The position numbers and the translations under genes are program-made. Below are positions 1 to 64,000 of a DNA stretch of 64,000 bases, piece by piece. The notes beneath the pieces are model-generated. The model had not been told where the DNA came from. It was given only the letters and a program-made list of their open reading frames with translations, and did no database searches. The DNA comes from Bizionia argentinensis JUB59. GTDB lineage: Bacteria; Bacteroidota; Bacteroidia; Flavobacteriales; Flavobacteriaceae. The stretch's first letter is position 1, and each line of letters opens with the position of its first letter. The stretch covers positions 248,001 to 312,000 of the forward strand of contig NZ_AFXZ01000002.1 in assembly GCF_000224335.1 (NCBI RefSeq), written 5' to 3'.

Positions 1-1
1 G

Positions 2-325
2 CATTTTACTTCTAAAAAAACACATAACGGAATTACTGCAACTGCTATCGGTTTTTATGGACCTCAAGGTCGCGTTTTACGTTTGCCGGTTCAGGATCCG
101 GATTTAAACTCTAAAATGGATTCCTTTGCTTATAAAAATCACCGTATTACCAATTTAGAGATGGAAACATCTGCTATTTATGGCTTGTCAAAACTATTAG
201 GGCATCACGCTATATCTATAAATGCTATTATTGCAAACCGGGCAAACGGCACATTTAGTCAAGACCCGAAAAAAGTAGTTGAAGAATTAATTGTGTACGT
301 ATTGAATAAAATAACAAGCTTATGA
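2..325 (+). CDS. nucleoside (uridine/purine) phosphorylase, C-terminal part
   Basis: The reading frame is open from the first bases of the window, so the N-terminus lies outside and only about 107 residues are visible. The piece begins at a segment reading ATAIGFYGPQGRVLRL and carries the EMETSAIYGLSKLLG stretch. In the PNP/UDP phosphorylase family that stretch supplies the glutamate and methionine contacting the nucleoside ribose. These enzymes split nucleosides with phosphate into base plus ribose-1-phosphate in the cytosol. Its TGA overlaps the ATG of the next gene (ATGA), so the two are translationally coupled. Family assignment is solid; uridine versus purine preference cannot be decided from this part. 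Confidence 0.85.
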   Translation, partial: HFTSKKTHNGITATAIGFYGPQGRVLRLPVQDPDLNSKMDSFAYKNHRITNLEMETSAIYGLSKLLGHHAISINAIIANRANGTFSQDPKKVVEELIVYVLNKITSL

Positions 326-1176
326 AAACTGTAAATATAGGTGGCGTTCCTGAACATTTTAATCTCGCTTGGTATTTAACACTTAAAAATGGCGATTATA
401 AAAATGAAAACATCAATTTACGTTGGCATGATTATCCCGGCGGAACCGGTGAAATGAATGAAGCACTCCGTAAGGGAGAAATTGATATTGCAGTTATTTT
501 AACTGAAGGTATAATTAAAGATATTATTGAAGGAAACCCTTCTAAAATTGTACAAACCTTTGTGGAAACACCATTAATTTGGGGAATTCATGTGGGTGCA
601 AACTCCACCTACCAATCACTTGAAGACCTAAAAGGTAGTAAAGCAGCAATTAGTCGCTATGGTTCTGGCTCACACCTCATGGCTTATATCAATGCTCAAA
701 ACAATCATTGGGATATTAAAAAAGAATTGCAATTTGAAGTTGTCCAAGATTTAAATGGCGCCGTTGATGGACTTACAAATGGGAAAGCCGACTATTTTAT
801 GTGGGAAAAATTTATGACCAAACCATTGGTAGATAAGGGTGTTTTTAGACGTTTAGGGAGTTGTCCAACACCTTGGCCATGCTTTGTAATAGCTGTGAGA
901 GATACTTTTCTTGAAAATGATGCAGATACATTACAAACCATTTTAAAAATTATTAATAAAGCAACCACAGAATTTAAATCTATTCCAAATATAGATCAGG
1001 TTATTGCCAAACGCTACGATCAGAAACTGGAAGATGTCCAAGAATGGTTATCATTAACGGAATGGTCACAAAGCAGTATGTCAGAAACCACTATAGATAA
1101 TGTTCAGGAACAGTTATTAGCATTGAATATTATTCCGAAATCAGTTCCTTATAATACTTTAGTGCATAATTTATAA
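322..1176 (+). CDS. periplasmic-binding-protein-like (NMT1/SsuA type) protein without signal peptide
   Basis: A 284-residue protein with the type-2 solute-binding fold pattern of the NMT1/SsuA/ThiY group: a start of the form TVNIGGVPEHFNLAWYL, a glycine-rich ligand loop near residues 48-52 (YPGGTGE), and the LEDLKGSKAAISRYGSGSH stretch near 95-113 that matches the usual 'dL kGkkigv.r.gSG' hinge region. Family members normally deliver substrates to ABC importers and carry an export signal. Here the protein begins directly with the first beta strand, and no permease or ATPase gene is adjacent. It overlaps the upstream nucleoside phosphorylase by four bases, so a cytosolic job linked to nucleoside or pyrimidine-like ligands is possible. 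That role is inference; the fold call is fairly safe. Confidence 0.75.
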   Translation: MKTVNIGGVPEHFNLAWYLTLKNGDYKNENINLRWHDYPGGTGEMNEALRKGEIDIAVILTEGIIKDIIEGNPSKIVQTFVETPLIWGIHVGANSTYQSLEDLKGSKAAISRYGSGSHLMAYINAQNNHWDIKKELQFEVVQDLNGAVDGLTNGKADYFMWEKFMTKPLVDKGVFRRLGSCPTPWPCFVIAVRDTFLENDADTLQTILKIINKATTEFKSIPNIDQVIAKRYDQKLEDVQEWLSLTEWSQSSMSETTIDNVQEQLLALNIIPKSVPYNTLVHNL

Positions 1177-1210
1177 ATACGATAATTCTTTTTTAAATTA
1201 AGTTTTTTAA

Positions 1211-1426
1211 CACCCCACTTTATTAAGAAATGTTTCATTGGTAAGTCGCGAATCGGTTGATAGTGTAGAATATTCACCCGAATTAGATACCAATCAAATA
1301 CAATCTTTTTATGAAAAGCAATTACCTATTCCTAATATTAGATCGTTGTTTACCTTGTCTATTTTATTTGATTATTTTGGTTTTTTTAATAAAGAATTAG
1401 TATCAATAGCATCTTATACTTATTAG
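1211..1426 (+). pseudogene. degenerate ORF remnant, unrecognised
   Basis: The frame is open from just after a TAA at 1208 to a TAG at 1424 and contains no ATG; a TTG at 1238 is the only usable start-like codon. The 70-odd residues read like ordinary protein (charged N-half, then a hydrophobic stretch around RSLFTLSILFDYFGFF) but I cannot assign a family. No TAnnTTTG box precedes it. A hairpin (1422-1446) overlaps its stop codon, as it would at the end of a gene. I read it as the tail of a decayed gene, with low certainty; it could also be chance. Confidence 0.25.
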
Positions 1427-1446
1427 CCTGAATTTTTCAGGCTAAT
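1422..1446. terminator. hairpin at the end of the degenerate ORF
   Basis: A perfect 10-bp stem (ATTAGCCTGA paired with TCAGGCTAAT) around a 5-base loop. It overlaps the stop codon of the degenerate ORF. No T-run follows on either strand, so termination activity is uncertain. Confidence 0.4.
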
Positions 1447-1673
1447 TAAGAATACATTAAAACCGCTTATTATTTTACAAAACGACATACTGAGAGAAAA
1501 TAGTTTATGTCAAATATCTTTTAAATTTATCACGTTAATAAATCAAATTATTGAATTCACTTTTAATACTTCTCTAGCATACTTCACTAAAAACAACTAG
1601 TAATCATATAGTTAAAAAACGTTCATTACGTCGATAAGTATTATTAATTATCTAAATCTTAAGTAATTTAACT

Positions 1674-1681
1674 TACATTTG
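1674..1681 (+). promoter_or_regulatory. TAnnTTTG -7 box
   Basis: TACATTTG, a full match to the Bacteroidota -7 consensus, 30 bases before the ATG of the small gene at 1712. I see no good TTG -33 element at the usual distance. Confidence 0.5.
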
Positions 1682-1711
1682 CGGTATTGTGTTCAATCAT
1701 AAAAATTGCTT

Positions 1712-1897
1712 ATGCTATTAATCATTACCATATTACTGTCTTTTTTGGTTGCAGTTAACTTTATATTACTAGTTTTTAGTTGCAACAAAACAGCAAACCG
1801 TACCAAAAAAAGTTTGGAAAACAAGCATATATTTGCGGTTACCAAAAACAACGTAATTCCTACCGCGACCGTTCAACTTGCAGCAACAGGGAGTTAA
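1712..1897 (+). CDS. small membrane protein or lipoprotein, 61 aa
   Basis: A 61-residue product. Residues 1-22 form one hydrophobic helix ending in LLVFSC, which resembles a lipobox with Cys near position 24. The rest is a short basic segment followed by an uncharged tail ending in AATGS. ATG 1712 is preferred over an in-frame TTG six bases upstream because a TACATTTG box lies about 30 bases upstream. It stands alone, with no operon partner. I do not recognise the family. The promoter and the signal-like start make it more than a chance ORF, but no function can be given. Confidence 0.5.
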   Translation: MLLIITILLSFLVAVNFILLVFSCNKTANRTKKSLENKHIFAVTKNNVIPTATVQLAATGS

Positions 1898-2117
1898 TTT
1901 ATTTTAATACAGAATCTTCATATCTATATACAGTTAAAATTAAATACCAAGCTTTCTTAATTGCCGCATATCGTTATCATCATCAATTCGGTAACTGATA
2001 AGAATACTTTTGATTAATGGAAAGTATTATAAATAATAACGCAATTATTGAATTTAAAATGAATACTAACTTTCTTTAATTTATTGCCAACTTATATATT
2101 ACAACTATAGTAATTAA

Positions 2118-2783
2118 TCACCAGTTTATTGCTCTAAAACCTTTACGCTCCAAAATCTGATTTGCTTTACTGAAATGTTTATTGCCAAACCAATATCCGC
2201 GATTAGCGCTCAATGGCGATGGATGACCACTGGTTAAAATCGTATGTTTTGTGGAATCAATTAACTTCGATTTCTTTTTAGCGAATCCACCCCAAAGTAG
2301 GAAAACCACATCGTTTTGTTTTTCACTAATTATCTTTATCACCGAATCTGTAAAAGTTTCCCAACCTTGTTTTTGATGACTTCCAGCCTCATGAGCCCTA
2401 ACCGTTAAGGTTGCATTCAATAGTAAAACACCTTGTTCAGCCCAAGATATTAGATTTCCACTCTCTGGAGTCGCTTTATTTATATCGGTTTCTAATTCTT
2501 TAAATATATTTTTTAACGACGGTGGATGCGCTATGCCATCTTGAACACTAAAACATAAACCGTTAGCTTGCCCAACGCCATGATATGGATCCTGACCAAT
2601 TATTACGACTTTAATATTATTAAAATGACAGGCATTAAAAGCTTGAAAAACTTCAGAGGATGGCGGGTAGCACGTCTGATGTTGATATTCAGATTTCACA
2701 AAAGTCATTAAATTTTCAAAATATGGCTTATTAAACTCATCTTTTAAATAGGGTTTCCAACTTTCGTGAATATTTAGGTCCAT
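2118..2783 (-). CDS. ung: uracil-DNA glycosylase, family 1
   Basis: A 221-residue enzyme that removes uracil from DNA, starting base-excision repair. The water-activating motif GQDPYHG is at residues 63-69 (catalytic Asp65). The uracil-binding stretch ANGLCFSV follows, and the minor-groove loop HPSPLS lies near residue 190. Length and motif spacing equal those of bacterial Ung proteins. It starts at ATG 2783 and is divergent from the transporter gene at 2849, with only 65 bases between them. Nothing in the sequence looks impaired. Confidence 0.97.
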   Translation of the reverse strand: MDLNIHESWKPYLKDEFNKPYFENLMTFVKSEYQHQTCYPPSSEVFQAFNACHFNNIKVVIIGQDPYHGVGQANGLCFSVQDGIAHPPSLKNIFKELETDINKATPESGNLISWAEQGVLLLNATLTVRAHEAGSHQKQGWETFTDSVIKIISEKQNDVVFLLWGGFAKKKSKLIDSTKHTILTSGHPSPLSANRGYWFGNKHFSKANQILERKGFRAINW

Positions 2784-2820
2784 TTTTTATAACTTTTTTA
2801 TGACAGCACTAAATTAGTAC

Positions 2821-2828
2821 TATCTTTA
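2821..2828 (+). promoter_or_regulatory. -7 box for the YfcC-type transporter
   Basis: TATCTTTA, seven of eight bases of TAnnTTTG, 20 bases before the TTG start at 2849. It lies in the short divergent spacer shared with ung. Confidence 0.4.
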
Positions 2829-2848
2829 TCCTCTTAAAATAATTTCTC

Positions 2849-4342
2849 TTGAAAAAAATAAAATTTCCTACAGCTCAAACTATTTTATTAATAATTGCAG
2901 CAATGGTTGCATTGTTAACGTGGATTATTCCCGCGGGAAAATACGATACGTTGGCTTATGATAAAGCAGGTAATAATTTCACGCGAACACATTTAGAAAC
3001 AACCGAATCGCTTCCTGCCACTCAAGCTACCTTACAAGCTTTAGATATTAATATTCCCATCGATAAATTTACCAATGGAGATATTTGGAAACCTATCTCT
3101 ATACCAAATACCTATCAAGAAGTTAAAGCAAAACCTCAAAGTGTCGTTGAGTTTTTTCAATCGCCTATCAAGGGTATTATTGAGGCTTCAGATATTATTT
3201 TTCTAGTGCTTATAATTGGTGGATTAATTGGTATTATGAATTTCACTGGTGCTTTTGATGCTGGTATTGTTTGGTTAGCCATAGCACTAAAGGGACATGA
3301 ATATATTCTAATTATTTTAGTTACTACATTAATTGCTTTAGGCGGTACAACTTTTGGATTGGCTGAAGAAACGATTGCCTTCTACCCTATTTTAATCCCT
3401 ATGTTTTTAGCGGCAAAATATGATGCTATGGTACCATTGGCGGCCATATATTTAGGTTCTGCCATTGGAACTATGGTATCTACAGTAAACCCGTTTAGTA
3501 CTATTATTGCATCGGATGCTGCGGGAATTAACTGGACAACAGGATTAACAGGACGAATTATCACCTTAATTATTGGCTTAAGTATTTGTATCGTTTACAT
3601 TTTACGCTATGCTAATAAAGTCAAAAAGGATCCGACAAAATCTATTATATACGATCAAAGAGAAGAAATAGAGGCCCATTTTGGAACAAAAAGCTCAACC
3701 GATTTAAAATTAACCACGCGTATGCGCTTAATACTGCTTATTTTTACGCTGTGTTTTGTGGTCATGATTTACGGTGTATCTCAGTTAGAATGGTGGTTTG
3801 TAGAAATGACAACGGTATTTTTAGTCGGTTCTATACTTATCGGAATCATTGGAAAAATTCAAGAAACAACTTTTGTGGAAACCTTTGTAAAAGGGGCTTC
3901 CGATTTATTAGGAGTGGCCTTAATTATAGGTATTGCTCGAGGTGTATCGGTTTTAATGAATGATGGCTTAATTAGTGACACCATGTTATATCATGCTAGC
4001 ACGGTAACAGAAGGCATGAATAAAGGTCTTTTTGCAAACGCCATGTTATTTATATATAGTGGACTATCGTTTTTTATTCCAAGTTCCTCAGGAATGGCAG
4101 TTTTAACGATGCCAATAATGGCACCTCTAGCCGATACGGTTGGTTTTGGCCGAGAAGTTATTGTTAACTGCTACCAATATGGATTAGGCTTATTTGCTTT
4201 TATAAATCCAACAGGATTAATTCTAGCCTCATTAGCCATTGTAAAGGTTGGTTACAATAAATGGTTAAAGTTTGTTTTACCGTTATTATTGATTTTAACT
4301 ATTTTTACAATGATTGTAATTACACTTCAAGTATATCTATAA
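2849..4342 (+). CDS. YfcC/DcuC-family transporter
   Basis: A 497-residue inner-membrane protein of the C4-dicarboxylate/basic-amino-acid (YfcC, DcuC-like) carrier family, with a dozen or so hydrophobic segments. The start KFPTAQTILLIIAAMVALLTWIIPAG is split here as KFPTAQTILL followed by the first helix ending in WIIPAG, which is diagnostic. A large soluble loop follows (residues about 31-100). Later come the conserved GGTTFGLAEETIAFYP and FIPSSSGMAVLTMPIMAPLAD helices. The start codon is TTG; no ATG lies upstream in frame and the product would otherwise lack its first helix. Substrate is unknown; arginine, ornithine or short-chain organic acids are reported for relatives. Its TAA abuts the stop codon of the reverse gene with no spacer. 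Confidence 0.88.
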   Translation: MKKIKFPTAQTILLIIAAMVALLTWIIPAGKYDTLAYDKAGNNFTRTHLETTESLPATQATLQALDINIPIDKFTNGDIWKPISIPNTYQEVKAKPQSVVEFFQSPIKGIIEASDIIFLVLIIGGLIGIMNFTGAFDAGIVWLAIALKGHEYILIILVTTLIALGGTTFGLAEETIAFYPILIPMFLAAKYDAMVPLAAIYLGSAIGTMVSTVNPFSTIIASDAAGINWTTGLTGRIITLIIGLSICIVYILRYANKVKKDPTKSIIYDQREEIEAHFGTKSSTDLKLTTRMRLILLIFTLCFVVMIYGVSQLEWWFVEMTTVFLVGSILIGIIGKIQETTFVETFVKGASDLLGVALIIGIARGVSVLMNDGLISDTMLYHASTVTEGMNKGLFANAMLFIYSGLSFFIPSSSGMAVLTMPIMAPLADTVGFGREVIVNCYQYGLGLFAFINPTGLILASLAIVKVGYNKWLKFVLPLLLILTIFTMIVITLQVYL

Positions 4343-5308
4343 TTACTTTTTGTTTTTAATGTTTAGAAATTGAATTGTTTTTTGATTAACCACATCAGCC
4401 TGATCAATACTTAAAAAATGACCTGCATTTTTAATAATTTCGCCTTGGCCATATGGTAATATTTCTTTGGCCATTTTCACAGTTTTACTATTATTAATAG
4501 CGTCATCATCACCAATTAAAACTAATACAGGCATTTTAAGAGATTGTAAATCACGTTTGGAAAAAGGCTGCATAGCCATCGTGAATTTGCTGATAGAGTC
4601 GATGGTGTGTGATTGATAAAATTGCTCTAAATAGATTTTATTAATATTGTCTACATTACTAGACATGGATTTTAAAGTTTGTTCAGTTTTCTTATCATCA
4701 GATGAAAACATGGTAATAATATTCTTTAATAAATCCATGCTTGGTCTAATCCAAATAAAGGTTTGAGCTGGACTCAATAATACCATTTTTTTGATTCGCT
4801 CTTGATTATACAAAGCGATTTTAACAGATAACCACCCACCTTTTGAAGCACCAATAAGGCTAAACTGCTCTAATTCTAACTTATCAAAAATCTCATAATA
4901 CCAAGAAGCAATTTCATCAACATTATCAAAGGTTGCTGTGTTTAAAGACTTTCCAGGCTCTAGAATAAAATCGATTGCAAATAACCTATAATCTTTAGAA
5001 AATGCTTTTGCATTTGGATACCACATAGTAGAAGTAGCATTCATACCATGCAATAAAACCAATGGTTCTCCATTTTTAGGACCACTAACAATTACATGAG
5101 CTATACCTACACTGGTTGGAATATATAACTCTTCAAAAGGAACTCCCCAAAGTTGTAAGGCTGCGTCATAAGACTCAAAATACGATTTGTATTGCGCCTG
5201 CGGATTGGTTACATAATCAGGCTTATCGCTATATTTCATATACTCTTTTTGGCAAGAAAATGTCATTAAAACAAGTGCAATAATACACGCTAAATTAAAA
5301 AATTTCAT
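4343..5308 (-). CDS. alpha/beta-hydrolase lipoprotein
   Basis: A 321-residue protein with a lipoprotein signal (FFNLACIIALVLMTFSC, acylated Cys19) and an alpha/beta-hydrolase domain. Visible landmarks are the oxyanion motif LLHGMNATS near residue 86, the nucleophile elbow GASKGG (Ser155), an acidic residue in IGDDDAIN and the histidine in NAGHFLS. It is likely an esterase or lipase-like enzyme anchored in the cell envelope; the substrate is unknown. ATG 5308 is chosen over a TTG two codons upstream. A TAAATTTG box sits on this strand at 5329-5336, about 20 bases before the ATG. Confidence 0.88.
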   Translation of the reverse strand: MKFFNLACIIALVLMTFSCQKEYMKYSDKPDYVTNPQAQYKSYFESYDAALQLWGVPFEELYIPTSVGIAHVIVSGPKNGEPLVLLHGMNATSTMWYPNAKAFSKDYRLFAIDFILEPGKSLNTATFDNVDEIASWYYEIFDKLELEQFSLIGASKGGWLSVKIALYNQERIKKMVLLSPAQTFIWIRPSMDLLKNIITMFSSDDKKTEQTLKSMSSNVDNINKIYLEQFYQSHTIDSISKFTMAMQPFSKRDLQSLKMPVLVLIGDDDAINNSKTVKMAKEILPYGQGEIIKNAGHFLSIDQADVVNQKTIQFLNIKNKK

Positions 5309-5328
5309 AAACAAGAGGTCTTAATTTT

Positions 5329-5336
5329 CAAATTTA
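5329..5336 (-). promoter_or_regulatory. TAnnTTTG -7 box for the hydrolase lipoprotein
   Basis: TAAATTTG on the minus strand, 20 bases upstream of ATG 5308; a full consensus match. Confidence 0.55.
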
Positions 5337-5394
5337 CATAAATATAAAATGAAGTTATAATTTTATCCATGGATTAGTTTTAAAACATAATACG

Positions 5395-5402
5395 TATTTT
5401 TG
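5395..5402 (+). promoter_or_regulatory. TAnnTTTG -7 box for mutS2
   Basis: TATTTTTG, a full consensus match 38 bases before ATG 5441. Confidence 0.6.
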
Positions 5403-5440
5403 CTAACCAAAAAATAGCGACCCTTACTTCAAGGAAAATT

Positions 5441-7612
5441 ATGATACATATTCAGGAAAAAACACTTCAAGATCTAGAATTCTCAACAGTTTTACAGCAA
5501 GTCAGTAATTTATGTGTTACTGGTTTAGGTCATGAAGCTGTTTTGCAAGTATCTCCTTTAAAAAATAAGGAATCGGCTTTAAAAGCATTGGCTTTAACCA
5601 ATGAATATGTGGCATCGCTTATTAATGACAATCGCATTCCCAATCATGGTTTTGAAACGATAGCCAAAGAGTTAAAGCTTTTAAAAATTGAAAACACCTA
5701 TTTAGAGGCGCCTAGTCTTAAAAAAATTGTATCCATTTCCATTACAGCAAATGAAATCATATTATTTCTTAAGAAGTTCCAAGAATATTACTCTAACTTA
5801 TATGAGTTTGCTTCCGAAATTGAAATCACAAAAAAACTAATTGAAGAAATTGATATTGTTATTGATCGTTTTGGCGATGTGAAAGATAATGCTTCACCCG
5901 CTTTAAAAGGTATACGACTAGAAATTAATAATCTTAAAGGCAAGATTAATCAGAGTTTCGCGTCGGCATTAAACAGTTACCATCAGTTAGAATATCTAGA
6001 TGATATTCGTGAATCAGTTGTCGATAACAAACGTGTATTAGCTGTTAAAGCTATGTATAGAAGAAAAGTTAAAGGCTCTATTATGGGTGGCAGTAAAACA
6101 GGAAGCATTGTTTATATTGAGCCCGAAACTACACTGCGCTATACCCGAGAACTAAATAATCTAGAATACGAAGAAAACGAAGAAGTAGTAAGGATTTTAA
6201 AGTCTTTAACTGATTTTATTCGTCCGTTTTTGCCGTTATTGAAGGAATATCAAGATTTTTTAACGGAGATAGATGTTATTTCAGCAAAGGCAAAGTACGC
6301 CCAATCTATAGACGCTATTTTGCCTAGAGTTAATGAGGATCGTGAATTATATCTGCGCGACGCTTATCATCCCTTGCTATATTTAAGTAATAAGAAGAAA
6401 GAGCAAAAAACTTATCCACAGTCTATTCATTTAACAGAAGAGAACCGAATAATAGTAATTTCTGGTCCCAATGCTGGTGGAAAAAGTATCACTTTAAAAA
6501 CGGTTGGATTACTTCAAATTATGCTACAGTCTGGTTTTTTAATTCCTGTCCATGAACGCAGTACCGTATTTTTATTTGATAGAATCATCACAGATATTGG
6601 CGATAATCAATCTATTGAAAACCATTTAAGCACATACAGTTACCGCTTAAAACAGATGAATTATTTTCTAAAAAAATGTAACAAAAACACATTATTCCTT
6701 ATTGATGAATTTGGAACAGGATCGGATCCGGAACTAGGAGGTGCTTTAGCGGAAACTTTTTTAGAAGAATTTTACCATCGTGAGGCTTATGGCATTATAA
6801 CAACCCACTACTCCAACCTTAAAATTCTGGCTAACGAATTACCGCATATGCAAAATGCGAATATGATGTTCGATGAAAAAACACTAGAACCTATTTATAA
6901 ATTAGCATTAGGACAGGCCGGAAGTTCTTTTACTTTTGAAGTTGCCCAAAAAAATGGCATTCCATACGGTTTAATTAACCGAGCTAAAAAGAAAATAGAG
7001 AAAGGTAAAATCCGTTTTGATAGAACCATTGCCAAGCTTCAAAAGGAACGTTCTAAACTTGAAAAAACTGAACAATCCTTAAAGGTTAACGAACGTAAAA
7101 CAGAAGCTGAAGCTGGTAAATTAGAAGAAACAAATAGTAAAATTCAGAAAAAGCTGGAGAGTTATCAAGAATTGTATGACAGCAATCAACGTCTGATTTA
7201 TTTAGGTCAGAAAATAGATGATTTATCTGAAAAATTCTTTAACAACAAGCAAAAAGGCGTGTTGATGGATGAATTATTCAAATTAGTTCAAATTGAAAAT
7301 TCCAAACGCAAAAAAATCTCGGCTAAAACGCAAAAAGTAGAAAAAACTAAAATTCAAAAAGTTAAGCAAGAGGTCGAAAAAGAAGTCGTTGTTATTCGTG
7401 AAAAGAAAAAAGAAGCTAAACAAAAAGAAAAGGATAAACCAAAAGTACCACGACCAACTTTAAAAGTTGGCGATCGTGTACGTCTGCAAGATGGACGTGC
7501 GGTTGGAAGTATTGATACTATTGAAAAAAATAAAGCCTTTGTCAATTATGGTATGTTTACAACGAATGTCAGTTTAGATCAATTGGAATTGGTAGAATCT
7601 GTAAAAAAATAG
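5441..7612 (+). CDS. mutS2: MutS2-family ATPase, lacking the C-terminal Smr domain
   Basis: A 723-residue member of the MutS2 family, which acts on recombination intermediates and, in some bacteria, on collided ribosomes. The core and clamp regions occupy the first 330 residues. The ATPase follows, with Walker A GPNAGGKS at about 342-349, Walker B LFLIDEFGTGSDPE near 418, and the THYSNLK switch histidine. Residues about 530-660 form a long lysine/glutamate-rich coiled coil. The protein ends in a KOW-like beta segment (VGDRVRLQDGRAVGSI). The Smr nuclease domain that closes the Bacillus protein (about 785 aa) is absent, which I believe is common in this class. The endonuclease label is therefore not supported here. 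Confidence 0.93.
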   Translation: MIHIQEKTLQDLEFSTVLQQVSNLCVTGLGHEAVLQVSPLKNKESALKALALTNEYVASLINDNRIPNHGFETIAKELKLLKIENTYLEAPSLKKIVSISITANEIILFLKKFQEYYSNLYEFASEIEITKKLIEEIDIVIDRFGDVKDNASPALKGIRLEINNLKGKINQSFASALNSYHQLEYLDDIRESVVDNKRVLAVKAMYRRKVKGSIMGGSKTGSIVYIEPETTLRYTRELNNLEYEENEEVVRILKSLTDFIRPFLPLLKEYQDFLTEIDVISAKAKYAQSIDAILPRVNEDRELYLRDAYHPLLYLSNKKKEQKTYPQSIHLTEENRIIVISGPNAGGKSITLKTVGLLQIMLQSGFLIPVHERSTVFLFDRIITDIGDNQSIENHLSTYSYRLKQMNYFLKKCNKNTLFLIDEFGTGSDPELGGALAETFLEEFYHREAYGIITTHYSNLKILANELPHMQNANMMFDEKTLEPIYKLALGQAGSSFTFEVAQKNGIPYGLINRAKKKIEKGKIRFDRTIAKLQKERSKLEKTEQSLKVNERKTEAEAGKLEETNSKIQKKLESYQELYDSNQRLIYLGQKIDDLSEKFFNNKQKGVLMDELFKLVQIENSKRKKISAKTQKVEKTKIQKVKQEVEKEVVVIREKKKEAKQKEKDKPKVPRPTLKVGDRVRLQDGRAVGSIDTIEKNKAFVNYGMFTTNVSLDQLELVESVKK

Positions 7613-7665
7613 CCTAACAAACGGAGGTTCTAAACCTTTATGTGGACTACTAATAATTTCTTACG

Positions 7666-7673
7666 TATTTTTG
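7666..7673 (+). promoter_or_regulatory. TAnnTTTG -7 box directly before a start codon
   Basis: TATTTTTG ending only four bases before ATG 7678. Transcription normally begins several bases after this box, so the mRNA would start at or next to the ATG, that is, be leaderless. Confidence 0.55.
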
Positions 7674-7677
7674 ATAT

Positions 7678-8097
7678 ATGAAAAATGGTTTACCAAAACA
7701 TAAGCAGTTAGTTCTTTTTGATGGTGTATGTAATTTATGTAATGACGCCATTAATTATGTGATTAAACACGACAAAAATAATGTCTTTATGTTTGCGCCT
7801 TTACAGAGTGAAATAGGTAAGCAATTAATAAATGAATATAATATTGATACCCAAAAAATTGATTCCATTTTACTGTATTCTTTTGAAAACGGATTATTCC
7901 ATAAATCGACAGCTGCTTTAAAAATAGCTTCAAAATTGGGCTTTCCATTAAATCTGATGGTAGTTTTTTTTATTATCCCAACTTTTATAAGAAACTGGGT
8001 TTACGACTTTATTGCAAGAAATCGTTATAAATGGTATGGCAAAAAAGAAGCTTGCATTATACCAACAAAGGAATTGAAGGCGAAGTTCCTGGATTAG
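7678..8097 (+). CDS. DCC1-like thiol-disulfide oxidoreductase (DUF393)
   Basis: A 139-residue protein of the DUF393 family, named for its DxxCxxC start. LFDGVCNLC sits at residues 13-21 with Cys18 and Cys21, the thioredoxin-like redox pair. The family's second signature, ARNRYKWYGKKEACIIPT, is near the C-terminus, and a hydrophobic segment lies around 95-110. The actual partner is not known for most members. The TATTTTTG box ends four bases before the ATG, so the transcript is probably leaderless. No later Met near the N-terminus would keep the CxxC motif, which supports this start. Confidence 0.9.
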   Translation: MKNGLPKHKQLVLFDGVCNLCNDAINYVIKHDKNNVFMFAPLQSEIGKQLINEYNIDTQKIDSILLYSFENGLFHKSTAALKIASKLGFPLNLMVVFFIIPTFIRNWVYDFIARNRYKWYGKKEACIIPTKELKAKFLD

Positions 8098-8126
8098 CAT
8101 ATACATTTAAATATTTTAAATAAATT

Positions 8127-8798
8127 ATGAAAAATACTTTTAAACTAATAGCCATTTTAATTCTGGTATTTAATAATAGTTGTTCTAGCATTAAAGTTTT
8201 GGACGCTTGGAAGTCTGAAACCACTAATAAATTAGAAGATGGTAACGTATTGGTTATTGCCCGAACGGAAAATAAACAAGTGCGTACTGAATTCGAGCAA
8301 GAAATTGCTAAACAACTACGCGATAAAGGCGTGAAAGCTACTGAAAGCTTTAAAGATATGCCGAGTTTTAGTCATGAAGAAAAAGTTTCAGAGAAACAAT
8401 TAGAAAACTTTAAAGAGTTTTTAAAGAACGAAGGCTATAATGCTGTTGTTTTAACCATTTTAAAAGATTATCAGGAGCAAACTGAAACTACCGAAAGCGG
8501 TGGATATTATGCGGGTGCAAATCATGCAAAACCTTTTTATGCTCATTATTATGGAGGCTTTTTTGATTACTATTCAAACCCTCTGTCTTACTCTACTTTT
8601 GGCGACTATGTACCCGCAACTACTTCCACATATGTAATTAAAACATTTATTTTGGAAACGGTTGCATACGATTTAACTAAAGAAGAAGGCAAACAACTAT
8701 CAGCAGTTGTTACTGCAAAAATTGACGACCCTAAAAACGTAACAAAAAACGCAGAAGAATATAGCCGTAAAATAATTAAAGCGCTTACTAAAAAATAG
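8127..8798 (+). CDS. lipoprotein, possibly DUF4136-like
   Basis: A 223-residue protein with a lipoprotein signal (hydrophobic residues 6-15, then NNSC with Cys19). The body starts with a KVLDAWKS-type strand and contains a Tyr/Gly-rich loop around residues 130-155. This layout resembles the DUF4136-type outer-membrane-associated lipoproteins, but I cannot confirm the family. It follows the DUF393 gene by 29 bases and is closed by a strong terminator at 8821, so the two may share a transcript. Function unknown. Confidence 0.75.
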   Translation: MKNTFKLIAILILVFNNSCSSIKVLDAWKSETTNKLEDGNVLVIARTENKQVRTEFEQEIAKQLRDKGVKATESFKDMPSFSHEEKVSEKQLENFKEFLKNEGYNAVVLTILKDYQEQTETTESGGYYAGANHAKPFYAHYYGGFFDYYSNPLSYSTFGDYVPATTSTYVIKTFILETVAYDLTKEEGKQLSAVVTAKIDDPKNVTKNAEEYSRKIIKALTKK

Positions 8799-8820
8799 TC
8801 ATCAAATGTATTGATTAAGT

Positions 8821-8848
8821 AAAGCCTTGAAGATTTTCAAGGCTTTTT
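8821..8848 (+). terminator. Rho-independent terminator
   Basis: Stem AAGCCTTGAA / TTCAAGGCTT with a short loop, followed by a run of T. It closes the lipoprotein gene. Confidence 0.85.
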
Positions 8849-8909
8849 TATGCTTAAATTTCAATAAAATATAACAGGAATTTAACAACTACTCTAGTCA
8901 GAATAAAAC

Positions 8910-8917
8910 TAAATTTG
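8910..8917 (+). promoter_or_regulatory. TAnnTTTG -7 box for the RarD-type gene
   Basis: TAAATTTG, a full consensus match 20 bases before ATG 8938. Confidence 0.55.
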
Positions 8918-8937
8918 CAGATTAATTATTTGCGCAT

Positions 8938-9849
8938 ATGAATACCACAAAACACTATGTAGCCGTAACGTTAGCTTTCACTATTTGGGGCTTTTTTAGT
9001 TTGGTTTTAAGGCCTTTATCCGATTTTACTGCTTTTGATATTTTAAGTTATAGATCTATCGTAGCCGCTGCAATTATGTTGGTTGTAACATTATTCTTCA
9101 GACCAAAAGTATTAAAAAGGAATTTAGCACTTTTTAAGTCGCTTGAAAAAAAAGAACGTATTCGCATATTTTTTATTAATGCGTTTAGTGGTTTTTTTCT
9201 TGCATTAAATTGGTACATTTTTATTTATGTAATGAACAATGTGAGCGTTGGTGCAACCGCATTAGCGTATTTAATATGTCCGATACTCACCATGGTTTTA
9301 GCTTATATGGTCCTAAAAGAAAAACTCTTTAAGCTACAATGGTTTTCAGTATTTTTAAGTTTAACGGCTTGTATATTGTTGTCTTTAGGTAATTTGTCAG
9401 ATTTCCTTTATAGTATGGTTATAGCATTTACCTATGCTATTTATTTAGTATTGCAGCGTCGAAATAAAGAGATGGATAGGTTTTTAATATTAACAGTTCA
9501 GATTGTTTTTGCGGTAATTATCTTAAGTCCATTTTTCTTGACTTATGATTTTGAAACACCAAAAACAAACTACTTTTATAGTATGATTGCTTTAATAGCC
9601 GTTGGCTTTACAATTATTCCTATGTTTTTAAATATATATGCTTTAAGAGGTTTGAACTCCTCCGTTGTTGGCGTTTTTATTTATTTAAATCCATTAATCA
9701 ACTTTTTTCTAGCGGTCTTCTATTTTAAAGAATCCTTCACCCTATTGCAAGCTTTAAGTTATGGTTTAATAATTATATCGATTATTATCTTCAATATTCC
9801 CGCATTAAAACATAGAATTAATAGAAGAAGAGCAGCCCATATTCAATAA
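8938..9849 (+). CDS. rarD: EamA-family transporter, RarD type
   Basis: A 303-residue inner-membrane protein with about ten hydrophobic segments in two EamA (DMT superfamily) halves. The start (AVTLAFTIWGFFSLVLRPL), the early YRSIVAAAIM segment, and LNWYIFIYVMNNVSVGATALAY in the first half match the RarD ('chloramphenicol-sensitive protein') subfamily. GLNSSVVGVFIYLNPLINF is in the second half. RarD substrates are not established. The gene has its own promoter box and a terminator just after it, so it is monocistronic. Confidence 0.85.
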   Translation: MNTTKHYVAVTLAFTIWGFFSLVLRPLSDFTAFDILSYRSIVAAAIMLVVTLFFRPKVLKRNLALFKSLEKKERIRIFFINAFSGFFLALNWYIFIYVMNNVSVGATALAYLICPILTMVLAYMVLKEKLFKLQWFSVFLSLTACILLSLGNLSDFLYSMVIAFTYAIYLVLQRRNKEMDRFLILTVQIVFAVIILSPFFLTYDFETPKTNYFYSMIALIAVGFTIIPMFLNIYALRGLNSSVVGVFIYLNPLINFFLAVFYFKESFTLLQALSYGLIIISIIIFNIPALKHRINRRRAAHIQ

Positions 9850-9851
9850 AA

Positions 9852-9880
9852 AAAGGCCTCAGGAGCACTTTGAGACCTTT
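9852..9880 (+). terminator. Rho-independent terminator
   Basis: Ten-base stem (AAAGGCCTCA / TGAGACCTTT) with a single C-A mismatch and a 9-base loop, followed by TCTTT. It lies two bases after the RarD-type gene. Confidence 0.7.
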
Positions 9881-10123
9881 CTTTAAAACTAACTAAACAA
9901 ACTAAAAAACTCATCTAATGTAATTATTACCACTACTTTAACTGATTAAATATACTAATTTTATAGTAGTTAGTTAAAAACAATCGACAAAACGGTTATA
10001 AAATTGTTGAATTAAACGTTTTTGGTAAACTCTTTATGAATTATATTTTTTTTGGATAATAAATTGGGTGTCTATAAATCAATTTACTATTTTCAATAAA
10101 ACACTAAAAAACAAAACCCTAAC

Positions 10124-10900
10124 GTGACAGAAAAGTTAAAAACATCCGAGCTCAAAGAGTTTTTAGATGAGAAAGTTTCTCAATATAATACGTCTGACTT
10201 TTTAGATACCGATCCTATTAAAATACCACATTCGTTTTCTGAAAAGAAAGATATAGAAATTTCCGCTTTTTTAACAGCAACAATAGCTTGGGGAAATAGG
10301 AAAAGCATTATTAACAACGCACAGCGAATGATGCAAATGCTAGATCAGGAACCTTATAATTTTATAATGAACCATGAAAAATCCGATTTAAAAGCGCTAG
10401 AACCTTTTGTGCATCGGACTTTTAACGGGATGGATTTTATAACATTTATTTCTGGCTTACAGCATATTTACCAAAATCATAATGGACTTGAAGCTGTTTT
10501 TGCGAAGAATTCAGAAACAAATAGCTTACAACCTGCTATTCATCACTTTAAGAAAGCATTTTTTGAAATAGAACACTTGCAACGCACCCAAAAACATATT
10601 TCCGATCCATTAAAAAATTCTGCAGCCAAACGCATTAACATGTTTTTACGATGGATGGTAAGACCAGAAAATACAGGAGTCGATTTTGGTATATGGAAAT
10701 CACTACATACCAAACAGTTATCTTGCCCATTAGATGTGCACTCCGGAAATGTAGCTCGCAAATTAGGTTTACTAACTCGAAAACAAAACGATGCTAAAGC
10801 ACTATTAGAACTCGATACTAATCTTCGGAAACTAGACGCAAACGACCCCGTGAAATATGATTTCGCCCTTTTTGGATTGGGCGTTTTTGAAAATTTCTAA
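10124..10900 (+). CDS. TIGR02757 (DUF2400) family protein
   Basis: A 258-residue protein of the TIGR02757 family, a conserved Bacteroidota group of unknown function related to HhH-GPD-like DNA-repair folds. The recognisable stretches are ISAFLTATIAWGNRKSI (near residue 47), INMFLRWMVRPENTGVDFG, and the C-terminal KYDFALFGLGVFE. The start codon is GTG at 10124; no ATG lies nearby in frame. The upstream spacer has only an imperfect TATTTTCA box at 10088. The next gene begins 44 bases after its stop with its own box. Family call firm, function unknown. Confidence 0.87.
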   Translation: MTEKLKTSELKEFLDEKVSQYNTSDFLDTDPIKIPHSFSEKKDIEISAFLTATIAWGNRKSIINNAQRMMQMLDQEPYNFIMNHEKSDLKALEPFVHRTFNGMDFITFISGLQHIYQNHNGLEAVFAKNSETNSLQPAIHHFKKAFFEIEHLQRTQKHISDPLKNSAAKRINMFLRWMVRPENTGVDFGIWKSLHTKQLSCPLDVHSGNVARKLGLLTRKQNDAKALLELDTNLRKLDANDPVKYDFALFGLGVFENF

Positions 10901-10910
10901 CTTAATTCAG

Positions 10911-10918
10911 TATCTTTA
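10911..10918 (+). promoter_or_regulatory. -7 box for the S10 peptidase
   Basis: TATCTTTA, seven of eight consensus bases, 26 bases before ATG 10945. Confidence 0.45.
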
Positions 10919-10944
10919 TCAATCAATTTACATATTTTACTTTC

Positions 10945-12429
10945 ATGAAAAAACTACTATTTACTTTAAGTGTTTTGTCACTTTTTAATGCGCATGCACA
11001 AGGGCGAAAAATACCTGCTGATACTGCGATTGTTACCAACCATAAAACAACTATTAATGGTGCAAACATCGCTTATTCTGCAACTACTGGAACGCAGCCT
11101 GTTTGGGACAAAGCGGGAGACCCTATTGCCACATTATTTTACACGTATTATAAACGCAGTAATGTTAAGGATCAAGCTAACCGTCCATTAATCATTTCTT
11201 TTAATGGCGGACCAGGTTCGGCATCGGCTTGGATGCATATTGCGTATACAGGTCCGCAAATTTTAAATATTGATGACGAAGGGTATCCAGTACAACCTTA
11301 TGGTGTAAAAAGTAATCCTTACTCTATTTTAGATGTCGCAGATATTGTTTTTGTAAACCCTGTAAATACAGGTTATTCCCGAATGATTGAAGATAAAGAA
11401 GGGAAACTACCAGACAGAAGTCAATTTTTTGGTATCAATTCTGACATTCGTTATTTAGGAGAATGGATTAACACGTTCATGTCTAGAAATAATCGTTGGG
11501 AATCTCCAAAATATTTAATTGGTGAAAGTTATGGTGGACCGCGAGTAATGGGTCTGGCACAAGAGTTACAAAACAGCCAATGGATGTATTTAAATGGCGT
11601 AATTTTAGTGTCGCCTGCAGACTATAAAGTATATTCTACAGATCAACCTATTTATTCGGCTTTAAATTTACCTTATTTTGCAGCAACTGCTTGGTATCAA
11701 AAAGCTTTAGATCCTTCTCTTCAACAAAAAGATTTATTAGAAATATTGCCAGAAGTGGAAGCTTACGCTATTGATAAACTTATGCCCGCAATTGCAAAAG
11801 GAGGCTTTATTTCTTCGGAAGAAAGAGAACAAGTTGCACAAAAATTCAGTTTGTATTCTGGTTTGGATAAAAAGTCTATTTTAGATCATAATTTAAATGT
11901 ACCAACCAATTTTTTCTGGAAAGAACTATTACGCGACCGTGGTTTTACTATGGGTAGATTAGATTCTCGTTATTTAGGAATTGATAAAATGACTGCAGGA
12001 AATTCACCTGATTACAATGCGGAAATTTCTTCGTGGTTACATTCCTTTACGCCAGCAATTAATTATTACTTAAGAGAGCATTTAGACTTCAAAACTGATA
12101 TGAAATATAATATGTTTGGAGATGTGCATCCTTGGGATAGACAAAATGATAATACTAGAGATCGTTTGCGTCAAGCAATGGCACAAAACCCGTATTTAAA
12201 AGTATTAGTACAATCTGGTTATTATGACGGCGCAACCACTTATTTCGCTGCTAAATATACGGTTGGACAATTGGATCCAGCCGGAACGATGAATGATCGA
12301 TTCACCTTTAAAGGTTACCGAAGTGGCCATATGATGTATTTACGTAAAGAGGATTTAAAAACGGCGAATGATGATATTCGTGAGTTTATTAAAAACTCGC
12401 TGACTAATGGTAAGTCTGCGAAATATTAG
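10945..12429 (+). CDS. S10-family serine carboxypeptidase, secreted
   Basis: A 494-residue exported peptidase. Residues 1-18 form a signal peptide ending in AHA-QG. The S10 hallmarks are all present: the oxyanion motif FNGGPGSAS near 86-93, the nucleophile in GESYGG (Ser195), an aspartate in SGYYDGAT (Asp428) and a histidine in RSGHMMYL (His462). S10 enzymes trim residues from the C-terminal end of peptides at acidic to neutral pH; this one likely works in the periplasm or outside the cell. It converges with the M61 peptidase gene, and the two share the bidirectional terminator at 12459. Confidence 0.93.
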   Translation: MKKLLFTLSVLSLFNAHAQGRKIPADTAIVTNHKTTINGANIAYSATTGTQPVWDKAGDPIATLFYTYYKRSNVKDQANRPLIISFNGGPGSASAWMHIAYTGPQILNIDDEGYPVQPYGVKSNPYSILDVADIVFVNPVNTGYSRMIEDKEGKLPDRSQFFGINSDIRYLGEWINTFMSRNNRWESPKYLIGESYGGPRVMGLAQELQNSQWMYLNGVILVSPADYKVYSTDQPIYSALNLPYFAATAWYQKALDPSLQQKDLLEILPEVEAYAIDKLMPAIAKGGFISSEEREQVAQKFSLYSGLDKKSILDHNLNVPTNFFWKELLRDRGFTMGRLDSRYLGIDKMTAGNSPDYNAEISSWLHSFTPAINYYLREHLDFKTDMKYNMFGDVHPWDRQNDNTRDRLRQAMAQNPYLKVLVQSGYYDGATTYFAAKYTVGQLDPAGTMNDRFTFKGYRSGHMMYLRKEDLKTANDDIREFIKNSLTNGKSAKY

Positions 12430-12458
12430 ACTTTATAAAGTCTAATTCCATAAAACAA

Positions 12459-12496
12459 AAAACACCTGATGAAACAAATCATCAGGTGTTTTTTTA
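12459..12496. terminator. bidirectional terminator between S10 and M61 peptidase genes
   Basis: A perfect 12-bp stem (AACACCTGATGA / TCATCAGGTGTT) with loop AACAAA. An A-run precedes it and a T-run follows, so it can stop transcription from both convergent genes. Confidence 0.9.
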
Positions 12497-12533
12497 TCTT
12501 TAAAATTGTGTTTATCAATTTCAAATTACTTTA

Positions 12534-14426
12534 TTAACCTTTTAACCATGCGTTACGCAACTCTTTTTGAGTCGCTGTAGCGTTTGATTTAGCACGTAAA
12601 CTTTTTCCTGTTGTATAAGTAGGCGTCAATGCTTTTTTAATAACCATATCTTTACCGTTTCTGCTTAAAACTACATTAACTTCTTGATTTTCTTCCCAAG
12701 AAAACATTTCTTGAAGTACGGTATTAGCATTTTGTAAAGTAACAACTGTTCCATCTACAGATTTGATTATATCGTTTGGCAATACACCATTATCTTTCCA
12801 AAAACTATTAGCTAATACATTATCAGTAAAGAAAACAGTTCCTGCCTCTTGGCTTCCAGTTACAATCAAAGCACCATTTCCTTGGATATAATTTGTTCTA
12901 ATAGGCCCCTCACCTATTTCAAGACCTACTTTTTCAAAAAAGGCATCGTAATCAATCGGCGTTTCGCCAATCACGTGATTATCAAAAAAGCCACGTAAAG
13001 TTGGATAGGTCATTGCTACCATTTCATCCATGATTTTATCATCATCAAAAGGTTTATTCTGACCATATTTCATAGATAGTTCTTTCATCATAGATAAAAT
13101 ACCACGGTTGCCATCACTTCCTTCACGGATTAAAATATCAATACACATACCTATTAATGCTCCTTTTTGGTAAACGTTATAATATTGATTTGCATATGGC
13201 TCATCTAATACATTTTCACTCATTTTAGTAAAACTCATAGAGTCATTCATAGTCAAAGAGCTACTAATTTTCTCCATTATTTTTCCATAAAACTCATCTT
13301 CAGGAATTAAATCTTGATCAACTTGAAAAAGTGTTGCAAAATATTCCGTTACACCTTCATACATCCATAAATGCTTTGAAAATGTTGGTGTGTGATAATC
13401 AAAATAATGTACATCATCAGAATGCACACTTAAAGGCGTAACAATATGAAAAAACTCGTGCGATACAATATCAATCATACTTGCATCTAAAGCTTCACTC
13501 GGCATAGATTCTGGCATAACTACAGTTGTTGACGTATGGTGCTCTAATGCGCCAAAACCTTTAGGAGAACCTTCCTCCCCATCTGATAAATAAACATAAA
13601 TATCATAACGAGGTGTACTATTAATATCACCTAAATATGTTTTTTGAGCTTCCATCATTTTCTGCATCGCATCTTTCATCGATTTAGCTGTATGGATTCC
13701 GTTTGGCGAATAAACACTCAACATAACCTTTATATCACCTACTTGAAATTCTTCAACGTCCAATTTCCCGTACATCATTGGGTTATCTGTAATATCAAAA
13801 TAACGTGGTGCAAAATAAGAAGACGTTACTACATTACCGTCAGCACTTGTTTTGGTGTCTGCTAATTGTAAAGAAGATGTTCTTACCAAATCTGAAGGTG
13901 CAATAACATCCAATTTATATTGACTGTTTTTTAAAGAATCAAAATAGCCAATAAAACCATGTAAGTTTAATAAGTAATTATTTGGCTCGATGTTCGTTCC
14001 TGCAGGAGAAAATGGTACTTCTCCACCAATTCCACCAACTTTTTCTTGATCAAATGTATCATTTACATAATATGTAATGTAATCTAATTCCTTGGCATTA
14101 CCGATAGTCCAAGAGTTAGTATCGATTTTGTTTGTTTCTAATTTATTTCCGTTATAATCATATGCTTCAAAAGTGTCAACGTATTTTCCAAAATCACTTA
14201 CAGAATATGTTCCTTGAACTACTTTTGGAAGTCTGTATGTTACCGTTTCAACCGTAAAACGTCCTGGGTTAATATTTACAGGTACTTTATCATCGGTTAC
14301 TTTGGTAATATCAATTACCGTTTCAATGGGGTTGCTAGTGGCTAAATCGTCACTACTTGTTTTCGTAGAGGATCCACAAGCAACAAGCAATGTGGAAAAA
14401 CCAATAATGGCTAAAGTTTTTTTCAT
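12534..14426 (-). CDS. M61 (glycyl aminopeptidase) family metallopeptidase, lipoprotein
   Basis: A 630-residue lipoprotein (signal IIGFSTLLVAC, Cys17). It has an M61 N-terminal beta domain (about 40-230), the peptidase domain with the zinc motif SHEFFH near residue 322 and the third ligand glutamate in LWMYEGVTEYFA about 40 residues later, and a C-terminal PDZ domain (about 500-600) where the GVLPNDIIKSVDG groove is visible. M61 enzymes release N-terminal residues, classically glycine or alanine. It probably sits on the envelope facing the periplasm. A TATTTTTG box at 14457-14464 on this strand gives a 31-base leader. Confidence 0.92.
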   Translation of the reverse strand: MKKTLAIIGFSTLLVACGSSTKTSSDDLATSNPIETVIDITKVTDDKVPVNINPGRFTVETVTYRLPKVVQGTYSVSDFGKYVDTFEAYDYNGNKLETNKIDTNSWTIGNAKELDYITYYVNDTFDQEKVGGIGGEVPFSPAGTNIEPNNYLLNLHGFIGYFDSLKNSQYKLDVIAPSDLVRTSSLQLADTKTSADGNVVTSSYFAPRYFDITDNPMMYGKLDVEEFQVGDIKVMLSVYSPNGIHTAKSMKDAMQKMMEAQKTYLGDINSTPRYDIYVYLSDGEEGSPKGFGALEHHTSTTVVMPESMPSEALDASMIDIVSHEFFHIVTPLSVHSDDVHYFDYHTPTFSKHLWMYEGVTEYFATLFQVDQDLIPEDEFYGKIMEKISSSLTMNDSMSFTKMSENVLDEPYANQYYNVYQKGALIGMCIDILIREGSDGNRGILSMMKELSMKYGQNKPFDDDKIMDEMVAMTYPTLRGFFDNHVIGETPIDYDAFFEKVGLEIGEGPIRTNYIQGNGALIVTGSQEAGTVFFTDNVLANSFWKDNGVLPNDIIKSVDGTVVTLQNANTVLQEMFSWEENQEVNVVLSRNGKDMVIKKALTPTYTTGKSLRAKSNATATQKELRNAWLKG

Positions 14427-14456
14427 TTTAATAAATTAAGTTTTTTACTTGACGTT

Positions 14457-14464
14457 CAAAAATA
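14457..14464 (-). promoter_or_regulatory. TAnnTTTG -7 box for the M61 peptidase
   Basis: TATTTTTG on the minus strand, 31 bases upstream of ATG 14426; a full consensus match. Confidence 0.55.
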
Positions 14465-14494
14465 CAATGCGTTACACATTTTAACTATAACTTT

Positions 14495-14522
14495 TTGTTA
14501 AAATGAAGTTTAACTATATTCG
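14495..14522 (+). promoter_or_regulatory. -33/-7 promoter of the GT2 gene
   Basis: TTG at 14495-14497, a 17-base spacer, then TATATTCG at 14515-14522 (TAnnTTTG with one T to C change). The box ends four bases before ATG 14527, implying a leaderless mRNA, and it overlaps the alternative upstream start codon. Confidence 0.5.
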
Positions 14523-14526
14523 CAAC

Positions 14527-15534
14527 ATGTGCGAAACCCAAATAAGTATAGTCACTCCTTTTAAAAATACAGAGAGTTTTATTTCGGAATGCTTGCGGTC
14601 TATTGTTAACCAAACCCACACAAATTGGGAGTTGGTAATTGTAGATGATGGATCTGATGATAATAGTTTTAAAATAGTTTCCGAGTTTGCAGCAAAAGAC
14701 AAACGCATAAAATTGTATGAAAATCCAGGTTCAGGCATTATTGACGCTTTGCAATTTGCTTTTTTAAAAAGTTCTGGAAATTATATCACCAGAATGGATA
14801 GCGATGATATTATGACACCTAATAGATTAAAAGTAATGATTTCTAGCCTAAAAGAATATGGAAAAGGTCATTTAACTGTCGGACAAGTAAAATACTTTAG
14901 AAAAGATGGAATCAGCGATGGTTATGCCAAATACGAAATATGGTTGAATAATTTAACTGCTAAAGGATCTAATTATTCTGAAATCTATAAAGAATGTGTT
15001 ATTCCATCACCTTGTTGGATGGTACATCGTGACGATTTTATAGCCTGTGACGGGTTTAATCCAAATACCTATCCTGAAGATTATGATTTAGCTTTTCGGT
15101 TTTACAAATACAATATAAAATGTATTCCTTGTAATGAAACGCTTCATTTATGGCGTGATTATAGCACACGAACATCCAGAACTCACCAAAATTATGCGGA
15201 AAACCACTTTTTAGAACTTAAAGTCAACTATTTTTTAGAATTAGATTATAACGCTTCCAAACCATTAGTGCTTTGGGGCGCTGGAAAAAAAGGTAAAACG
15301 GTGGCTAGATTATTACAGACGCAAAATATTCCGTTTTATTGGATTTGCGATAATCCGAAAAAAATAGGAAAGGATATTTATGATAATACTTTGCAGGCGA
15401 CTAATTACCTAGAAACCCTACGTAATCCGCACTGTATAATCACAGTTGCTAATAAAAAGGAACAAAAGAATATAAAAAAATATCTATCGGATTTAGCTTT
15501 GAAATCTGCTGTCGACTACTTCTTTTATTGTTAA
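14527..15534 (+). CDS. GT2 glycosyltransferase fused to a Rossmann-like tail domain
   Basis: About 335 residues. The N-terminal 220 are a GT-A family 2 glycosyltransferase: ISIVTPFKNTESFI, the nucleotide-sugar site VIVDDGSDDNS, the DxD-type motif RMDSDDIM, and YPEDYDLAFRFYK as acceptor/base region. After about residue 235 comes a second domain opening with PLVLWGAGKKGKTVARLL, a glycine-rich nucleotide-binding-like turn, followed by IPFYWICDNPKKIGKD. I take ATG 14527 rather than the in-frame ATG 14503, because a promoter-like TATATTCG box lies between them and the shorter form starts as typical GT2 proteins do. It stands alone, not in a polysaccharide cluster. Acceptor unknown. Confidence 0.85.
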   Translation: MCETQISIVTPFKNTESFISECLRSIVNQTHTNWELVIVDDGSDDNSFKIVSEFAAKDKRIKLYENPGSGIIDALQFAFLKSSGNYITRMDSDDIMTPNRLKVMISSLKEYGKGHLTVGQVKYFRKDGISDGYAKYEIWLNNLTAKGSNYSEIYKECVIPSPCWMVHRDDFIACDGFNPNTYPEDYDLAFRFYKYNIKCIPCNETLHLWRDYSTRTSRTHQNYAENHFLELKVNYFLELDYNASKPLVLWGAGKKGKTVARLLQTQNIPFYWICDNPKKIGKDIYDNTLQATNYLETLRNPHCIITVANKKEQKNIKKYLSDLALKSAVDYFFYC

Positions 15535-15579
15535 TCGTTTAATTTGTTGTTAAAAGGTTTTCTATTTCAACGTAAACAC

Positions 15580-15587
15580 TATTTTTG
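15580..15587 (+). promoter_or_regulatory. TAnnTTTG -7 box for the BatA-domain operon
   Basis: TATTTTTG, full consensus, 19 bases before ATG 15607; it would drive the four-gene run that ends at 19767. Confidence 0.55.
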
Positions 15588-15606
15588 TAGGAAACACTAA
15601 TTAGGA

Positions 15607-17532
15607 ATGCAGTTTAAACACCCGGAAATACTTTACGCTCTATTTTTGCTTCTCATCCCGATTATTGTTCATTTATTCCAATTGCGTAAATTTCAAAAGG
15701 AGTCGTTTACCAATGTAGCGTTCTTAAAAAAAGTAACACTTCAAACACGTAAAAGCTCACAAATAAAGAAATGGTTGATATTACTTACGCGGATGTTATT
15801 ATTGGCGTGTTTAATTATTGCCTTTGCCCAACCTTTTACTTCTAAAAGTAACACCTTTAATACGACTCCTGAAACCGTTATTTATTTAGATAACAGTTTC
15901 AGCATGCAAGCCAAAGGTGATCAAGGTGAATTACTAAAACGTGCCGCACAAGAATTGGTTGAAAGTTTAAATCCTGACGATCAAATATCACTAGTAACCA
16001 ACACAGCGGTTTACAAAAACACGACTCTAAAAAGCATTCAAAATGATTTGTTGCAGTTGGACTATGCACCAAATCAGTTGCCTTATGATGCGGCTTTGTC
16101 GAAGAGTTCGAAATTATTCAGCCAAACATCAAATTTGAATCGTAATTTGGTGTTTATTTCCGATTTTCAAGAACAAGATAAAGATTTCAAAGCATCAAAC
16201 GATTCACTTTATAAACTTCATGCCGTAAAATTGAATCCCGTAAATATTCAAAATGTGTCGATTGATAGTTTGAGCATTTCCAGTACCACAGCTAGCAATA
16301 CTGCATTGCAGGTGCATTTAAAAGCGACAGGAAGTAAAAATAACGCCATTCCGATTTCACTATATGATGGCGAAAAATTATTAGCTAAAACAACAGCCGT
16401 TATTACAGATCAAGTGGTTGCCGAATTTACGCTGACTGAAAAAAGCATTGTAAACGGCAGAATTATAATTGATGATATTGGTTTACAATTTGATAACGAA
16501 CTGTTCTTTAATATTGATGAACCATCACAAATCAATGTTTTAACTATTCATGAGAAAACTTCTAGCAATTATTTAGAACGCTTATTTGCTTCTGATGAGT
16601 TTCAGTTGACAAATACAAGCTTAAACCAACTGAATTATAGTGTTGTTGAAAACCAGCAATTAATTGTTTTAAATGAATTGGAGTCGCTTCCGAATTCCCT
16701 AAACAATTCATTAAAAGCATTTATGAAACAAGGAGGCTATGTAATTGTTATTCCAGCAACTTCTTCTCAAATAAATACCTATAATGACTTATTAGGCGTT
16801 TATGAAATTAATACAAAGGAGGTGATAATTGCCGAAAAACGAGTCACAGCAATCAATTACGCGCATCCAGTTTATAAAAATGTATTTGAAAAGCAGGAAT
16901 CTAATTTTCAATACCCTAAAGTTAACAGCTATTTTCCGACAACCGCTACTAATAGTTCTAGCGTATTATCTTTTGAAGATGGAAAACCTTTTTTGTTAAC
17001 ACATAAACAACTAGCTGTTTTTACGGCGGCTTTAAATGCGGATAATTCTAATTTCAGTGAATATGATTTAATTGTGCCAACCTTTTACAATTTGGCACGA
17101 CAAAGTTTGCAAACACCACAACTCTACTATACCATTGGCAAGGAAAACAAGTTTGACATTCAAGTAAACTTGAAGCAAGATGGTGTATTAAAATTGGCAA
17201 ACGAATCCGTGAACATGATTCCTATGCAGCAATACTTTAATGATAAAGTCAGCATTACAACCACCGACATTCCAGATATTGCTGGTGTTTACCGCATTGA
17301 AAACAAAACAGCAGCTATTGCCAATGTAAGTTATAACTACAACCGTATGGAAAGTGACTTAAGTTATCAAGATTTGAGCCTATTAACCAACGTTGAAGTT
17401 AGTGATTCGGTTAGCGCTATTTTTGAAACCATAAAAAGTGATACAAAAATCAATGCGCTATGGAAATGGTTTGTTATTTTTGCACTAGCTTTTATAATTA
17501 TTGAAATGCTCATCTTAAAATATTTTAAATGA
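15607..17532 (+). CDS. BatA-domain / VWA-containing membrane protein
   Basis: A 641-residue protein. The N-terminus is the double-transmembrane BatA domain (TIGR02226): FKHPEILYALFLLLIPIIVH, then a basic loop and a second helix LILLTRMLLLACLIIAFAQP (about 55-78). A von Willebrand A-like domain follows, with the metal-site motif DNSFS (in YLDNSFSM) near residue 95. A long extracytoplasmic beta-rich region comes next, and a last transmembrane helix (about 615-635) ends the protein. Relatives in the Bat (Bacteroides aerotolerance) set are separate genes; this larger form is commonly found beside the dihydroorotase-like gene. Its TGA overlaps the next ATG (ATGA). Function not established. Confidence 0.87.
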   Translation: MQFKHPEILYALFLLLIPIIVHLFQLRKFQKESFTNVAFLKKVTLQTRKSSQIKKWLILLTRMLLLACLIIAFAQPFTSKSNTFNTTPETVIYLDNSFSMQAKGDQGELLKRAAQELVESLNPDDQISLVTNTAVYKNTTLKSIQNDLLQLDYAPNQLPYDAALSKSSKLFSQTSNLNRNLVFISDFQEQDKDFKASNDSLYKLHAVKLNPVNIQNVSIDSLSISSTTASNTALQVHLKATGSKNNAIPISLYDGEKLLAKTTAVITDQVVAEFTLTEKSIVNGRIIIDDIGLQFDNELFFNIDEPSQINVLTIHEKTSSNYLERLFASDEFQLTNTSLNQLNYSVVENQQLIVLNELESLPNSLNNSLKAFMKQGGYVIVIPATSSQINTYNDLLGVYEINTKEVIIAEKRVTAINYAHPVYKNVFEKQESNFQYPKVNSYFPTTATNSSSVLSFEDGKPFLLTHKQLAVFTAALNADNSNFSEYDLIVPTFYNLARQSLQTPQLYYTIGKENKFDIQVNLKQDGVLKLANESVNMIPMQQYFNDKVSITTTDIPDIAGVYRIENKTAAIANVSYNYNRMESDLSYQDLSLLTNVEVSDSVSAIFETIKSDTKINALWKWFVIFALAFIIIEMLILKYFK

Positions 17533-18782
17533 ACGTACTCATAAAATCCGCCACAATAATTGATTCCAAAAGCGATTTTCATAATCAGTCAGTCGATATT
17601 TTAATTGAAAAAGGAATTATTGCCAACATAGCTCCGACTATAAAAAACCCAAACGATTACAAAGAAATCACTTTAGATAATCTCCATGTTTCTCAAGGTT
17701 GGTTTGATAGTAGCGTAAGTTTTGGGGAACCAGGTTATGAGGAACGTGAAACCATTGCTAACGGACTTAAAACAGCTGCTTTTTCAGGTTTTACCGCTGT
17801 GATTTTAAACGCTAACTCCAATCCAGTTATTGATAGTTTTGCTGATATTTCGTTGGTAAAAGCAAAATCTCAAAACCATGCCGTTTCATTATACCCTATT
17901 GGCGCCTTAACAAAAGGTGGTTTAGGTGAAAACATGGCTGAATTGTTTGATATGAGTCAAGCTGGCGCAGTTGCTTTTTACGATTACCAGAAACCAATTG
18001 AAAACCCTAACCTCATGAAAATTGCTTTGCAATATGCAAGTAATTTTGAGGGTTTAATTATGGCTTTTCCGCAGGAATCACGAATTTCTAGATCTGGCGT
18101 TATGAACGAACATATATCTAGCACCCGATTAGGTTTGAAAGGAAATCCAGCTTTAGCCGAAGAATTACAAATAGCCCGCGATTTATTTCTGCTAGAATAT
18201 ACAGGTGGAAAACTACACATACCAACCATTTCAACAGAGAAATCGGTTAGCCTAATTCGCGAAGCCAAAAAGAAGAAGCTCAATGTAACCTGTAGCGTTG
18301 CCATTCATAATTTATACTTTACAGATGATGCACTTTCAACCTTCAACACAAACTTTAAGGTTTTACCGGCAATTAGAACAGAATCGGATGTTAATGAATT
18401 AATAAACGGACTTAAAGATGGCACGATCGATATGGTAACATCCGACCATAACCCGATTGATATTGAACATAAAAAAGTAGAATTTGATCATGCTAAATAT
18501 GGCACTATTGGATTAGAATCAGCTTTCGGTGCCTTGCAAACGTTATTCACCACCAAGAAAACGGTGGATATATTAACCAAAGGAAAGCAACGTTTTGGAA
18601 TAGAACCCAATACCATTTCCGTTGGCGAAAAAGCAAACTTGAGTTTATTTAATCCAAACGAAACGTATACATTTAACAAAACGCATATAACATCGACTTC
18701 TAAAAATGCTATTTTTGAAGGTTCTGAACTAAAAGGAAAAGTTTATGGTGTAATTGCAAACAATAAAGTTATATTGAAATAA
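17529..18782 (+). CDS. dihydroorotase-like protein (PyrC family), metal ligands lost
   Basis: A 417-residue amidohydrolase homologue closest to the multifunctional-complex type of dihydroorotase, which closes the pyrimidine ring. The HxH-LREPG metal and substrate motif has become SVSFGEPG: Ser62 and Ser64 replace both histidines and Gly66 replaces the substrate-binding arginine. The site equivalent to the HI-H of the third metal-binding segment reads KLHIPTIST. The late aspartate (TSDHNPID) remains. By analogy with the inactive PyrC-prime proteins that assemble with aspartate carbamoyltransferase, a structural role is possible; catalysis looks unlikely. The gene overlaps its neighbours on both sides (ATGA upstream, TAATG downstream). 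Confidence 0.85.
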   Translation: MNVLIKSATIIDSKSDFHNQSVDILIEKGIIANIAPTIKNPNDYKEITLDNLHVSQGWFDSSVSFGEPGYEERETIANGLKTAAFSGFTAVILNANSNPVIDSFADISLVKAKSQNHAVSLYPIGALTKGGLGENMAELFDMSQAGAVAFYDYQKPIENPNLMKIALQYASNFEGLIMAFPQESRISRSGVMNEHISSTRLGLKGNPALAEELQIARDLFLLEYTGGKLHIPTISTEKSVSLIREAKKKKLNVTCSVAIHNLYFTDDALSTFNTNFKVLPAIRTESDVNELINGLKDGTIDMVTSDHNPIDIEHKKVEFDHAKYGTIGLESAFGALQTLFTTKKTVDILTKGKQRFGIEPNTISVGEKANLSLFNPNETYTFNKTHITSTSKNAIFEGSELKGKVYGVIANNKVILK

Positions 18783-19114
18783 TGATGACAGAAGAAACCA
18801 TTCAAGATGGAAAAACAATGGCGTTAATTGCCTATTTCACTATTATCGGTAGTGTTATCGCTATTATTATGAATAGCGATAAAAAGAATCCATTTACGGC
18901 ATTTCATGCCAAGCAAGGACTCGGGTTAAACCTAACTTATATGATTGTAGGCTATTTTGTTAGCTCATTTGACAATTTTTCAATTTCAATAGGTTTTTGG
19001 ATAGCAATGGGCGTACTTTTCATGTATGGAATTTACTCCGCAATTACTACAACTTGCAAAGAAGTCCCGCTTTTAGGCCCACTTTATCAAAAATTATTTT
19101 CAACTATCGCATAA
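18782..19114 (+). CDS. small DUF4870/Tic20-like membrane protein
   Basis: A 110-residue protein with three hydrophobic segments (about 13-30, 50-66 and 70-90). The pattern TMALIAYFTIIGSVIA then NPFTAFHAKQGLGL is typical of DUF4870/Tic20-like small membrane proteins (the HxxQGL-type element). The start overlaps the stop of the dihydroorotase-like gene as TAATG. A second ATG follows at once, so the start may be one codon later. The gene after it begins two bases past its stop. Role unknown; operon membership is clear. Confidence 0.8.
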   Translation: MMTEETIQDGKTMALIAYFTIIGSVIAIIMNSDKKNPFTAFHAKQGLGLNLTYMIVGYFVSSFDNFSISIGFWIAMGVLFMYGIYSAITTTCKEVPLLGPLYQKLFSTIA

Positions 19115-19116
19115 CT

Positions 19117-19767
19117 ATGACTACACAAAACTTACATTATATAACGCGTCCTTCAACATTAAAAGAAAACGCACCATTACTTATTTTATGTCATGGATAT
19201 GGCAGTGATGAAAACGATTTGTTTTCTTTCGCTACCGAGCTCCCTGAAGAATTATTTATAATTTCACTTCGCGCACCGCAAGCTATGCAGCCCTACGGAA
19301 ATGCTTGGTACGCTATAAATTTTGATAATGAAAAAGGCAAATGGAGCGATGATGAACAAGCTAAAGATTCTCGCGACCAAATAGCGCAGTTTATAGATTA
19401 TGCTTGTAGTACGTATCCAGTAAATAGTAATAATGTAAACTTATTAGGGTTTAGTCAAGGCACGATTTTAAGCTATGCTGTAGCACTAACCTACCCGGAA
19501 AAAGTTAAGAATGTTATCGCTTTAAGTGGTTATATTAACCCGAATATTATTCCAGAGAATCCTTCGGAAAAAGATTATTCTAATTTAGATTTTTACTGCT
19601 CTCATGGAAGTGTGGATCAAGTTATTCCAGTGGATTGGGCTAGACAGGCGCCTAAATTTTTAGACAGCCTGAATATTAAAAACCAATATGCGGAATTCCC
19701 TGTTGGTCATGGTGTAGCGCCACAAAACTTTTATGATTTCAATAAGTGGTTAATTGAACGGATATAA
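19117..19767 (+). CDS. phospholipase/carboxylesterase-type alpha/beta hydrolase
   Basis: A 216-residue cytosolic hydrolase of the carboxylesterase/phospholipase (YpfH, Abhydrolase_2) type. It shows LLILCHGYGSDENDL (oxyanion, about 21-35), the nucleophile GFSQG (Ser113), an aspartate in GSVDQVIP near 163 and a histidine in FPVGHGV near 197. The frame stays open for 40 codons upstream, but those overlap the preceding gene; ATG 19117, two bases after that gene's stop, is the natural start. Its last 18 bases overlap the 3' end of the convergent hypothetical gene, so there is no room for a classical terminator. Confidence 0.87.
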   Translation: MTTQNLHYITRPSTLKENAPLLILCHGYGSDENDLFSFATELPEELFIISLRAPQAMQPYGNAWYAINFDNEKGKWSDDEQAKDSRDQIAQFIDYACSTYPVNSNNVNLLGFSQGTILSYAVALTYPEKVKNVIALSGYINPNIIPENPSEKDYSNLDFYCSHGSVDQVIPVDWARQAPKFLDSLNIKNQYAEFPVGHGVAPQNFYDFNKWLIERI

Positions 19768-20265
19768 GAAAGACTTTTCAACCTTAAAAGTTAATTTCTT
19801 GTCTTCACTTAATTCATAACTAAGAAACATTTCACCCCAATATTTTCCATCAGTAAAATTGGTTATAATCCATTTATGATTTAAAACACGAATTTGATCA
19901 ATCATCATTTTCCCTCCGTTTAGTGCTGGAAAAGGAATTAATGGGTGCTCATCCCCTTTTACTAAATTCAGTTCGTAAAGTTGGTCTTTTATAAATGGTA
20001 TTAACTCACTTACACTATAGCCTTTTTCTTCAAAATAGCTTAACGCCGATTCTGTGTTCATAACAGAAAATTCCGATAATTTTGAAATTTCATCACGCAT
20101 ATCAGAGATTGAATCGGTAAATTTTACGCCATCGCGTACCCTATGCGCTTCTTTCTTTACAATTTTCTCTTCGTAAGATTCTAAAATACGTTTTGAGTTT
20201 ACGTATTGAAATACTACTAAAAGCATGGAAAAAATAAACAGGTACATAAATATTCTACTCTTCAT
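19750..20265 (-). CDS. conserved hypothetical membrane-anchored protein
   Basis: A 171-residue protein with one N-terminal hydrophobic anchor (residues 4-20). A short charged helical stretch follows (about 25-60, rich in Lys/Glu), then a C-terminal beta-rich domain (IRVLNHKWIITNFTDGKYWGEM). I do not recognise a named family. It is translationally coupled to the metallo-hydrolase gene upstream (stop and start overlap at one base, TAATG), so the two are co-expressed. The domain probably lies in the periplasm. No active-site pattern is visible. Confidence 0.72.
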   Translation of the reverse strand: MKSRIFMYLFIFSMLLVVFQYVNSKRILESYEEKIVKKEAHRVRDGVKFTDSISDMRDEISKLSEFSVMNTESALSYFEEKGYSVSELIPFIKDQLYELNLVKGDEHPLIPFPALNGGKMMIDQIRVLNHKWIITNFTDGKYWGEMFLSYELSEDKKLTFKVEKSFLYPFN

Positions 20266-21026
20266 TATATGGTAATTTGTAAGTTATCGTAAGCTAAAAA
20301 AACGTTTTCTGGTAAGGTTTCTTGAACAACATCATGAAACCCTAGTAAATGGCTAATATGCGTTAAATAAGCACGTTTAGGCTTAACTATTGCAATAATT
20401 TCTAACGCTTGTTCTAAATTTAAATGTGATGGGTGTTCGCTTTCACGCAACGCATTAATAACTAAAACATCTAAGCCTTTTAATTTCTGTAATTCAACAT
20501 CTTTAATGGTTTTCATGTCTGTTAAATAGGCGAAGTTTTTAAAGCGATAACCAAAAACTTGAATGTTGTAATGCATGCCATCTATAGGTACTACATGAAT
20601 ATCAGCCAAAGGAAATGGTTCATTTTTAACTTCATGCTGCACCACACTTGGCGCACCTGGATATTTGTTTTCGGTTGTAAAAATATAATCAAAACGCCGC
20701 GACAATTCACCTAAAACACGTTTGTGCGCATAAACAGGAATTGGGCCTTGGTTAAAAAAGTAAGGTCGGATGTCATCCAATCCAGCCGTATGATCGGCAT
20801 GTTCGTGGGTAAAAATAACAGCATCTATTTTCGTGCAATTGGCACGCAACATTTGCTGTCTAAAATCAGGTCCGCAATCAATTACATACGTATATTGATC
20901 CCATTCTACAAGTACGGAAACACGCAGTCTTTTGTCCTTTGGGTTCGGGCTTAAACACACGGGATGCTTACTACCAATAACGGGAATTCCTTGCGATGTA
21001 CCTGTGCCTAAAAATGTAATTTTCAA
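20265..21026 (-). CDS. MBL-fold metallo-hydrolase (PhnP-like)
   Basis: A 254-residue metallo-beta-lactamase-fold phosphodiesterase-like protein. It starts LKITFLGTGTSQGIP, has the metal motif HEHADH at residues 74-79, and further ligands in DGMHY and YLTHISH. The spacing resembles PhnP/RNase Z-like cyclic phosphodiesterases rather than beta-lactamases. The frame extends upstream to a GTG at 21074, but a TATTTTTG promoter box (21044-21051) lies inside that extension and the family begins at KITFLGTG, so TTG 21026 is taken as start. It overlaps the next gene by one base. Substrate unknown. Confidence 0.87.
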   Translation of the reverse strand: MKITFLGTGTSQGIPVIGSKHPVCLSPNPKDKRLRVSVLVEWDQYTYVIDCGPDFRQQMLRANCTKIDAVIFTHEHADHTAGLDDIRPYFFNQGPIPVYAHKRVLGELSRRFDYIFTTENKYPGAPSVVQHEVKNEPFPLADIHVVPIDGMHYNIQVFGYRFKNFAYLTDMKTIKDVELQKLKGLDVLVINALRESEHPSHLNLEQALEIIAIVKPKRAYLTHISHLLGFHDVVQETLPENVFLAYDNLQITI

Positions 21027-21043
21027 TGGTATTAATTTTGAAA

Positions 21044-21051
21044 CAAAAATA
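21044..21051 (-). promoter_or_regulatory. TAnnTTTG -7 box for the MBL-fold gene
   Basis: TATTTTTG on the minus strand, 17 bases upstream of the TTG start at 21026. It rules out the longer GTG-initiated form. Confidence 0.55.
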
Positions 21052-21062
21052 AGGTTATTTTT

Positions 21063-21091
21063 TTGTTTGACCACCCGATTTGATACCTTTG
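21063..21091 (+). promoter_or_regulatory. -33/-7 promoter of the 485-aa conserved gene
   Basis: TTG at 21063-21065, an 18-base spacer, then TACCTTTG at 21084-21091. Both elements match the Bacteroidota consensus; ATG 21118 follows 26 bases later. Confidence 0.6.
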
Positions 21092-21117
21092 TTCATTAGA
21101 AATAATCGGAGTTTACA

Positions 21118-22575
21118 ATGGAAATTAGCTTAAAAGGTGATAAAGAGTTTGATGAAATTCCATCATTAAACACTAAAGCACTTCGTATTAATTTAAACGA
21201 AAATATTTACGGAACATTTTCCGAAATTGGTGCAGGACAAGAAACCGTTCGGCAGTTTTTTAGAGCTGGTGGCGCTTCTGGGACCATTGCTAAAGCTATG
21301 TCTGCTTACGATAAGGATTTTAGTGATGCTATTTACGGCATTGAAGCAGATGGCCGGTATGTTACGGAAACCCGTTTGTTAAAAATGCTAAACCATGAGA
21401 TTGATATCATGGAAAGACGTTTAACCAGAGATAAACACCCTAATAAATTATTCTTTTCTTATGCCAACACGGTAACAACAATTGACTTTGCAAAACAGTA
21501 TAAAGGTCACGGTTGGGTTGGATTACGCTATCAAATTGAAGCCGGTCAGCCTTATAATGAAATTTCTTTACACTTACGTTTTAAGGAAAATGATGCGCGT
21601 TTACAACAAGAAACGTTAGGTGTTTTAGGTACTAACCTTATTTACGGTGCTTTCTATAAATATAACCAACCAAAAAAATTACTACGCTATTTATACGATC
21701 ATTTAGATAAAGATCAATTAGAAATAGACACGATTAACTTTTCTGGACCTGCTTTTAAAGACGTTGATAACCGATTAATGAGTTTGCAATTGGTTAAGAA
21801 TGGTATGACAGATGCCGTTATGTTTGCGCCAGATGGTAATAACGTACTTCCGGCTCGTGTGCTTTATAAAAAGAACATTCTAGCTTTAAGAGGAAGTTTC
21901 CGTCCGGTTACTAAAGTGAATATAGATATGTTTGAGAAATCGCACGAAATGTTTCTTAAAGAAAATAAGGTTGATAAAAATAAAACCCAAGTAGTTTTTG
22001 AAATTACCTTATCTAATTTACGCGCAGAAGGCGAAATTGACGAACAAGATTTTATGGATCGTGCCAAACTGCTCTGTTCACTTGGGCATACCGTCTTAAT
22101 TTCGAATTTTCAGGAGTATTATAAGCTGGTGGAGTATTTATCACAATATACAAAAAGTCGTATGGGACTTGCCATGGGTGTTAATAATCTAGTAGATATT
22201 TTTGATGAGAAATATTACAGACATTTAAGTGGTGGTATTCTAGAGGCTTTTGGTAAATTATTCTTTAAAGATTTACGCGTGTACCTTTACCCGATGCATG
22301 ATGAGGATGGTGAGGTAATTACGAGTGAAAATTTAAAAGTTCATCCACGTATGAAAGAACTTTATAAGTTTTTTAAATACAATGGGAAAGTAGTTGACAT
22401 TACAGACTATGACAACACTATTTTAGACGTTTTTTCTAGAGATGTTCTTAAAAAAATAGCAGATGGCGATAATAGTTGGGAAACTATGTTACCAGAAGGC
22501 GTTTCTAAATTAATTAAAGAGAAAAGCTTATTTGGTTATGAAGCCGAAGAAATGATGCGTCCTAGAAATTTTTAA
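21118..22575 (+). CDS. conserved Bacteroidota protein of unknown function, 485 aa
   Basis: A 485-residue soluble protein with no signal peptide and no hydrophobic segment. It begins ISLKGDKEFDEIPSLNTKALRINLN and is well conserved in flavobacteria, where I recall it carrying unreliable labels (TonB receptor, nicotinate-nucleotide adenylyltransferase). Nothing here supports either: there is no barrel pattern and no HxGH nucleotidyltransferase motif. Notable stretches are GAGQETVRQFFRAGGASGTIAKAMS near the N-terminus and a glycine/histidine pattern KGHGWVGLRY near 135. It has its own well-formed promoter and is followed 13 bases later by a thioredoxin-fold lipoprotein. Confidence 0.8.
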   Translation: MEISLKGDKEFDEIPSLNTKALRINLNENIYGTFSEIGAGQETVRQFFRAGGASGTIAKAMSAYDKDFSDAIYGIEADGRYVTETRLLKMLNHEIDIMERRLTRDKHPNKLFFSYANTVTTIDFAKQYKGHGWVGLRYQIEAGQPYNEISLHLRFKENDARLQQETLGVLGTNLIYGAFYKYNQPKKLLRYLYDHLDKDQLEIDTINFSGPAFKDVDNRLMSLQLVKNGMTDAVMFAPDGNNVLPARVLYKKNILALRGSFRPVTKVNIDMFEKSHEMFLKENKVDKNKTQVVFEITLSNLRAEGEIDEQDFMDRAKLLCSLGHTVLISNFQEYYKLVEYLSQYTKSRMGLAMGVNNLVDIFDEKYYRHLSGGILEAFGKLFFKDLRVYLYPMHDEDGEVITSENLKVHPRMKELYKFFKYNGKVVDITDYDNTILDVFSRDVLKKIADGDNSWETMLPEGVSKLIKEKSLFGYEAEEMMRPRNF

Positions 22576-22588
22576 AAATTAAATTATC

Positions 22589-23170
22589 ATGAATTATAAA
22601 TTAGCATTTGTAGTACTGTTTTACTTTGTTTTAATACAATCTTGTAAAACCGCTGGCAATAAAGTCGTAAACACAGAAGAATCTGAAGCTGAATTTATTG
22701 AAACGGAAATAGCTGAATGTGCTAGCTGTGATTTAATAGGTGAAATTTCGAGAGCAGAATTAGTTAATAATTCAACTTTTAACCAATGGTTTTCCACTAA
22801 TTATGAAGCCTATCAATTTAATGCTCTAGCTATGGAGACTTTAAAAAGTGTATCGACAGAAAATATAAGCTTCAAAATAATATTGGGAACTTGGTGTAGT
22901 GATAGTCATCGTGATGTTCCAAGGTTTACGAAAATTTTGGATGCTATAAATATCCAAGAAAATGTTATAGAATATTACGCTCTAGATGTTAATAAACTAT
23001 CTCCAGAAGGTATAGAAAACACGTATAATATTATTCAAGTACCAACCTTTATAGTTTACAAAAACGGTGTGGAACTTAACCGAATTGTAGAGATGTCGGT
23101 TCGCACTTTAGAAGAGGACTTGGCTACTATTCTAACTACAAACGACTATAAAAATGTTTATGCAGATTAG
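22589..23170 (+). CDS. thioredoxin-fold lipoprotein with WCSDSH active-site variant
   Basis: A 193-residue lipoprotein (signal ending LIQSC, Cys19) with a short Cys-containing linker (ECASCD, near 43-48). The thioredoxin-fold domain shows FKIILGTWCSDSHRDVPRF near residues 95-115 and the cis-proline turn QVPTFIVYKNG. The usual WCxxC pair is replaced by WC-SDS-H, so only one active-site cysteine is present, which suggests a single-thiol or binding role. The CxxC in the linker could provide the partner thiols. It follows the 485-aa gene by 13 bases and may be cotranscribed. Confidence 0.8.
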   Translation: MNYKLAFVVLFYFVLIQSCKTAGNKVVNTEESEAEFIETEIAECASCDLIGEISRAELVNNSTFNQWFSTNYEAYQFNALAMETLKSVSTENISFKIILGTWCSDSHRDVPRFTKILDAINIQENVIEYYALDVNKLSPEGIENTYNIIQVPTFIVYKNGVELNRIVEMSVRTLEEDLATILTTNDYKNVYAD

Positions 23171-23249
23171 TAATAGCATTTAAATTTCTGTGTTTATTCT
23201 TTTTCTTTTATTTATCATAATGGCGCTTCTAAATTCTAATATTTTAGTC

Positions 23250-23951
23250 ATGAATAAAACACTTTATATTACAAGTATTGTATTATGTACTGTCATGTTT
23301 TTTAATTGTAAAGAAAAAAGAGAATCTGTTTCTAACCAAGTTCAGCCTGACATTGAAGTTAGTAAAGCGGTAGATACAAAGACTTTTAAACACATTTATG
23401 TAGAAATAGATAATAAGAAATACGACTTCAGTTATGATACAGATACTTTAGCTGTTTTTCTAACCACTAGCTACGGAAAAACTCACATATTTTTTGAATT
23501 CACCAAGGAAGTTACTTTCGTTCCAGATGCCAAAAATAATCGTCTTAATGCCTTTTATGGTACTGATTATAAAATGGATATTCGTAATATAAACTTTGAT
23601 GATAAAACCATTAGGTTTGATGAATATAAGGATGACATTTTACTTAAAGAGAACACAATTATAGTGTCAGAAAACATTACTAAATCTGATTTTTATGATA
23701 CCCTGGAGTCTGGTTTTCGGTTAAATGATGATATTATAAAGGAGAAGTTAAATAATAAATCATGTCCCGTATGCGTGGTAGTAATCACTATTTTTGCAAC
23801 AACTGTTGTTGGTGATTCCAGAGGAAGTAATAAAGAGCTTTGTGAACAACAAAATAAATTAGTGGCTGAAAACTGCGCCAACAAACCAGACTTTTGTTTG
23901 GTTAGTGAAGGGCCTTGCAAACTAAAATGTGTGCCTTGTTCTGAATTATAG
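23250..23951 (+). CDS. lipoprotein with cysteine-rich C-terminus
   Basis: A 233-residue lipoprotein, signal LYITSIVLCTVMFFNC, acylated Cys about position 20. I start it at ATG 23250 because the earlier in-frame start (23190) would put 20 extra hydrophobic residues before an already complete signal. The middle is beta-rich with many Asp/Tyr/Lys. From about residue 170 it becomes cysteine-rich: CPVC, LCEQQ, NCANKPDFC, EGPCKLKCVPC, eight cysteines in about 65 residues. This is compatible with several disulfides in the periplasm. Unrecognised family; the proximity of the thioredoxin-fold lipoprotein upstream may be meaningful. Confidence 0.65.
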   Translation: MNKTLYITSIVLCTVMFFNCKEKRESVSNQVQPDIEVSKAVDTKTFKHIYVEIDNKKYDFSYDTDTLAVFLTTSYGKTHIFFEFTKEVTFVPDAKNNRLNAFYGTDYKMDIRNINFDDKTIRFDEYKDDILLKENTIIVSENITKSDFYDTLESGFRLNDDIIKEKLNNKSCPVCVVVITIFATTVVGDSRGSNKELCEQQNKLVAENCANKPDFCLVSEGPCKLKCVPCSEL

Positions 23952-24415
23952 CTAAATAACATAGACAGTTTTTAAGCAAAAAACAACAGGTATGTAATTC
24001 TTTTATACGCTTTTTGGTATAAATAGGAATTTGAACAATCCTATCAAAATTCTCTAAAAAACCAACAAAATTAAAATCAGACATTTTGTCAAAGTGCTCA
24101 AACTAGGTCGTTTTACGGTAAAACCGTAACGGTATTTTCGTTTTTCGTTAAACGGTACATATTTGTCTAAAAAAACTTTCTTTTTTGTCATATATATGTA
24201 TACATTCGAATTATCAAATCATCTTTTGTTTATTTACAGTCTTCAAAATCATGTATTTAACATAAATACTAATCTAATGCAAGAGCTTTGTTTTTCTAAA
24301 AATTATACTATAGAAATATGACCGTGAATCTCTGTTTAGTATGCGATTACGTTGGATAATTTTACTAACAATTGGTTATTACTTTGTAGTTACCAGTTAT
24401 TTTATTTTTTACAAT
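23952..24415 (+). other. AT-rich spacer before the GLPGLI gene, with inverted repeat
   Basis: About 460 bases with no convincing gene. The one structured element is a perfect inverted repeat at 24113-24129 (TTACGGT, AAA, ACCGTAA), which is suited to a dimeric regulator. It is followed by further CGGTA/ACGGTA variants up to about 24160. I see no full TAnnTTTG box near the start at 24416. Confidence 0.45.
24113..24129. promoter_or_regulatory. possible operator, 7-bp inverted repeat
   Basis: TTACGGT-AAA-ACCGTAA, a perfect palindrome in a gene-free stretch about 290 bases upstream of the GLPGLI gene. It is too short and not T-flanked enough for a terminator. Confidence 0.3.
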
Positions 24416-25117
24416 ATGACAATTAACAACATTTACAAATTAATAGTACTATTACTTTTATTTAACTTTTCAGTTTATGGACAAACTGGGGAAATAACAT
24501 ATAAAATAACCCATCCAGAGGAGCATGATGATACAGATGATGAAATGAAACAAGTAAACAATGAAACAACGTTAATGAGTTTCTCATTGATATTTAATGA
24601 AAAAGGTTCTTTTTTTGAAAAGAAAAGAAATGTGCCTCAAAATAAATATTTGGCAACTATGGCAGCCATAATAACATTAAGTAAAAGCTCATATTTCCAA
24701 AATTTAGAATCTAAAAATATTTATTACAATTATAAAATAGGGAATAAAGAATATATTGTTGTGGATAGTACTAAAATGAATTCCTGGACGCTTTCCAATG
24801 AAACCAAAAATATTGAAGGATTTACATGTTATAAAGCATCTAAAAATGAGTTTAATGAAAGAAATCAAACTAATTATTTAAGAGAGGCTTGGTATGCTCC
24901 CGATATTCCAGTTCCATATGGCCCTGCCGGCTATGGTGGCTTGCCAGGATTAATTTTAGAAATTGAAATTAGAAAAGGTTTTGTCTATTACGTTTCTAAA
25001 ATCTCACTAAATGAGCAAGAAAACCTTGAACTTCCAAAATTAAAAGATGGTCCTGAAATTTCTCCAAGAGAAAAGGTTATACTAATGCGTAAAAACCGTA
25101 CAGAAACCGATGATTAA
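24416..25117 (+). CDS. GLPGLI family protein
   Basis: A 233-residue exported protein of the GLPGLI family, named for a motif visible here as YGGLPGLILEIE (about residues 185-196). The preceding REAWYAPDIPVPYGPAGY stretch is also typical. The signal peptide (IYKLIVLLLLFNFSVYGQ) is complete when translation starts at ATG 24416; the frame extends upstream to ATG 24341, which would prepend a second hydrophobic segment, so I prefer the shorter form. GLPGLI genes usually travel with a TonB-receptor-like barrel, and one follows here by 21 bases. Function is unknown in the family. Confidence 0.87.
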   Translation: MTINNIYKLIVLLLLFNFSVYGQTGEITYKITHPEEHDDTDDEMKQVNNETTLMSFSLIFNEKGSFFEKKRNVPQNKYLATMAAIITLSKSSYFQNLESKNIYYNYKIGNKEYIVVDSTKMNSWTLSNETKNIEGFTCYKASKNEFNERNQTNYLREAWYAPDIPVPYGPAGYGGLPGLILEIEIRKGFVYYVSKISLNEQENLELPKLKDGPEISPREKVILMRKNRTETDD

Positions 25118-25138
25118 TTAGACTTTAATTTATAGTTA

Positions 25139-27781
25139 ATGACCTACAGAATCTTACTCTTATTAGTGTTATTTACTTCTGGTATTTGTGCACAGGTGAA
25201 CTTGCACGGCGTTATAAACGGATCGGATAGTACACTTTTAGAACAGGTAAACATCTTGGCTTTTCCGCAAGATAAGGACGTGAGCATGAGTTATGCAACA
25301 AGTAGTGAAAAGGGTGAATTTTCCCTTGAACTAAAGAAAAATATGACTTATAAGTTAACTTTAAGTCATATAGGTTATATAACCTTAAATGATACATTAT
25401 TAGTTCAATCTAATTCTATTCCCAAAAATTTTATTTTGCAACTTGATAAAAACATCTTAACAGAAGTTGTTTTAAATTATACACCACCTATTACCGTAAA
25501 AAAAGACACAACAACTTACCAAGTGGACGCGTTTACAGATGGAAATGAGCGTAAATTGCGTGAAATATTAAAAAAACTGCCAGGTCTAACTGTGGATCGC
25601 GATGGCAATGTTACATCTCAAGGGAAAAAGGTAACTAACGTTTTGGTGGAAAACAAACCCTTTTTTAATGGAAAATCTAAATTGGCAGTAAATAATATTC
25701 CAGCAGATGCCGTATTAGAAATTGAAATTATTGATGACTATCATGAAACGGCTTTTATGAAAGGTCTAGAAACCAGTGAGGAAGTTGCTATGAATATAAA
25801 CCTTAAAGAGGACAAAAAGAATTTTATTTTTGGGGACTTGGAGGGTAATGCTGGTATAGAAAACAAATATAAAGTTAATCCTACTATTTTTAAATACGGT
25901 GAAAAAGCAACCTATAATTATATTGGTGATTTAAATAATACGGCTGAAAAATCTTTCACACTTAAAGATTATATTGATTTTGAAGGTGGTTTGTCTGATA
26001 ATAATATTTCAGACATCTTAAATTCTGATTTGAATAGATTTTTAAGAAATTCGGAATATTACAATAATCAACATTTATTTAACGCTTTAAACATGCAATT
26101 TAATCCAAACACAAAAAATGAGTTTAGAGTTTTTGCAATTGCATTTGACGATGTTTCTAATTATGAAACTAGAAACGCCAAGTTCTACCAAACAGAAAAC
26201 ATTACCGAGAATAAAACCAACATCACAAACAATGATTTAAAAGGTTTATTAGCCAAGACGCATTATAAATATCAGCCCAATTCAAACACAGAAATCAAGA
26301 TTATTAGTAAATTAAATAGATCCGATTTAAATTCTGATATGTTTAATGCCGTAAAATTTGACACCACCAACACGACATATAACAGCTATTTAAAATCAAA
26401 AAACACTGAAGTTCTTGTTTCAGCTTCTTTAAAGTCCAAGCTATCAAAAAAGCATACCTTAACATTTTTCTCTAAATATAATTACCAGGATAATTCAGGA
26501 TTAACACAATGGATAAGTCCTACTAATTTATTTAATAGCTCTATTCCTTTAGATATAGACGAAAATTATAACATAAATAAAATTATTGATGTCGATAAAA
26601 ATCTCCTTACTAATAATGTAAAATTATATTGGATTGTAAATAATCTGCTTCATTTAAATACTTTTTTAGAACTAGATTATCAAAGTAGCGATATAAAATT
26701 CAATAATTATCAGAATTTATCCGACAACAGTATTAATAGCTTTTCAAATTTTAGTAATGATACAGAAAACAAATACTTAAAATCAAACGCCTATTTAGAA
26801 GTTCGCAGCTATCTTGGCGATATATTGATAGAAGCCAAACTAAACCTAGAAAGTCATAACTGGAAAAGCACTCAAATAGATAGTAAAGCCAAAAACTCTG
26901 AAACTTATTGGTTACCTGAAATAAATGCTACGTGGGAGTTTGATACTAAAAAGGATCTCAAAGTATCTTATAAAAGTACTAGCCGGTTTTTTGATTTTGA
27001 CAACATTTTACTGAGAAACCAGATAAAATCATTCAATTCTATTTTTTATGGAAATTCAGACTTAACTTTGAGCGTTTCCAATCGATTTTCTATAAATTAT
27101 AGAAACTTTAAATCTTATGGTATTAGCTACTTTCCTTCTTTTTATTATAAAAAAACAAATAATCCCCTAATTTATAACCGCTCTCTTAATAGTATTTATT
27201 CTGAAACAAAGCCCCTAAATGGTATAAATCCGAATGATAATTATCTTCTAAATTTTAGAACAGCGTACAGTCATAAATACTATAGAATTAGATTGACACC
27301 TACTTTCGAAATCGCCAGTTTCCACTCGATTATAAACAACATAGAAGTTGAAAATAAACGAGATAGTTACGGAATCGATTTAAGTTTTGAAAGTTATTTT
27401 AACCATCCTTTAAATTATGATATCGCTTTCAAACATCGACTAGATAAAAACAAATTCGATAGCTTTAATAATACTAGTGTAACCACTGATATGTACTTTG
27501 GCCTGCGCTATGAGCCAGAAAATTGGAAAATAAACACCAGTTTTGATCAAACATTTTTTAAAAACAAAAACATAACGAAAACAAGTTCTAGTTATAATTC
27601 ATTAAACGCTGAAATAACTTATAATAAAGCAGAAAGTGCTTGGACTTTTTTACTTAAAGCAAACAACCTACTAGATAGTAAGACTAGAGTCATTACTAAC
27701 TATGATATTACCACAGTAAATGAACAGGCTACTGTTTTGTTTCCGCGTTACATTTTGTTTGGTATTAGCTACAGATTATAA
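25139..27781 (+). CDS. outer-membrane barrel with CarboxypepD_reg-like domain (GLPGLI partner)
   Basis: An 880-residue exported protein. It has a signal peptide (residues 1-18), an N-terminal carboxypeptidase-regulatory-like beta sandwich (about 20-105), a plug-like region with KLPGLTVDRDGNVTSQGKKV and INDY-type AVLEIEIIDDYHE, then about 650 residues of alternating amphipathic strands typical of a TonB-receptor-like barrel. It ends in an aromatic residue pattern (ILFGISYRL). Members of this group pair with GLPGLI proteins and may export or import unknown substrates. It lies 21 bases downstream of the GLPGLI gene, in one transcription unit. Confidence 0.88.
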   Translation: MTYRILLLLVLFTSGICAQVNLHGVINGSDSTLLEQVNILAFPQDKDVSMSYATSSEKGEFSLELKKNMTYKLTLSHIGYITLNDTLLVQSNSIPKNFILQLDKNILTEVVLNYTPPITVKKDTTTYQVDAFTDGNERKLREILKKLPGLTVDRDGNVTSQGKKVTNVLVENKPFFNGKSKLAVNNIPADAVLEIEIIDDYHETAFMKGLETSEEVAMNINLKEDKKNFIFGDLEGNAGIENKYKVNPTIFKYGEKATYNYIGDLNNTAEKSFTLKDYIDFEGGLSDNNISDILNSDLNRFLRNSEYYNNQHLFNALNMQFNPNTKNEFRVFAIAFDDVSNYETRNAKFYQTENITENKTNITNNDLKGLLAKTHYKYQPNSNTEIKIISKLNRSDLNSDMFNAVKFDTTNTTYNSYLKSKNTEVLVSASLKSKLSKKHTLTFFSKYNYQDNSGLTQWISPTNLFNSSIPLDIDENYNINKIIDVDKNLLTNNVKLYWIVNNLLHLNTFLELDYQSSDIKFNNYQNLSDNSINSFSNFSNDTENKYLKSNAYLEVRSYLGDILIEAKLNLESHNWKSTQIDSKAKNSETYWLPEINATWEFDTKKDLKVSYKSTSRFFDFDNILLRNQIKSFNSIFYGNSDLTLSVSNRFSINYRNFKSYGISYFPSFYYKKTNNPLIYNRSLNSIYSETKPLNGINPNDNYLLNFRTAYSHKYYRIRLTPTFEIASFHSIINNIEVENKRDSYGIDLSFESYFNHPLNYDIAFKHRLDKNKFDSFNNTSVTTDMYFGLRYEPENWKINTSFDQTFFKNKNITKTSSSYNSLNAEITYNKAESAWTFLLKANNLLDSKTRVITNYDITTVNEQATVLFPRYILFGISYRL

Positions 27782-27823
27782 AACTGTTTAAATATAATAC
27801 CAATAGTAATCTAAAGCTTGATT

Positions 27824-28276
27824 TTAATCCAAGATCTGATCCGTATGCGCTTTGGTTTTTACTTTTGAAATAACCTCTTCAATCAATCCATTTTCATCAA
27901 TAACAAAGCTAGTTCTGTGAATCCCATCGTATTCCTTGCCCATAAATTTTTTCGGTCCCCAAATACCATAGGCCTCAATAACTGCTTTATCTTCATCGGC
28001 TAAAAGTGGATATGGAAAATCGTATTTATTTCTAAAATTACTTTGTCTTTTTTCACTATCAGCACTGACACCTAAAATATCATAACCTTCTTTTTGAAAA
28101 CGGCTGTAATTATCACTTAAATTACAAGCTTCAGCCGTACACCCTGGCGTACTGGCTTTAGGATAAAAAAACAACACTAATTTTTTTCCTTTATAATCGC
28201 TTAAAGAAATAGCATTTCCATCTTGGTCTTTAGCCGTAAAATCTGGTGCTTTATCTCCTGGTTTCAAATTTGTCAT
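27824..28276 (-). CDS. bcp: thioredoxin-dependent thiol peroxidase
   Basis: A 150-residue atypical 2-Cys peroxiredoxin of the BCP/PrxQ group. It reduces hydroperoxides and is recharged by thioredoxin. The peroxidatic Cys46 is in PKASTPGCT, and the resolving Cys51 comes five residues later (CTAEAC). The FFYPKA stretch and the late HRTSFVIDENG segment agree with family members. ATG 28276 is preferred over a TTG seven codons upstream. It is divergent from nth, and the two promoters share about 40 bases. Confidence 0.95.
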   Translation of the reverse strand: MTNLKPGDKAPDFTAKDQDGNAISLSDYKGKKLVLFFYPKASTPGCTAEACNLSDNYSRFQKEGYDILGVSADSEKRQSNFRNKYDFPYPLLADEDKAVIEAYGIWGPKKFMGKEYDGIHRTSFVIDENGLIEEVISKVKTKAHTDQILD

Positions 28277-28278
28277 AG

Positions 28279-28286
28279 TATCTTTG
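28279..28286 (+). promoter_or_regulatory. TAnnTTTG -7 box for nth
   Basis: TATCTTTG, full consensus, 31 bases before ATG 28318. It lies in the leader of the divergent bcp gene. A weaker minus-strand box (TATGTTTA, 28304-28311) could serve bcp. Confidence 0.55.
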
Positions 28287-28317
28287 TTTAAATTCAATTT
28301 CTGTAAACATACAAATT

Positions 28318-28974
28318 ATGACCAAGCAAGAAAAGGTAGAATTCGTTATAAAAACGTTAAAGGAAATATATCCAACTATTCCCGTGCCTTTAGATCATAA
28401 AGATCCATACACCTTACTAATTGCCGTTTTAATGTCCGCTCAAAGCACCGATGTTCGCGTAAATAAAATAACGCCGCTACTCTTTGCAAAGGCCGACAAT
28501 CCTTATGATATGATAAAACTAACGGTTGATGAAATACGAGATATTATTAGACCTGTTGGATTATCACCGATGAAAAGTAAAGGTATTCATGGTTTATCAC
28601 ATATACTTATTGATAAACACGACGGTCAAGTTCCTAAAACTTATGAAGATTTAGAAGCGTTACCAGCTGTTGGACATAAAACAGCAGCTGTAGTTTTATC
28701 GCAAGCCTTTGGAATACCTGCTTTCCCAGTAGATACGCATATCCATAGATTAATGTATCGTTGGGGATTTACAAATGGTAAAAATGTGGTTCAAACAGAG
28801 AAAGATGCTAAACGACTATTTCCGGAAGACATCTGGAACGACTTACATTTACAAATAATCTGGTATGCCCGTCAATATTCGCCAGCGCGTGGTTGGGATA
28901 TGGAAAAGGACATTATTACTAGAACTATTGGTCGCAAAACAGTGTTGAATGATTATTATGCTAAAAAGAAGTGA
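28318..28974 (+). CDS. nth: endonuclease III without the iron-sulfur cluster
   Basis: A 218-residue DNA glycosylase/AP lyase of the HhH-GPD superfamily that removes oxidised pyrimidines. The helix-hairpin-helix LEALPAVGHKTAAVV holds the lyase Lys121, and VDTHIHR holds the catalytic Asp139; both positions match E. coli Nth. The C-terminus differs: where E. coli has four cysteines holding a [4Fe-4S] cluster, this protein ends ...YSPARGWDMEKDIITRTIG... then VLNDYYAKKK, with no cysteine in the region. The last ten codons are also the first 30 bases of a tandem repeat that continues downstream. It is divergent from bcp. Confidence 0.95.
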   Translation: MTKQEKVEFVIKTLKEIYPTIPVPLDHKDPYTLLIAVLMSAQSTDVRVNKITPLLFAKADNPYDMIKLTVDEIRDIIRPVGLSPMKSKGIHGLSHILIDKHDGQVPKTYEDLEALPAVGHKTAAVVLSQAFGIPAFPVDTHIHRLMYRWGFTNGKNVVQTEKDAKRLFPEDIWNDLHLQIIWYARQYSPARGWDMEKDIITRTIGRKTVLNDYYAKKK

Positions 28975-29155
28975 GTATTTAAAAGGAATAGATCGTTCGA
29001 AAGCTATCGGAACTTTAAGAATATATAATTAATACTTGATCTGCGAACATCTGCGAACATCTGCGTAATCAGCGGGAAATAAACATTAGCGAATGGGGAA
29101 ATACGCTTCGTTGTAATTTATCAGTATCGTTGTAATAAAGAACTTCATTTATGAG

Positions 29156-29175
29156 ATTCCTGCCTACGCAGGAAT
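29156..29175. repeat. repeat hairpin, unit 1
   Basis: ATTCCTGC-CTAC-GCAGGAAT, a perfect 8-bp stem with a 4-base loop. Equivalent hairpins are at 29381-29400 and 29616-29635 (loop CTTC) and 29849-29868 (see separate entry). Confidence 0.9.
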
Positions 29176-29848
29176 TGTGTTGAATGATTATTATGCTAAA
29201 AAGAAGTAAGTATTTAAGAGGTATAGATCGTTCGAAAGCTATCGGAACTTTAAGAATATATATTTAATACTTGATCTGCGAACATCTGCGTAATCAGCGG
29301 GAAATAAACATTAGCGAATGGGGAAATACGCTTCGTTGTAATTTATCAGTATCGTTGTAATAAAGAACTTCATTTATGAGATTCCTGCCTTCGCAGGAAT
29401 TGTGTTGAATGATTATTATGCTAAAAAGAAGTGAGTATTTAAAAGGAATAGATCGTTCGAAAGCTATCGGAACTTTAAGAATATATAATTAATACTTAAT
29501 CTGCGAACATCTGCGAACATCTGCGTAATCAGCGGGAAATAAACATTAGCGAATGAGGAAATACGCTTCGTTGTAATTTATCAGTATCGTTGTAATAAAG
29601 AACTTCATTTATGAGATTCCTGCCTTCGCAGGAATTGTGTTGAATGATTATTATGCTAAAAAGAAGAAGTAGGTATTAAAGAGGATAAACCGTTGCAACA
29701 ATGCTATCGAAAATTTTAGAATTTAGAATATAGACTTGATCAGCGAAAATCTACGAATTCAGCGGGAAATAAACATTAGTGAATGGGATAATTCTTCTCG
29801 CTTCAATATAACCATATAAATTTTGTATTAAGCGACAATATAAATGAG

Positions 29849-29868
29849 ATTCCTGTCTATACAGGAAT
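29849..29868. repeat. repeat hairpin, unit 4, with compensatory change
   Basis: ATTCCTGT-CTAT-ACAGGAAT. The loop-closing C-G pair of units 1-3 is replaced by T-A on both sides, so the stem stays perfect although the rest of the unit has drifted. Confidence 0.9.
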
Positions 29869-29871
29869 AAA

Positions 29872-29905
29872 AAAAAGTCCTGAGACTAATAAATCAGGAC
29901 TTTTT
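29872..29905. terminator. bidirectional terminator after the nth repeat array
   Basis: A 12-bp stem AAAAAGTCCTGA / TCAGGACTTTTT with a 10-base loop. It is placed between the nth side and the reverse sigma-factor unit, so it can end both. Confidence 0.85.
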
Positions 29906-29911
29906 CAAAGT

Positions 29912-30058
29912 TTAGTTGAGAAGTGCTTCAAACTTCATCTTATTACAATTTATAACACTTAAAGCCTTCGAGTAATCAAGAAGAAATTTTATGGTTTCCT
30001 CTTTTGGGTTTAAATCAACTTGTCGTTGGTTTGTTTTTTGAGAGTAAAGTTTTGCCAT
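29912..30058 (-). CDS. 48-aa conserved-looking small protein downstream of the sigma factor
   Basis: A complete small frame, ATG 30058 to TAA 29912, encoding 48 residues that begin MAKLYSQKTNQRQVDLNPKE and end KMKFEALLN. It is charged, soluble and partly helical (KEETIKFLLDYSKALSVI). It starts 57 bases after the sigma-factor stop on the same strand and ends six bases before a strong terminator, exactly the room a real gene would need. Codon use looks like that of its neighbours. I do not know its function. Being immediately downstream of an ECF sigma factor, it is co-transcribed with it and could modulate it, but it is too short and not membrane-bound for a classical anti-sigma protein. Confidence 0.7.
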   Translation of the reverse strand: MAKLYSQKTNQRQVDLNPKEETIKFLLDYSKALSVINCNKMKFEALLN

Positions 30059-30115
30059 TTATTTTCAAATTTTATGGTTATACTTACTTAACGCAACAAG
30101 TTAAATTATATTGTA

Positions 30116-30706
30116 TCAATTAGTTAAAACAATATTGTGTCTATCTATAATCTTTCTCATATTAATTAAAGCATAGCGCATTCTACCTAAAGCTGTATTA
30201 ATACTAACGCCTGTTTTTTCCGATATTTCCTTAAAACTCATGTCGTTGTACATACGCATCATGAGAACTTCTTTTTGATCTTCAGGTAACTCTTCAATAA
30301 CGCGACGAACATCATGCTCTACTTGATCTTTAATAAGGCGTCTTTCGGCATCTAAAGTACTATCGCTCAAAACAGAAAAAATATTAAAATCGCCCGTATT
30401 ACTGAATTTAGGCATACGGTTGTTTCTTCGGAAATGATCTATAACCAAATTATGGGCAATACGCATAGTCCAAGGTAAAAATTTACCTTCTTCGTTGTAT
30501 TTCCCGGCTTTTAAAGTCCGAATAACCTTAATAAAGGTGTCTTGAAAAATATCATCGGCAACATCCCGATCATAAACTTTTGAATAAATAAAACTAAATA
30601 TACGTTGCTTGTGTCTATTGATTAAAGATTCAATAGCTTGCTCGTTTCCGTGAATATATTTGGTGACCAAGGTAGCGTCTGTGATAAGATCGTCCTGCAT
30701 AATCAT
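30116..30706 (-). CDS. ECF-type RNA polymerase sigma factor
   Basis: A 196-residue sigma-70 family protein of the extracytoplasmic-function type. Region 2 spans about 22-95 (DRDVADDIFQDTFIKVIRTL and LPWTMRIAHNLVIDHFRR). A linker follows, and region 4 spans about 135-190 (LPEDQKEVLMMRMYNDMSFKEISEKTGVSINTALGRMRYA is the helix-turn-helix, quoted here as its start LPEDQKEVL and end NTALGRMRYA). No anti-sigma gene is adjacent, only the 48-aa gene downstream. Two ATGs (30706 and 30700) are possible starts. An inverted repeat lies just upstream at 30717-30731. Its regulon cannot be told from the sequence. Confidence 0.93.
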   Translation of the reverse strand: MIMQDDLITDATLVTKYIHGNEQAIESLINRHKQRIFSFIYSKVYDRDVADDIFQDTFIKVIRTLKAGKYNEEGKFLPWTMRIAHNLVIDHFRRNNRMPKFSNTGDFNIFSVLSDSTLDAERRLIKDQVEHDVRRVIEELPEDQKEVLMMRMYNDMSFKEISEKTGVSINTALGRMRYALINMRKIIDRHNIVLTN

Positions 30707-30716
30707 TACTTTTATA

Positions 30717-30731
30717 CCAGACTATGTCTGG
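30717..30731. promoter_or_regulatory. inverted repeat in the sigma-factor leader
   Basis: CCAGAC-TAT-GTCTGG, a perfect 6-bp palindrome with a 3-base centre, 10 bases upstream of the sigma-factor ATG. It could be an operator or a short mRNA hairpin. Confidence 0.35.
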
Positions 30732-30908
30732 ATTGGGTTAAATAGGGTATAATTTATAAAGTAATGTTAAACGTATAGGCTACTCCAATGGTTTTTAGGT
30801 TTATAGAATTCAAAGATAACAACAAAACCCTCATAAAAACAAACTATTATTACTTTTAAGTTGAATAATTTGTAAACCATTCTATTTTTTAATGGAATTT
30901 AGTTGTAG

Positions 30909-30916
30909 TATCTTTG
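30909..30916 (+). promoter_or_regulatory. TAnnTTTG -7 box for uvrA
   Basis: TATCTTTG, full consensus, 24 bases before ATG 30941. I see no SOS-type operator that I could defend. Confidence 0.55.
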
Positions 30917-30940
30917 CAAGATTAATTCTGCTAATAGCTT

Positions 30941-33727
30941 ATGTACACTAATATTTCTGAAGTCAATCCGAAAGAAAACATCATTATAAAAGGTGCGAAA
31001 TTGCACAATTTAAAAAATATAGATGTTGTTATTCCTAGGAATAAACTCGTTGTTATTACAGGGTTATCGGGTTCTGGTAAGTCAAGTTTAGCTTTTGATA
31101 CGCTTTATGCTGAAGGTCAGAGACGTTATGTAGAAAGCTTATCTAGTTATGCCCGACAATTTTTAGGCAGATTGAATAAACCAAAAGTCGACTATATAAA
31201 GGGTATCGCACCTGCCATTGCCATAGAGCAGAAAGTAAACTCTACAAACCCACGATCTACCGTTGGAACTACTACCGAGATTTACGATTACCTAAAATTA
31301 CTATTTGCTAGAATTGGTAAAACCTATTCACCAAAATCAGGTAAAGAGGTTAAAAAAGACACCGTTGCCGATGTACTAAAATCGGTAAAAGCTTTTCCTG
31401 AAGGTGAAAAACTCCTTCTCCTCGCTCCTATTTTTTTAGAAGAAGGCAGAACGTTAGAAGACAAACTAAAGGTTTTAAATCAGCAAGGTTATGCCAGAAT
31501 TAAAGTAAAAGACTCCGTTGTTAGAATTGATGATGCCATGGACATTGACGAAAAACCAGAGAATATCTTTTTGGTTGTCGATCGCGTAATTACAAAAGAT
31601 GAAGAAGATTTTTATAACCGATTAGCAGATGCCATTGAAACCGCTTTTTTTGAAGGAAAAGGCAATTGCTATATCGAATCGCTCTCCGATAATAAACAAG
31701 AACATTTTAGTAATAAATTTGAATTGGATGGTATCGATTTTTTAGAACCAAACGTTCATTTATTTAGTTTTAATAATCCGTATGGCGCCTGTCCAACTTG
31801 TGAAGGATACGGTGACGTTATTGGAATTGATGAAGATTTAGTGATTCCAAATACCGGATTATCCATTTATGAAAATGCCGTTTTTGCTTGGCGTGGCGAT
31901 AGTATGAGCTGGTTTCGTGATCAGCTGGTTAATAATTCTCATAAATTTGACTTTCCAATACATAAACCTTTTTATGATTTAACGGTTGCTCAAAAACAAT
32001 TAGTTTGGGACGGTAACCAATATTTTGAAGGATTGAATAGCTTTTTTGCCGAACTAGAATCGAAAGCATATAAGATTCAGAATCGTGTAATGCTTTCTAG
32101 ATATCGTGGAAAAACCAAGTGTAAAACCTGTAACGGGAAACGTTTACGTCCAGAAGCAGACTACATAAAAATCACGGATGCCACTATCACCGATTTGGTG
32201 GATATGCCATTGGATAAACTGGCAGAATTCTTTAAAAACCTTGAATTAAACGAACACGACAATCAAATTGCTAAACGTTTATTAAAAGAAATAAACAACC
32301 GTTTAAGCTTTTTAGATAATGTAGGATTAAGTTATTTAACGCTTAACAGAAAGTCCAATACCCTTTCAGGTGGTGAAAGTCAGCGAATAAATTTAGCAAC
32401 TTCTTTAGGGAGTAGTTTAGTTGGTTCTATGTATATTTTAGATGAACCTAGTATTGGTTTACACCCAAAAGATACCGAAAGATTAATTGACGTTTTAAAA
32501 GCTTTACGTGATCTTGGAAACACGGTGATTGTGGTCGAACATGATGAAGATATTATGATGGCGGCCGACGAAATCATAGATATTGGACCTGAAGCTGGAA
32601 CACTTGGTGGACACGTAGTAGCAACAGGTACGTTTCAAGATATTTTGAAATCATCATCTTTGACTGCTAAATATTTAAATGGCGATTTAGAAATTAAAGT
32701 TCCTGAAAAAAGACGCACGTCCAAATATGCTGTTGAAATTATCGGTGCTAAAGAAAATAATTTAAAAAACATTGATGTTACCTTGCCGCTAGGCATGTTA
32801 ACCGTGGTTACTGGAGTTTCTGGAAGTGGAAAAAGTACCTTAATTAAAAAGATTGTCTATCCTGCCTTACAAAAGAAAATAACAGATTTAGGTGATAAAC
32901 CAGGACAGTTTTCTGAATTGAAAGGAAATTTTAGCAACGTGAAACATATTGAGTTTGTAGATCAAAATCCTATTGGACGATCTTCACGTTCCAATCCCGT
33001 TACTTATATTAAAGCTTATGATGATATTCGCGCACTTTTTGCAGGTCAGAAATTAAGTAAAATTCGAAATTTTCAACCGAAGCATTTTAGTTTTAATGTG
33101 GATGGTGGTCGCTGTGAAACCTGTAAAGGTGAAGGTGAAGTGACTATTGAAATGCAATTTATGGCCGATGTGCATTTAACCTGCGAAACCTGTAATGGTA
33201 AACGATTTAAAAAAGAGGTATTAGAAGTTACTTTTGAAGGAAAATCTATCGACGATGTTTTAAATCTAACCATTGATGACGCTATTGCATTTTTCACCCA
33301 ACACGAACAGAAAAAAATTCAAATTAAACTACAACCTTTACAAGATGTTGGGCTTGGCTATGTTACTTTAGGCCAAAGCTCCTCTACCCTTTCTGGTGGT
33401 GAAGCACAACGTATTAAACTGGCTACTTTTTTAGGAAAAGGTAGTAAAAGTGATCAGGCTTTATTCATATTTGATGAACCTACAACTGGATTACATTTTC
33501 ATGATATTCAGAAGTTATTAAAATCCTTTTACGCTTTAATTGAAAAAGGACATTCTATAATTGTGATTGAACATAATCTAGAACTGATAAAGTGTGCCGA
33601 TTATATAATAGATTTAGGACCTGAAGGTGGCGAACGCGGTGGTTACCTAATTGCCGAAGGTACGCCAGAAGAACTTGTCAAGAATAAAAAATCTATTACA
33701 GGTAAATACTTGAAGGAAAAACTTTAA
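30941..33727 (+). CDS. uvrA: excinuclease ABC subunit A
   Basis: A 928-residue DNA-damage recognition ATPase of nucleotide excision repair, full length. The first ATPase half has Walker A GLSGSGKSS near residue 43, the SLSSYARQFLG signature, and zinc module CPTC...CKTCNGKR. It also has the signature LSGGESQR with YILDEPSIGLHP. The second half has GVSGSGKST near 628, the zinc module CETCKGEGEV...CETCNGKRF, and LSGGEAQR with IFDEPTTGLH. All elements needed for UvrB loading are present. Its TAA overlaps the stop codon of the convergent DUF3667 gene, leaving no terminator between them. Confidence 0.98.
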   Translation: MYTNISEVNPKENIIIKGAKLHNLKNIDVVIPRNKLVVITGLSGSGKSSLAFDTLYAEGQRRYVESLSSYARQFLGRLNKPKVDYIKGIAPAIAIEQKVNSTNPRSTVGTTTEIYDYLKLLFARIGKTYSPKSGKEVKKDTVADVLKSVKAFPEGEKLLLLAPIFLEEGRTLEDKLKVLNQQGYARIKVKDSVVRIDDAMDIDEKPENIFLVVDRVITKDEEDFYNRLADAIETAFFEGKGNCYIESLSDNKQEHFSNKFELDGIDFLEPNVHLFSFNNPYGACPTCEGYGDVIGIDEDLVIPNTGLSIYENAVFAWRGDSMSWFRDQLVNNSHKFDFPIHKPFYDLTVAQKQLVWDGNQYFEGLNSFFAELESKAYKIQNRVMLSRYRGKTKCKTCNGKRLRPEADYIKITDATITDLVDMPLDKLAEFFKNLELNEHDNQIAKRLLKEINNRLSFLDNVGLSYLTLNRKSNTLSGGESQRINLATSLGSSLVGSMYILDEPSIGLHPKDTERLIDVLKALRDLGNTVIVVEHDEDIMMAADEIIDIGPEAGTLGGHVVATGTFQDILKSSSLTAKYLNGDLEIKVPEKRRTSKYAVEIIGAKENNLKNIDVTLPLGMLTVVTGVSGSGKSTLIKKIVYPALQKKITDLGDKPGQFSELKGNFSNVKHIEFVDQNPIGRSSRSNPVTYIKAYDDIRALFAGQKLSKIRNFQPKHFSFNVDGGRCETCKGEGEVTIEMQFMADVHLTCETCNGKRFKKEVLEVTFEGKSIDDVLNLTIDDAIAFFTQHEQKKIQIKLQPLQDVGLGYVTLGQSSSTLSGGEAQRIKLATFLGKGSKSDQALFIFDEPTTGLHFHDIQKLLKSFYALIEKGHSIIVIEHNLELIKCADYIIDLGPEGGERGGYLIAEGTPEELVKNKKSITGKYLKEKL

Positions 33728-34797
33728 TGATATAAAAATGAATATATCATTAAAAAGCTCATAGTTACAGGTATAATAAAAGCTAAAAATACAAATATGG
33801 TAATTCCCCATTTCAGAATGCTTTTGCCCCAGCCTTGTTCATAAAAATTTTTCAGGGCGAATAATAGATACAACACTGAACATAATACCAGAAGCCAATC
33901 TATCCAGTTAGGGATTCTCCAAATAAAGCTAATTCCAATTACGGCGCTTAGTAATGTGAATAAAAACGAAAAGTAATAAAAGCTAAACACAAGATGATGC
34001 GTATAAGTTCCACGCTTTAAGTGTAAGATTTTCAAAATAAGGGCGAAAATAGGCAGAAGAAAAAACATAACTATTGGTATCATACTATAAAATGACATCA
34101 AAATACTAGAAGCTTTTTTAGATTTATAAAACTTCAACGATTGTGCATAAGCGCGTTTTGTAAAATAACCATCTGCATCGGTCATTCCCATTTTTTTATA
34201 TATTAGTTCATTTGGCGCGTCGATTTCAATTAAAGAGTCAAGTTTACGTTCTAATGATAAAAAGTTGTTAATGTCAAAATTCTCCAATTCCGCATTAGCT
34301 AAACTAGAATCTGTTTCAATACGCTTTAGATTAGATCTAATTTGTTTTCTATTATTAGACTCTCGTAGTTCACCTTTATTTAAGGAGTCTTTAAAAACTT
34401 CCACAATTTGAGATGGTCGTTTGGTCGAATTTTCTGAATGGTTTTTTTGAAACGCTTCAATTAAATTAGCATCTAATCGTTCCGCTTGGTCCTGCTCCAC
34501 AAAAGAGAACAAAAAGAAAAAGACCAAGGAGACAAAAAGATACATTTGTGCAGGATGTAAACACAACAAGCGCTTACCTTCTATGAATTTTATGGCTAGA
34601 AATCCCGGCCTAAATATGAGCGGAAAAAAACTTTTAAAAAAGCGCGCATCAAAAGAAAAATAATTACTTATTGTATTGTAAAATAAAACCTTAATTGTAA
34701 GCTTATCATTTCGTTTCTGACCACAATGCGGACAAAAAGCAAATGATTTATTGAAATTTACTTCACAATTTTTACAAGTATACTTACTATTCGTCAT
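33724..34797 (-). CDS. DUF3667 membrane protein with zinc ribbon
   Basis: A 357-residue protein with an N-terminal zinc-ribbon-like pair (CKNC at about 8-11 and CPHCGQKR at about 22-29). The DUF3667 signature follows, around FDARFFKSFFPLIFRPGFLA and the YLFVSLVFFFLFSF helix. A charged soluble segment spans about 100-215, and four or so further hydrophobic helices come after it. The family is common in Bacteroidota and has no known function. Its stop codon overlaps that of uvrA by two bases of a shared TTAA. A weak TAGATTTA box lies at 34815-34822 on this strand. Confidence 0.87.
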   Translation of the reverse strand: MTNSKYTCKNCEVNFNKSFAFCPHCGQKRNDKLTIKVLFYNTISNYFSFDARFFKSFFPLIFRPGFLAIKFIEGKRLLCLHPAQMYLFVSLVFFFLFSFVEQDQAERLDANLIEAFQKNHSENSTKRPSQIVEVFKDSLNKGELRESNNRKQIRSNLKRIETDSSLANAELENFDINNFLSLERKLDSLIEIDAPNELIYKKMGMTDADGYFTKRAYAQSLKFYKSKKASSILMSFYSMIPIVMFFLLPIFALILKILHLKRGTYTHHLVFSFYYFSFLFTLLSAVIGISFIWRIPNWIDWLLVLCSVLYLLFALKNFYEQGWGKSILKWGITIFVFLAFIIPVTMSFLMIYSFLYH

Positions 34798-35346
34798 GAG
34801 GTTTTATTGATTTCTAAATCTATAAAAAAGAAACCGTTTTATCAGAACTATTAAGTATTCAAAATCAATGATTTATGTTTTCGACTAAACAATTTATTAA
34901 ATCAAACATCAAAGCGTAAGCCGATATGTTCATGAATAAGTAAAATATAAACCCTAATAAGATAGAAAACACGTGCCTTTATTTAAAAAATGGTAAATAG
35001 GATTGAAAACTATAACTGTAAACCAAATTATCAGTTAAAAAGATTTAGTTAAACCGTTTGATAATATGTGTCAAATTTGTGATACACTTTGCTTTTGTAT
35101 ACATCATATATCAGGAAATCACCATAATATTAATAATTCAGAAGACTTTTATTCCGACAAATTAAATGAGACTAAAAAAGTGCAAATCAACGCCTTAATA
35201 AGGTTTAAGAAGTAAAGTTTAAATTTTTAAATCTTATTAGCTTTGTTCAAAATCGTAAATAATAAAATTAGATTTTCCGCAATTTTCTTTTGAGATATAA
35301 TTATTTAAAACTGACTGTCAACACATTAGATGTCTCTGTCTGTTTT
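34798..35346 (+). other. long AT-rich spacer upstream of a sigma-54-like promoter
   Basis: About 550 bases without a plausible gene on either strand. Enhancer-binding proteins of sigma-54 promoters usually bind 80-200 bases upstream, so this spacer could hold such sites. I find no clear tandem palindromes in it. Confidence 0.4.
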
Positions 35347-35362
35347 TGGCACGTTGTTTGTT
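35347..35362 (+). promoter_or_regulatory. sigma-54 (RpoN) -24/-12 promoter candidate
   Basis: TGGCACGTTGTTTGTT, compared with the sigma-54 consensus TGGCACG-N4-TTGCW. Every fixed base matches except the -12 C (T here), and the spacing is exact. It lies 35 bases before ATG 35398, and no TAnnTTTG box lies between. Confidence 0.65.
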
Positions 35363-35397
35363 TATAACAAATGAGTTTAATTTAATACACTACAATT

Positions 35398-36540
35398 ATG
35401 AAACAGTTAGCATATTTTCTTTCGGTACTATTTTTATCGAGTACAGCAGTCATGGCAAGCACAAGTGAAACACCTAGTGCGGAATCCCATGCAAACAATT
35501 ATAGAGGTTATGGTAATAATTTTATTTTTGTTGAAGGTGGAATTGAATTTTCCGTATTCCCAGATGGTCAGTTTGATTTTCATATGGCCAATTACACGAA
35601 TAATATGAACATATCGGTAAACAGATCTAACGTGAATATTAGTTTTAACACTGGATATGATTACAATGCTTATGTTCAATATGATGAATTTGGTGCCATT
35701 GTTCAAATTGAGCATGTACCTGTTTATTACGATTATTACGGTCGCGTAGTGCGTGTTGGGGATGTACGCATCAGTTATAATAACTTTGGTTATTTAACCC
35801 GTATTGGTGGATTATATGTACACTATAACCGTCATAACCATTTTAGTCATTATACTGGATACATAAACCCGTATAACCGCGGATATGTTTACAGACCATG
35901 GCACCAGTATTATGTTGTTCCTGTGCATAAATACCGTGTGGTTTACACAACACCATACAGACAACATTATGCACCTGTTAGACATAGATATACCAATGCG
36001 TATACGAATAATAACAGACGTTCAACAGCCGTGGCAAATCGCAGAGGAAACACCGTTTCAAGAAACCAAGAGTTGGCAACGCGTACTCCAAACAGACGAG
36101 GGAAAGGTGTATCCCAGCAAACTTCTAGAAGAAATTCAATGGATAATGTAAGTAGAAACACAACATCTAAACGTGCAAATACGACGCAAACACCACGTTC
36201 TAATAGAAATAGTAATGCTTCTAGAGCACCACAAACGCGAAATAGAACCAACAGTGTAACAAGAAATACGACGCCTAGATCTTCAACCGCTACACAAGAG
36301 TCAAGACCAAAGCGAATTGAGAATACGATAGGTTCTAGAAACTCTAAAAGAGAAGTATCAACGCGCAATAAGGAAAGAAAAAACACACGAAGTAGTTCAG
36401 TAAGAAAGCCCTCTGAAAAAAGAATTCAAAATAATTTGAGAAATAGAAATCCAAATGTGGTTAATTCTCGTACATATAGCAAAGAAAGAAATACTACCAG
36501 TAATTCTAGAGAGAATAACTCTGGTAGAAGAAGAAATTAA
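35398..36540 (+). CDS. secreted protein with YD-like repeats and Arg/Asn/Ser/Thr-rich disordered tail
   Basis: A 380-residue exported protein. The signal peptide is MKQLAYFLSVLFLSSTAVMA. Residues about 38-150 are beta-rich and contain three short repeats of the form Y(D/N)xxG-hydrophobic-x-x-I: YDEFGAIVQI, YDYYGRVVRV, YNNFGYLTRI. Residues 150-190 are Tyr/His-rich. From about residue 195 to the end the sequence is low-complexity, dominated by Arg, Asn, Ser and Thr, and strongly basic. I do not recognise a named family. It stands alone, behind a sigma-54-like promoter. The tail could bind DNA, polysaccharide or other polyanions outside the cytoplasm, but that is inference. Confidence 0.8.
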   Translation: MKQLAYFLSVLFLSSTAVMASTSETPSAESHANNYRGYGNNFIFVEGGIEFSVFPDGQFDFHMANYTNNMNISVNRSNVNISFNTGYDYNAYVQYDEFGAIVQIEHVPVYYDYYGRVVRVGDVRISYNNFGYLTRIGGLYVHYNRHNHFSHYTGYINPYNRGYVYRPWHQYYVVPVHKYRVVYTTPYRQHYAPVRHRYTNAYTNNNRRSTAVANRRGNTVSRNQELATRTPNRRGKGVSQQTSRRNSMDNVSRNTTSKRANTTQTPRSNRNSNASRAPQTRNRTNSVTRNTTPRSSTATQESRPKRIENTIGSRNSKREVSTRNKERKNTRSSSVRKPSEKRIQNNLRNRNPNVVNSRTYSKERNTTSNSRENNSGRRRN

Positions 36541-36558
36541 AATTTTGGTTGGTTAGTT

Positions 36559-36607
36559 AGAAAGTCCCATGAATTGTATGCCTAAAAGCTACACCGTGGG
36601 ATTTTCT
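36559..36607. terminator. long-loop hairpin between convergent genes
   Basis: An 11-bp stem AGAAAGTCCCA / TGGGATTTTCT with one G-T wobble and a 27-base loop. It touches the stop codon of the reverse flippase gene. It is a probable shared terminator. Confidence 0.6.
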
Positions 36608-38067
36608 CATTTTAAATGTTTTAGAATCTTATTGATAAGATGCGATATGTCTTCAGAAAAATCTAATACATATACCACTGTCCCATAAAAAATGGCAACT
36701 AGTAAAGCTTTTAGTCCAATATTTATAATTGGATGCCAAGGGAAGTCCCAAAAATAAAACGCTCCTAAACTAACTAAAATAAGTAGTAAAACCTTAACGG
36801 TTGTAGATGTAAATGGCTGCATTTTTAATTTGGTTTTTACAAACCATAATTTAGCTATATTGTAAGTAGAAATAGCTAAAAAAGTAGCAAAAGCAGCGCC
36901 ATTTATACCATATAGCGGAATAAATACCATATTTAAAACGATGGTTGTTACCGCCAGAAGCACACCTAAAACTAACACCATTCGGTAATAATCACTATTA
37001 AATAAAATAGCATTATTATTCCCCAATAAACTATCGGTAAGTTTAGATAAACTAATTATAAAAACCACGACAAGTCCATCGGCATAATTCTCATTGATAA
37101 CTTCGTACAATTCATTGATATTCAAAATAATCATCAGAAAAATAAAACCGCTGATAATGAATAAATTTAAAGAACTTTTCTTATAAAGATCTTTCAAGCC
37201 TATTCTATCCTTTTCGTTTAGTAATTTAGCTGTTAGTGGACTAATAATTTGATGCATAGAGCGACTAGGAACACCAATAACAGACGCAATATAAATAGCC
37301 ACACCATAATAAGCCACATATTCCATAGTCAAGTAACGATTCAACATAATTTTGTCGACTTCTAAAATTACATTGGCAACCGATCCCGCTATTATAATTA
37401 ATGATGTATATTTTAAAACTGATGAAAGATTGGTGATTTTAGTTGTATTAAAAGACGGAAATCGCAAGCTGTAAGCGTATAATTTCATGATAACCATTCG
37501 AACAACGTAAACACCAGTCAATCCATAAATTAGCTGCTGTACATCAATATAATCTAAATACAGAAAAAATAACAGAATCATGGTTCCAACTCTGTGGAAA
37601 ACCTCTTTCATGAAATTGCCAAAAACACTCTGCATTTGTACGCGTGACCAAGCATAAAACACTTCGAAATATGAGAATGACACCGCTGAAATAAATATGA
37701 GCCACACATAATCTTCTACAATGGGATTATTACCAACCAGCCACGAACTAATTAAATCAAAAGCAAAATAGCCAATTATAGTTGCGGGAATAATAATTGC
37801 TAAAGGTAAAAATAGCATCAATATTAAAAAGCTGTTTTGTGATTGACGTGTTTTATAAGTTGAATAGAATTTGATAATTGTATTATGAACACCAAATGCC
37901 AGAATAGGCATCATAACATTAGCAGTAGAAAAAATATAAGTTATCAATCCGAAGTATTCGTCACTAATAAATTCAGTAAATAAAAATAATACATTTATCG
38001 CACCCAATCCGAAACCTAGATAGGTGATAATCGTGTTTTTTATGGATTGGTTGGCAACGACTCCCAT
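36607..38067 (-). CDS. polysaccharide biosynthesis (Wzx-like) flippase
   Basis: A 486-residue inner-membrane protein with about 12-14 hydrophobic helices, of the polysaccharide-synthesis/MATE-like flippase family. The start SIKNTIITYLGFGLGAINVLFLF is typical. Also typical are DKIMLNRYLTMEYVAYYGVAIYIA in the middle and LGNNNAILFNSDYYR with PLYGINGAAFATFLA in the second half. Such proteins move lipid-linked glycans across the membrane. The ATG directly abuts the stop of the GT4 gene upstream, so it is the last gene of the YfhO-GT4 operon. Confidence 0.9.
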   Translation of the reverse strand: MGVVANQSIKNTIITYLGFGLGAINVLFLFTEFISDEYFGLITYIFSTANVMMPILAFGVHNTIIKFYSTYKTRQSQNSFLILMLFLPLAIIIPATIIGYFAFDLISSWLVGNNPIVEDYVWLIFISAVSFSYFEVFYAWSRVQMQSVFGNFMKEVFHRVGTMILLFFLYLDYIDVQQLIYGLTGVYVVRMVIMKLYAYSLRFPSFNTTKITNLSSVLKYTSLIIIAGSVANVILEVDKIMLNRYLTMEYVAYYGVAIYIASVIGVPSRSMHQIISPLTAKLLNEKDRIGLKDLYKKSSLNLFIISGFIFLMIILNINELYEVINENYADGLVVVFIISLSKLTDSLLGNNNAILFNSDYYRMVLVLGVLLAVTTIVLNMVFIPLYGINGAAFATFLAISTYNIAKLWFVKTKLKMQPFTSTTVKVLLLILVSLGAFYFWDFPWHPIINIGLKALLVAIFYGTVVYVLDFSEDISHLINKILKHLK

Positions 38068-39345
38068 TTATAATAATTCCGCTAGTGTTTTAGTTAATGC
38101 TTTCCGACTGTATTTTTGCAGTCCTATCCCGTGAGATTCTAAAGCCCCTTTTTTATAAGCATCAAAATGTGCTTGTATCTGAAGTTTTAGAGCATCGTAA
38201 TCGGCATATTTAAAGTAAGTACCTGTGTTTGTTTCTTTTAAAATTTCAGCCACATCCGACCCGTCAGGGCCGAGCGCTATAATTGGTCTTTCAGAAACCA
38301 TATATTCAAATAACTTCCCAGGAATAATACAGCGTGTATCTGGTGAATTTATTTCAATTAACAATAACACTTGTGATTTTTTTTGAAATATAATAGCCTC
38401 TTCATGTGACACATAACCTATTTTATTTAAATAATTACTTAAATTATATTTCTCAATAGATTTCAGAATATCTTCACTCACAAAACCTATTAAATTGAGT
38501 TTAAAATCTTTTGCAAAGTCCATGTTTTCAGCAATCAAATCACTTAAAACTTGCCATAATATTACTGGATTACGTTTAGACAATAAGGAACCTATATGTG
38601 CTAAAGTAAAAGATGAATCTAATGCTGGTTTAGCTATATGATTTACATCATAACCATTGGTAATAACAGAAATAGGTTTATCTGTTTTCGTTTTAAATTC
38701 CGCTTTCGTAACATGACTAGTTACTAATATTCTATCCGCTGTATTCAGGACATCGCGTTCTAATTGCAGATGCTTATTTTTAGCACTTTTCGTGAGCTTT
38801 AATTGTTTGTGGTACCCAATAGTTGTCCAGGGGTCTCTAAAATCTGCTAACCAATTTACATTAAGTTTCTTTTTAAGTTGTAAGCCAATTAAATGCAAAC
38901 TATGAGGCGGCCCTGTAGTTATAACCGTATCTATACCTTCATTTTTAATATAATTTTCCAAAAAAACTACAGAAGGTTTCACCCAACTTTTACGCGCATC
39001 AGGAATAAAAAAATTACCGCGAATAAAAAGCAGTGACTTCTCTAAAGCCGACTGTTTTTCGTCACTTGTAATAATGCCTTTACTAATAGTGTCGGTTTTC
39101 TTTTTCGAAAACAAACCTGCTAATTTATAAGGTTCTGAAATGGGTTGTTTAATAATGGTTAATGATTCCGATACTTCGGAAAGTAAACTCTCGTCAACAA
39201 TGGGATAATTCGGATTTTCAGGAATATAAACAATAGGTTCTATATTAAAATCAGGTAAATATTTTATAAATTTCAACCAACGTTGAACACCAGGCCCACC
39301 CGCTGGTGGCCAGTAATACGAAACAATAAGTACCTTTTTACGCAC
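38068..39345 (-). CDS. GT4-type glycosyltransferase
   Basis: About 425 residues with the GT-B fold pattern of family 4. The N-terminus is RKKVLIVSYYWPPAGGPGVQRW. The nucleotide-binding half carries FTLAHIGSLLSKRNP and the late CIIPGKLFEYMVSERPIIALG with the EX7E-like region. The frame runs nine codons upstream to a TTG (39372) inside the YfhO gene, but GTG 39345, one base after the YfhO stop, gives the usual family start and is preferred. It is part of the reverse operon DUF4834-YfhO-GT4-flippase, so it likely builds a surface glycan. Donor and acceptor unknown. Confidence 0.88.
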   Translation of the reverse strand: MRKKVLIVSYYWPPAGGPGVQRWLKFIKYLPDFNIEPIVYIPENPNYPIVDESLLSEVSESLTIIKQPISEPYKLAGLFSKKKTDTISKGIITSDEKQSALEKSLLFIRGNFFIPDARKSWVKPSVVFLENYIKNEGIDTVITTGPPHSLHLIGLQLKKKLNVNWLADFRDPWTTIGYHKQLKLTKSAKNKHLQLERDVLNTADRILVTSHVTKAEFKTKTDKPISVITNGYDVNHIAKPALDSSFTLAHIGSLLSKRNPVILWQVLSDLIAENMDFAKDFKLNLIGFVSEDILKSIEKYNLSNYLNKIGYVSHEEAIIFQKKSQVLLLIEINSPDTRCIIPGKLFEYMVSERPIIALGPDGSDVAEILKETNTGTYFKYADYDALKLQIQAHFDAYKKGALESHGIGLQKYSRKALTKTLAELL

Positions 39346-39346
39346 A

Positions 39347-41758
39347 CTAGTCAGTTTTACGTTTAAATACAAAATACAAACCTCCTAAACATAGTAATCC
39401 AAAAATAACGGAACTCGCCAACGCAATATTCCCGCCTTTTTGAATGACTTGCGGTTCAAACTTAAATTCAATGGTATGTTTTCCTGCTGGAATATTCATG
39501 GCTCGCAACACATAATTTACACGTGTATGCGGTGTTAATTCTCCATCTATATAAGCATTCCAACCCTTGCTATAATATATTTCAGAGAATACTGCAAAAC
39601 CATCAACAGAAGATTCCGATTGGTATTTTAGATAATTTGGCTTATACACTTCAACGTTAATACTTGCTGTTGAATCTTTTGGAAATTTTTTACTATTCAC
39701 ACCTTTCATGGATGTTATAGCATTTTGTTTGGTGTTTAAACTATCGAGTTTTAGTATTTCATTATTTGCATCATTCACCTGCTCTAAACTACTAATAAAC
39801 CAAGCATTGCCATTCGCATCAGTATTGGTATAAGGGAAAATGGTACCATCCTCTTCTTGAGCGATTATGTATTTGGTGTTCAACATATTCAATACGTTGA
39901 TGTTATTTTGCGAAATATGAAAATCAAATAATTCATTAAAACGCTTCAACTTGGCTGCATGATAACCAGAAATAGAATTGTGAAAGTACGATGCGCGGGC
40001 ACCACCAGAAGCTAAATCGAATACACGGAAGTGACCTTTGTCCTTCTGAATTTCCAAATCGGCTGAATTGGCCTTGTATGGCTTATTAACTTCAATAGAC
40101 GATACGAAATTATCATTATTCACATAACGTCTGTCTACGCCCACTAAATCGAAAACTATTAAACCAGCAAAAATGATAATCACCAATTTTTCGGATAGTT
40201 TCTCTTTAAGGAACATAAATATAGTTCCAGCAGAAAGCACTACTAAAATCAATGTTCGTAAGGTATCTTGCGTGAAAAATGCCTTTCTATCTTTAATGAC
40301 AGCATCAATAAATGGTGGGCCGTAATTTTGACGGTAATAACCATCATTTACACCCACAAAATTAAATAACGAAGATTTAAACAGTAAAAAAACCACAGCT
40401 AAACCAGCAGTAATCATTGCGGTATATTTTAAGGCTTTTAGTTTTTCTTCTTGTTTTTCCAGTGGATCAAATAAGCGTACCAACCCAAAAATGGCTAGAA
40501 TTGGAATACATAATTCCAAAATTACTTGAATAGAACTCACCGCTCTAAATTTATTATACATGGGTACAAAATCGATAAAGAAATCGGTTAAAAAACCAAG
40601 GTTCTTACCATAAGAAAGCAATAAGGATAACACCGTACCTCCGACTAACCACCATTTCAAGCGACCTTTTACTAAAAACAAAGCCAGTACAAACAAAAAT
40701 AATACGACTGCTCCAATATAAGCAGGCGCCTCAACAATAGTTTGGTCTCCCCAATAAGTTGGTGTATTTTTCACTTGCTCCATAGCCTGAAGTGGCGATG
40801 CACCAAGACCTAAAAAGTACTCATAAGATGCCGATTCTTTTCCAACATCCTCACGGCTTCCACCACCTAGAAAACGAGGAATATATAAGTTAAAAGTTTC
40901 TAAAATACCGTAACTGTATTCGGTAATATAATCTTTGTCTAGTCCCGAAGTAATTTCTTTTGGAGAACCATCGGTGTTTATAGTTAAATCGCTTTTACTA
41001 CGTGTACTTTCTGCGGCATATTCTTGCGTTGCTAGAATGTTTGTGGCATTTAGACCTAAAGCCAAAACAACGGCAACCACCATGATACCGACTGATTTAA
41101 AATAATGAGGTAATAATTGTTTTTTATAAGCATCTATAAAATATGCAATACCTAAAATGACCACTAAAAACATAAGGTAGTAAGTCATTTGGAAATGATT
41201 CGCCACCAATTCCAAAGCCATAGCGACGGTAGTCAATAAAAAGCCAATAATGTACTTTTTTCTAAAAGTTAGAATAATACCGCTTAACACTAGCGGCATA
41301 TATGCAATGGCATGTGCTTTACTATTATGACCAACACCGAGAATAATTATTAAATACGTGGAAAAACCAAAAGCCAAGGCTCCTAAAGCGGCTAACTTAA
41401 AGTCAACCTTTAGTGTAATTAACAGTATGTAAAATCCTATAAAATAAAGGAATAAGTAATCCGCAGGTCTTGGTAAAAAACGCAGCGTCAAATCGAGTTT
41501 CTTAATATAGTTATGCGGGTATTTAGCACCTAATTGATAAGTTGGCATACCACCAAAAGCACTATTGGTCCAATAGGTTTCTTCGCCAGTATCGGCTTTA
41601 AAATCCTTTTGCTGCTGCGCCATCCCGATATAGTGTTTTATATCGCTTTGATAAATTTCCTTACCTTTTAAAACTGGGCTGAAATAAGCTAATGAAATAC
41701 TAATAAAGCCTACTAATACAAGAATATGAGGCAGGCATTTTTTTACTGAAAATTGCAT
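39347..41758 (-). CDS. YfhO-family membrane protein
   Basis: An 803-residue inner-membrane protein with about a dozen hydrophobic segments, then a periplasmic C-terminal beta domain (about 560-775) and a last helix. The conserved early loop YQSDIKHYIGMAQQQ, the TYWTNSAFGGMPTYQ segment and GVGHNSKAHAIAYMP are recognised YfhO features. Family members are thought to be GT-C-like enzymes that glycosylate lipoteichoic acid in Firmicutes; in Bacteroidota the substrate is unknown. It lies 29 bases after the DUF4834 gene and next to the GT4 and flippase genes, suggesting a joint role in a surface glycan. Confidence 0.92.
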   Translation of the reverse strand: MQFSVKKCLPHILVLVGFISISLAYFSPVLKGKEIYQSDIKHYIGMAQQQKDFKADTGEETYWTNSAFGGMPTYQLGAKYPHNYIKKLDLTLRFLPRPADYLFLYFIGFYILLITLKVDFKLAALGALAFGFSTYLIIILGVGHNSKAHAIAYMPLVLSGIILTFRKKYIIGFLLTTVAMALELVANHFQMTYYLMFLVVILGIAYFIDAYKKQLLPHYFKSVGIMVVAVVLALGLNATNILATQEYAAESTRSKSDLTINTDGSPKEITSGLDKDYITEYSYGILETFNLYIPRFLGGGSREDVGKESASYEYFLGLGASPLQAMEQVKNTPTYWGDQTIVEAPAYIGAVVLFLFVLALFLVKGRLKWWLVGGTVLSLLLSYGKNLGFLTDFFIDFVPMYNKFRAVSSIQVILELCIPILAIFGLVRLFDPLEKQEEKLKALKYTAMITAGLAVVFLLFKSSLFNFVGVNDGYYRQNYGPPFIDAVIKDRKAFFTQDTLRTLILVVLSAGTIFMFLKEKLSEKLVIIIFAGLIVFDLVGVDRRYVNNDNFVSSIEVNKPYKANSADLEIQKDKGHFRVFDLASGGARASYFHNSISGYHAAKLKRFNELFDFHISQNNINVLNMLNTKYIIAQEEDGTIFPYTNTDANGNAWFISSLEQVNDANNEILKLDSLNTKQNAITSMKGVNSKKFPKDSTASINVEVYKPNYLKYQSESSVDGFAVFSEIYYSKGWNAYIDGELTPHTRVNYVLRAMNIPAGKHTIEFKFEPQVIQKGGNIALASSVIFGLLCLGGLYFVFKRKTD

Positions 41759-41787
41759 GAAATCGGATTAATCAATTAAAGCGAAAA

Positions 41788-42084
41788 TTAATCAATTTCT
41801 TCGTAATCTACATATTCGCCAACGTTTTTATTTGAAGTATTTGATTCCGGTACTTTTCCAATAACTGTTTCCCCTTCTTTTTGGGAAGGTTGTTGCTGAT
41901 TTTGCTTTTGTTTCTGTTGAAATTGTTGTCCGAACTGTTGGCCAAATTTAGCCTCTGCTTTTTTTGCGACATAGCGCATTAAAGCAGGCGCAAACAAACG
42001 GGTTAAAATTTTCATACCATACCAAACTAACAATATGATTAAAATTGTTTTAATTAAGCCCGTAAAAGATGCGTGATGTAGCAT
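41788..42084 (-). CDS. DUF4834 family small membrane protein
   Basis: A 98-residue protein with one hydrophobic helix (about 10-30), the LVWYGMKILTRLFAPALMRY stretch that characterises DUF4834, then a Gln/Lys-rich low-complexity segment (about 45-70) and an acidic end (EYVDYEEID). The family is found next to yfhO in flavobacteria, as here. No function is known; it is probably a membrane-associated partner of the operon. Confidence 0.85.
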   Translation of the reverse strand: MLHHASFTGLIKTILIILLVWYGMKILTRLFAPALMRYVAKKAEAKFGQQFGQQFQQKQKQNQQQPSQKEGETVIGKVPESNTSNKNVGEYVDYEEID

Positions 42085-42162
42085 ATTCTTAATTTTTTAC
42101 AAAAATACAATTCTTATCCATTTAAATTAGCTCCTAATTACTTAAAAAAAATATAAAATATC

Positions 42163-42170
42163 TATATTTG
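42163..42170 (+). promoter_or_regulatory. TAnnTTTG -7 box
   Basis: TATATTTG, full consensus, 17 bases before ATG 42188. Confidence 0.55.
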
Positions 42171-42187
42171 ACTTTAATGACAGACTT

Positions 42188-43168
42188 ATGAAATCTATTA
42201 AATCCTTTTTATTTCTACTTGTTTCGCTTTCAGCGCTTTACTCGCATGCGCAATATACAGATGTAATAAATTCTAACCGACCGGGTGTTTCTCGTAGCGC
42301 ATTTTCTGTTGGAACCAATGTGGTTCAATTTGAAGTGGGACCTTATATATTAAATGAAAATCATAACCTTTTAAATAGAGAAGATAAAAGCTTTGGCGCA
42401 GATTTCGCTGTTCGATATGGCTTGCTTTTTCCACAATTAGAACTAAATGTTGAAGGAACATTTCAATCTACCGATCGCTCATACACAGGAATTGTTGACA
42501 ATGAAGAATCTTTTAGTAATTTTAAAACCTTAACGGTTGGTGCTAAATATTTGATTTATGATCCCTATAAAAATGCGGGTGAAGAAAAACCTAATGTTAG
42601 AAGTTGGAAAGCCAACCAAGCTTTTAAATGGAAGCAATTAATTCCAGCCATTGCCATATATGCTGGCGCTAATTACGACCCGAAAGATAACCCATTTACA
42701 GCACCTGGTGTTGAAGGATTTAGCCCTAAAGTAATGGCAGCTACTCAAAACAATTTTTCTAGTGGTTGGGTATTTGTTACCAACTTTATTTTAGATAGAA
42801 TTGGAACCGACCAATCGGATTTCTCATATATTTTAACCCTTACAAAATCTGTTACCGATCAATGGGTTCTATTTGGAGAAACTCAAGGCATTAGTAGCGA
42901 TTTTTATGCGGATAACCTTATTCGATTTGGAGGTGCTTACCTTATGAATAAAAATTTCCAACTTGATACTGCTTTAACATTTAACACTAAAGACACACCT
43001 AGTGTTTTAGGTTTAACCATTGGTGCATCGTACCGATTGGATTTTCATAAAGATAAAGAAAGAAACAACGGGACCTCTGCGAAAGAAGAGCTTGAACGTC
43101 GTGAAAACAAATCGCGAGGAAAAGATAAAGACAAGCGCGAAAAACAAGAAACCGATTTTGATGATTAA
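42188..43168 (+). CDS. outer-membrane transporter-like protein (Phenol_MetA_deg type)
   Basis: A 326-residue exported protein with signal peptide residues 1-21 (ending SHA-Q). A body of alternating strands follows, beginning TDVINSNRPGVSRSAFSVGTNVVQFEVG, the usual opening of the PF13557-like 'putative MetA pathway of phenol degradation' barrels. The barrel ends near residue 290 (LGLTIGASYRLDF). The last 35 residues are a very charged Lys/Glu/Arg tail, longer than I would expect for a barrel end. It shares a transcript with the GNAT-fold gene 22 bases downstream. Function unknown. Confidence 0.75.
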   Translation: MKSIKSFLFLLVSLSALYSHAQYTDVINSNRPGVSRSAFSVGTNVVQFEVGPYILNENHNLLNREDKSFGADFAVRYGLLFPQLELNVEGTFQSTDRSYTGIVDNEESFSNFKTLTVGAKYLIYDPYKNAGEEKPNVRSWKANQAFKWKQLIPAIAIYAGANYDPKDNPFTAPGVEGFSPKVMAATQNNFSSGWVFVTNFILDRIGTDQSDFSYILTLTKSVTDQWVLFGETQGISSDFYADNLIRFGGAYLMNKNFQLDTALTFNTKDTPSVLGLTIGASYRLDFHKDKERNNGTSAKEELERRENKSRGKDKDKREKQETDFDD

Positions 43169-43190
43169 ATAATTTGATGCGGAAAGATTC

Positions 43191-44309
43191 ATGATACAAT
43201 TACAAGAAGTAAAAAACAAAAAAGACCTCAAAAACTTTGTAACGTTTCCTTTTTCGTTATATAAAGATTCTAAATACTGGGTACCACCTATTATTTCTGA
43301 TGAAGTTGCCACCTTAAGTGCGGATAAAAATCCCGCTTTTCAACATGCTGAAGCTCGGTACTTTTTGGCTTATAAAAACAAGCAAATTGTTGGTCGTGTT
43401 GCTGCTATTATAAATTGGACTGAAATTAATGAGCAGAAAGTTAAGAAAATGCGCTTCGGTTGGTTTGATACAATTAATGATGTTGACGTTTCAAAAGCGC
43501 TGTTAAATAAAGTCGCTGAAATTGGTAAAGAACATAAACTGGAATATATTGAAGGACCAGTAGGTTTTTCAAATTTAGATAAAAATGGCGCTTTAACCGA
43601 AGGGTTTGATCATATAGGAACAATGGCAACTTGGTACAATCATGCGTATTATATTGACCATTTGGAGCAATTAGGATATGAAACGGAGAAAGAATATATA
43701 GAAAGTAAGTTTTCATTCATAGACTTACCGGTTGAACGTTTTGTTAGAGCCAATGATATCATTTTAAAGCGATTTAAATTAAAAGCTGGCACTTTTACAA
43801 CTACTAAAGAAATTGTCCCACATTTGGACAGCATGTTCAATTTATTTAATAGATCTTATTCTAAATTATCCTCTTTCGTACCCATTTCTGATGCACAACG
43901 GGATTATTTCAAAAAGAAATTTATCAACTTTATCAATCCAGAGTTTATCAAATTTGTATTTGATGAACATGATAAAATGGTAGCATTTGCTATTGTATTA
44001 CCCTCGTTTTCTGAAGCATTACAAGAAACAAATGGCAAATTATTCCCCTTTGGGTTTTTAAAATTACTAAAAGCTAAAAAAACGAGTAAGACGGCGCTTT
44101 TCTACCTGATTGGTGTGGAACCACAATATCAAAATAAAGGAGTAACGGCTATTATTTTTAATGAGTTCCATAAATCCTTTACAAAATTCGGTGTTGAAAC
44201 CTGTATTCGTTTGCCAGAATTAGCAGACAATTTAGCGTCTCATCAAATATGGAAAGATTTCGATACCCGGATTATTAAACGCCGCAAAACATTTAAAAAA
44301 GTATTATAG
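43191..44309 (+). CDS. GNAT-fold protein of unknown substrate
   Basis: A 372-residue soluble protein. The first part (about 25-110) contains a GNAT-like core (ARYFLAYKNKQIVGRVAAI). The second half ends with FYLIGVEPQYQNKGVTAIIFNEFHKSF, the acetyl-CoA-binding type of segment. Such two-part proteins are frequent in Bacteroidota and I recall them mislabelled as GTP cyclohydrolase; there is no support for that here. It follows the barrel gene by 22 bases. Acceptor unknown. Confidence 0.78.
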   Translation: MIQLQEVKNKKDLKNFVTFPFSLYKDSKYWVPPIISDEVATLSADKNPAFQHAEARYFLAYKNKQIVGRVAAIINWTEINEQKVKKMRFGWFDTINDVDVSKALLNKVAEIGKEHKLEYIEGPVGFSNLDKNGALTEGFDHIGTMATWYNHAYYIDHLEQLGYETEKEYIESKFSFIDLPVERFVRANDIILKRFKLKAGTFTTTKEIVPHLDSMFNLFNRSYSKLSSFVPISDAQRDYFKKKFINFINPEFIKFVFDEHDKMVAFAIVLPSFSEALQETNGKLFPFGFLKLLKAKKTSKTALFYLIGVEPQYQNKGVTAIIFNEFHKSFTKFGVETCIRLPELADNLASHQIWKDFDTRIIKRRKTFKKVL

Positions 44310-44460
44310 TATTATAGTTTGTTCTATAAAAAAATTGAACTATTTGAGTCTAGACTAAAACTATAAGGCTTTGAACAAAATACAGCGGGTTACTCTTATA
44401 AAACGCATGTATTCCAAACGTACTTTAGTTTTAAATGAAGAACACGAATTATATAATGAC

Positions 44461-44496
44461 AAAAAGCCGATTTTAAATTAAAATCGGCTTTTTTAT
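44461..44496. terminator. bidirectional terminator
   Basis: A 15-bp stem AAAAAGCCGATTTTA / TAAAATCGGCTTTTT with a 3-base loop and a T-run. It lies between the forward GNAT-fold gene and the reverse aminotransferase-fold gene. The 150 bases before it hold nothing recognisable. Confidence 0.9.
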
Positions 44497-44514
44497 TATC
44501 TTAAAATTATAGAA

Positions 44515-45774
44515 TTACTTCTCCATTGCAGCTGTAACCGCCGCAGATAAACGCTTATAAGTTCCGTTTTCTAAACGGGTTCTAATAGCATCAAATGCAT
44601 CTAAAGTTACACTTACGTCTTCTAAAGTATGTGTTGCTGTTGGAATCATACGCAGCAATATTAATCCTTTAGGAATAACCGGATAAACTACAATAGAGCA
44701 GAAAATTCCGTAATTCTCACGTAAATCTTTTACTAAAGCCATGGCTTCAGGAATACTTCCTTTTAAATAAACCGGCGTTACACAACTTTGTGTAGTTCCA
44801 ATATCAAAACCGCGTTCTGTTAAACCAGATTGTAAAGCGTTAACTATTTTCCACAGATTTTCTTTCAGTTCTGGCATAGTACGCAACATATCTAAACGTT
44901 TTAGCGCACCAACAACTAATTGCATTTGCAAAGATTTTGCAAACATTTGTGAACGTAAGTTGTATTTTAAATAATCAATTATTTCTTTGTCAGCAGCAAT
45001 AAATGCACCCGTACTAGCCATAGATTTTGCGAAAGTTGCAAAATATACATCAATACCATCTTGAACACCTTGCTCCTCACCTGCTCCAGCTCCAGTAGCA
45101 CCAAGTGTACCAAAACCATGGGCATCGTCAACGAAGAATCTAAAATTATATTTCTTTTTTAATTCAACAATTTCTTTAAGTCGACCTTGTTCGCCACGCA
45201 TTCCAAAAACACCTTCTGAAATTACTAAAATACCACCGCCCGTTTGTTCAGCCATTTTAGTTGCACGCTCCAAGTTCTTTTCTAAACTTTCAACATCGTT
45301 GTGCTTATATGTAAAACGTTTACCCATATGTAAGCGTACACCGTCAATAATACAAGCGTGAGCATCCACATCATAAACAATAATATCATCTTTAGACACC
45401 AAAGCGTCTATAGTTGATACCATACCTTGGTAACCAAAATTTAATAAGTACGCTGCCTCTTTATTAACAAAAGCTGCTAATTCGGTTTGTAAAGTTTCGT
45501 GAAGTTCAGTGTGTCCAGACATCATACGCGCACCCATAGGGTATGCAGAACCGTAAGCTGCACCAGCTTCCGCATCTACTTTACGAACTTCTGGATGGTT
45601 AGCTAAACCTAAATAATCGTTTATACTCCATGTTACCACTTCTTTTCCTTGGAATTTCATACGATTAGAAATTTCACCTTCTAATTTTGGGAATACGAAA
45701 TAACCTTCGGCGTGGGAAGCCCATTTTCCTAGAGGCCCTTTATCTCTATAAATTTTATCAAATAAATCTCTCAT
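44515..45774 (-). CDS. alpha-oxoamine synthase, probable cysteate acyltransferase
   Basis: A 419-residue PLP enzyme of the alpha-oxoamine synthase family (KBL/BioF/serine palmitoyltransferase). DDAHG lies at 216-220 and the Schiff-base lysine in FATFAKSMASTG is Lys250. The family condenses an amino acid with an acyl thioester and loses CO2. The upstream neighbour on the same strand is a cysteine-synthase-like enzyme. In gliding flavobacteria, sulfonolipid (capnine) synthesis uses a cysteate synthase of that type plus a cysteate fatty-acyltransferase of this type, so I favour that role over glycine or serine use. The specificity is inference from context. A TAATTTCG box lies at 45801-45808. 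Confidence 0.82.
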   Translation of the reverse strand: MRDLFDKIYRDKGPLGKWASHAEGYFVFPKLEGEISNRMKFQGKEVVTWSINDYLGLANHPEVRKVDAEAGAAYGSAYPMGARMMSGHTELHETLQTELAAFVNKEAAYLLNFGYQGMVSTIDALVSKDDIIVYDVDAHACIIDGVRLHMGKRFTYKHNDVESLEKNLERATKMAEQTGGGILVISEGVFGMRGEQGRLKEIVELKKKYNFRFFVDDAHGFGTLGATGAGAGEEQGVQDGIDVYFATFAKSMASTGAFIAADKEIIDYLKYNLRSQMFAKSLQMQLVVGALKRLDMLRTMPELKENLWKIVNALQSGLTERGFDIGTTQSCVTPVYLKGSIPEAMALVKDLRENYGIFCSIVVYPVIPKGLILLRMIPTATHTLEDVSVTLDAFDAIRTRLENGTYKRLSAAVTAAMEK

Positions 45775-45800
45775 AAAGCTATTAATCTAGTTAGATACTG

Positions 45801-45808
45801 CGAAATTA
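45801..45808 (-). promoter_or_regulatory. -7 box variant for the alpha-oxoamine synthase
   Basis: TAATTTCG on the minus strand (one T to C change from TAnnTTTG), 26 bases upstream of ATG 45774. Confidence 0.4.
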
Positions 45809-45853
45809 GATATTTTAATCCTCACAGCATAATAATTTTACCTACTATTATTA

Positions 45854-45906
45854 ACAACAGATGATAGCTAACTCATTATTATGTAAAGTTAACTATCATC
45901 TGTTGT
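45854..45906. terminator. 20-bp inverted repeat between the putative sulfonolipid genes
   Basis: Arms 45854-45873 and 45887-45906 pair with a single mismatch around a 13-base AT-rich loop (19 of 20 pairs). It lies 13 bases after the stop of the cysteine-synthase-like gene. There is no T-run after it on the minus strand, so it may be a weak terminator, an RNA-stability stem or an attenuator rather than a classical terminator. Confidence 0.6.
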
Positions 45907-45919
45907 GTAAATTGATATA

Positions 45920-46957
45920 CTATGTAATTTTAACGTCCTCTTTTTCTTCTACTTTAAATGAATCTAAAAAGCCTTGATCATTCATCCATTTATCACTGTA
46001 TATTTTACTCATATAGCGGGATCCATGATCTGGAAAAATAACAACAATAACATCATTTTCATCAAATGTATTATCGTCATTTAGTTGTTTTATGGCTTGA
46101 ATAGCTGCGCCAGAAGTATAGCCAACGAATAATCCTTCAGTTTTAGCTATTTCGCGTGCAGTTAGCGCACTTTCTTCATCGGTTACTTTGATGAATTCAT
46201 CAATTAAGTCAAATTCGGTGGCAGTAGGAATTAAATTTTTACCCAAACCTTCAATACGGTATGGATAGATTTCTGCTTTATCGAACTCTCTGGTTTCATG
46301 ATATTTTTTTAATACCGAACCATAAGCATCAACACCTAAAATTTTGATATCAGGATTTTGTTCCTTTAAATATTTAGCAGTTCCAGAAATAGTTCCACCT
46401 GTTCCACTACAAGCAACTAAATGGGTGATTTTACCTTCTGTTTGATTCCAAATTTCTGGACCAGTTGAATGGTAGTGAGCATCCACATTTAAATCGTTAA
46501 AATATTGATTAATATAAATTGAACCTGGAGTTTCCTCATGCAGTCTTTTTGCGACTTCATAATAGGATTTCGGATCGTCCGCTGCCACATGAGCTGGACA
46601 AATATGAACTTCCGCTCCCATGGTTCTCAACATATCAATTTTATCTGGCGATGATTTTGAACTCACGGCTAAAATACACTTATAACCTTTTACAATGCTA
46701 ACCATAGCCAAACTAAAACCAGTATTACCCGAAGTGGTTTCTACAATAGTATCGCCCGGCTTTAAAAGACCTTGCTTTTCAGCTTGATCAATAATGTATA
46801 ATGCAATTCTATCTTTAGAAGAGTGGCCTGGATTAGAGGCTTCTAATTTTGCAAAGTACTTACCGCTAAAAGGTGCTGTAATTTTATTAAGTTTTATTAA
46901 TGGTGTATTCCCGATTAGGTCCAACACGTTATTGTAAACTTTGTTTTTGTGTCCCAT
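45920..46957 (-). CDS. cysteine-synthase-family PLP enzyme, probable cysteate synthase
   Basis: A 345-residue fold-type II PLP enzyme. NTPLIKLN is at the start. The PLP lysine is Lys48 in [11 protein letters not shown], the substrate-binding loop is TSGNTG (75-80), and the phosphate loop is SGTGGTISG near 187. It resembles cysteine synthases and cystathionine beta-synthases but lacks a CBS domain. Relatives that join sulfite to O-phosphoserine make cysteate, the sulfonolipid precursor. Being upstream of an alpha-oxoamine synthase on the same strand supports that role here, but ordinary cysteine synthesis cannot be excluded from the sequence. A TATTTTTG box (47011-47018) gives a leader of about 50 bases. 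Confidence 0.82.
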
Positions 46958-47010
46958 ATTTGCTATTTAAGTAGCTCCATTTTTTAGGTGAAATGCAGCT
47001 TAAAACCCAG

Positions 47011-47018
47011 CAAAAATA
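47011..47018 (-). promoter_or_regulatory. TAnnTTTG -7 box for the cysteine-synthase-like gene
   Basis: TATTTTTG on the minus strand, 53 bases upstream of ATG 46957; a full consensus match just after the oligopeptidase stop. Confidence 0.5.
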
Positions 47019-47033
47019 CAATTTTTTTTTAAA

Positions 47034-49079
47034 CTATTGGCTAATACCCTCTAATTCCAGTAAAAAGGCATACTCTAAAGCTACTTCTTTTAAGCTTTCA
47101 AAACGTCCGGACGCACCACCATGACCAGTATGCATGTCCACTTGTAAAAGTAATTTATTCGTGTCTATTTTTAAGTCACGTAGCTTGGCAACCCATTTAG
47201 CCGGTTCCCAATATTGTACTTGCGAATCGTGAATTCCTGTTGTTACTAGCATGTTTGGATAAGCTTGTGCTTTCACATTATCATAAGGTGAGTAGGACTT
47301 AATATAATGATAGAAGGTTTCATTGTTTGGATTTCCCCATTCGTCATATTCTCCAGTTGTTAGCGGAATAGAATCGTCCAGCATGGTAGAAACCACATCT
47401 ACAAAAGGCACTGCTGCAACAACACCGTTATATAATTCCGGATTCATATTAACAATAACACCCATAAGTAATCCACCAGCCGAACCGCCATTTGCGTACA
47501 AATGCGCACTAGACGTATATTTTTGTTCTATTAAATACTTAGAGCAATCAATATAATCGTAAAAAGTATTTGCTTTTTTAAGAAGCTTTCCGTCTTCATA
47601 CCAACCGCGACCTAAATATTCGCCACCACGAATATGTGCAATAACATATATAAAACCGCGGTCTAATAAACTTAAGCGAATGGTAGAAAAATAAGGATCG
47701 ATAGTCATTCCATAGGAGCCATAAGCATATTGTAGCAACGGATTCTTACCATCCATTTTTAAGCCTTTTTTATATACAACCGACATAGGAATTTTCTCGC
47801 CATCACGCGCTGTTGCCCAAATCCGTTCTGATGTATAATTATCTTTATCGAAATCGCCTAAGACTTCTTGTTCTTTTAAAATGACGCGTTCCTTTGTTTT
47901 AAAACTATACTCAATTATTGAGCTTGGCGTGGTCATGCCATTATATCCATAGCGTAACACATCCGAATTAAATTCAGGATTGTTGCCTATGTACGCTGTG
48001 TATGTTTCACTATTAAAAGGTAAATAGTAATCTTCTTCTCCATTCCAGCTAATAATTCGTAATTTATTGAGGCCTTGCTCCCGTTCACTTAAAACATAAT
48101 AATCATGAAATATTTCAATGTCTTCTAATAGAACGTCTGATCTATGCGGAATAACATCTTCCCAGTTTGCTTTATTTGTAGCTGTTTCTAGCGTTTTTTG
48201 AAGCTTGAAATTTATTGCCTTGTCACTATTGGTAATAATATAGAACGTATTATTATAATGAGCAATAGCATATTCCAATCCACGCTCGCGCTCATGAAAA
48301 ATACGGAATTCTTGATCCGGTTTATCGGCAGATACTATACGATATTCTGAAGTTAACGTACTAGATGAACCAATAACAATAAATTTTCGTGACTTGGTTT
48401 TATAAACAAAAGCGTTAAATGTTTCGTCGTCTTCATGAAACACTTCAATATCTTCTGAAGCATCTTGATTTATTTTGTGTTTAAAAATTTTAGAAGAACG
48501 CAGCGTAACCGAGTCTTTTATTGAATAAAAAACTGTCTTGTTATCATTTGCCCAGGTACAACCACCTGTTGTGTTTTCAATTTTATGCGCTCGTAATTTT
48601 CCAGTTTTCAAATTTTTAATTTGAATAGTATATTGACGCCTGCTTACAGTATCTACGGAAAAAGCCGCCATAGAATTATCTGGACTGATAGAAATACCGC
48701 CTAATTTGAAGTATTTATGATCTTTTGCCATTTCATTACAATCGAACATCACTTCTTCCTCGGCTTCTAAAGATTCTTTTTTTCGGGTGTAAAAAGGATA
48801 ATCTTTTCCTGTTTCAAATCGTGTTATATACCAATAACCATTGTAAAAATAAGGCACCGATTCGTCATCTTCCTTAATACGGGCTTTCATTTCCTCAAAA
48901 AGCGATTCCTGAAACGCCTCTGTAGGCTTCATAACCTCCTCGGTATAGGTGTTTTCGGCATTTAAATAATCTATTACTTCGGTATCCTCACGGTCATTAA
49001 GCCAGAAATAATTATCTATACGTTCATCACCATGTGTAATTAATGATTCTGGAATTTTTTTTGCTATAGGTGGATTCAT
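47034..49079 (-). CDS. ptrB: oligopeptidase B (S9 prolyl-oligopeptidase family)
   Basis: A 681-residue cytosolic serine peptidase that cuts short peptides after basic residues. The N-terminal two thirds are a seven-bladed propeller, starting KIPESLITHGDERIDNYFWLNDR. The C-terminal hydrolase domain has YGSYGMTIDPYFS, HIRGGEYLGRGWYEDGK, the nucleophile GGSAGG near residue 525, an aspartate in TTGIHDSQVQYWEP and the histidine in DMHTGHGGASGR. These agree with PtrB rather than with prolyl oligopeptidase proper. There is no signal peptide. It is divergent from ybaB, with each gene having its own -7 box in the 87-base spacer. Confidence 0.93.
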   Translation of the reverse strand: MNPPIAKKIPESLITHGDERIDNYFWLNDREDTEVIDYLNAENTYTEEVMKPTEAFQESLFEEMKARIKEDDESVPYFYNGYWYITRFETGKDYPFYTRKKESLEAEEEVMFDCNEMAKDHKYFKLGGISISPDNSMAAFSVDTVSRRQYTIQIKNLKTGKLRAHKIENTTGGCTWANDNKTVFYSIKDSVTLRSSKIFKHKINQDASEDIEVFHEDDETFNAFVYKTKSRKFIVIGSSSTLTSEYRIVSADKPDQEFRIFHERERGLEYAIAHYNNTFYIITNSDKAINFKLQKTLETATNKANWEDVIPHRSDVLLEDIEIFHDYYVLSEREQGLNKLRIISWNGEEDYYLPFNSETYTAYIGNNPEFNSDVLRYGYNGMTTPSSIIEYSFKTKERVILKEQEVLGDFDKDNYTSERIWATARDGEKIPMSVVYKKGLKMDGKNPLLQYAYGSYGMTIDPYFSTIRLSLLDRGFIYVIAHIRGGEYLGRGWYEDGKLLKKANTFYDYIDCSKYLIEQKYTSSAHLYANGGSAGGLLMGVIVNMNPELYNGVVAAVPFVDVVSTMLDDSIPLTTGEYDEWGNPNNETFYHYIKSYSPYDNVKAQAYPNMLVTTGIHDSQVQYWEPAKWVAKLRDLKIDTNKLLLQVDMHTGHGGASGRFESLKEVALEYAFLLELEGISQ

Positions 49080-49115
49080 GAATTTTATTTTAAAAAAGTG
49101 CAGTTATTCAACGTG

Positions 49116-49123
49116 CAAAAATA
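49116..49123 (-). promoter_or_regulatory. TAnnTTTG -7 box for oligopeptidase B
   Basis: TATTTTTG on the minus strand, 37 bases upstream of ATG 49079. Confidence 0.55.
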
Positions 49124-49134
49124 GAAAATTTAAA

Positions 49135-49142
49135 TAGCTTTG
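49135..49142 (+). promoter_or_regulatory. TAnnTTTG -7 box for ybaB
   Basis: TAGCTTTG, full consensus. It overlaps an in-frame TTG that could be mistaken for the start; the true ATG is 24 bases further on at 49167. Confidence 0.55.
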
Positions 49143-49166
49143 TATTCAATAAAAAATGATAATATT

Positions 49167-49490
49167 ATGTTTGGAGATTTAATGGGAATGATGGGTAAAA
49201 TAAAGGAAACCCAAAAGAAAGTTGAAGAAACAAAAGCGCGTTTAAATACAGTTCTACTAGATGAATCGAGTTCTGATGGTAAACTGAAAATTACCATCAC
49301 AGCTAATAGAACCATAAAAGATATTAGTATTGATGAGTCGCTTTTAGCAGATAAAGAAGCTTTAGAAGACTATTTATTAATGACTTTAAATAAAGCTATT
49401 GGACGCGCCTCCGAAGTTCATGAAACCGAAATTGGTGCTGTTGCTAAAGATGGGATGCCAAATATTCCTGGAATGGATATGTTTAAATAG
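49167..49490 (+). CDS. ybaB: YbaB/EbfC nucleoid-associated protein
   Basis: A 107-residue DNA-binding protein that forms tweezer-like dimers and coats the nucleoid. It starts [21 protein letters not shown], the conserved helix, followed by the beta part ([18 protein letters not shown]) and a C-terminal helix ending near the glycine/methionine-rich tail ([11 protein letters not shown]). The upstream in-frame TTG at 49140 lies within the promoter box, so ATG 49167 is taken. It is usually beside recR/dnaX in other phyla; here it is next to oligopeptidase B. Confidence 0.92.
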
Positions 49491-49500
49491 TTGTTAGAAA

Positions 49501-49542
49501 TGTAATTTCTGATTTCATGCAATAGTTTAATCAGAAATTACA
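49501..49542. terminator. AT-rich hairpin between convergent genes
   Basis: A perfect 14-bp stem TGTAATTTCTGATT / AATCAGAAATTACA with a 14-base loop. It lies between ybaB and the reverse threonine-aldolase gene. The T-run is weak but the placement fits a shared terminator. Confidence 0.6.
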
Positions 49543-49581
49543 ATTTAATAAATTATTTATGCCTAGATTCTCTTACCACCA

Positions 49582-50607
49582 TTACAGTTTAACGTTTCTC
49601 AAAACCGTTAAAAAATAATCATGCATGGCATCGGTATAATCTAAATGTGTAACAATACGGAGTTTTCCACTTCCCATAGAACTTAAACGAATACCTTTTT
49701 CTTCAAAATGGTTAAAAAAAGCATGTTCTTTCTTCTTTTCAGCTAATTCGAATATAATGATATTGGTTTCAACAGGTTCTACTTTATTTATAAATGACAA
49801 GGATTTTAAAACAGTTTCAATCTCCTTCGCTTTTTCATGATCTTCAGCCAAACGTGCTACATGATTATCTAAAGCATATAAACCAGCTGCGGCCAAATAA
49901 CCGACTTGACGCATACCACCACCTAAAATTTTACGGATTCGGATGGCATTTTGCATGATGTGCTCGTCACCAATTAATACAGAACCAACGGGGCAACCCA
50001 ATCCTTTACTTAAACAAACTGAAATCGTATCGAATATACCACCATAATCTTTAGCTGTTTCATTTTTAGCTACCAATGCGTTCCATAAGCGGGCACCATC
50101 TAAATGAAACCCTAATTGATTATCGTCACAAACAGTTCGGATTTTTTGGAGTTCTTCAAAATCCCAACAGGAACCTCCTCCTCTATTCGCTGTATTTTCA
50201 ACTTCTACGAGTTTCGTTAATGGACTATGATAAAAATCTGGTGGATTAATGGCATCCAAAACGTCTTCTGCTGTAAACATTCCACGATTACCAGCTACCA
50301 ATTTACACGAAACACCACTATTAAAGGATACGCCGCCACCTTCGTAATGGTAAATATGGGCGTCTTTATCGCAAATAATCTGATCTCCAGGATTAGTATG
50401 TAACTTTATGGCCGTTTGATTTGCCATTGTTCCAGTAGGAAAAAATAAGGCTTTTGGCTTTCCAAAAAGCTTGGCAAGTCTTTCCTCTAAAGCATTTACG
50501 GTTTCATCCTCCTTATATACATCGTCGCCAACTTTGGCAGACATCATGGCGTCTAACATGCCTTCTGTGGGTTTGGTAACAGTATCACTTCGTAAGTCAA
50601 TTTTCAT
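49582..50607 (-). CDS. ltaE: threonine aldolase (GntG-type PLP aldolase)
   Basis: A 341-residue fold-type I PLP enzyme that splits threonine or allo-threonine to glycine and acetaldehyde. It starts IDLRSDTVTKPTEGML. The PLP pocket includes HLDGAR at 168-173 and the Schiff-base Lys201 in SVCLSKGLGCPVGS; MRQVGYLAAAGLYAL follows. Length and motifs match low-specificity L-threonine aldolases. A weak TAATTTTA box lies at 50630-50637 on this strand. It is divergent from prfB. Confidence 0.92.
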   Translation of the reverse strand: MKIDLRSDTVTKPTEGMLDAMMSAKVGDDVYKEDETVNALEERLAKLFGKPKALFFPTGTMANQTAIKLHTNPGDQIICDKDAHIYHYEGGGVSFNSGVSCKLVAGNRGMFTAEDVLDAINPPDFYHSPLTKLVEVENTANRGGGSCWDFEELQKIRTVCDDNQLGFHLDGARLWNALVAKNETAKDYGGIFDTISVCLSKGLGCPVGSVLIGDEHIMQNAIRIRKILGGGMRQVGYLAAAGLYALDNHVARLAEDHEKAKEIETVLKSLSFINKVEPVETNIIIFELAEKKKEHAFFNHFEEKGIRLSSMGSGKLRIVTHLDYTDAMHDYFLTVLRNVKL

Positions 50608-50672
50608 ATAACAGCAATTAAGTTTGGTCTAAAATTAATTCATTTTAAGTTTTCTGTTGACTGTTTTAATTA

Positions 50673-50680
50673 TATTTTTG
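50673..50680 (+). promoter_or_regulatory. TAnnTTTG -7 box for prfB
   Basis: TATTTTTG, full consensus, 16 bases before ATG 50697. It supports initiation upstream of the frameshift site. Confidence 0.55.
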
Positions 50681-50696
50681 TTAAAATTTATAACCT

Positions 50697-51807
50697 ATGA
50701 TTACTTCAGATCAAATTAAAGATCTCAAAACCCGCCTAGACAAACTTAGGCACTATCTTTGACGTTGATGCCAAACTAATTGAAATTCAAAACGAAGAAG
50801 AGCAAACCTTCTCCCCAGATTTCTGGAATGACTCTAAAGCAGCCGAAGCGATTATGCAATCCCTTCAAGCAAAAAAGAAATGGGTTTCTGAATATGAAGC
50901 TGGCATAACACTTCATGACGATTTAGAAGTTATTTACGAGTTTTATAAAGAAGATGAAGCAACAGCCGAGGATGTTCAAAATCGGTTTAATGAATGCCAA
51001 ACGCTTATTGAAGATTTAGAGTTTAAAAATATGCTTTCGGAAGAAGGTGATAGTTTAAGCGCTGTTTTACAAATTACATCAGGAGCTGGTGGAACCGAGT
51101 CTTGCGACTGGGCCAGCATGCTTATGCGTATGTATTTAATGTATGCTGAAAAAAGCGGATTTAAAGTAAAAGAACTAAACTACCAAGAAGGTGATGTAGC
51201 CGGTATAAAAACAGTGACACTGGAAATTGAAGGAGATTTTGCCTTTGGTTGGTTAAAAGGTGAAAATGGCGTGCACAGATTGGTACGTATTTCCCCATTT
51301 GATAGTAATGCCAAGCGTCATACCAGCTTTGCTTCGGTTTATGTATATCCTTTGGTGGATGATACTATTGAAATTGACATTAATCCAGCAGATATTGAAA
51401 TAACAACGTCGCGATCTGGTGGTGCTGGTGGTCAGAATGTGAATAAAGTTGAAACAAAAGTCCAATTAGTTCATAAACCAACTGGAATTCAAATTTCTTG
51501 TAGTGAAACACGCTCGCAGCACGATAACCGATCGCGTGCTATGCAGATGTTAAGATCGCAGTTATATGAAATTGAACTTCAAAAACAACTCGCCCAACGT
51601 GAGGATATCGAATCCGATAAAATGAAAATTGAATGGGGAAGTCAAATTCGTAATTACGTGATGCATCCTTATAAATTGGTGAAAGATGTAAGAACAGCCC
51701 ATGAAACCGGAAATGTAGATGATGTTATGGACGGTGAAATTCAACCTTTTCTAAAAGCATATTTAATGATGATGGGCCAAAAAACAGAGGATTCCAGCCA
51801 GCTTTAA
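50697..51807 (+). CDS. prfB: peptide chain release factor 2 with programmed +1 frameshift
   Basis: Translation starts at ATG 50697 and meets an in-frame TGA at 50760-50762 after 21 codons. Shifting +1 at CTT-TGA-C continues without a break to TAA 51805, giving about 369 residues, the normal RF2 length. The slip site reads TATCTTTGAC as in E. coli, with an AGG nine bases before the TGA. The product shows the RF2 codon-recognition tripeptide in [11 protein letters not shown] and the peptidyl-hydrolysis motif [16 protein letters not shown]2 reads UGA and UAA, so low RF2 favours the shift: autoregulation. This is not a pseudogene. Confidence 0.97.
50748..50764 (+). promoter_or_regulatory. prfB recoding site
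   Basis: AGG, CAC, TAT, CTT, TGA, C. The slippery CTT and TGA-C context equals the E. coli site. The Shine-Dalgarno-like stimulator is reduced to AGG with a 6-base gap to CTT, compared with AGGGGG with a 3-base gap in E. coli. Confidence 0.93.
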
Positions 51808-51827
51808 ACTTTTTAAAACTTATAATT

Positions 51828-52169
51828 ATGATAACAATATATCACAACAATCGCTGTAGTAAATCTCGCAGTGGATTAGAAATTGTAGAAAATTCAGGCA
51901 AACCTTTCGAGGTGAAAAAATATTTAGAAGATGTTCCTTCCGAAGAAGAATTAAAAAACATCATTTCTTTGTTAAAAATTGAACCTATAGAGTTGGTTCG
52001 GAAAAATGAAGTAATTTGGAAAGAAAACTATAAAGGAAAGGTGTTATCGGATGCTGAAATAATTTCAGCTATGATTCAAAACCCAAAATTAATTGAAAGA
52101 CCAATTGTAGTAAATGGTAATCAAGCTATAATTGGTAGACCACAAGAAAAAATATTAGAAATTCTATAA
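51828..52169 (+). CDS. arsC: ArsC-family (glutaredoxin-type arsenate reductase / Spx-like) protein
   Basis: A 113-residue thioredoxin-like protein. The active-site Cys10 is in HNNRCSKSRSGLE. The ELVRKNE segment follows, and the conserved LIERPIVVNGNQAIIGRP near 88-105 carries the arginine of the ArsC family. These enzymes reduce arsenate with glutaredoxin, although many chromosomal members are of the YffB type with unclear substrates. No ars operon genes are near, so the arsenate label is tentative. It starts 20 bases after prfB and is closed by the terminator at 52178. Confidence 0.87.
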   Translation: MITIYHNNRCSKSRSGLEIVENSGKPFEVKKYLEDVPSEEELKNIISLLKIEPIELVRKNEVIWKENYKGKVLSDAEIISAMIQNPKLIERPIVVNGNQAIIGRPQEKILEIL

Positions 52170-52177
52170 TCTTACAC

Positions 52178-52206
52178 GCTTCAGTTGTTACAATTGAAGC
52201 TTTTTT
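52178..52206 (+). terminator. Rho-independent terminator
   Basis: A 9-bp stem GCTTCAGTT / AATTGAAGC with one G-T wobble, loop GTTAC, then six T. It ends the prfB-arsC unit. Confidence 0.8.
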
Positions 52207-52246
52207 ATTTAACAAATCTTTAACCAAACACCACTAAACCAAGTAC

Positions 52247-52254
52247 TATTTTCG
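52247..52254 (+). promoter_or_regulatory. -7 box variant for the outer-membrane barrel gene
   Basis: TATTTTCG (TAnnTTTG with T to C at position 7), 25 bases before ATG 52280. Confidence 0.4.
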
Positions 52255-52279
52255 CAGTCCAATATGCAAAAATAGATTC

Positions 52280-54745
52280 ATGAATAAACTAATTTTAACC
52301 TTTTCCCTAATAGTTTTAGCTGTTTTCAACCTGACAGCTCAGAACGACAAACAAATTACCATTACTGGTAAAGTTTTTGAAAAAGCAACCAGCTATCCTT
52401 TAGAGTACGCAACTGTTGCTTTTGTAGATAAAGACGACAACCGCATTGTTACAGGTGGTATAACCACTGAATCTGGTGCATTTAGTATCCCTATTCCAGC
52501 AGGTGTTTATGATGTAACTATTGAGTTTATTGGATTCATTAAATTAACAATCCCTAACCAAACGCTAACTACCAACAGAAATCTAGGAAATATAGGTTTA
52601 GTTGAAGATGCCCAAGCTTTAGATGAAGTAGAAATTATAGCGGAAACAACAACAGTTGAAATTAAGCTAGATAAAAAAATATATAACGTCGGTAAAGATT
52701 TAACTGTTAGAGGTGGTACCGTAAGTGATGTTTTAGACAACGTTCCTTCCGTATCCGTGGATCTTGAAGGAAATGTAGCTTTACGTGGTAATGAAAACGT
52801 AAAGATTTTAATTAACGGAAAACCTTCTGGTTTAGTTGGTTTAAACAGTACCGATGCGCTGCGTCAGTTACCAGCCGAGTCTATAGAACGTATTGAAGTT
52901 ATTACATCGCCTTCTGCTAGATATGATGCTGAAGGAACTGCTGGTATTTTAAATATAATTTTACGCCGTAGTAAGCTACAAGGTTTCAACGGTGCTATTA
53001 CAGCCAATGGCGGTTACCCAAACTCTGCAGGCCTTTCAGGAAACATTAATTACCGTACTGGTGATGTGAACATTTTTAACACCACAAGTTATAACTATCG
53101 TGAGGTTCCTGGAAGCTCTAATTCATACACACAATATTTTAATAAGGAATATGATAGTTTTGGTAATCTAATGGTTGATAACCCGGATAGTTATTTAGAT
53201 GAAACAAACGACTATGAGCGCATAAGAAAAGGTTTTACTACCAACTTCGGTGCAGAATGGTATATTACAAATTCAGCTTCTTTAACGGGGTCTATTTCTT
53301 ATAGAAATGGCGATAATGAAAGTAACACGAGAAACCAATTAACGCAATTCGATGAAAACAAGAATTTAGTTTCTCAAACAAATCGTTTTGATCCAGAACG
53401 AGAAGATGACACGGTTATGCAATACGCCTTAAACTTCATGAAGGACTTTGATAATACTGGCCATAAACTAACCGTTGATTTTCAATATGAAGATAATTCA
53501 GAAGATGAATTTTCTGAAGTTTTTGTTGGTAATATTAATTCAGAACGTGTTTCAACGATTGAAGATCAAAGCCGTATTTTATTACAAGCGGATTATGTAT
53601 TGCCTATTGGCGAAAAAAGTCAATTTGAAGCAGGATATCGTGGAAACTTCAACGATCAAGATACTGATTATGAAGTCTCCCTTTTAAATACTGGTACAAA
53701 TCAATTTGAAATTGATAATGGTCTTACAAACTTTTTAAACTATCGCGAATATGTGAATTCTGTTTACACACAGTTTGGAAGTAAACTTGGTGATAAGTTC
53801 TCATTTCTAATGGGACTTCGTTTAGAGAATACACGTACGACAATCGATCAGCCTACTAGTGGCGATTTTAGTAAAAAAGATTATACTGGTTTATTTCCAA
53901 CGTTAAACTTAAGTTATGAGCTAAGCGATACCGAAAATATAACTTTAGGTTATAGCAGACGTATTCGTCGTCCAAACTCTTGGTTTATCAATCCATTCCC
54001 TTCTAGATCTAGTGTAACGAATATATTTAGAGGAAATCCAGATTTAGCACCTAGTTATTCAGGTCTATTTGATGCTGGTTATTATAAAAAGTTTGGTAAA
54101 GTATCTTTAAATACATCAGCTTACTATCAACATGCAACCGATGCTTTTAGCTTTGTTAGTTTCGACACTGGAAGAACTGAAATAGTAGACGGTCAAGCAT
54201 TAACTGTAATTGAGCGTTCTCCAATTAACTTGGCAGAAGAAAATCGTTACGGTTTTGAATTTACGGTAACTTACAAACCGACTAAAAACTGGAATATTAA
54301 TTCAAACTTTAATATATTCCAGCAGTCTATAACGGGTACAACACCTAATGGTTTATCTTTAGATAATGATAATACTAGCTGGTTTGCGCGTTTAAATAAC
54401 AAATATACCTTACCAGGTAGCATAGAATGGCAAACAAGTTTAAATTACAGAGGCCCATCAGCGGATGCTCAAAACGAGCGTGATGGTGTATTTTCTGCTA
54501 ATATGGCTTTTAGTAAGGACTTATTTAACGACAGAGCATCTATTGCCGTTAACGTAAGTGATTTATTAAATAGTAGAAAACGTAATATGAACACGTTCAC
54601 AGATACTTATAACAGTACATCTGAATTTAAATGGAGTGAGCGTAGTTTCAACCTGTCCTTCACTTATAGGTTTAATCAGCAGAAGAAACGTCAAGACCGA
54701 GGTGGCGCTCCAAATGGTGGTGGCGATTTTGAATTCGAAGGATAA
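52280..54745 (+). CDS. TonB-dependent-receptor-like outer-membrane barrel protein
   Basis: An 821-residue exported protein. The signal peptide covers residues 1-20 (ending LTAQ). An N-terminal CarboxypepD_reg-like domain spans about 26-110 (ITITGKVFEKATSYPLEYATV). A plug domain (about 130-230) has VLDNVPSVSVDLEGNVALRG, NVKILINGKPSG, and IERIEVITSPSARYDAEGTAGILNI. A barrel of the OMP_b-brl_3 type follows to the end. The last 20 residues are a Gly/Arg/Gln-rich tail after the usual terminal strand (NLSFTYRF). No substrate-binding partner is adjacent, so the substrate cannot be inferred. Confidence 0.92.
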   Translation: MNKLILTFSLIVLAVFNLTAQNDKQITITGKVFEKATSYPLEYATVAFVDKDDNRIVTGGITTESGAFSIPIPAGVYDVTIEFIGFIKLTIPNQTLTTNRNLGNIGLVEDAQALDEVEIIAETTTVEIKLDKKIYNVGKDLTVRGGTVSDVLDNVPSVSVDLEGNVALRGNENVKILINGKPSGLVGLNSTDALRQLPAESIERIEVITSPSARYDAEGTAGILNIILRRSKLQGFNGAITANGGYPNSAGLSGNINYRTGDVNIFNTTSYNYREVPGSSNSYTQYFNKEYDSFGNLMVDNPDSYLDETNDYERIRKGFTTNFGAEWYITNSASLTGSISYRNGDNESNTRNQLTQFDENKNLVSQTNRFDPEREDDTVMQYALNFMKDFDNTGHKLTVDFQYEDNSEDEFSEVFVGNINSERVSTIEDQSRILLQADYVLPIGEKSQFEAGYRGNFNDQDTDYEVSLLNTGTNQFEIDNGLTNFLNYREYVNSVYTQFGSKLGDKFSFLMGLRLENTRTTIDQPTSGDFSKKDYTGLFPTLNLSYELSDTENITLGYSRRIRRPNSWFINPFPSRSSVTNIFRGNPDLAPSYSGLFDAGYYKKFGKVSLNTSAYYQHATDAFSFVSFDTGRTEIVDGQALTVIERSPINLAEENRYGFEFTVTYKPTKNWNINSNFNIFQQSITGTTPNGLSLDNDNTSWFARLNNKYTLPGSIEWQTSLNYRGPSADAQNERDGVFSANMAFSKDLFNDRASIAVNVSDLLNSRKRNMNTFTDTYNSTSEFKWSERSFNLSFTYRFNQQKKRQDRGGAPNGGGDFEFEG

Positions 54746-54767
54746 ATCACACAACATATTAAAGTAT

Positions 54768-54798
54768 AAAACTGCCTTTCGGGGCAGTTTTTTTTGCT
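54768..54798 (+). terminator. Rho-independent terminator
   Basis: Stem AAAACTGCC / GGCAGTTTT with a 6-base loop (TTTCGG), then a run of T. It lies 22 bases after the barrel gene. Confidence 0.85.
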
Positions 54799-54986
54799 TT
54801 AAATTGAATTGCTTTTTTAGGGTGAATTAATTTTGCTACCCTCTTTAAAATTAGTGGCCGACTAAAAGTTATAAATACGATTATTGAAACCACATCACTA
54901 CCCTGACTCTAAGTTATGTTAATCAGTATACAGCATCGTAACTAACATGAAATTTCGAAAGTATTTAATATTTAGATTTCAGGCAT

Positions 54987-55018
54987 AAAAAAAACGTTTA
55001 AAATTTCTTTTAAACGTT
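54987..55018 (-). terminator. Rho-independent terminator of the 59-aa gene
   Basis: A perfect 11-bp stem AACGTTTAAAA / TTTTAAACGTT with a 4-base loop, followed on the minus strand by a run of eight T. It lies 24 bases downstream of the 59-codon gene. Confidence 0.8.
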
Positions 55019-55042
55019 CTATATAAAAAAACTAATATTGTA

Positions 55043-55222
55043 TTAGTTTAAGCTTTCTCTTTTTGCTTTCTTTTCGTCACGCATTTCTTTCATGCGTTCC
55101 ATTAATGAGCCACCAATCCAATAAGGAATAACAAAGGTCAATAAGAAAATCATCAACCAAAAACCGATGGTTAAAATGGTTAAAAACGCTATAAATCCTA
55201 AATACTGTTCAAATTCAAACAT
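55043..55222 (-). CDS. 59-aa small membrane protein
   Basis: A complete short gene on the minus strand: ATG 55222, TAA 55043. The product begins MFEFEQYLGF, has a hydrophobic helix from about residue 8 to 36, then IPYWIGGSLMERMKEMRDEK and a Lys/Glu/Arg-rich cytoplasmic tail ending RESLN. A consensus promoter (TTG, 20 bases, TATCTTTG at 55249-55256) lies 27 bases upstream and a strong terminator follows, so the gene is complete and monocistronic. I do not recognise the family; the layout suggests a single-pass inner-membrane protein. Confidence 0.75.
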   Translation of the reverse strand: MFEFEQYLGFIAFLTILTIGFWLMIFLLTFVIPYWIGGSLMERMKEMRDEKKAKRESLN

Positions 55223-55248
55223 GGTGGTTTCTTTACTATTAATTAAAG

Positions 55249-55279
55249 CAAAGATATAATAAAGACTTATGTTTTACAA
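55249..55279 (-). promoter_or_regulatory. promoter of the 59-aa gene
   Basis: On the minus strand: TTG (55279-55277), a 20-base spacer, TATCTTTG (55256-55249). Both elements match the Bacteroidota consensus. Confidence 0.6.
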
Positions 55280-55698
55280 TAGTTGATGCAACTTTTATTT
55301 ATACGCCAATTGTTATAGATGTTTTTAATTCAAAAGCACATGAAAACAACTGAATATATGAGAATTACATCGGCTATATCAAACAAATATTATCGGAATT
55401 TCAAGTCTTAAAATAATATTTATCCCGAATATTTTACGAAAAGCAGTTGTTTTATCTTTTACTATGGCTTAAAACTGCTAACAAATAATAAAAAGACTTT
55501 TAGATATGTGCAATAGGTTGCCAAGATCATTAAGTAACGCTTCAATCAAAAAAATTTAGCATTTTAGAAACTAATAATTTTATCGAATACTTTAAATAGC
55601 TACAGGTAAAAGTCAAATTTTTAGCATTATATAGTATTACAGCTATTATATTCCAATAAATTGCCTACTATCTATTCTCGATTTTGATCTTAAAAGCG
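55280..55698. other. spacer between the 59-aa gene and fumC
   Basis: About 420 AT-rich bases. I see no ORF with gene-like features, no RNA gene and no clear repeat; the fumC promoter box begins at its right end. Confidence 0.5.
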
Positions 55699-55706
55699 TA
55701 AATTTG
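55699..55706 (+). promoter_or_regulatory. TAnnTTTG -7 box for fumC
   Basis: TAAATTTG, full consensus, 36 bases before ATG 55743. Confidence 0.55.
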
Positions 55707-55742
55707 TAGGACAACTAATTTTTATTTCAATTTTACAAAATC

Positions 55743-57143
55743 ATGGCTTTTAGAATAGAAAAAGATACGATGGGCGACGTTAAAGTGCCTGCGGACAAAC
55801 TTTGGGGAGCGCAAACAGAACGCTCAAGAAATAACTTTAAAATTGGTGCACCAGCATCTATGCCTTTAGAAATAGTTTACGGATTTGCTTATTTAAAGAA
55901 AGCTGCCGCTTATACTAACTGCGATTTAGGCGTACTTCCGGAAGATAAACGGGACCTTATTGCTCAAGTTTGCGAAGAAATTTTACAAGGCAAGCATGAC
56001 GATCAGTTTCCATTAGTTATCTGGCAAACAGGTTCAGGAACGCAAAGTAATATGAATGTGAATGAGGTTATTGCCAACAGAGCACATCAAATTGCAGGTA
56101 AAACTATTGGTGAAGGTGAAAAAACCATTCAGCCAAATGATGATGTTAACAAATCGCAATCATCAAACGATACCTTTCCAACAGGAATGCATATTGCTGC
56201 CTATAAAAAAATTGTAGAAACAACCATACACGGTGTTATTCAACTACGAAATACGCTTCATAACAAATCGACTGAATTTCAAGATGTTGTTAAAATAGGT
56301 CGTACACATTTAATGGATGCTACACCTATAACATTAGGCCAGGAGTTTTCTGGTTATGTTTCTCAACTTGATCATGGATTAAAAGCTCTTGAAAACACGT
56401 TGCCACATTTATCGGAGCTTGCTTTAGGCGGAACCGCAGTTGGTACGGGTTTAAATACACCAGAAGGTTACTCGGAATTAGTGGCTAAATATATCGCTGA
56501 TTTCACGAATCTACCATTTATTACAGCACCAAATAAATTTGAAGCTTTAGCAGCACACGATGCTTTAGTCGGAACACATGGCGCATTAAAACAATTAGCC
56601 GTTTCCTTGAATAAAATTGCTAATGATATTCGAATGATGGCATCTGGACCGCGTTCTGGAATTGGCGAAATTAACATTCCTGCTAACGAACCAGGAAGCT
56701 CTATCATGCCAGGAAAAGTGAATCCTACGCAATGCGAAGCCTTAACAATGGTTTGTGCACAAGTTATGGGTAATGATGTAGCGGTGACCGTTGGTGGTAC
56801 GCAAGGTCATTATGAATTGAATGTTTTTAAACCAATGATGGCAGCAAACGTTTTACAGTCTGCGCAATTATTAGGCGATGCTTGTATGAGTTTTGACGAG
56901 CATTGTGCACAGGGTATTGAGCCTAATCATGAAGTTATTAAACAGTTACTTAATAACTCTTTAATGTTAGTTACAGCTTTAAACACTAAAATAGGGTACT
57001 ATAAAGCAGCTGAAATTGCTAATACCGCTCATAAAAATGGTACTACTTTAAAAGAAGAAGCCGTTAATTTAGGTTATGTTTCCGCTGAAGATTATGACGC
57101 TTGGGTTAAACCAGAAGAAATGGTAGGAGCAATTCAAAAATAA
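55743..57143 (+). CDS. fumC: class II fumarate hydratase
   Basis: A 466-residue enzyme of the TCA cycle that hydrates fumarate to L-malate, iron-free and homotetrameric. It starts [27 protein letters not shown], with the first conserved region [18 protein letters not shown] near residue 98. The second, [17 protein letters not shown], is near 186, and the superfamily signature [11 protein letters not shown] lies near 319-329. Length and motifs equal bacterial FumC. It has its own promoter box and a weak terminator, so it is monocistronic. Confidence 0.97.
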
Positions 57144-57170
57144 AAATCATCCTATTTTAATAAAAATCGA

Positions 57171-57203
57171 AAACGTTAGCATTAATATTGTTAGCGTTTT
57201 TTT
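57171..57203 (+). terminator. terminator after fumC
   Basis: Stem AACGTTAGCA / TGTTAGCGTT with two G-T wobbles and a 7-base loop, followed by a T-run. Confidence 0.65.
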
Positions 57204-57242
57204 ATTACCTAAAAATTAAGGAACTTTGAAAAAACAAGCAAC

Positions 57243-58478
57243 GTGACAACAATAATTACAAATATCAAAGAATTACTTCAGGTTAGGGACACCAATGTAT
57301 TAAAAGTTTCTGGAAAAGACATGAAGCATCTTCCAACCCTTAAAAACGCTTATCTTTTAATAGATGGCGACACTATTGTCGATTATGGCATTATGACGGA
57401 TTTAAATAATATGAAAGCGGATACGGTTATTGATGCAACTGGAAAACTGGTATTACCAACCTGGTGCGACTCCCATACACATATTGTATATGCTGGAAAT
57501 AGAGAGCAAGAATTTGTAGATAGAATTAACGGTTTGAGTTATGAAGAAATTGCTAATCGCGGCGGAGGGATTTTAAATTCAGCCGAAAAACTACAAAACA
57601 CCAGTGAAGAGGATATATACCAGCAATCGGCAATCCGTTTACAGCAGGTTATGAAATTGGGTACCGGAGCTATTGAAATTAAATCAGGCTACGGTCTTAC
57701 AATTGAGGCAGAACTTAAAATGCTCCGCGTAATTAAGCGCTTAAAACAGGATTTTCCTTTAAAAGTAAAAGCGACATTTTTGGCTGCTCATGCGGTTCCA
57801 AAAGAGTACAAAGATAATAAGGATGGTTTTGTTGATTTACTAATCAATGAAATGATACCAACAGTAGCCAAAGAACAATTAGCAAGTTACATTGATGTTT
57901 TTTGTGAAAAAGGGTATTTCGATTTACAAGACACCGATCGTATTTTAAAAGCTGGCGCAAAACATGGTTTAATTCCTAAAATTCACGTGAATCAATTTAA
58001 TGCTTTTGGCGGTATTGAAGTGGGCGTAAATAATAAAGCTCTATCGGTTGATCATTTAGAAGTTTTAAATGATAATGATATCGAAGTTCTAAAAAACAGT
58101 GAAACTATGCCTGTGGCACTTCCCTCCTGTTCATTTTTTATAAGTATTCCGTACACACCAGCGCGTAAATTAATTGATGCTGGATTACCTGTGGCTTTGG
58201 CTTCAGACTTTAATCCTGGCACCACTCCAAGTGGTAACATGAATTTTGTAGTGAGTGCAGCGTGTATTAAAATGAAATTAACGCCAGAAGAGGCTATTAA
58301 TGCGGCTACCATAAATGGTGCTTACGCTATGGAAGTTGGTAATTTATATGGGAGTATCACGCGTGGTAAAAAAGCAAATATTATTATTACTAAAGAAATT
58401 CCTAGTTATGCATTTTTGCCTTATGCCTTTGGTAACAATCATATTGATACCGTTATTATTAATGGACAAATTGTATAA
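57243..58478 (+). CDS. hutI: imidazolonepropionase
   Basis: A 411-residue amidohydrolase of histidine breakdown, turning imidazolonepropionate into formiminoglutamate. The metal motif is DSHTHIVYAGNREQEF (HxH near 78-80). TGAIEIKSGYGL, AHAVPKEYK, IHVNQFNAFGG and ALASDFNPGTTP follow in the family order. The start codon is GTG 57243; the next in-frame Met would cut into the conserved N-terminal beta domain. hutG lies 1.1 kb downstream. hutH and hutU are not in the window. Confidence 0.96.
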   Translation: MTTIITNIKELLQVRDTNVLKVSGKDMKHLPTLKNAYLLIDGDTIVDYGIMTDLNNMKADTVIDATGKLVLPTWCDSHTHIVYAGNREQEFVDRINGLSYEEIANRGGGILNSAEKLQNTSEEDIYQQSAIRLQQVMKLGTGAIEIKSGYGLTIEAELKMLRVIKRLKQDFPLKVKATFLAAHAVPKEYKDNKDGFVDLLINEMIPTVAKEQLASYIDVFCEKGYFDLQDTDRILKAGAKHGLIPKIHVNQFNAFGGIEVGVNNKALSVDHLEVLNDNDIEVLKNSETMPVALPSCSFFISIPYTPARKLIDAGLPVALASDFNPGTTPSGNMNFVVSAACIKMKLTPEEAINAATINGAYAMEVGNLYGSITRGKKANIIITKEIPSYAFLPYAFGNNHIDTVIINGQIV

Positions 58479-58520
58479 TTTCACATAGACGGAAATTACA
58501 CTGCGTATTTAATAAAGCAC

Positions 58521-58554
58521 AAAAAACCCGAAAGTTTAAACCTTCGGGTTTTTT
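58521..58554. terminator. bidirectional terminator
   Basis: A 12-bp stem AAAAAACCCGAA / TTCGGGTTTTTT with a 10-base loop. It lies between convergent hutI and the coiled-coil gene. Confidence 0.9.
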
Positions 58555-58590
58555 GTAATTAGTTCGCTTTATAAAATTACTGTAAGACTA

Positions 58591-59472
58591 CTATTTTAGA
58601 GTAAATTCTGATGTGGCAACTAAATCCTTCTTATTGAAAACATTAACAATATAACGTCCTTTTTCAAATTTATTATCGTTACCTGCCACAAATTCACAAA
58701 TATTTAAACTTGTGTTCTCATAATTAAACTTACTGACCATACTATAGTTCAGTACTTTTTCATCAAATTCAATTTGCTCGTTTGCACCCATGGTATTATT
58801 ATTAGGATCGATAACTTGAATGTATAGTTCTTGTTCGCCACCTTCAACTAGTTTGTTTTTAGGAACAGTAAAACATACGCGTATTTTATCAGCACGTCTT
58901 GCACTTTCTGTTGGGATTAACTTTCCTGAATTGCGTTCAATAACGCCAAAACCTTCTAAAGAAACCGCACTTAAAACTGATGCATTACTTACTACCTCAG
59001 CTAATGCCGTGTTTTGAACAAGTAAAGAATCTGTAAACATGGTACGTTCCTCTAAACGAACTCTCGTACTATCTAATGACGTTGATAACGATTGATTTTC
59101 AACTTTCAAACGGTCATTTTCTTTTAATAAAACGGTCATTTCCTTTTGTAAAGCCGTGTATTTAGATTTATAACGATACAAACTCTGCACATTTGTTTCA
59201 GAGACTTTTAAAGAATCGATTAATCCTTGAATACGACCTTTAGCTTCAATTAGTTTTTCATTGGCAATATCATTCTCGCCGATAACAACATCATACTGTT
59301 TAGCCATGTTGCTTAAATCCTTCATGACCATTTCTTTCTCTTGCAATAAATGCGCTTCTGTACTCTCTTTTTCTTTATAAAGTTTAGAGGTGTAAATTCC
59401 AGTAGCTACAAATAAAACCAAGGCGATGCCTAATGCGACTTTTAATCCTGTATTATTTCCGTTGTTTTTCAT
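58591..59472 (-). CDS. membrane-anchored coiled-coil protein of unknown function
   Basis: A 293-residue protein: a short cytoplasmic start (KNNGNNTG), one transmembrane helix (about 11-29), then a long coiled coil (about 30-155, heptads rich in Glu/Lys/Leu). A C-terminal beta domain (about 165-293) contains IRVCFTVPKNKLVEGGEQELYIQVIDP, ending in VNVFNKKDLVATSEFTLK. It is likely periplasmic. I know this layout from flavobacterial genomes without an assigned role. It sits between hutI and hutG but on the opposite strand, so it is probably unrelated to histidine use. Confidence 0.75.
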   Translation of the reverse strand: MKNNGNNTGLKVALGIALVLFVATGIYTSKLYKEKESTEAHLLQEKEMVMKDLSNMAKQYDVVIGENDIANEKLIEAKGRIQGLIDSLKVSETNVQSLYRYKSKYTALQKEMTVLLKENDRLKVENQSLSTSLDSTRVRLEERTMFTDSLLVQNTALAEVVSNASVLSAVSLEGFGVIERNSGKLIPTESARRADKIRVCFTVPKNKLVEGGEQELYIQVIDPNNNTMGANEQIEFDEKVLNYSMVSKFNYENTSLNICEFVAGNDNKFEKGRYIVNVFNKKDLVATSEFTLK

Positions 59473-59542
59473 AAATGTTATTAATTAAAAAAATAAAGTT
59501 ACTATTATTTTAGGCTTTTTTAATCATTTGCTCCTAAAGTTT

Positions 59543-59550
59543 CAAATATA
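59543..59550 (-). promoter_or_regulatory. TAnnTTTG -7 box, coiled-coil gene side
   Basis: TATATTTG on the minus strand, 70 bases upstream of ATG 59472. A second, weaker box (TAACTTTA at 59494-59501) is closer to the start. Confidence 0.4.
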
Positions 59551-59553
59551 AAG

Positions 59554-59561
59554 TACTTTTG
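59554..59561 (+). promoter_or_regulatory. TAnnTTTG -7 box for hutG
   Basis: TACTTTTG, full consensus, 27 bases before ATG 59589. It overlaps an in-frame TTG and excludes it as a start. Confidence 0.55.
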
Positions 59562-59588
59562 TTCTTTATACTAAAATTGACTGTGTAT

Positions 59589-60611
59589 ATGGAAAAGCTG
59601 GAAGTATTTAATGAAACGAAACTTAAATCATTATTAACTAAGCGTTCAGACGAATCCAAGTTTGGCGAACATATACATATACCGCTTCAACATACCGATA
59701 TATACGAACAAATCAAAACTTTGGACGTCCAATACATCATTTTTGGTATTCCCGAAGATGTTGGCGTTTTTGCCAATTTAGGGAAACCAGGCACCTCAAA
59801 TGCTTGGGATGCCTGTCTTATGGTTCTTTTAAATATTCAAAGCAATCAATTTACACATGCTAATAAGGTGCTTGTTTTAGGACATTTAGATTTTTCCAAA
59901 GAAATGCAAAAACTTTCCGAATTAGACCAAAAAAACTCAAAAGACATCCAGAAATCACGTAAACTAGTATCTAAAATTGATAAACATGTTTCGGACCTCG
60001 TTTCTATTATTGTAAAAGCTGGAAAAACGCCGATTGTAATTGGGGGTGGTCATAATAATGCTTACGGGAATATTAAAGGCACATCATTAGCACTTAAAAA
60101 ACCTATAAACGTTATTAATTTTGATGCGCATACCGATTTTAGAAATGAAGAAGGCCGACACAGTGGAAATGGTTTTCGCTACGCCTATTCAGAAGGTTTT
60201 TTAAAGAATTACTTTATTTTCGGTCTACATGAAAATTACACTTCGGAGGCTATTTTCAAAGAATTATCAGATAATCCACATATTGAGTTCAACAGCTTCG
60301 AAGCTATTGAAGTACGTAAAGAGTTATCCTTTAAATCGGAATTAAATCGCGCCTTGCAATTTATACAATCTAAACCTTTTGGAGTAGAAATAGATTGTGA
60401 TGCCATTTTAAATATACCGAGTAGCGCCATGACACCAAGCGGTTTTAGCACATCTAAAGCGCGTAATTTTTTACACATTATGGCGCAAAATAAGCAAGCC
60501 ATGTACTTACATCTTTGTGAGGCTGCTCCAACACCCGAAACAGAATCACAAGTTGGAAAACTATTATCATATTTAATAACTGATTTTATAAAAGCCCACA
60601 ATAATGCTTGA
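59589..60611 (+). CDS. hutG: formimidoylglutamase (arginase/ureohydrolase family)
   Basis: A 340-residue manganese ureohydrolase. The metal-binding motifs are GGGHNNAYG, NFDAHTDFR and EIDCDAI, in the order and spacing of the arginase family. In the hut pathway the enzyme splits formiminoglutamate to glutamate and formamide; hutI nearby supports this over agmatinase or arginase. ATG 59589 is preferred to a TTG ten codons earlier, which lies inside the TACTTTTG promoter box. Its last eight bases overlap the start of the GNAT gene. Confidence 0.88.
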   Translation: MEKLEVFNETKLKSLLTKRSDESKFGEHIHIPLQHTDIYEQIKTLDVQYIIFGIPEDVGVFANLGKPGTSNAWDACLMVLLNIQSNQFTHANKVLVLGHLDFSKEMQKLSELDQKNSKDIQKSRKLVSKIDKHVSDLVSIIVKAGKTPIVIGGGHNNAYGNIKGTSLALKKPINVINFDAHTDFRNEEGRHSGNGFRYAYSEGFLKNYFIFGLHENYTSEAIFKELSDNPHIEFNSFEAIEVRKELSFKSELNRALQFIQSKPFGVEIDCDAILNIPSSAMTPSGFSTSKARNFLHIMAQNKQAMYLHLCEAAPTPETESQVGKLLSYLITDFIKAHNNA

Positions 60612-61065
60612 AATTATTCCTTTTGAAAAACAATACGCAAACGCATTTTACAAACTTAATATAGAATGGTTGGAAAGCTATTTTTATGTTGAACCTTTGG
60701 ATAAAGAGGTATTAAGCAATCCTGAAATCTATATAATTAATAAGGGAGGGTTTATATTTTTTGTGCGTCTGGATAACAAAATAGTCGGTACTGTTGCACT
60801 TATGCCAACCACAGATAGATCTATTTTAGAATTGACTAAAATGGCGATTTCACCAACATTACGTGGCCAAAATATGGGTCAGAAGTTAATGCAGCATTGT
60901 ATTGATTTTGCTAAAGAACAAAATTTAAAAAGTCTGATATTGTATACGAATAGCAAATTAAAAAATGCTATTCATATTTATAGTAAGTATGGATTTGTAA
61001 ATGTTCCTGTAGAAGAAAACTCGCCTTATACTCGGGGTGATATTAAAATGATTTTAGATTTGTAA
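60604..61065 (+). CDS. GNAT-family N-acetyltransferase
   Basis: A 153-residue acetyltransferase. The acetyl-CoA-binding segment ISPTLRGQNMGQKLMQH (RGQxxGxx) lies near 83-99, preceded by GTVALMPT and ILELTKMAI and followed by SLILYTNSKLKNAIHIYSKYGFV. It overlaps hutG by eight bases and is thus coupled to it. The substrate cannot be predicted; an amino acid or small amine is usual. Confidence 0.88.
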   Translation: MLEIIPFEKQYANAFYKLNIEWLESYFYVEPLDKEVLSNPEIYIINKGGFIFFVRLDNKIVGTVALMPTTDRSILELTKMAISPTLRGQNMGQKLMQHCIDFAKEQNLKSLILYTNSKLKNAIHIYSKYGFVNVPVEENSPYTRGDIKMILDL

Positions 61066-61210
61066 ATTATAATCTCCTAAAGCGCACTGTATATCTAGTA
61101 TTGAAATTTATTTAATTTCAAACAGTATCTAATTCCTTAAAATCATCTTAAAAGACTCCAAAAAATATCACAATATTTTCATCTTTAGTTTATTAGTGAT
61201 ATAATAGATT

Positions 61211-61218
61211 TATATTTG
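61211..61218 (+). promoter_or_regulatory. TAnnTTTG -7 box
   Basis: TATATTTG, full consensus, 32 bases before ATG 61251. Confidence 0.5.
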
Positions 61219-61250
61219 ATTAGATATAAGAACAAATTATATCTTCTACT

Positions 61251-61493
61251 ATGTTGCGCATACAAATAATCGAACTTATTCATTCTCTTTTTTTAATTGA
61301 TCAAACTAGTATTGTAAATATACTTGCTATCATTGTTTTATTTTTTTTGGCATTATTAATTCTGGTTATTAGGGAATCTTTCCTTTTAAATAAAGAAAAT
61401 GAACGTTTGAGCAAATCACAAACTTTAAAAAACAAAAAATCTAAACTATTCTACAAAGATTTCAGAGAGGGACATCTATACGAACGGAATTAA
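61251..61493 (+). CDS. 80-aa single-pass membrane protein
   Basis: An 80-residue protein with one long hydrophobic helix (about 21-40, IVNILAIIVLFFLALLILVI) and a Lys/Glu/Asn-rich cytoplasmic-type tail ending REGHLYERN. It has its own consensus -7 box and a terminator directly after, so it looks like a real monocistronic gene. The family is not recognised and no function can be given. Confidence 0.6.
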   Translation: MLRIQIIELIHSLFLIDQTSIVNILAIIVLFFLALLILVIRESFLLNKENERLSKSQTLKNKKSKLFYKDFREGHLYERN

Positions 61494-61513
61494 TAATTTC
61501 AAAATAAAGCATA

Positions 61514-61542
61514 AAAAAGCCTCGAACTAATCGAGGCTTTTT
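61514..61542. terminator. bidirectional terminator
   Basis: A 12-bp stem AAAAAGCCTCGA / TCGAGGCTTTTT with a 5-base loop. It lies between the 80-aa gene and the convergent ettA. Confidence 0.9.
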
Positions 61543-61550
61543 AGGTTTAA

Positions 61551-63242
61551 TTAGCGAACTAATTTTTTATACTTAATTCGTTTTGGCATTAAATCGCCAC
61601 CCAAACGTTTTTTCTTATTCTCTTCATATTCACTAAAGCCTCCTTCAAAGAAATAGACTTCACTATTGCCTTCAAAAGCTAAAATATGTGTACAAATTCT
61701 ATCTAAAAACCATCTGTCGTGACTAATAACTACTGCACACCCAGCAAAGTTTTCTAAACCTTCTTCTAAAGCTCTCAATGTGTTTACATCCAAGTCGTTT
61801 GTAGGCTCATCCAGTAATAATACGTTGCCTTCTTCTTTTAAAGTCATTGCTAAATGCAATCGGTTACGCTCACCACCAGAAAGTAATTTCACTTTCTTAT
61901 TCTGCTCACTTCCACTGAAATTAAAGCGACTTAAATAAGCTCGAGAATTCACTTGTTTACCACCCATCATTACTAACTCCTGCTCATCACTGAAGTTTTG
62001 CCAAATAGATTTCTCTTGATCAATATTAGAGTGACTCTGATCTACATAGGAGATTTTAGCAGTATCACCCACTATAAACTCGCCTTTATCTGGAGTTTCC
62101 TCACCCATAATCATTCTAAAAATAGTTGTTTTACCGGCACCGTTAGGTCCAATAACACCAACTATTCCTGCTTGAGGTAAATTGAAGTTTAAATCTTCAT
62201 ATAACAACTTATCGTCATAACCTTTACTCACACCTTTGGCTTCAATAACATTAGTTCCTAAGCGTGGACCATTTGGAATGTAAATTTCTAATTTCTCATC
62301 CAATTGCTTTTGATCCTGACTCATTAATTTGTCATAGTTATTCAAACGCGCTTTTTGTTTGGTCTGACGCCCTTTGGCACCTTGACGAACCCATTCCAAC
62401 TCACGTTCTAATGTTTTCTGACGTTTAGAAGCAGCTTTACCTTCTTGAGCCATACGTTTTGATTTCTGATCTAACCAAGACGAATAGTTCCCTTTCCAAG
62501 GAATACCTTCACCTCTATCCAGTTCTAAAATCCATCCTGCTACATTGTCCAAGAAATATCTATCGTGCGTTACAGCAATTACAGTTCCTTTATATTGTGC
62601 TAAATGGTGCTCCAACCAATGTACGGATTCTGCATCCAAGTGGTTGGTAGGCTCATCTAGTAATAATACATCAGGCTCTTGCAATAACAAACGACATAAT
62701 GCTACACGACGACGCTCACCACCGGAAAGCACACCAATTTTCTTGTCGCCATCTGGAGTTCTTAAAGCATCCATGGCAATTTCTAATTTAGTATCCAATT
62801 CCCAAGCATCTGATGCATCAATTTGATCTTGAAGCAAAGCTTGGCGGTTCATGAGTTTTTCCATTTTGTCTGCATCAGAATATACTTCTTCCAGACCAAA
62901 CATTTCGTTAATTTTATTGTATTCATCAAGAATAGCAACGGTTTCAGCAGCACCTTCACGAACGATTTCCATTACCGTTTTTTCATTATCCAATTGCGGT
63001 TCTTGTTCTAAAAATCCTACAGAATAATCTTGTAAAAAGGTTACATCGCCTTGATAGTTTTTATCCTGACCTGCAATAATTTTTAGTAAAGTTGATTTTC
63101 CAGAACCATTAAGACCTAAAATTCCAATTTTAGCGCCATAGAAAAAACTTAAATGAATATTCTTTAAAACAGGTGAATTAGCACCTGGAAATGTCTTGGT
63201 TAAACCAGACATAGAAAAAATTACTTTTTTATCGTCGCTCAT
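61551..63242 (-). CDS. ettA: ABC-F translational throttle protein EttA
   Basis: A 563-residue ABC-F protein with two ATPase domains and no membrane segment; it acts at the ribosomal E site, gating elongation by ADP/ATP state. Walker A GLNGSGKS is at 43-50, the first signature LSGGERRRVALCRLL and DEPTNHLDAES follow, then the P-site-interacting linker region with Lys/Arg-rich helices (about 245-310). Walker A GPNGAGKT lies near 362, and LSGGERNRLHLAMTL with DEPTNDLD in the second half. Length and ends (DLMPKRIKYKKL) match EttA rather than other ABC-F members. Confidence 0.95.
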   Translation of the reverse strand: MSDDKKVIFSMSGLTKTFPGANSPVLKNIHLSFFYGAKIGILGLNGSGKSTLLKIIAGQDKNYQGDVTFLQDYSVGFLEQEPQLDNEKTVMEIVREGAAETVAILDEYNKINEMFGLEEVYSDADKMEKLMNRQALLQDQIDASDAWELDTKLEIAMDALRTPDGDKKIGVLSGGERRRVALCRLLLQEPDVLLLDEPTNHLDAESVHWLEHHLAQYKGTVIAVTHDRYFLDNVAGWILELDRGEGIPWKGNYSSWLDQKSKRMAQEGKAASKRQKTLERELEWVRQGAKGRQTKQKARLNNYDKLMSQDQKQLDEKLEIYIPNGPRLGTNVIEAKGVSKGYDDKLLYEDLNFNLPQAGIVGVIGPNGAGKTTIFRMIMGEETPDKGEFIVGDTAKISYVDQSHSNIDQEKSIWQNFSDEQELVMMGGKQVNSRAYLSRFNFSGSEQNKKVKLLSGGERNRLHLAMTLKEEGNVLLLDEPTNDLDVNTLRALEEGLENFAGCAVVISHDRWFLDRICTHILAFEGNSEVYFFEGGFSEYEENKKKRLGGDLMPKRIKYKKLVR

Positions 63243-63320
63243 TTTTTAAATAAGTTTTATTGTTGATTTGTGATAAATTTTATGACTTTAATTGTCAATT
63301 ACGAATAATTCGGAAGCTAA

Positions 63321-63497
63321 TTAAACCCGTCCTTTAAGTGCATTGAAAACCCATGCTATTGCAAAAAAACCGATTCCTACAGCAGCAAATCCCCAGCCGG
63401 CCACATCATCATATCTAAAGGCTCCTAGCGCAATTAGCGCTAGACCTACAAAAATCATAATAGCCGTTGCCCACGCTAATACTGTGTTTTTATTCAT
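63321..63497 (-). CDS. CAL67264-family small membrane protein
   Basis: About 58 residues, with two hydrophobic helices separated by FRYDDVAGWG: NKNTVLAWATAIMIFVGLAL then GFAAVGIGFFAIAWVFNALKG. This matches the small flavobacterial family named after CAL67264. The frame extends upstream to an alternative start without family support. ATG 63497 (MNKN) is chosen, with ATG 63503 two codons earlier also possible. It lies between ettA and the pirin gene, all on the minus strand. Function unknown. Confidence 0.82.
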   Translation of the reverse strand: MNKNTVLAWATAIMIFVGLALIALGAFRYDDVAGWGFAAVGIGFFAIAWVFNALKGRV

Positions 63498-63605
63498 TGA
63501 CATAATCTGTTTTTTTAGTTTAAAAGTTAGCAATAACAAATATCGGTATTTTTAATAGAATTTACACGCTAATGCTTGCTTTTTAACACGCCTGCGATAA
63601 AGACA

Positions 63606-64000
63606 TTAACTCATTGGAACTTCAATAAATAAAAGACCTGAAGCATCATTTGCTGTTATTAAAAATTGATCTGTTTGTGAAACTCCAAGTGCATCTCGTG
63701 TTTCTAAAGTCGTACTATCAATAGTTACGTTCCCTGAAATATTCATAATATATACTCCGTGGTTATTGCTTTTCAACGTATAATTGTACGTTTTATCAGC
63801 ATCCAAGTCAATTCTAGAAATGACAGCATCTTGATTAATTTTTAAACTGCCTTCATGACTATCATCCATTGAAATAACCAAAATTTGAAGATTATTGTTC
63901 CGATCTTCCTTTAAAAATTTTTTCTGGCCATATCGCGGATTAACATTCTGCTTATTAGGCGTTATCCATATTTGGAAAATATTTAAATGTTCCTTTTCCG
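63606..64000 (-). CDS. pirin-family (quercetinase-like) cupin protein, N-terminus outside window
   Basis: The frame is open from the right edge to TAA 63606, about 131 residues; the start lies beyond position 64000. The visible part reads HLNIFQIWITPNK, NVNPRYGQKKFL, then a C-terminal cupin with YIMNISGNVTIDSTTLETRDALGVS and FLITANDASGLLFIEVPMS, as in YhhW-type pirins. The internal TTG at 63881 is not the start. Pirin-like proteins bind iron in the N-terminal cupin; the metal ligands are outside the window. Role uncertain. Confidence 0.85.
   Translation of the reverse strand, partial: EKEHLNIFQIWITPNKQNVNPRYGQKKFLKEDRNNNLQILVISMDDSHEGSLKINQDAVISRIDLDADKTYNYTLKSNNHGVYIMNISGNVTIDSTTLETRDALGVSQTDQFLITANDASGLLFIEVPMS

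Follow-up and report, generated by a model that had tools for sequence, protein, structure and literature searches.

A tandem array of gene tails behind nth and its association with a dispersed REP-like hairpin

What kind of event leaves the last codons of an intact gene standing four times in a row? The question is posed by nth, the endonuclease III gene (28318..28974, plus strand, 218 aa; Pfam HhH-GPD, E 8.8e-21), in a window of 64,000 nt, which is part of contig C69 of a 3.28 Mb genome assembled in 70 contigs. A first-pass annotation of this DNA had described a four-unit tandem array behind the gene at 28942-29868. Both Tandem Repeats Finder, which reports it twice (period 235, 3.7 copies, score 1283 at 28942-29787; 3.1 copies, score 1327 at 28942-29666), and an alignment of the units confirm that the array is real. 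The same 30 bases, encoding VLNDYYAKKK, head all four units, as had been claimed, and in unit 1 they are the last ten codons of nth itself. The units follow one another on the plus strand as unit 1 (28942..29176, 235 nt, stop TGA), unit 2 (29177..29401, 225 nt, stop TAA), unit 3 (29402..29636, 235 nt, stop TGA) and unit 4 (29637..29868, 232 nt, stop TAG). The further statement that the protein end is kept at any unit number holds apart from one lysine; the end of the nth protein is not quite invariant because unit 4 is longer by a Lys codon before the stop (AAGAAGAAGTAG).

Over aligned bases, units 1 and 3 are identical at 232/235 positions (98.7%), units 1 and 2 at 220/225 and units 2 and 3 at 219/225 (97-99% overall), whereas unit 4 matches units 1-3 at 167-170 of 224 (~75%). 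Each of units 1, 2 and 3 differs from the other two at sites of its own, evidence against a purely duplicated assembly. A tandem array of near-identical units is one trait of a VNTR and is found at nth by both Tandem Repeats Finder and alignment. A 10-base element inside the units also varies in copy number, as first noted, with 2.7 copies in units 1 and 3 (29039..29065 and 29499-29525, plus strand; Tandem Repeats Finder) and one fewer in unit 2. A protein-coding array could be ruled out: the unit lengths are not all multiples of three, and the sole listed ORF of at least 60 aa that touches the array is nth. An Rfam search gave no match at the gathering score, and a known RNA family was rejected. 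Just beyond unit 4 the inverted-repeat list places AAAAAGTCCTGA/TCAGGACTTTTT (29872..29905), a likely shared terminator that stands behind nth in relatives too, and next to it lies a convergent small ORF on the minus strand (29912..30058, 48 aa by translation); by eye, DNA like it also follows nth in relatives. This inverted repeat would likely serve the convergent ORF as terminator as well; it is not listed by the terminator scan, which within the array lists the hairpin of unit 4 alone, on the minus strand.

A genome-wide search for the non-coding part of the unit, proposed in the first-pass annotation, found it elsewhere in the form of two dispersed modules. Module A (29049..29091 in unit 1, plus strand; repeated in units 2-4 and weakest in unit 4) is made of ATCTGCG repeats with the core TAATCAGCGGGAAATAAACAT, and the 10-base repeat is part of it. 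It occurs at four further places in the genome with 87-91% identity, each time downstream of a gene and in the sense of that gene. Module B is a 21-nt REP-like hairpin (GATTCCTGCNNNNGCAGGAAT) with a stem of 8 bp, scattered through the genome, in which every nth unit ends. A B pattern search and junction distances place it at plus-strand coordinates 29155..29175 (unit 2 starts 1 nt past this right arm), 29380..29400, 29615..29635 and 29848..29868, in an orientation opposite to nth. B is exact at 22 places in this genome, with 5-16 matches in each of five relatives and 0 control matches, and 51 of 249 genomes of the family match a longer B pattern exactly. At a tolerance of up to two mismatches, 50 distinct places were examined in this genome, the four of the nth array among them. 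The stem pairs are compensated at 9 of 19 two-mismatch places (2% expected; binomial p 3e-11), among them unit 4 of the array, where a C-G to T-A double change keeps the stem of this terminator-like hairpin. As single-stranded DNA, B alone folds at -6.8 to -7.7 kcal/mol. When a B that starts from 2 nt before to 5 nt after the end of a stop codon is counted as at the stop, B adjoins a stop codon in one fixed orientation at 57/132 places in all genomes examined (18/50 in this genome, 14/30 in sister species and 25/52 in other genera), and in the opposite orientation at 2, 1 and 0 places, respectively.

By these properties B resembles REP elements, in that it is a short palindrome of many copies lying mostly outside genes whose stem is kept through complementary changes. 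Where sites were read with their flanks, the consensus tag beside the stem is TGAG/CTCA and no terminal GTAG or CGTC tag was seen, so B falls outside the two large REP superfamilies. Some longer forms of B (L199 1462, L206 1838, L205 1658) carry an extra stretch before the CTCA end. None of the genome's three Y1_Tnp matches proved to be a cognate RAYT flanked by B: a search beside the first two found no B, and the third, which does not reach the Pfam cut-off, has one weak B-like site nearby. Mobilisation of B by a RAYT was rejected because the palindrome on either side of the Y1_Tnp gene at C42 is a different one. This second dispersed palindrome (GACCTCACAGGTTTT..AAAACCTGTGAGGTC) flanks the gene at G000:C42:14675-14707 and 15305-15338 (G000 being this genome) and is also present at L118 4048-4080.

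The comparison of the nth 3' region, proposed earlier for sister strains and made here with congeneric species, places the array in this genome. The gene was found in five congeneric species, and its 3' region is single-copy in 5/5 (one genome per species). In G003, G005 and G002 one nth tail is followed by the same terminator-like repeat within ~50-210 nt, and in G001 80 nt separate the nth-tail match from the terminator match; G003 and G004 have a single copy with B behind nth. A Tandem Repeats Finder run on loci that included the 80 named loci nearest by Nth (almost all records labelled Flavobacteriaceae or genera of that kind) found an array of period at least 40 at the nth end in this genome only, some of the loci having little downstream DNA. 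Upstream of nth, Flavobacterium sp. ov086 has a tandem repeat of period 208 (L067 949-1402; 2.2 copies, 97% matches).

The order in which the units arose can be approached through the single-copy spacer of G003, to which unit 4 is the nearest of the units. At the 52 sites where units 1-3 agree against unit 4, this spacer has the state of unit 4 at 26, that of units 1-3 at 12 and neither at 14, which puts unit 4 nearer the ancestral spacer. The first-pass annotation was thus right that units 1-3 are near-identical, and its drifted unit 4 must be reversed: the greater change appears to have occurred in the ancestor of units 1-3. Its proposal that these three grew recently from an older copy can be kept in part, as an older two-unit state would fit both the identities and the single-copy congeners. 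Some states common to units 1 and 3 are missing from unit 2, which suggests later exchange between repeats. The identical 30-nt head of unit 4 was considered as proof of gene conversion, with a chance of 5.6e-5 at the full spacer rate and 0.011 at half that rate; it was not used in this way because of the latter value and because unit 4 is the shorter branch.

The first-pass annotation had not noticed that every unit closes with a dispersed hairpin, that the 10-base repeat belongs to a second dispersed module, or that other genes of the genome are duplicated likewise at the same hairpin. Further cases came from self-comparison of B-centred stretches followed by reading, gene names other than nth being assigned by eye from translations. 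In this genome B sites led to tail or terminator duplications at nupC, leuS, gldG, apbE, ctaD and an hlyD-like gene, and in two other genera to a methyltransferase gene, dnaN and lepA. The nupC unit, upstream of thyA, measures 256 nt and is duplicated in G003 too (L176). The tail copies span 165 nt at leuS (73% identity), 164 nt at apbE and 189 nt at the hlyD-like gene, and gldG has two tail copies, two events with different left breakpoints. At ctaD the post-stop terminator and spacer were copied rather than codons, as were the terminator or spacer of dnaN in G195; in the same genome an identical 38-nt tail and stop of the methyltransferase gene were copied, and at lepA in G184 106 nt, including the stop and B. 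Among the sister genomes, tail copies are absent from G003 at leuS and apbE, and the gldG matches end at the stop codon in 5/5 sisters (four spacers read). The ctaD duplication extends beyond this genome, since G003 has two ctaD terminators (without evident B) and G002 one. One homologous mobile element as the source of the spacers was rejected, the spacers of duplicated loci sharing little beyond B and the adjoining A/T-rich stretch.

What these junctions have in common is their right edge. With anchors set by hand, the distance from the right arm of B to the start of the copy is 1-12 nt at 10/10 measured junctions (nth 1, 1 and 1 nt; gldG 12 and 5; apbE 3; ctaD 6; methyltransferase 8; dnaN 4; lepA 1), and at nupC the copy starts after a decayed B, by eye. 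Overall the copy begins 1-12 nt past a B hairpin at 11 of 13 junctions; those of leuS and the hlyD-like gene are without B and count against a model built on it.

To set these cases against a background, 843 gene ends were tested in parts of this genome that are not B-centred (the window and 50 stretches, 20 of these from contigs known to hold B; 1,056,141 bases in all). Tail repeats were found at 3/15 gene ends with B within 700 nt versus 2/828 without (p 4.5e-5), and with nth left out at 2/14 near B (p 0.0015), figures to be read with the small number of gene ends near B, with nth as the starting locus and with nupC as a case found through B. This control supersedes a first one with looser criteria (7/632 gene ends, B-linked ones included). 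Of the two repeats without B, one has the shape of a tandem paralogue pair (L136) and the other precedes genes for GG-leader-like peptides (L165). The latter locus (G000:C59:80001-100000) holds at 7017-13100 a run of small genes of this kind with repeated leaders, behind hlyD-like and thiol-protease-like genes, all by eye; such a run is also seen at L213. An intergenic tandem repeat common to two species, apparently at the same place, has two 120-nt copies in this genome (L146 1937-2167) and three 97-nt copies in G002 (L174 1610-1875). Counted by B locus, tandem self-hits occur at 8/39 in this genome, 1/23 in sister species and 4/44 in other genera; L128 (neighbouring tRNA genes by eye) and L255 (a longer repeat of B type at a distance of 853 nt) were dropped, which leaves 7/39 and 3/44. 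L250 and L264 have self-hits that are not at B by the criterion used, and the B loci of G116 and G072 have no tandem self-hit. Joining the B-centred counts with the 843-end control gives a Fisher p of 7e-9, which is indicative only because the two counts use different windows.

We favour, with a probability of roughly 0.55, the reading that the nth array arose when hairpin B nucleated a duplication of the gene tail. DNA synthesis just past B would slip by backward template switching, or a break at B would be repaired, and copying would resume upstream inside the gene end, leaving a tandem copy of the tail, stop codon, spacer and B. Right edges fixed at B, combined with left edges that vary, are what slippage or break repair starting from the hairpin would be expected to leave. 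Since each event would copy the gene tail, the gene would stay whole, and since the upstream copy restores the reading frame, the duplication would be near neutral and survive. At nth the first event would be old, separating unit 4 from the rest, and later exchange between repeats may have produced units 1-3. Against this reading stand the leuS and hlyD junctions, the low share of B loci with a self-hit in sister species and other genera, and the two ctaD terminators that G003 already has without an evident B.

The same data can be read without a role for B. The nth end might have been duplicated by chance and amplified by slippage or unequal exchange, with B at the edge because hairpins are common behind genes. 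Units 1-3 do look exchange-amplified, intergenic tandem repeats without B do occur in these genomes (L146, L174) and B is missing at the leuS and hlyD junctions; an ordinary repeat of this sort is nevertheless unlikely, given that B forms the right edge at most junctions while the left edges vary, and given the excess of tail repeats at gene ends near B. Copy number could alternatively be functional, the repeated hairpins tuning nth mRNA or shielding nth from its convergent neighbour. The variable array upstream of M. tuberculosis fpg1 is reported to correlate with fpg1 expression (PMC2734929), B near stops resembles REPs for which stalling of ribosomes is reported (PMC12306157), and the compensated stem changes in B would suit such a role; against this, the RNA of unit 1 downstream of the nth stop folds as shuffled sequences do (z -0.33) and one copy suffices in relatives, and we hold a functional array to be highly improbable. 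That the assembly misleads, and that the real copy number is other than four, perhaps one, we find hardly credible: the assembly is in 70 contigs and units 1 and 3 differ at three sites only, yet units 1-3 have their private differences and similar events recur at other loci and in other genomes.

A further reading would retain B and add an enzyme. B and a small stand-alone GIY-YIG nuclease could form a mobile pair, as REP and RAYT do, in which B settles at stop codons and is spread by the nuclease, insertion or cutting at B and subsequent repair regenerates the gene end in tandem, and the nth array is an amplified scar. Four small GIY-YIG genes, several with stops, lie in B-centred stretches of this genome (L206 1208-1495, L199 1653-1937, L121 1145-1414 and L330 853-1101), each followed by AAAAGAT and a hairpin, with 0 in the 1.06 Mb of other stretches; two of the four are Pfam-confirmed (E 7.1e-14 and 7.5e-16) and are 58% identical to each other. 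The L121 gene, of ~90 codons with an internal stop, has a B hairpin on either side, at a place where G004 carries a single B and G001 a decayed one. This filled and empty site comparison for a cassette with B ends is a single pair, this genome versus G004, with copies that are partly broken. The place has no B in G002, G003 and G005, internal stops interrupt 2/4 copies and an upstream stop a third, 3/4 copies lie within 12 kb on one contig, the window has no GIY-YIG match, and no such gene lies in the 40 B-centred stretches taken from five genomes in other genera. One of 30 loci from the longer-B-pattern search holds a GIY-YIG gene (G007). B places and GIY-YIG genes are crowded on one contig stretch of this genome, G000:C68:60000-76500. 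We consider both the mobile pair and its extension to the nth array quite unlikely, and the GIY-YIG link to B is a lead rather than a result.

If gene-tail duplication nucleated at B is the right reading, an isolated repeat would become an instance of a possible rule, by which a small hairpin marks the junctions of duplicated tails (nth, nupC, gldG, apbE, lepA) and terminators (dnaN, ctaD). Were the rule true, it would provide evidence from nature on the way in which hairpins initiate tandem duplication in bacteria, and a route by which REP-like elements could accumulate beside essential genes while these remain unbroken. The general kind is already known: PMC3733652 describes tandem repetition of REP clusters together with DNA at their flanks, and PMC12306157 reports E. 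coli REPs that lie no more than 15 nt from stop codons. No paper on the B hairpin family or on gene-tail duplication at B was found among the literature matches listed, and to the extent of those matches three things are new: the B family, the constant orientation in which it meets stop codons, and the rule for gene tails.

Like the GTAG- and CGTC-tagged REP/BIME elements, B is a short dispersed palindrome with alternative complementary stem residues, often at gene ends; unlike them, it has no GTAG or CGTC end and bears TGAG/CTCA beside the stem, none was seen next to the Y1_Tnp gene of C42, and the flank repeated at B is specifically a gene tail or terminator. For the GIY-YIG reading the comparison is REPIN-RAYT (PMC3116915). 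Such systems combine hairpin pairs with a small single-domain enzyme and differ in that the enzyme there is a Y1 transposase and here would be a GIY-YIG nuclease; if true, the link would be a second hairpin-enzyme pairing beside REP-RAYT. Among intergenic VNTR/MIRU arrays, that of M. tuberculosis fpg1 resembles nth in being an intergenic array beside a DNA-glycosylase gene and absent in most related species, according to PMC2734929. In that account the fpg1 array consists of 37 bp repeats between the rnc stop and the fpg1 start, whereas at nth each unit of ~230 nt holds a gene end together with a hairpin.
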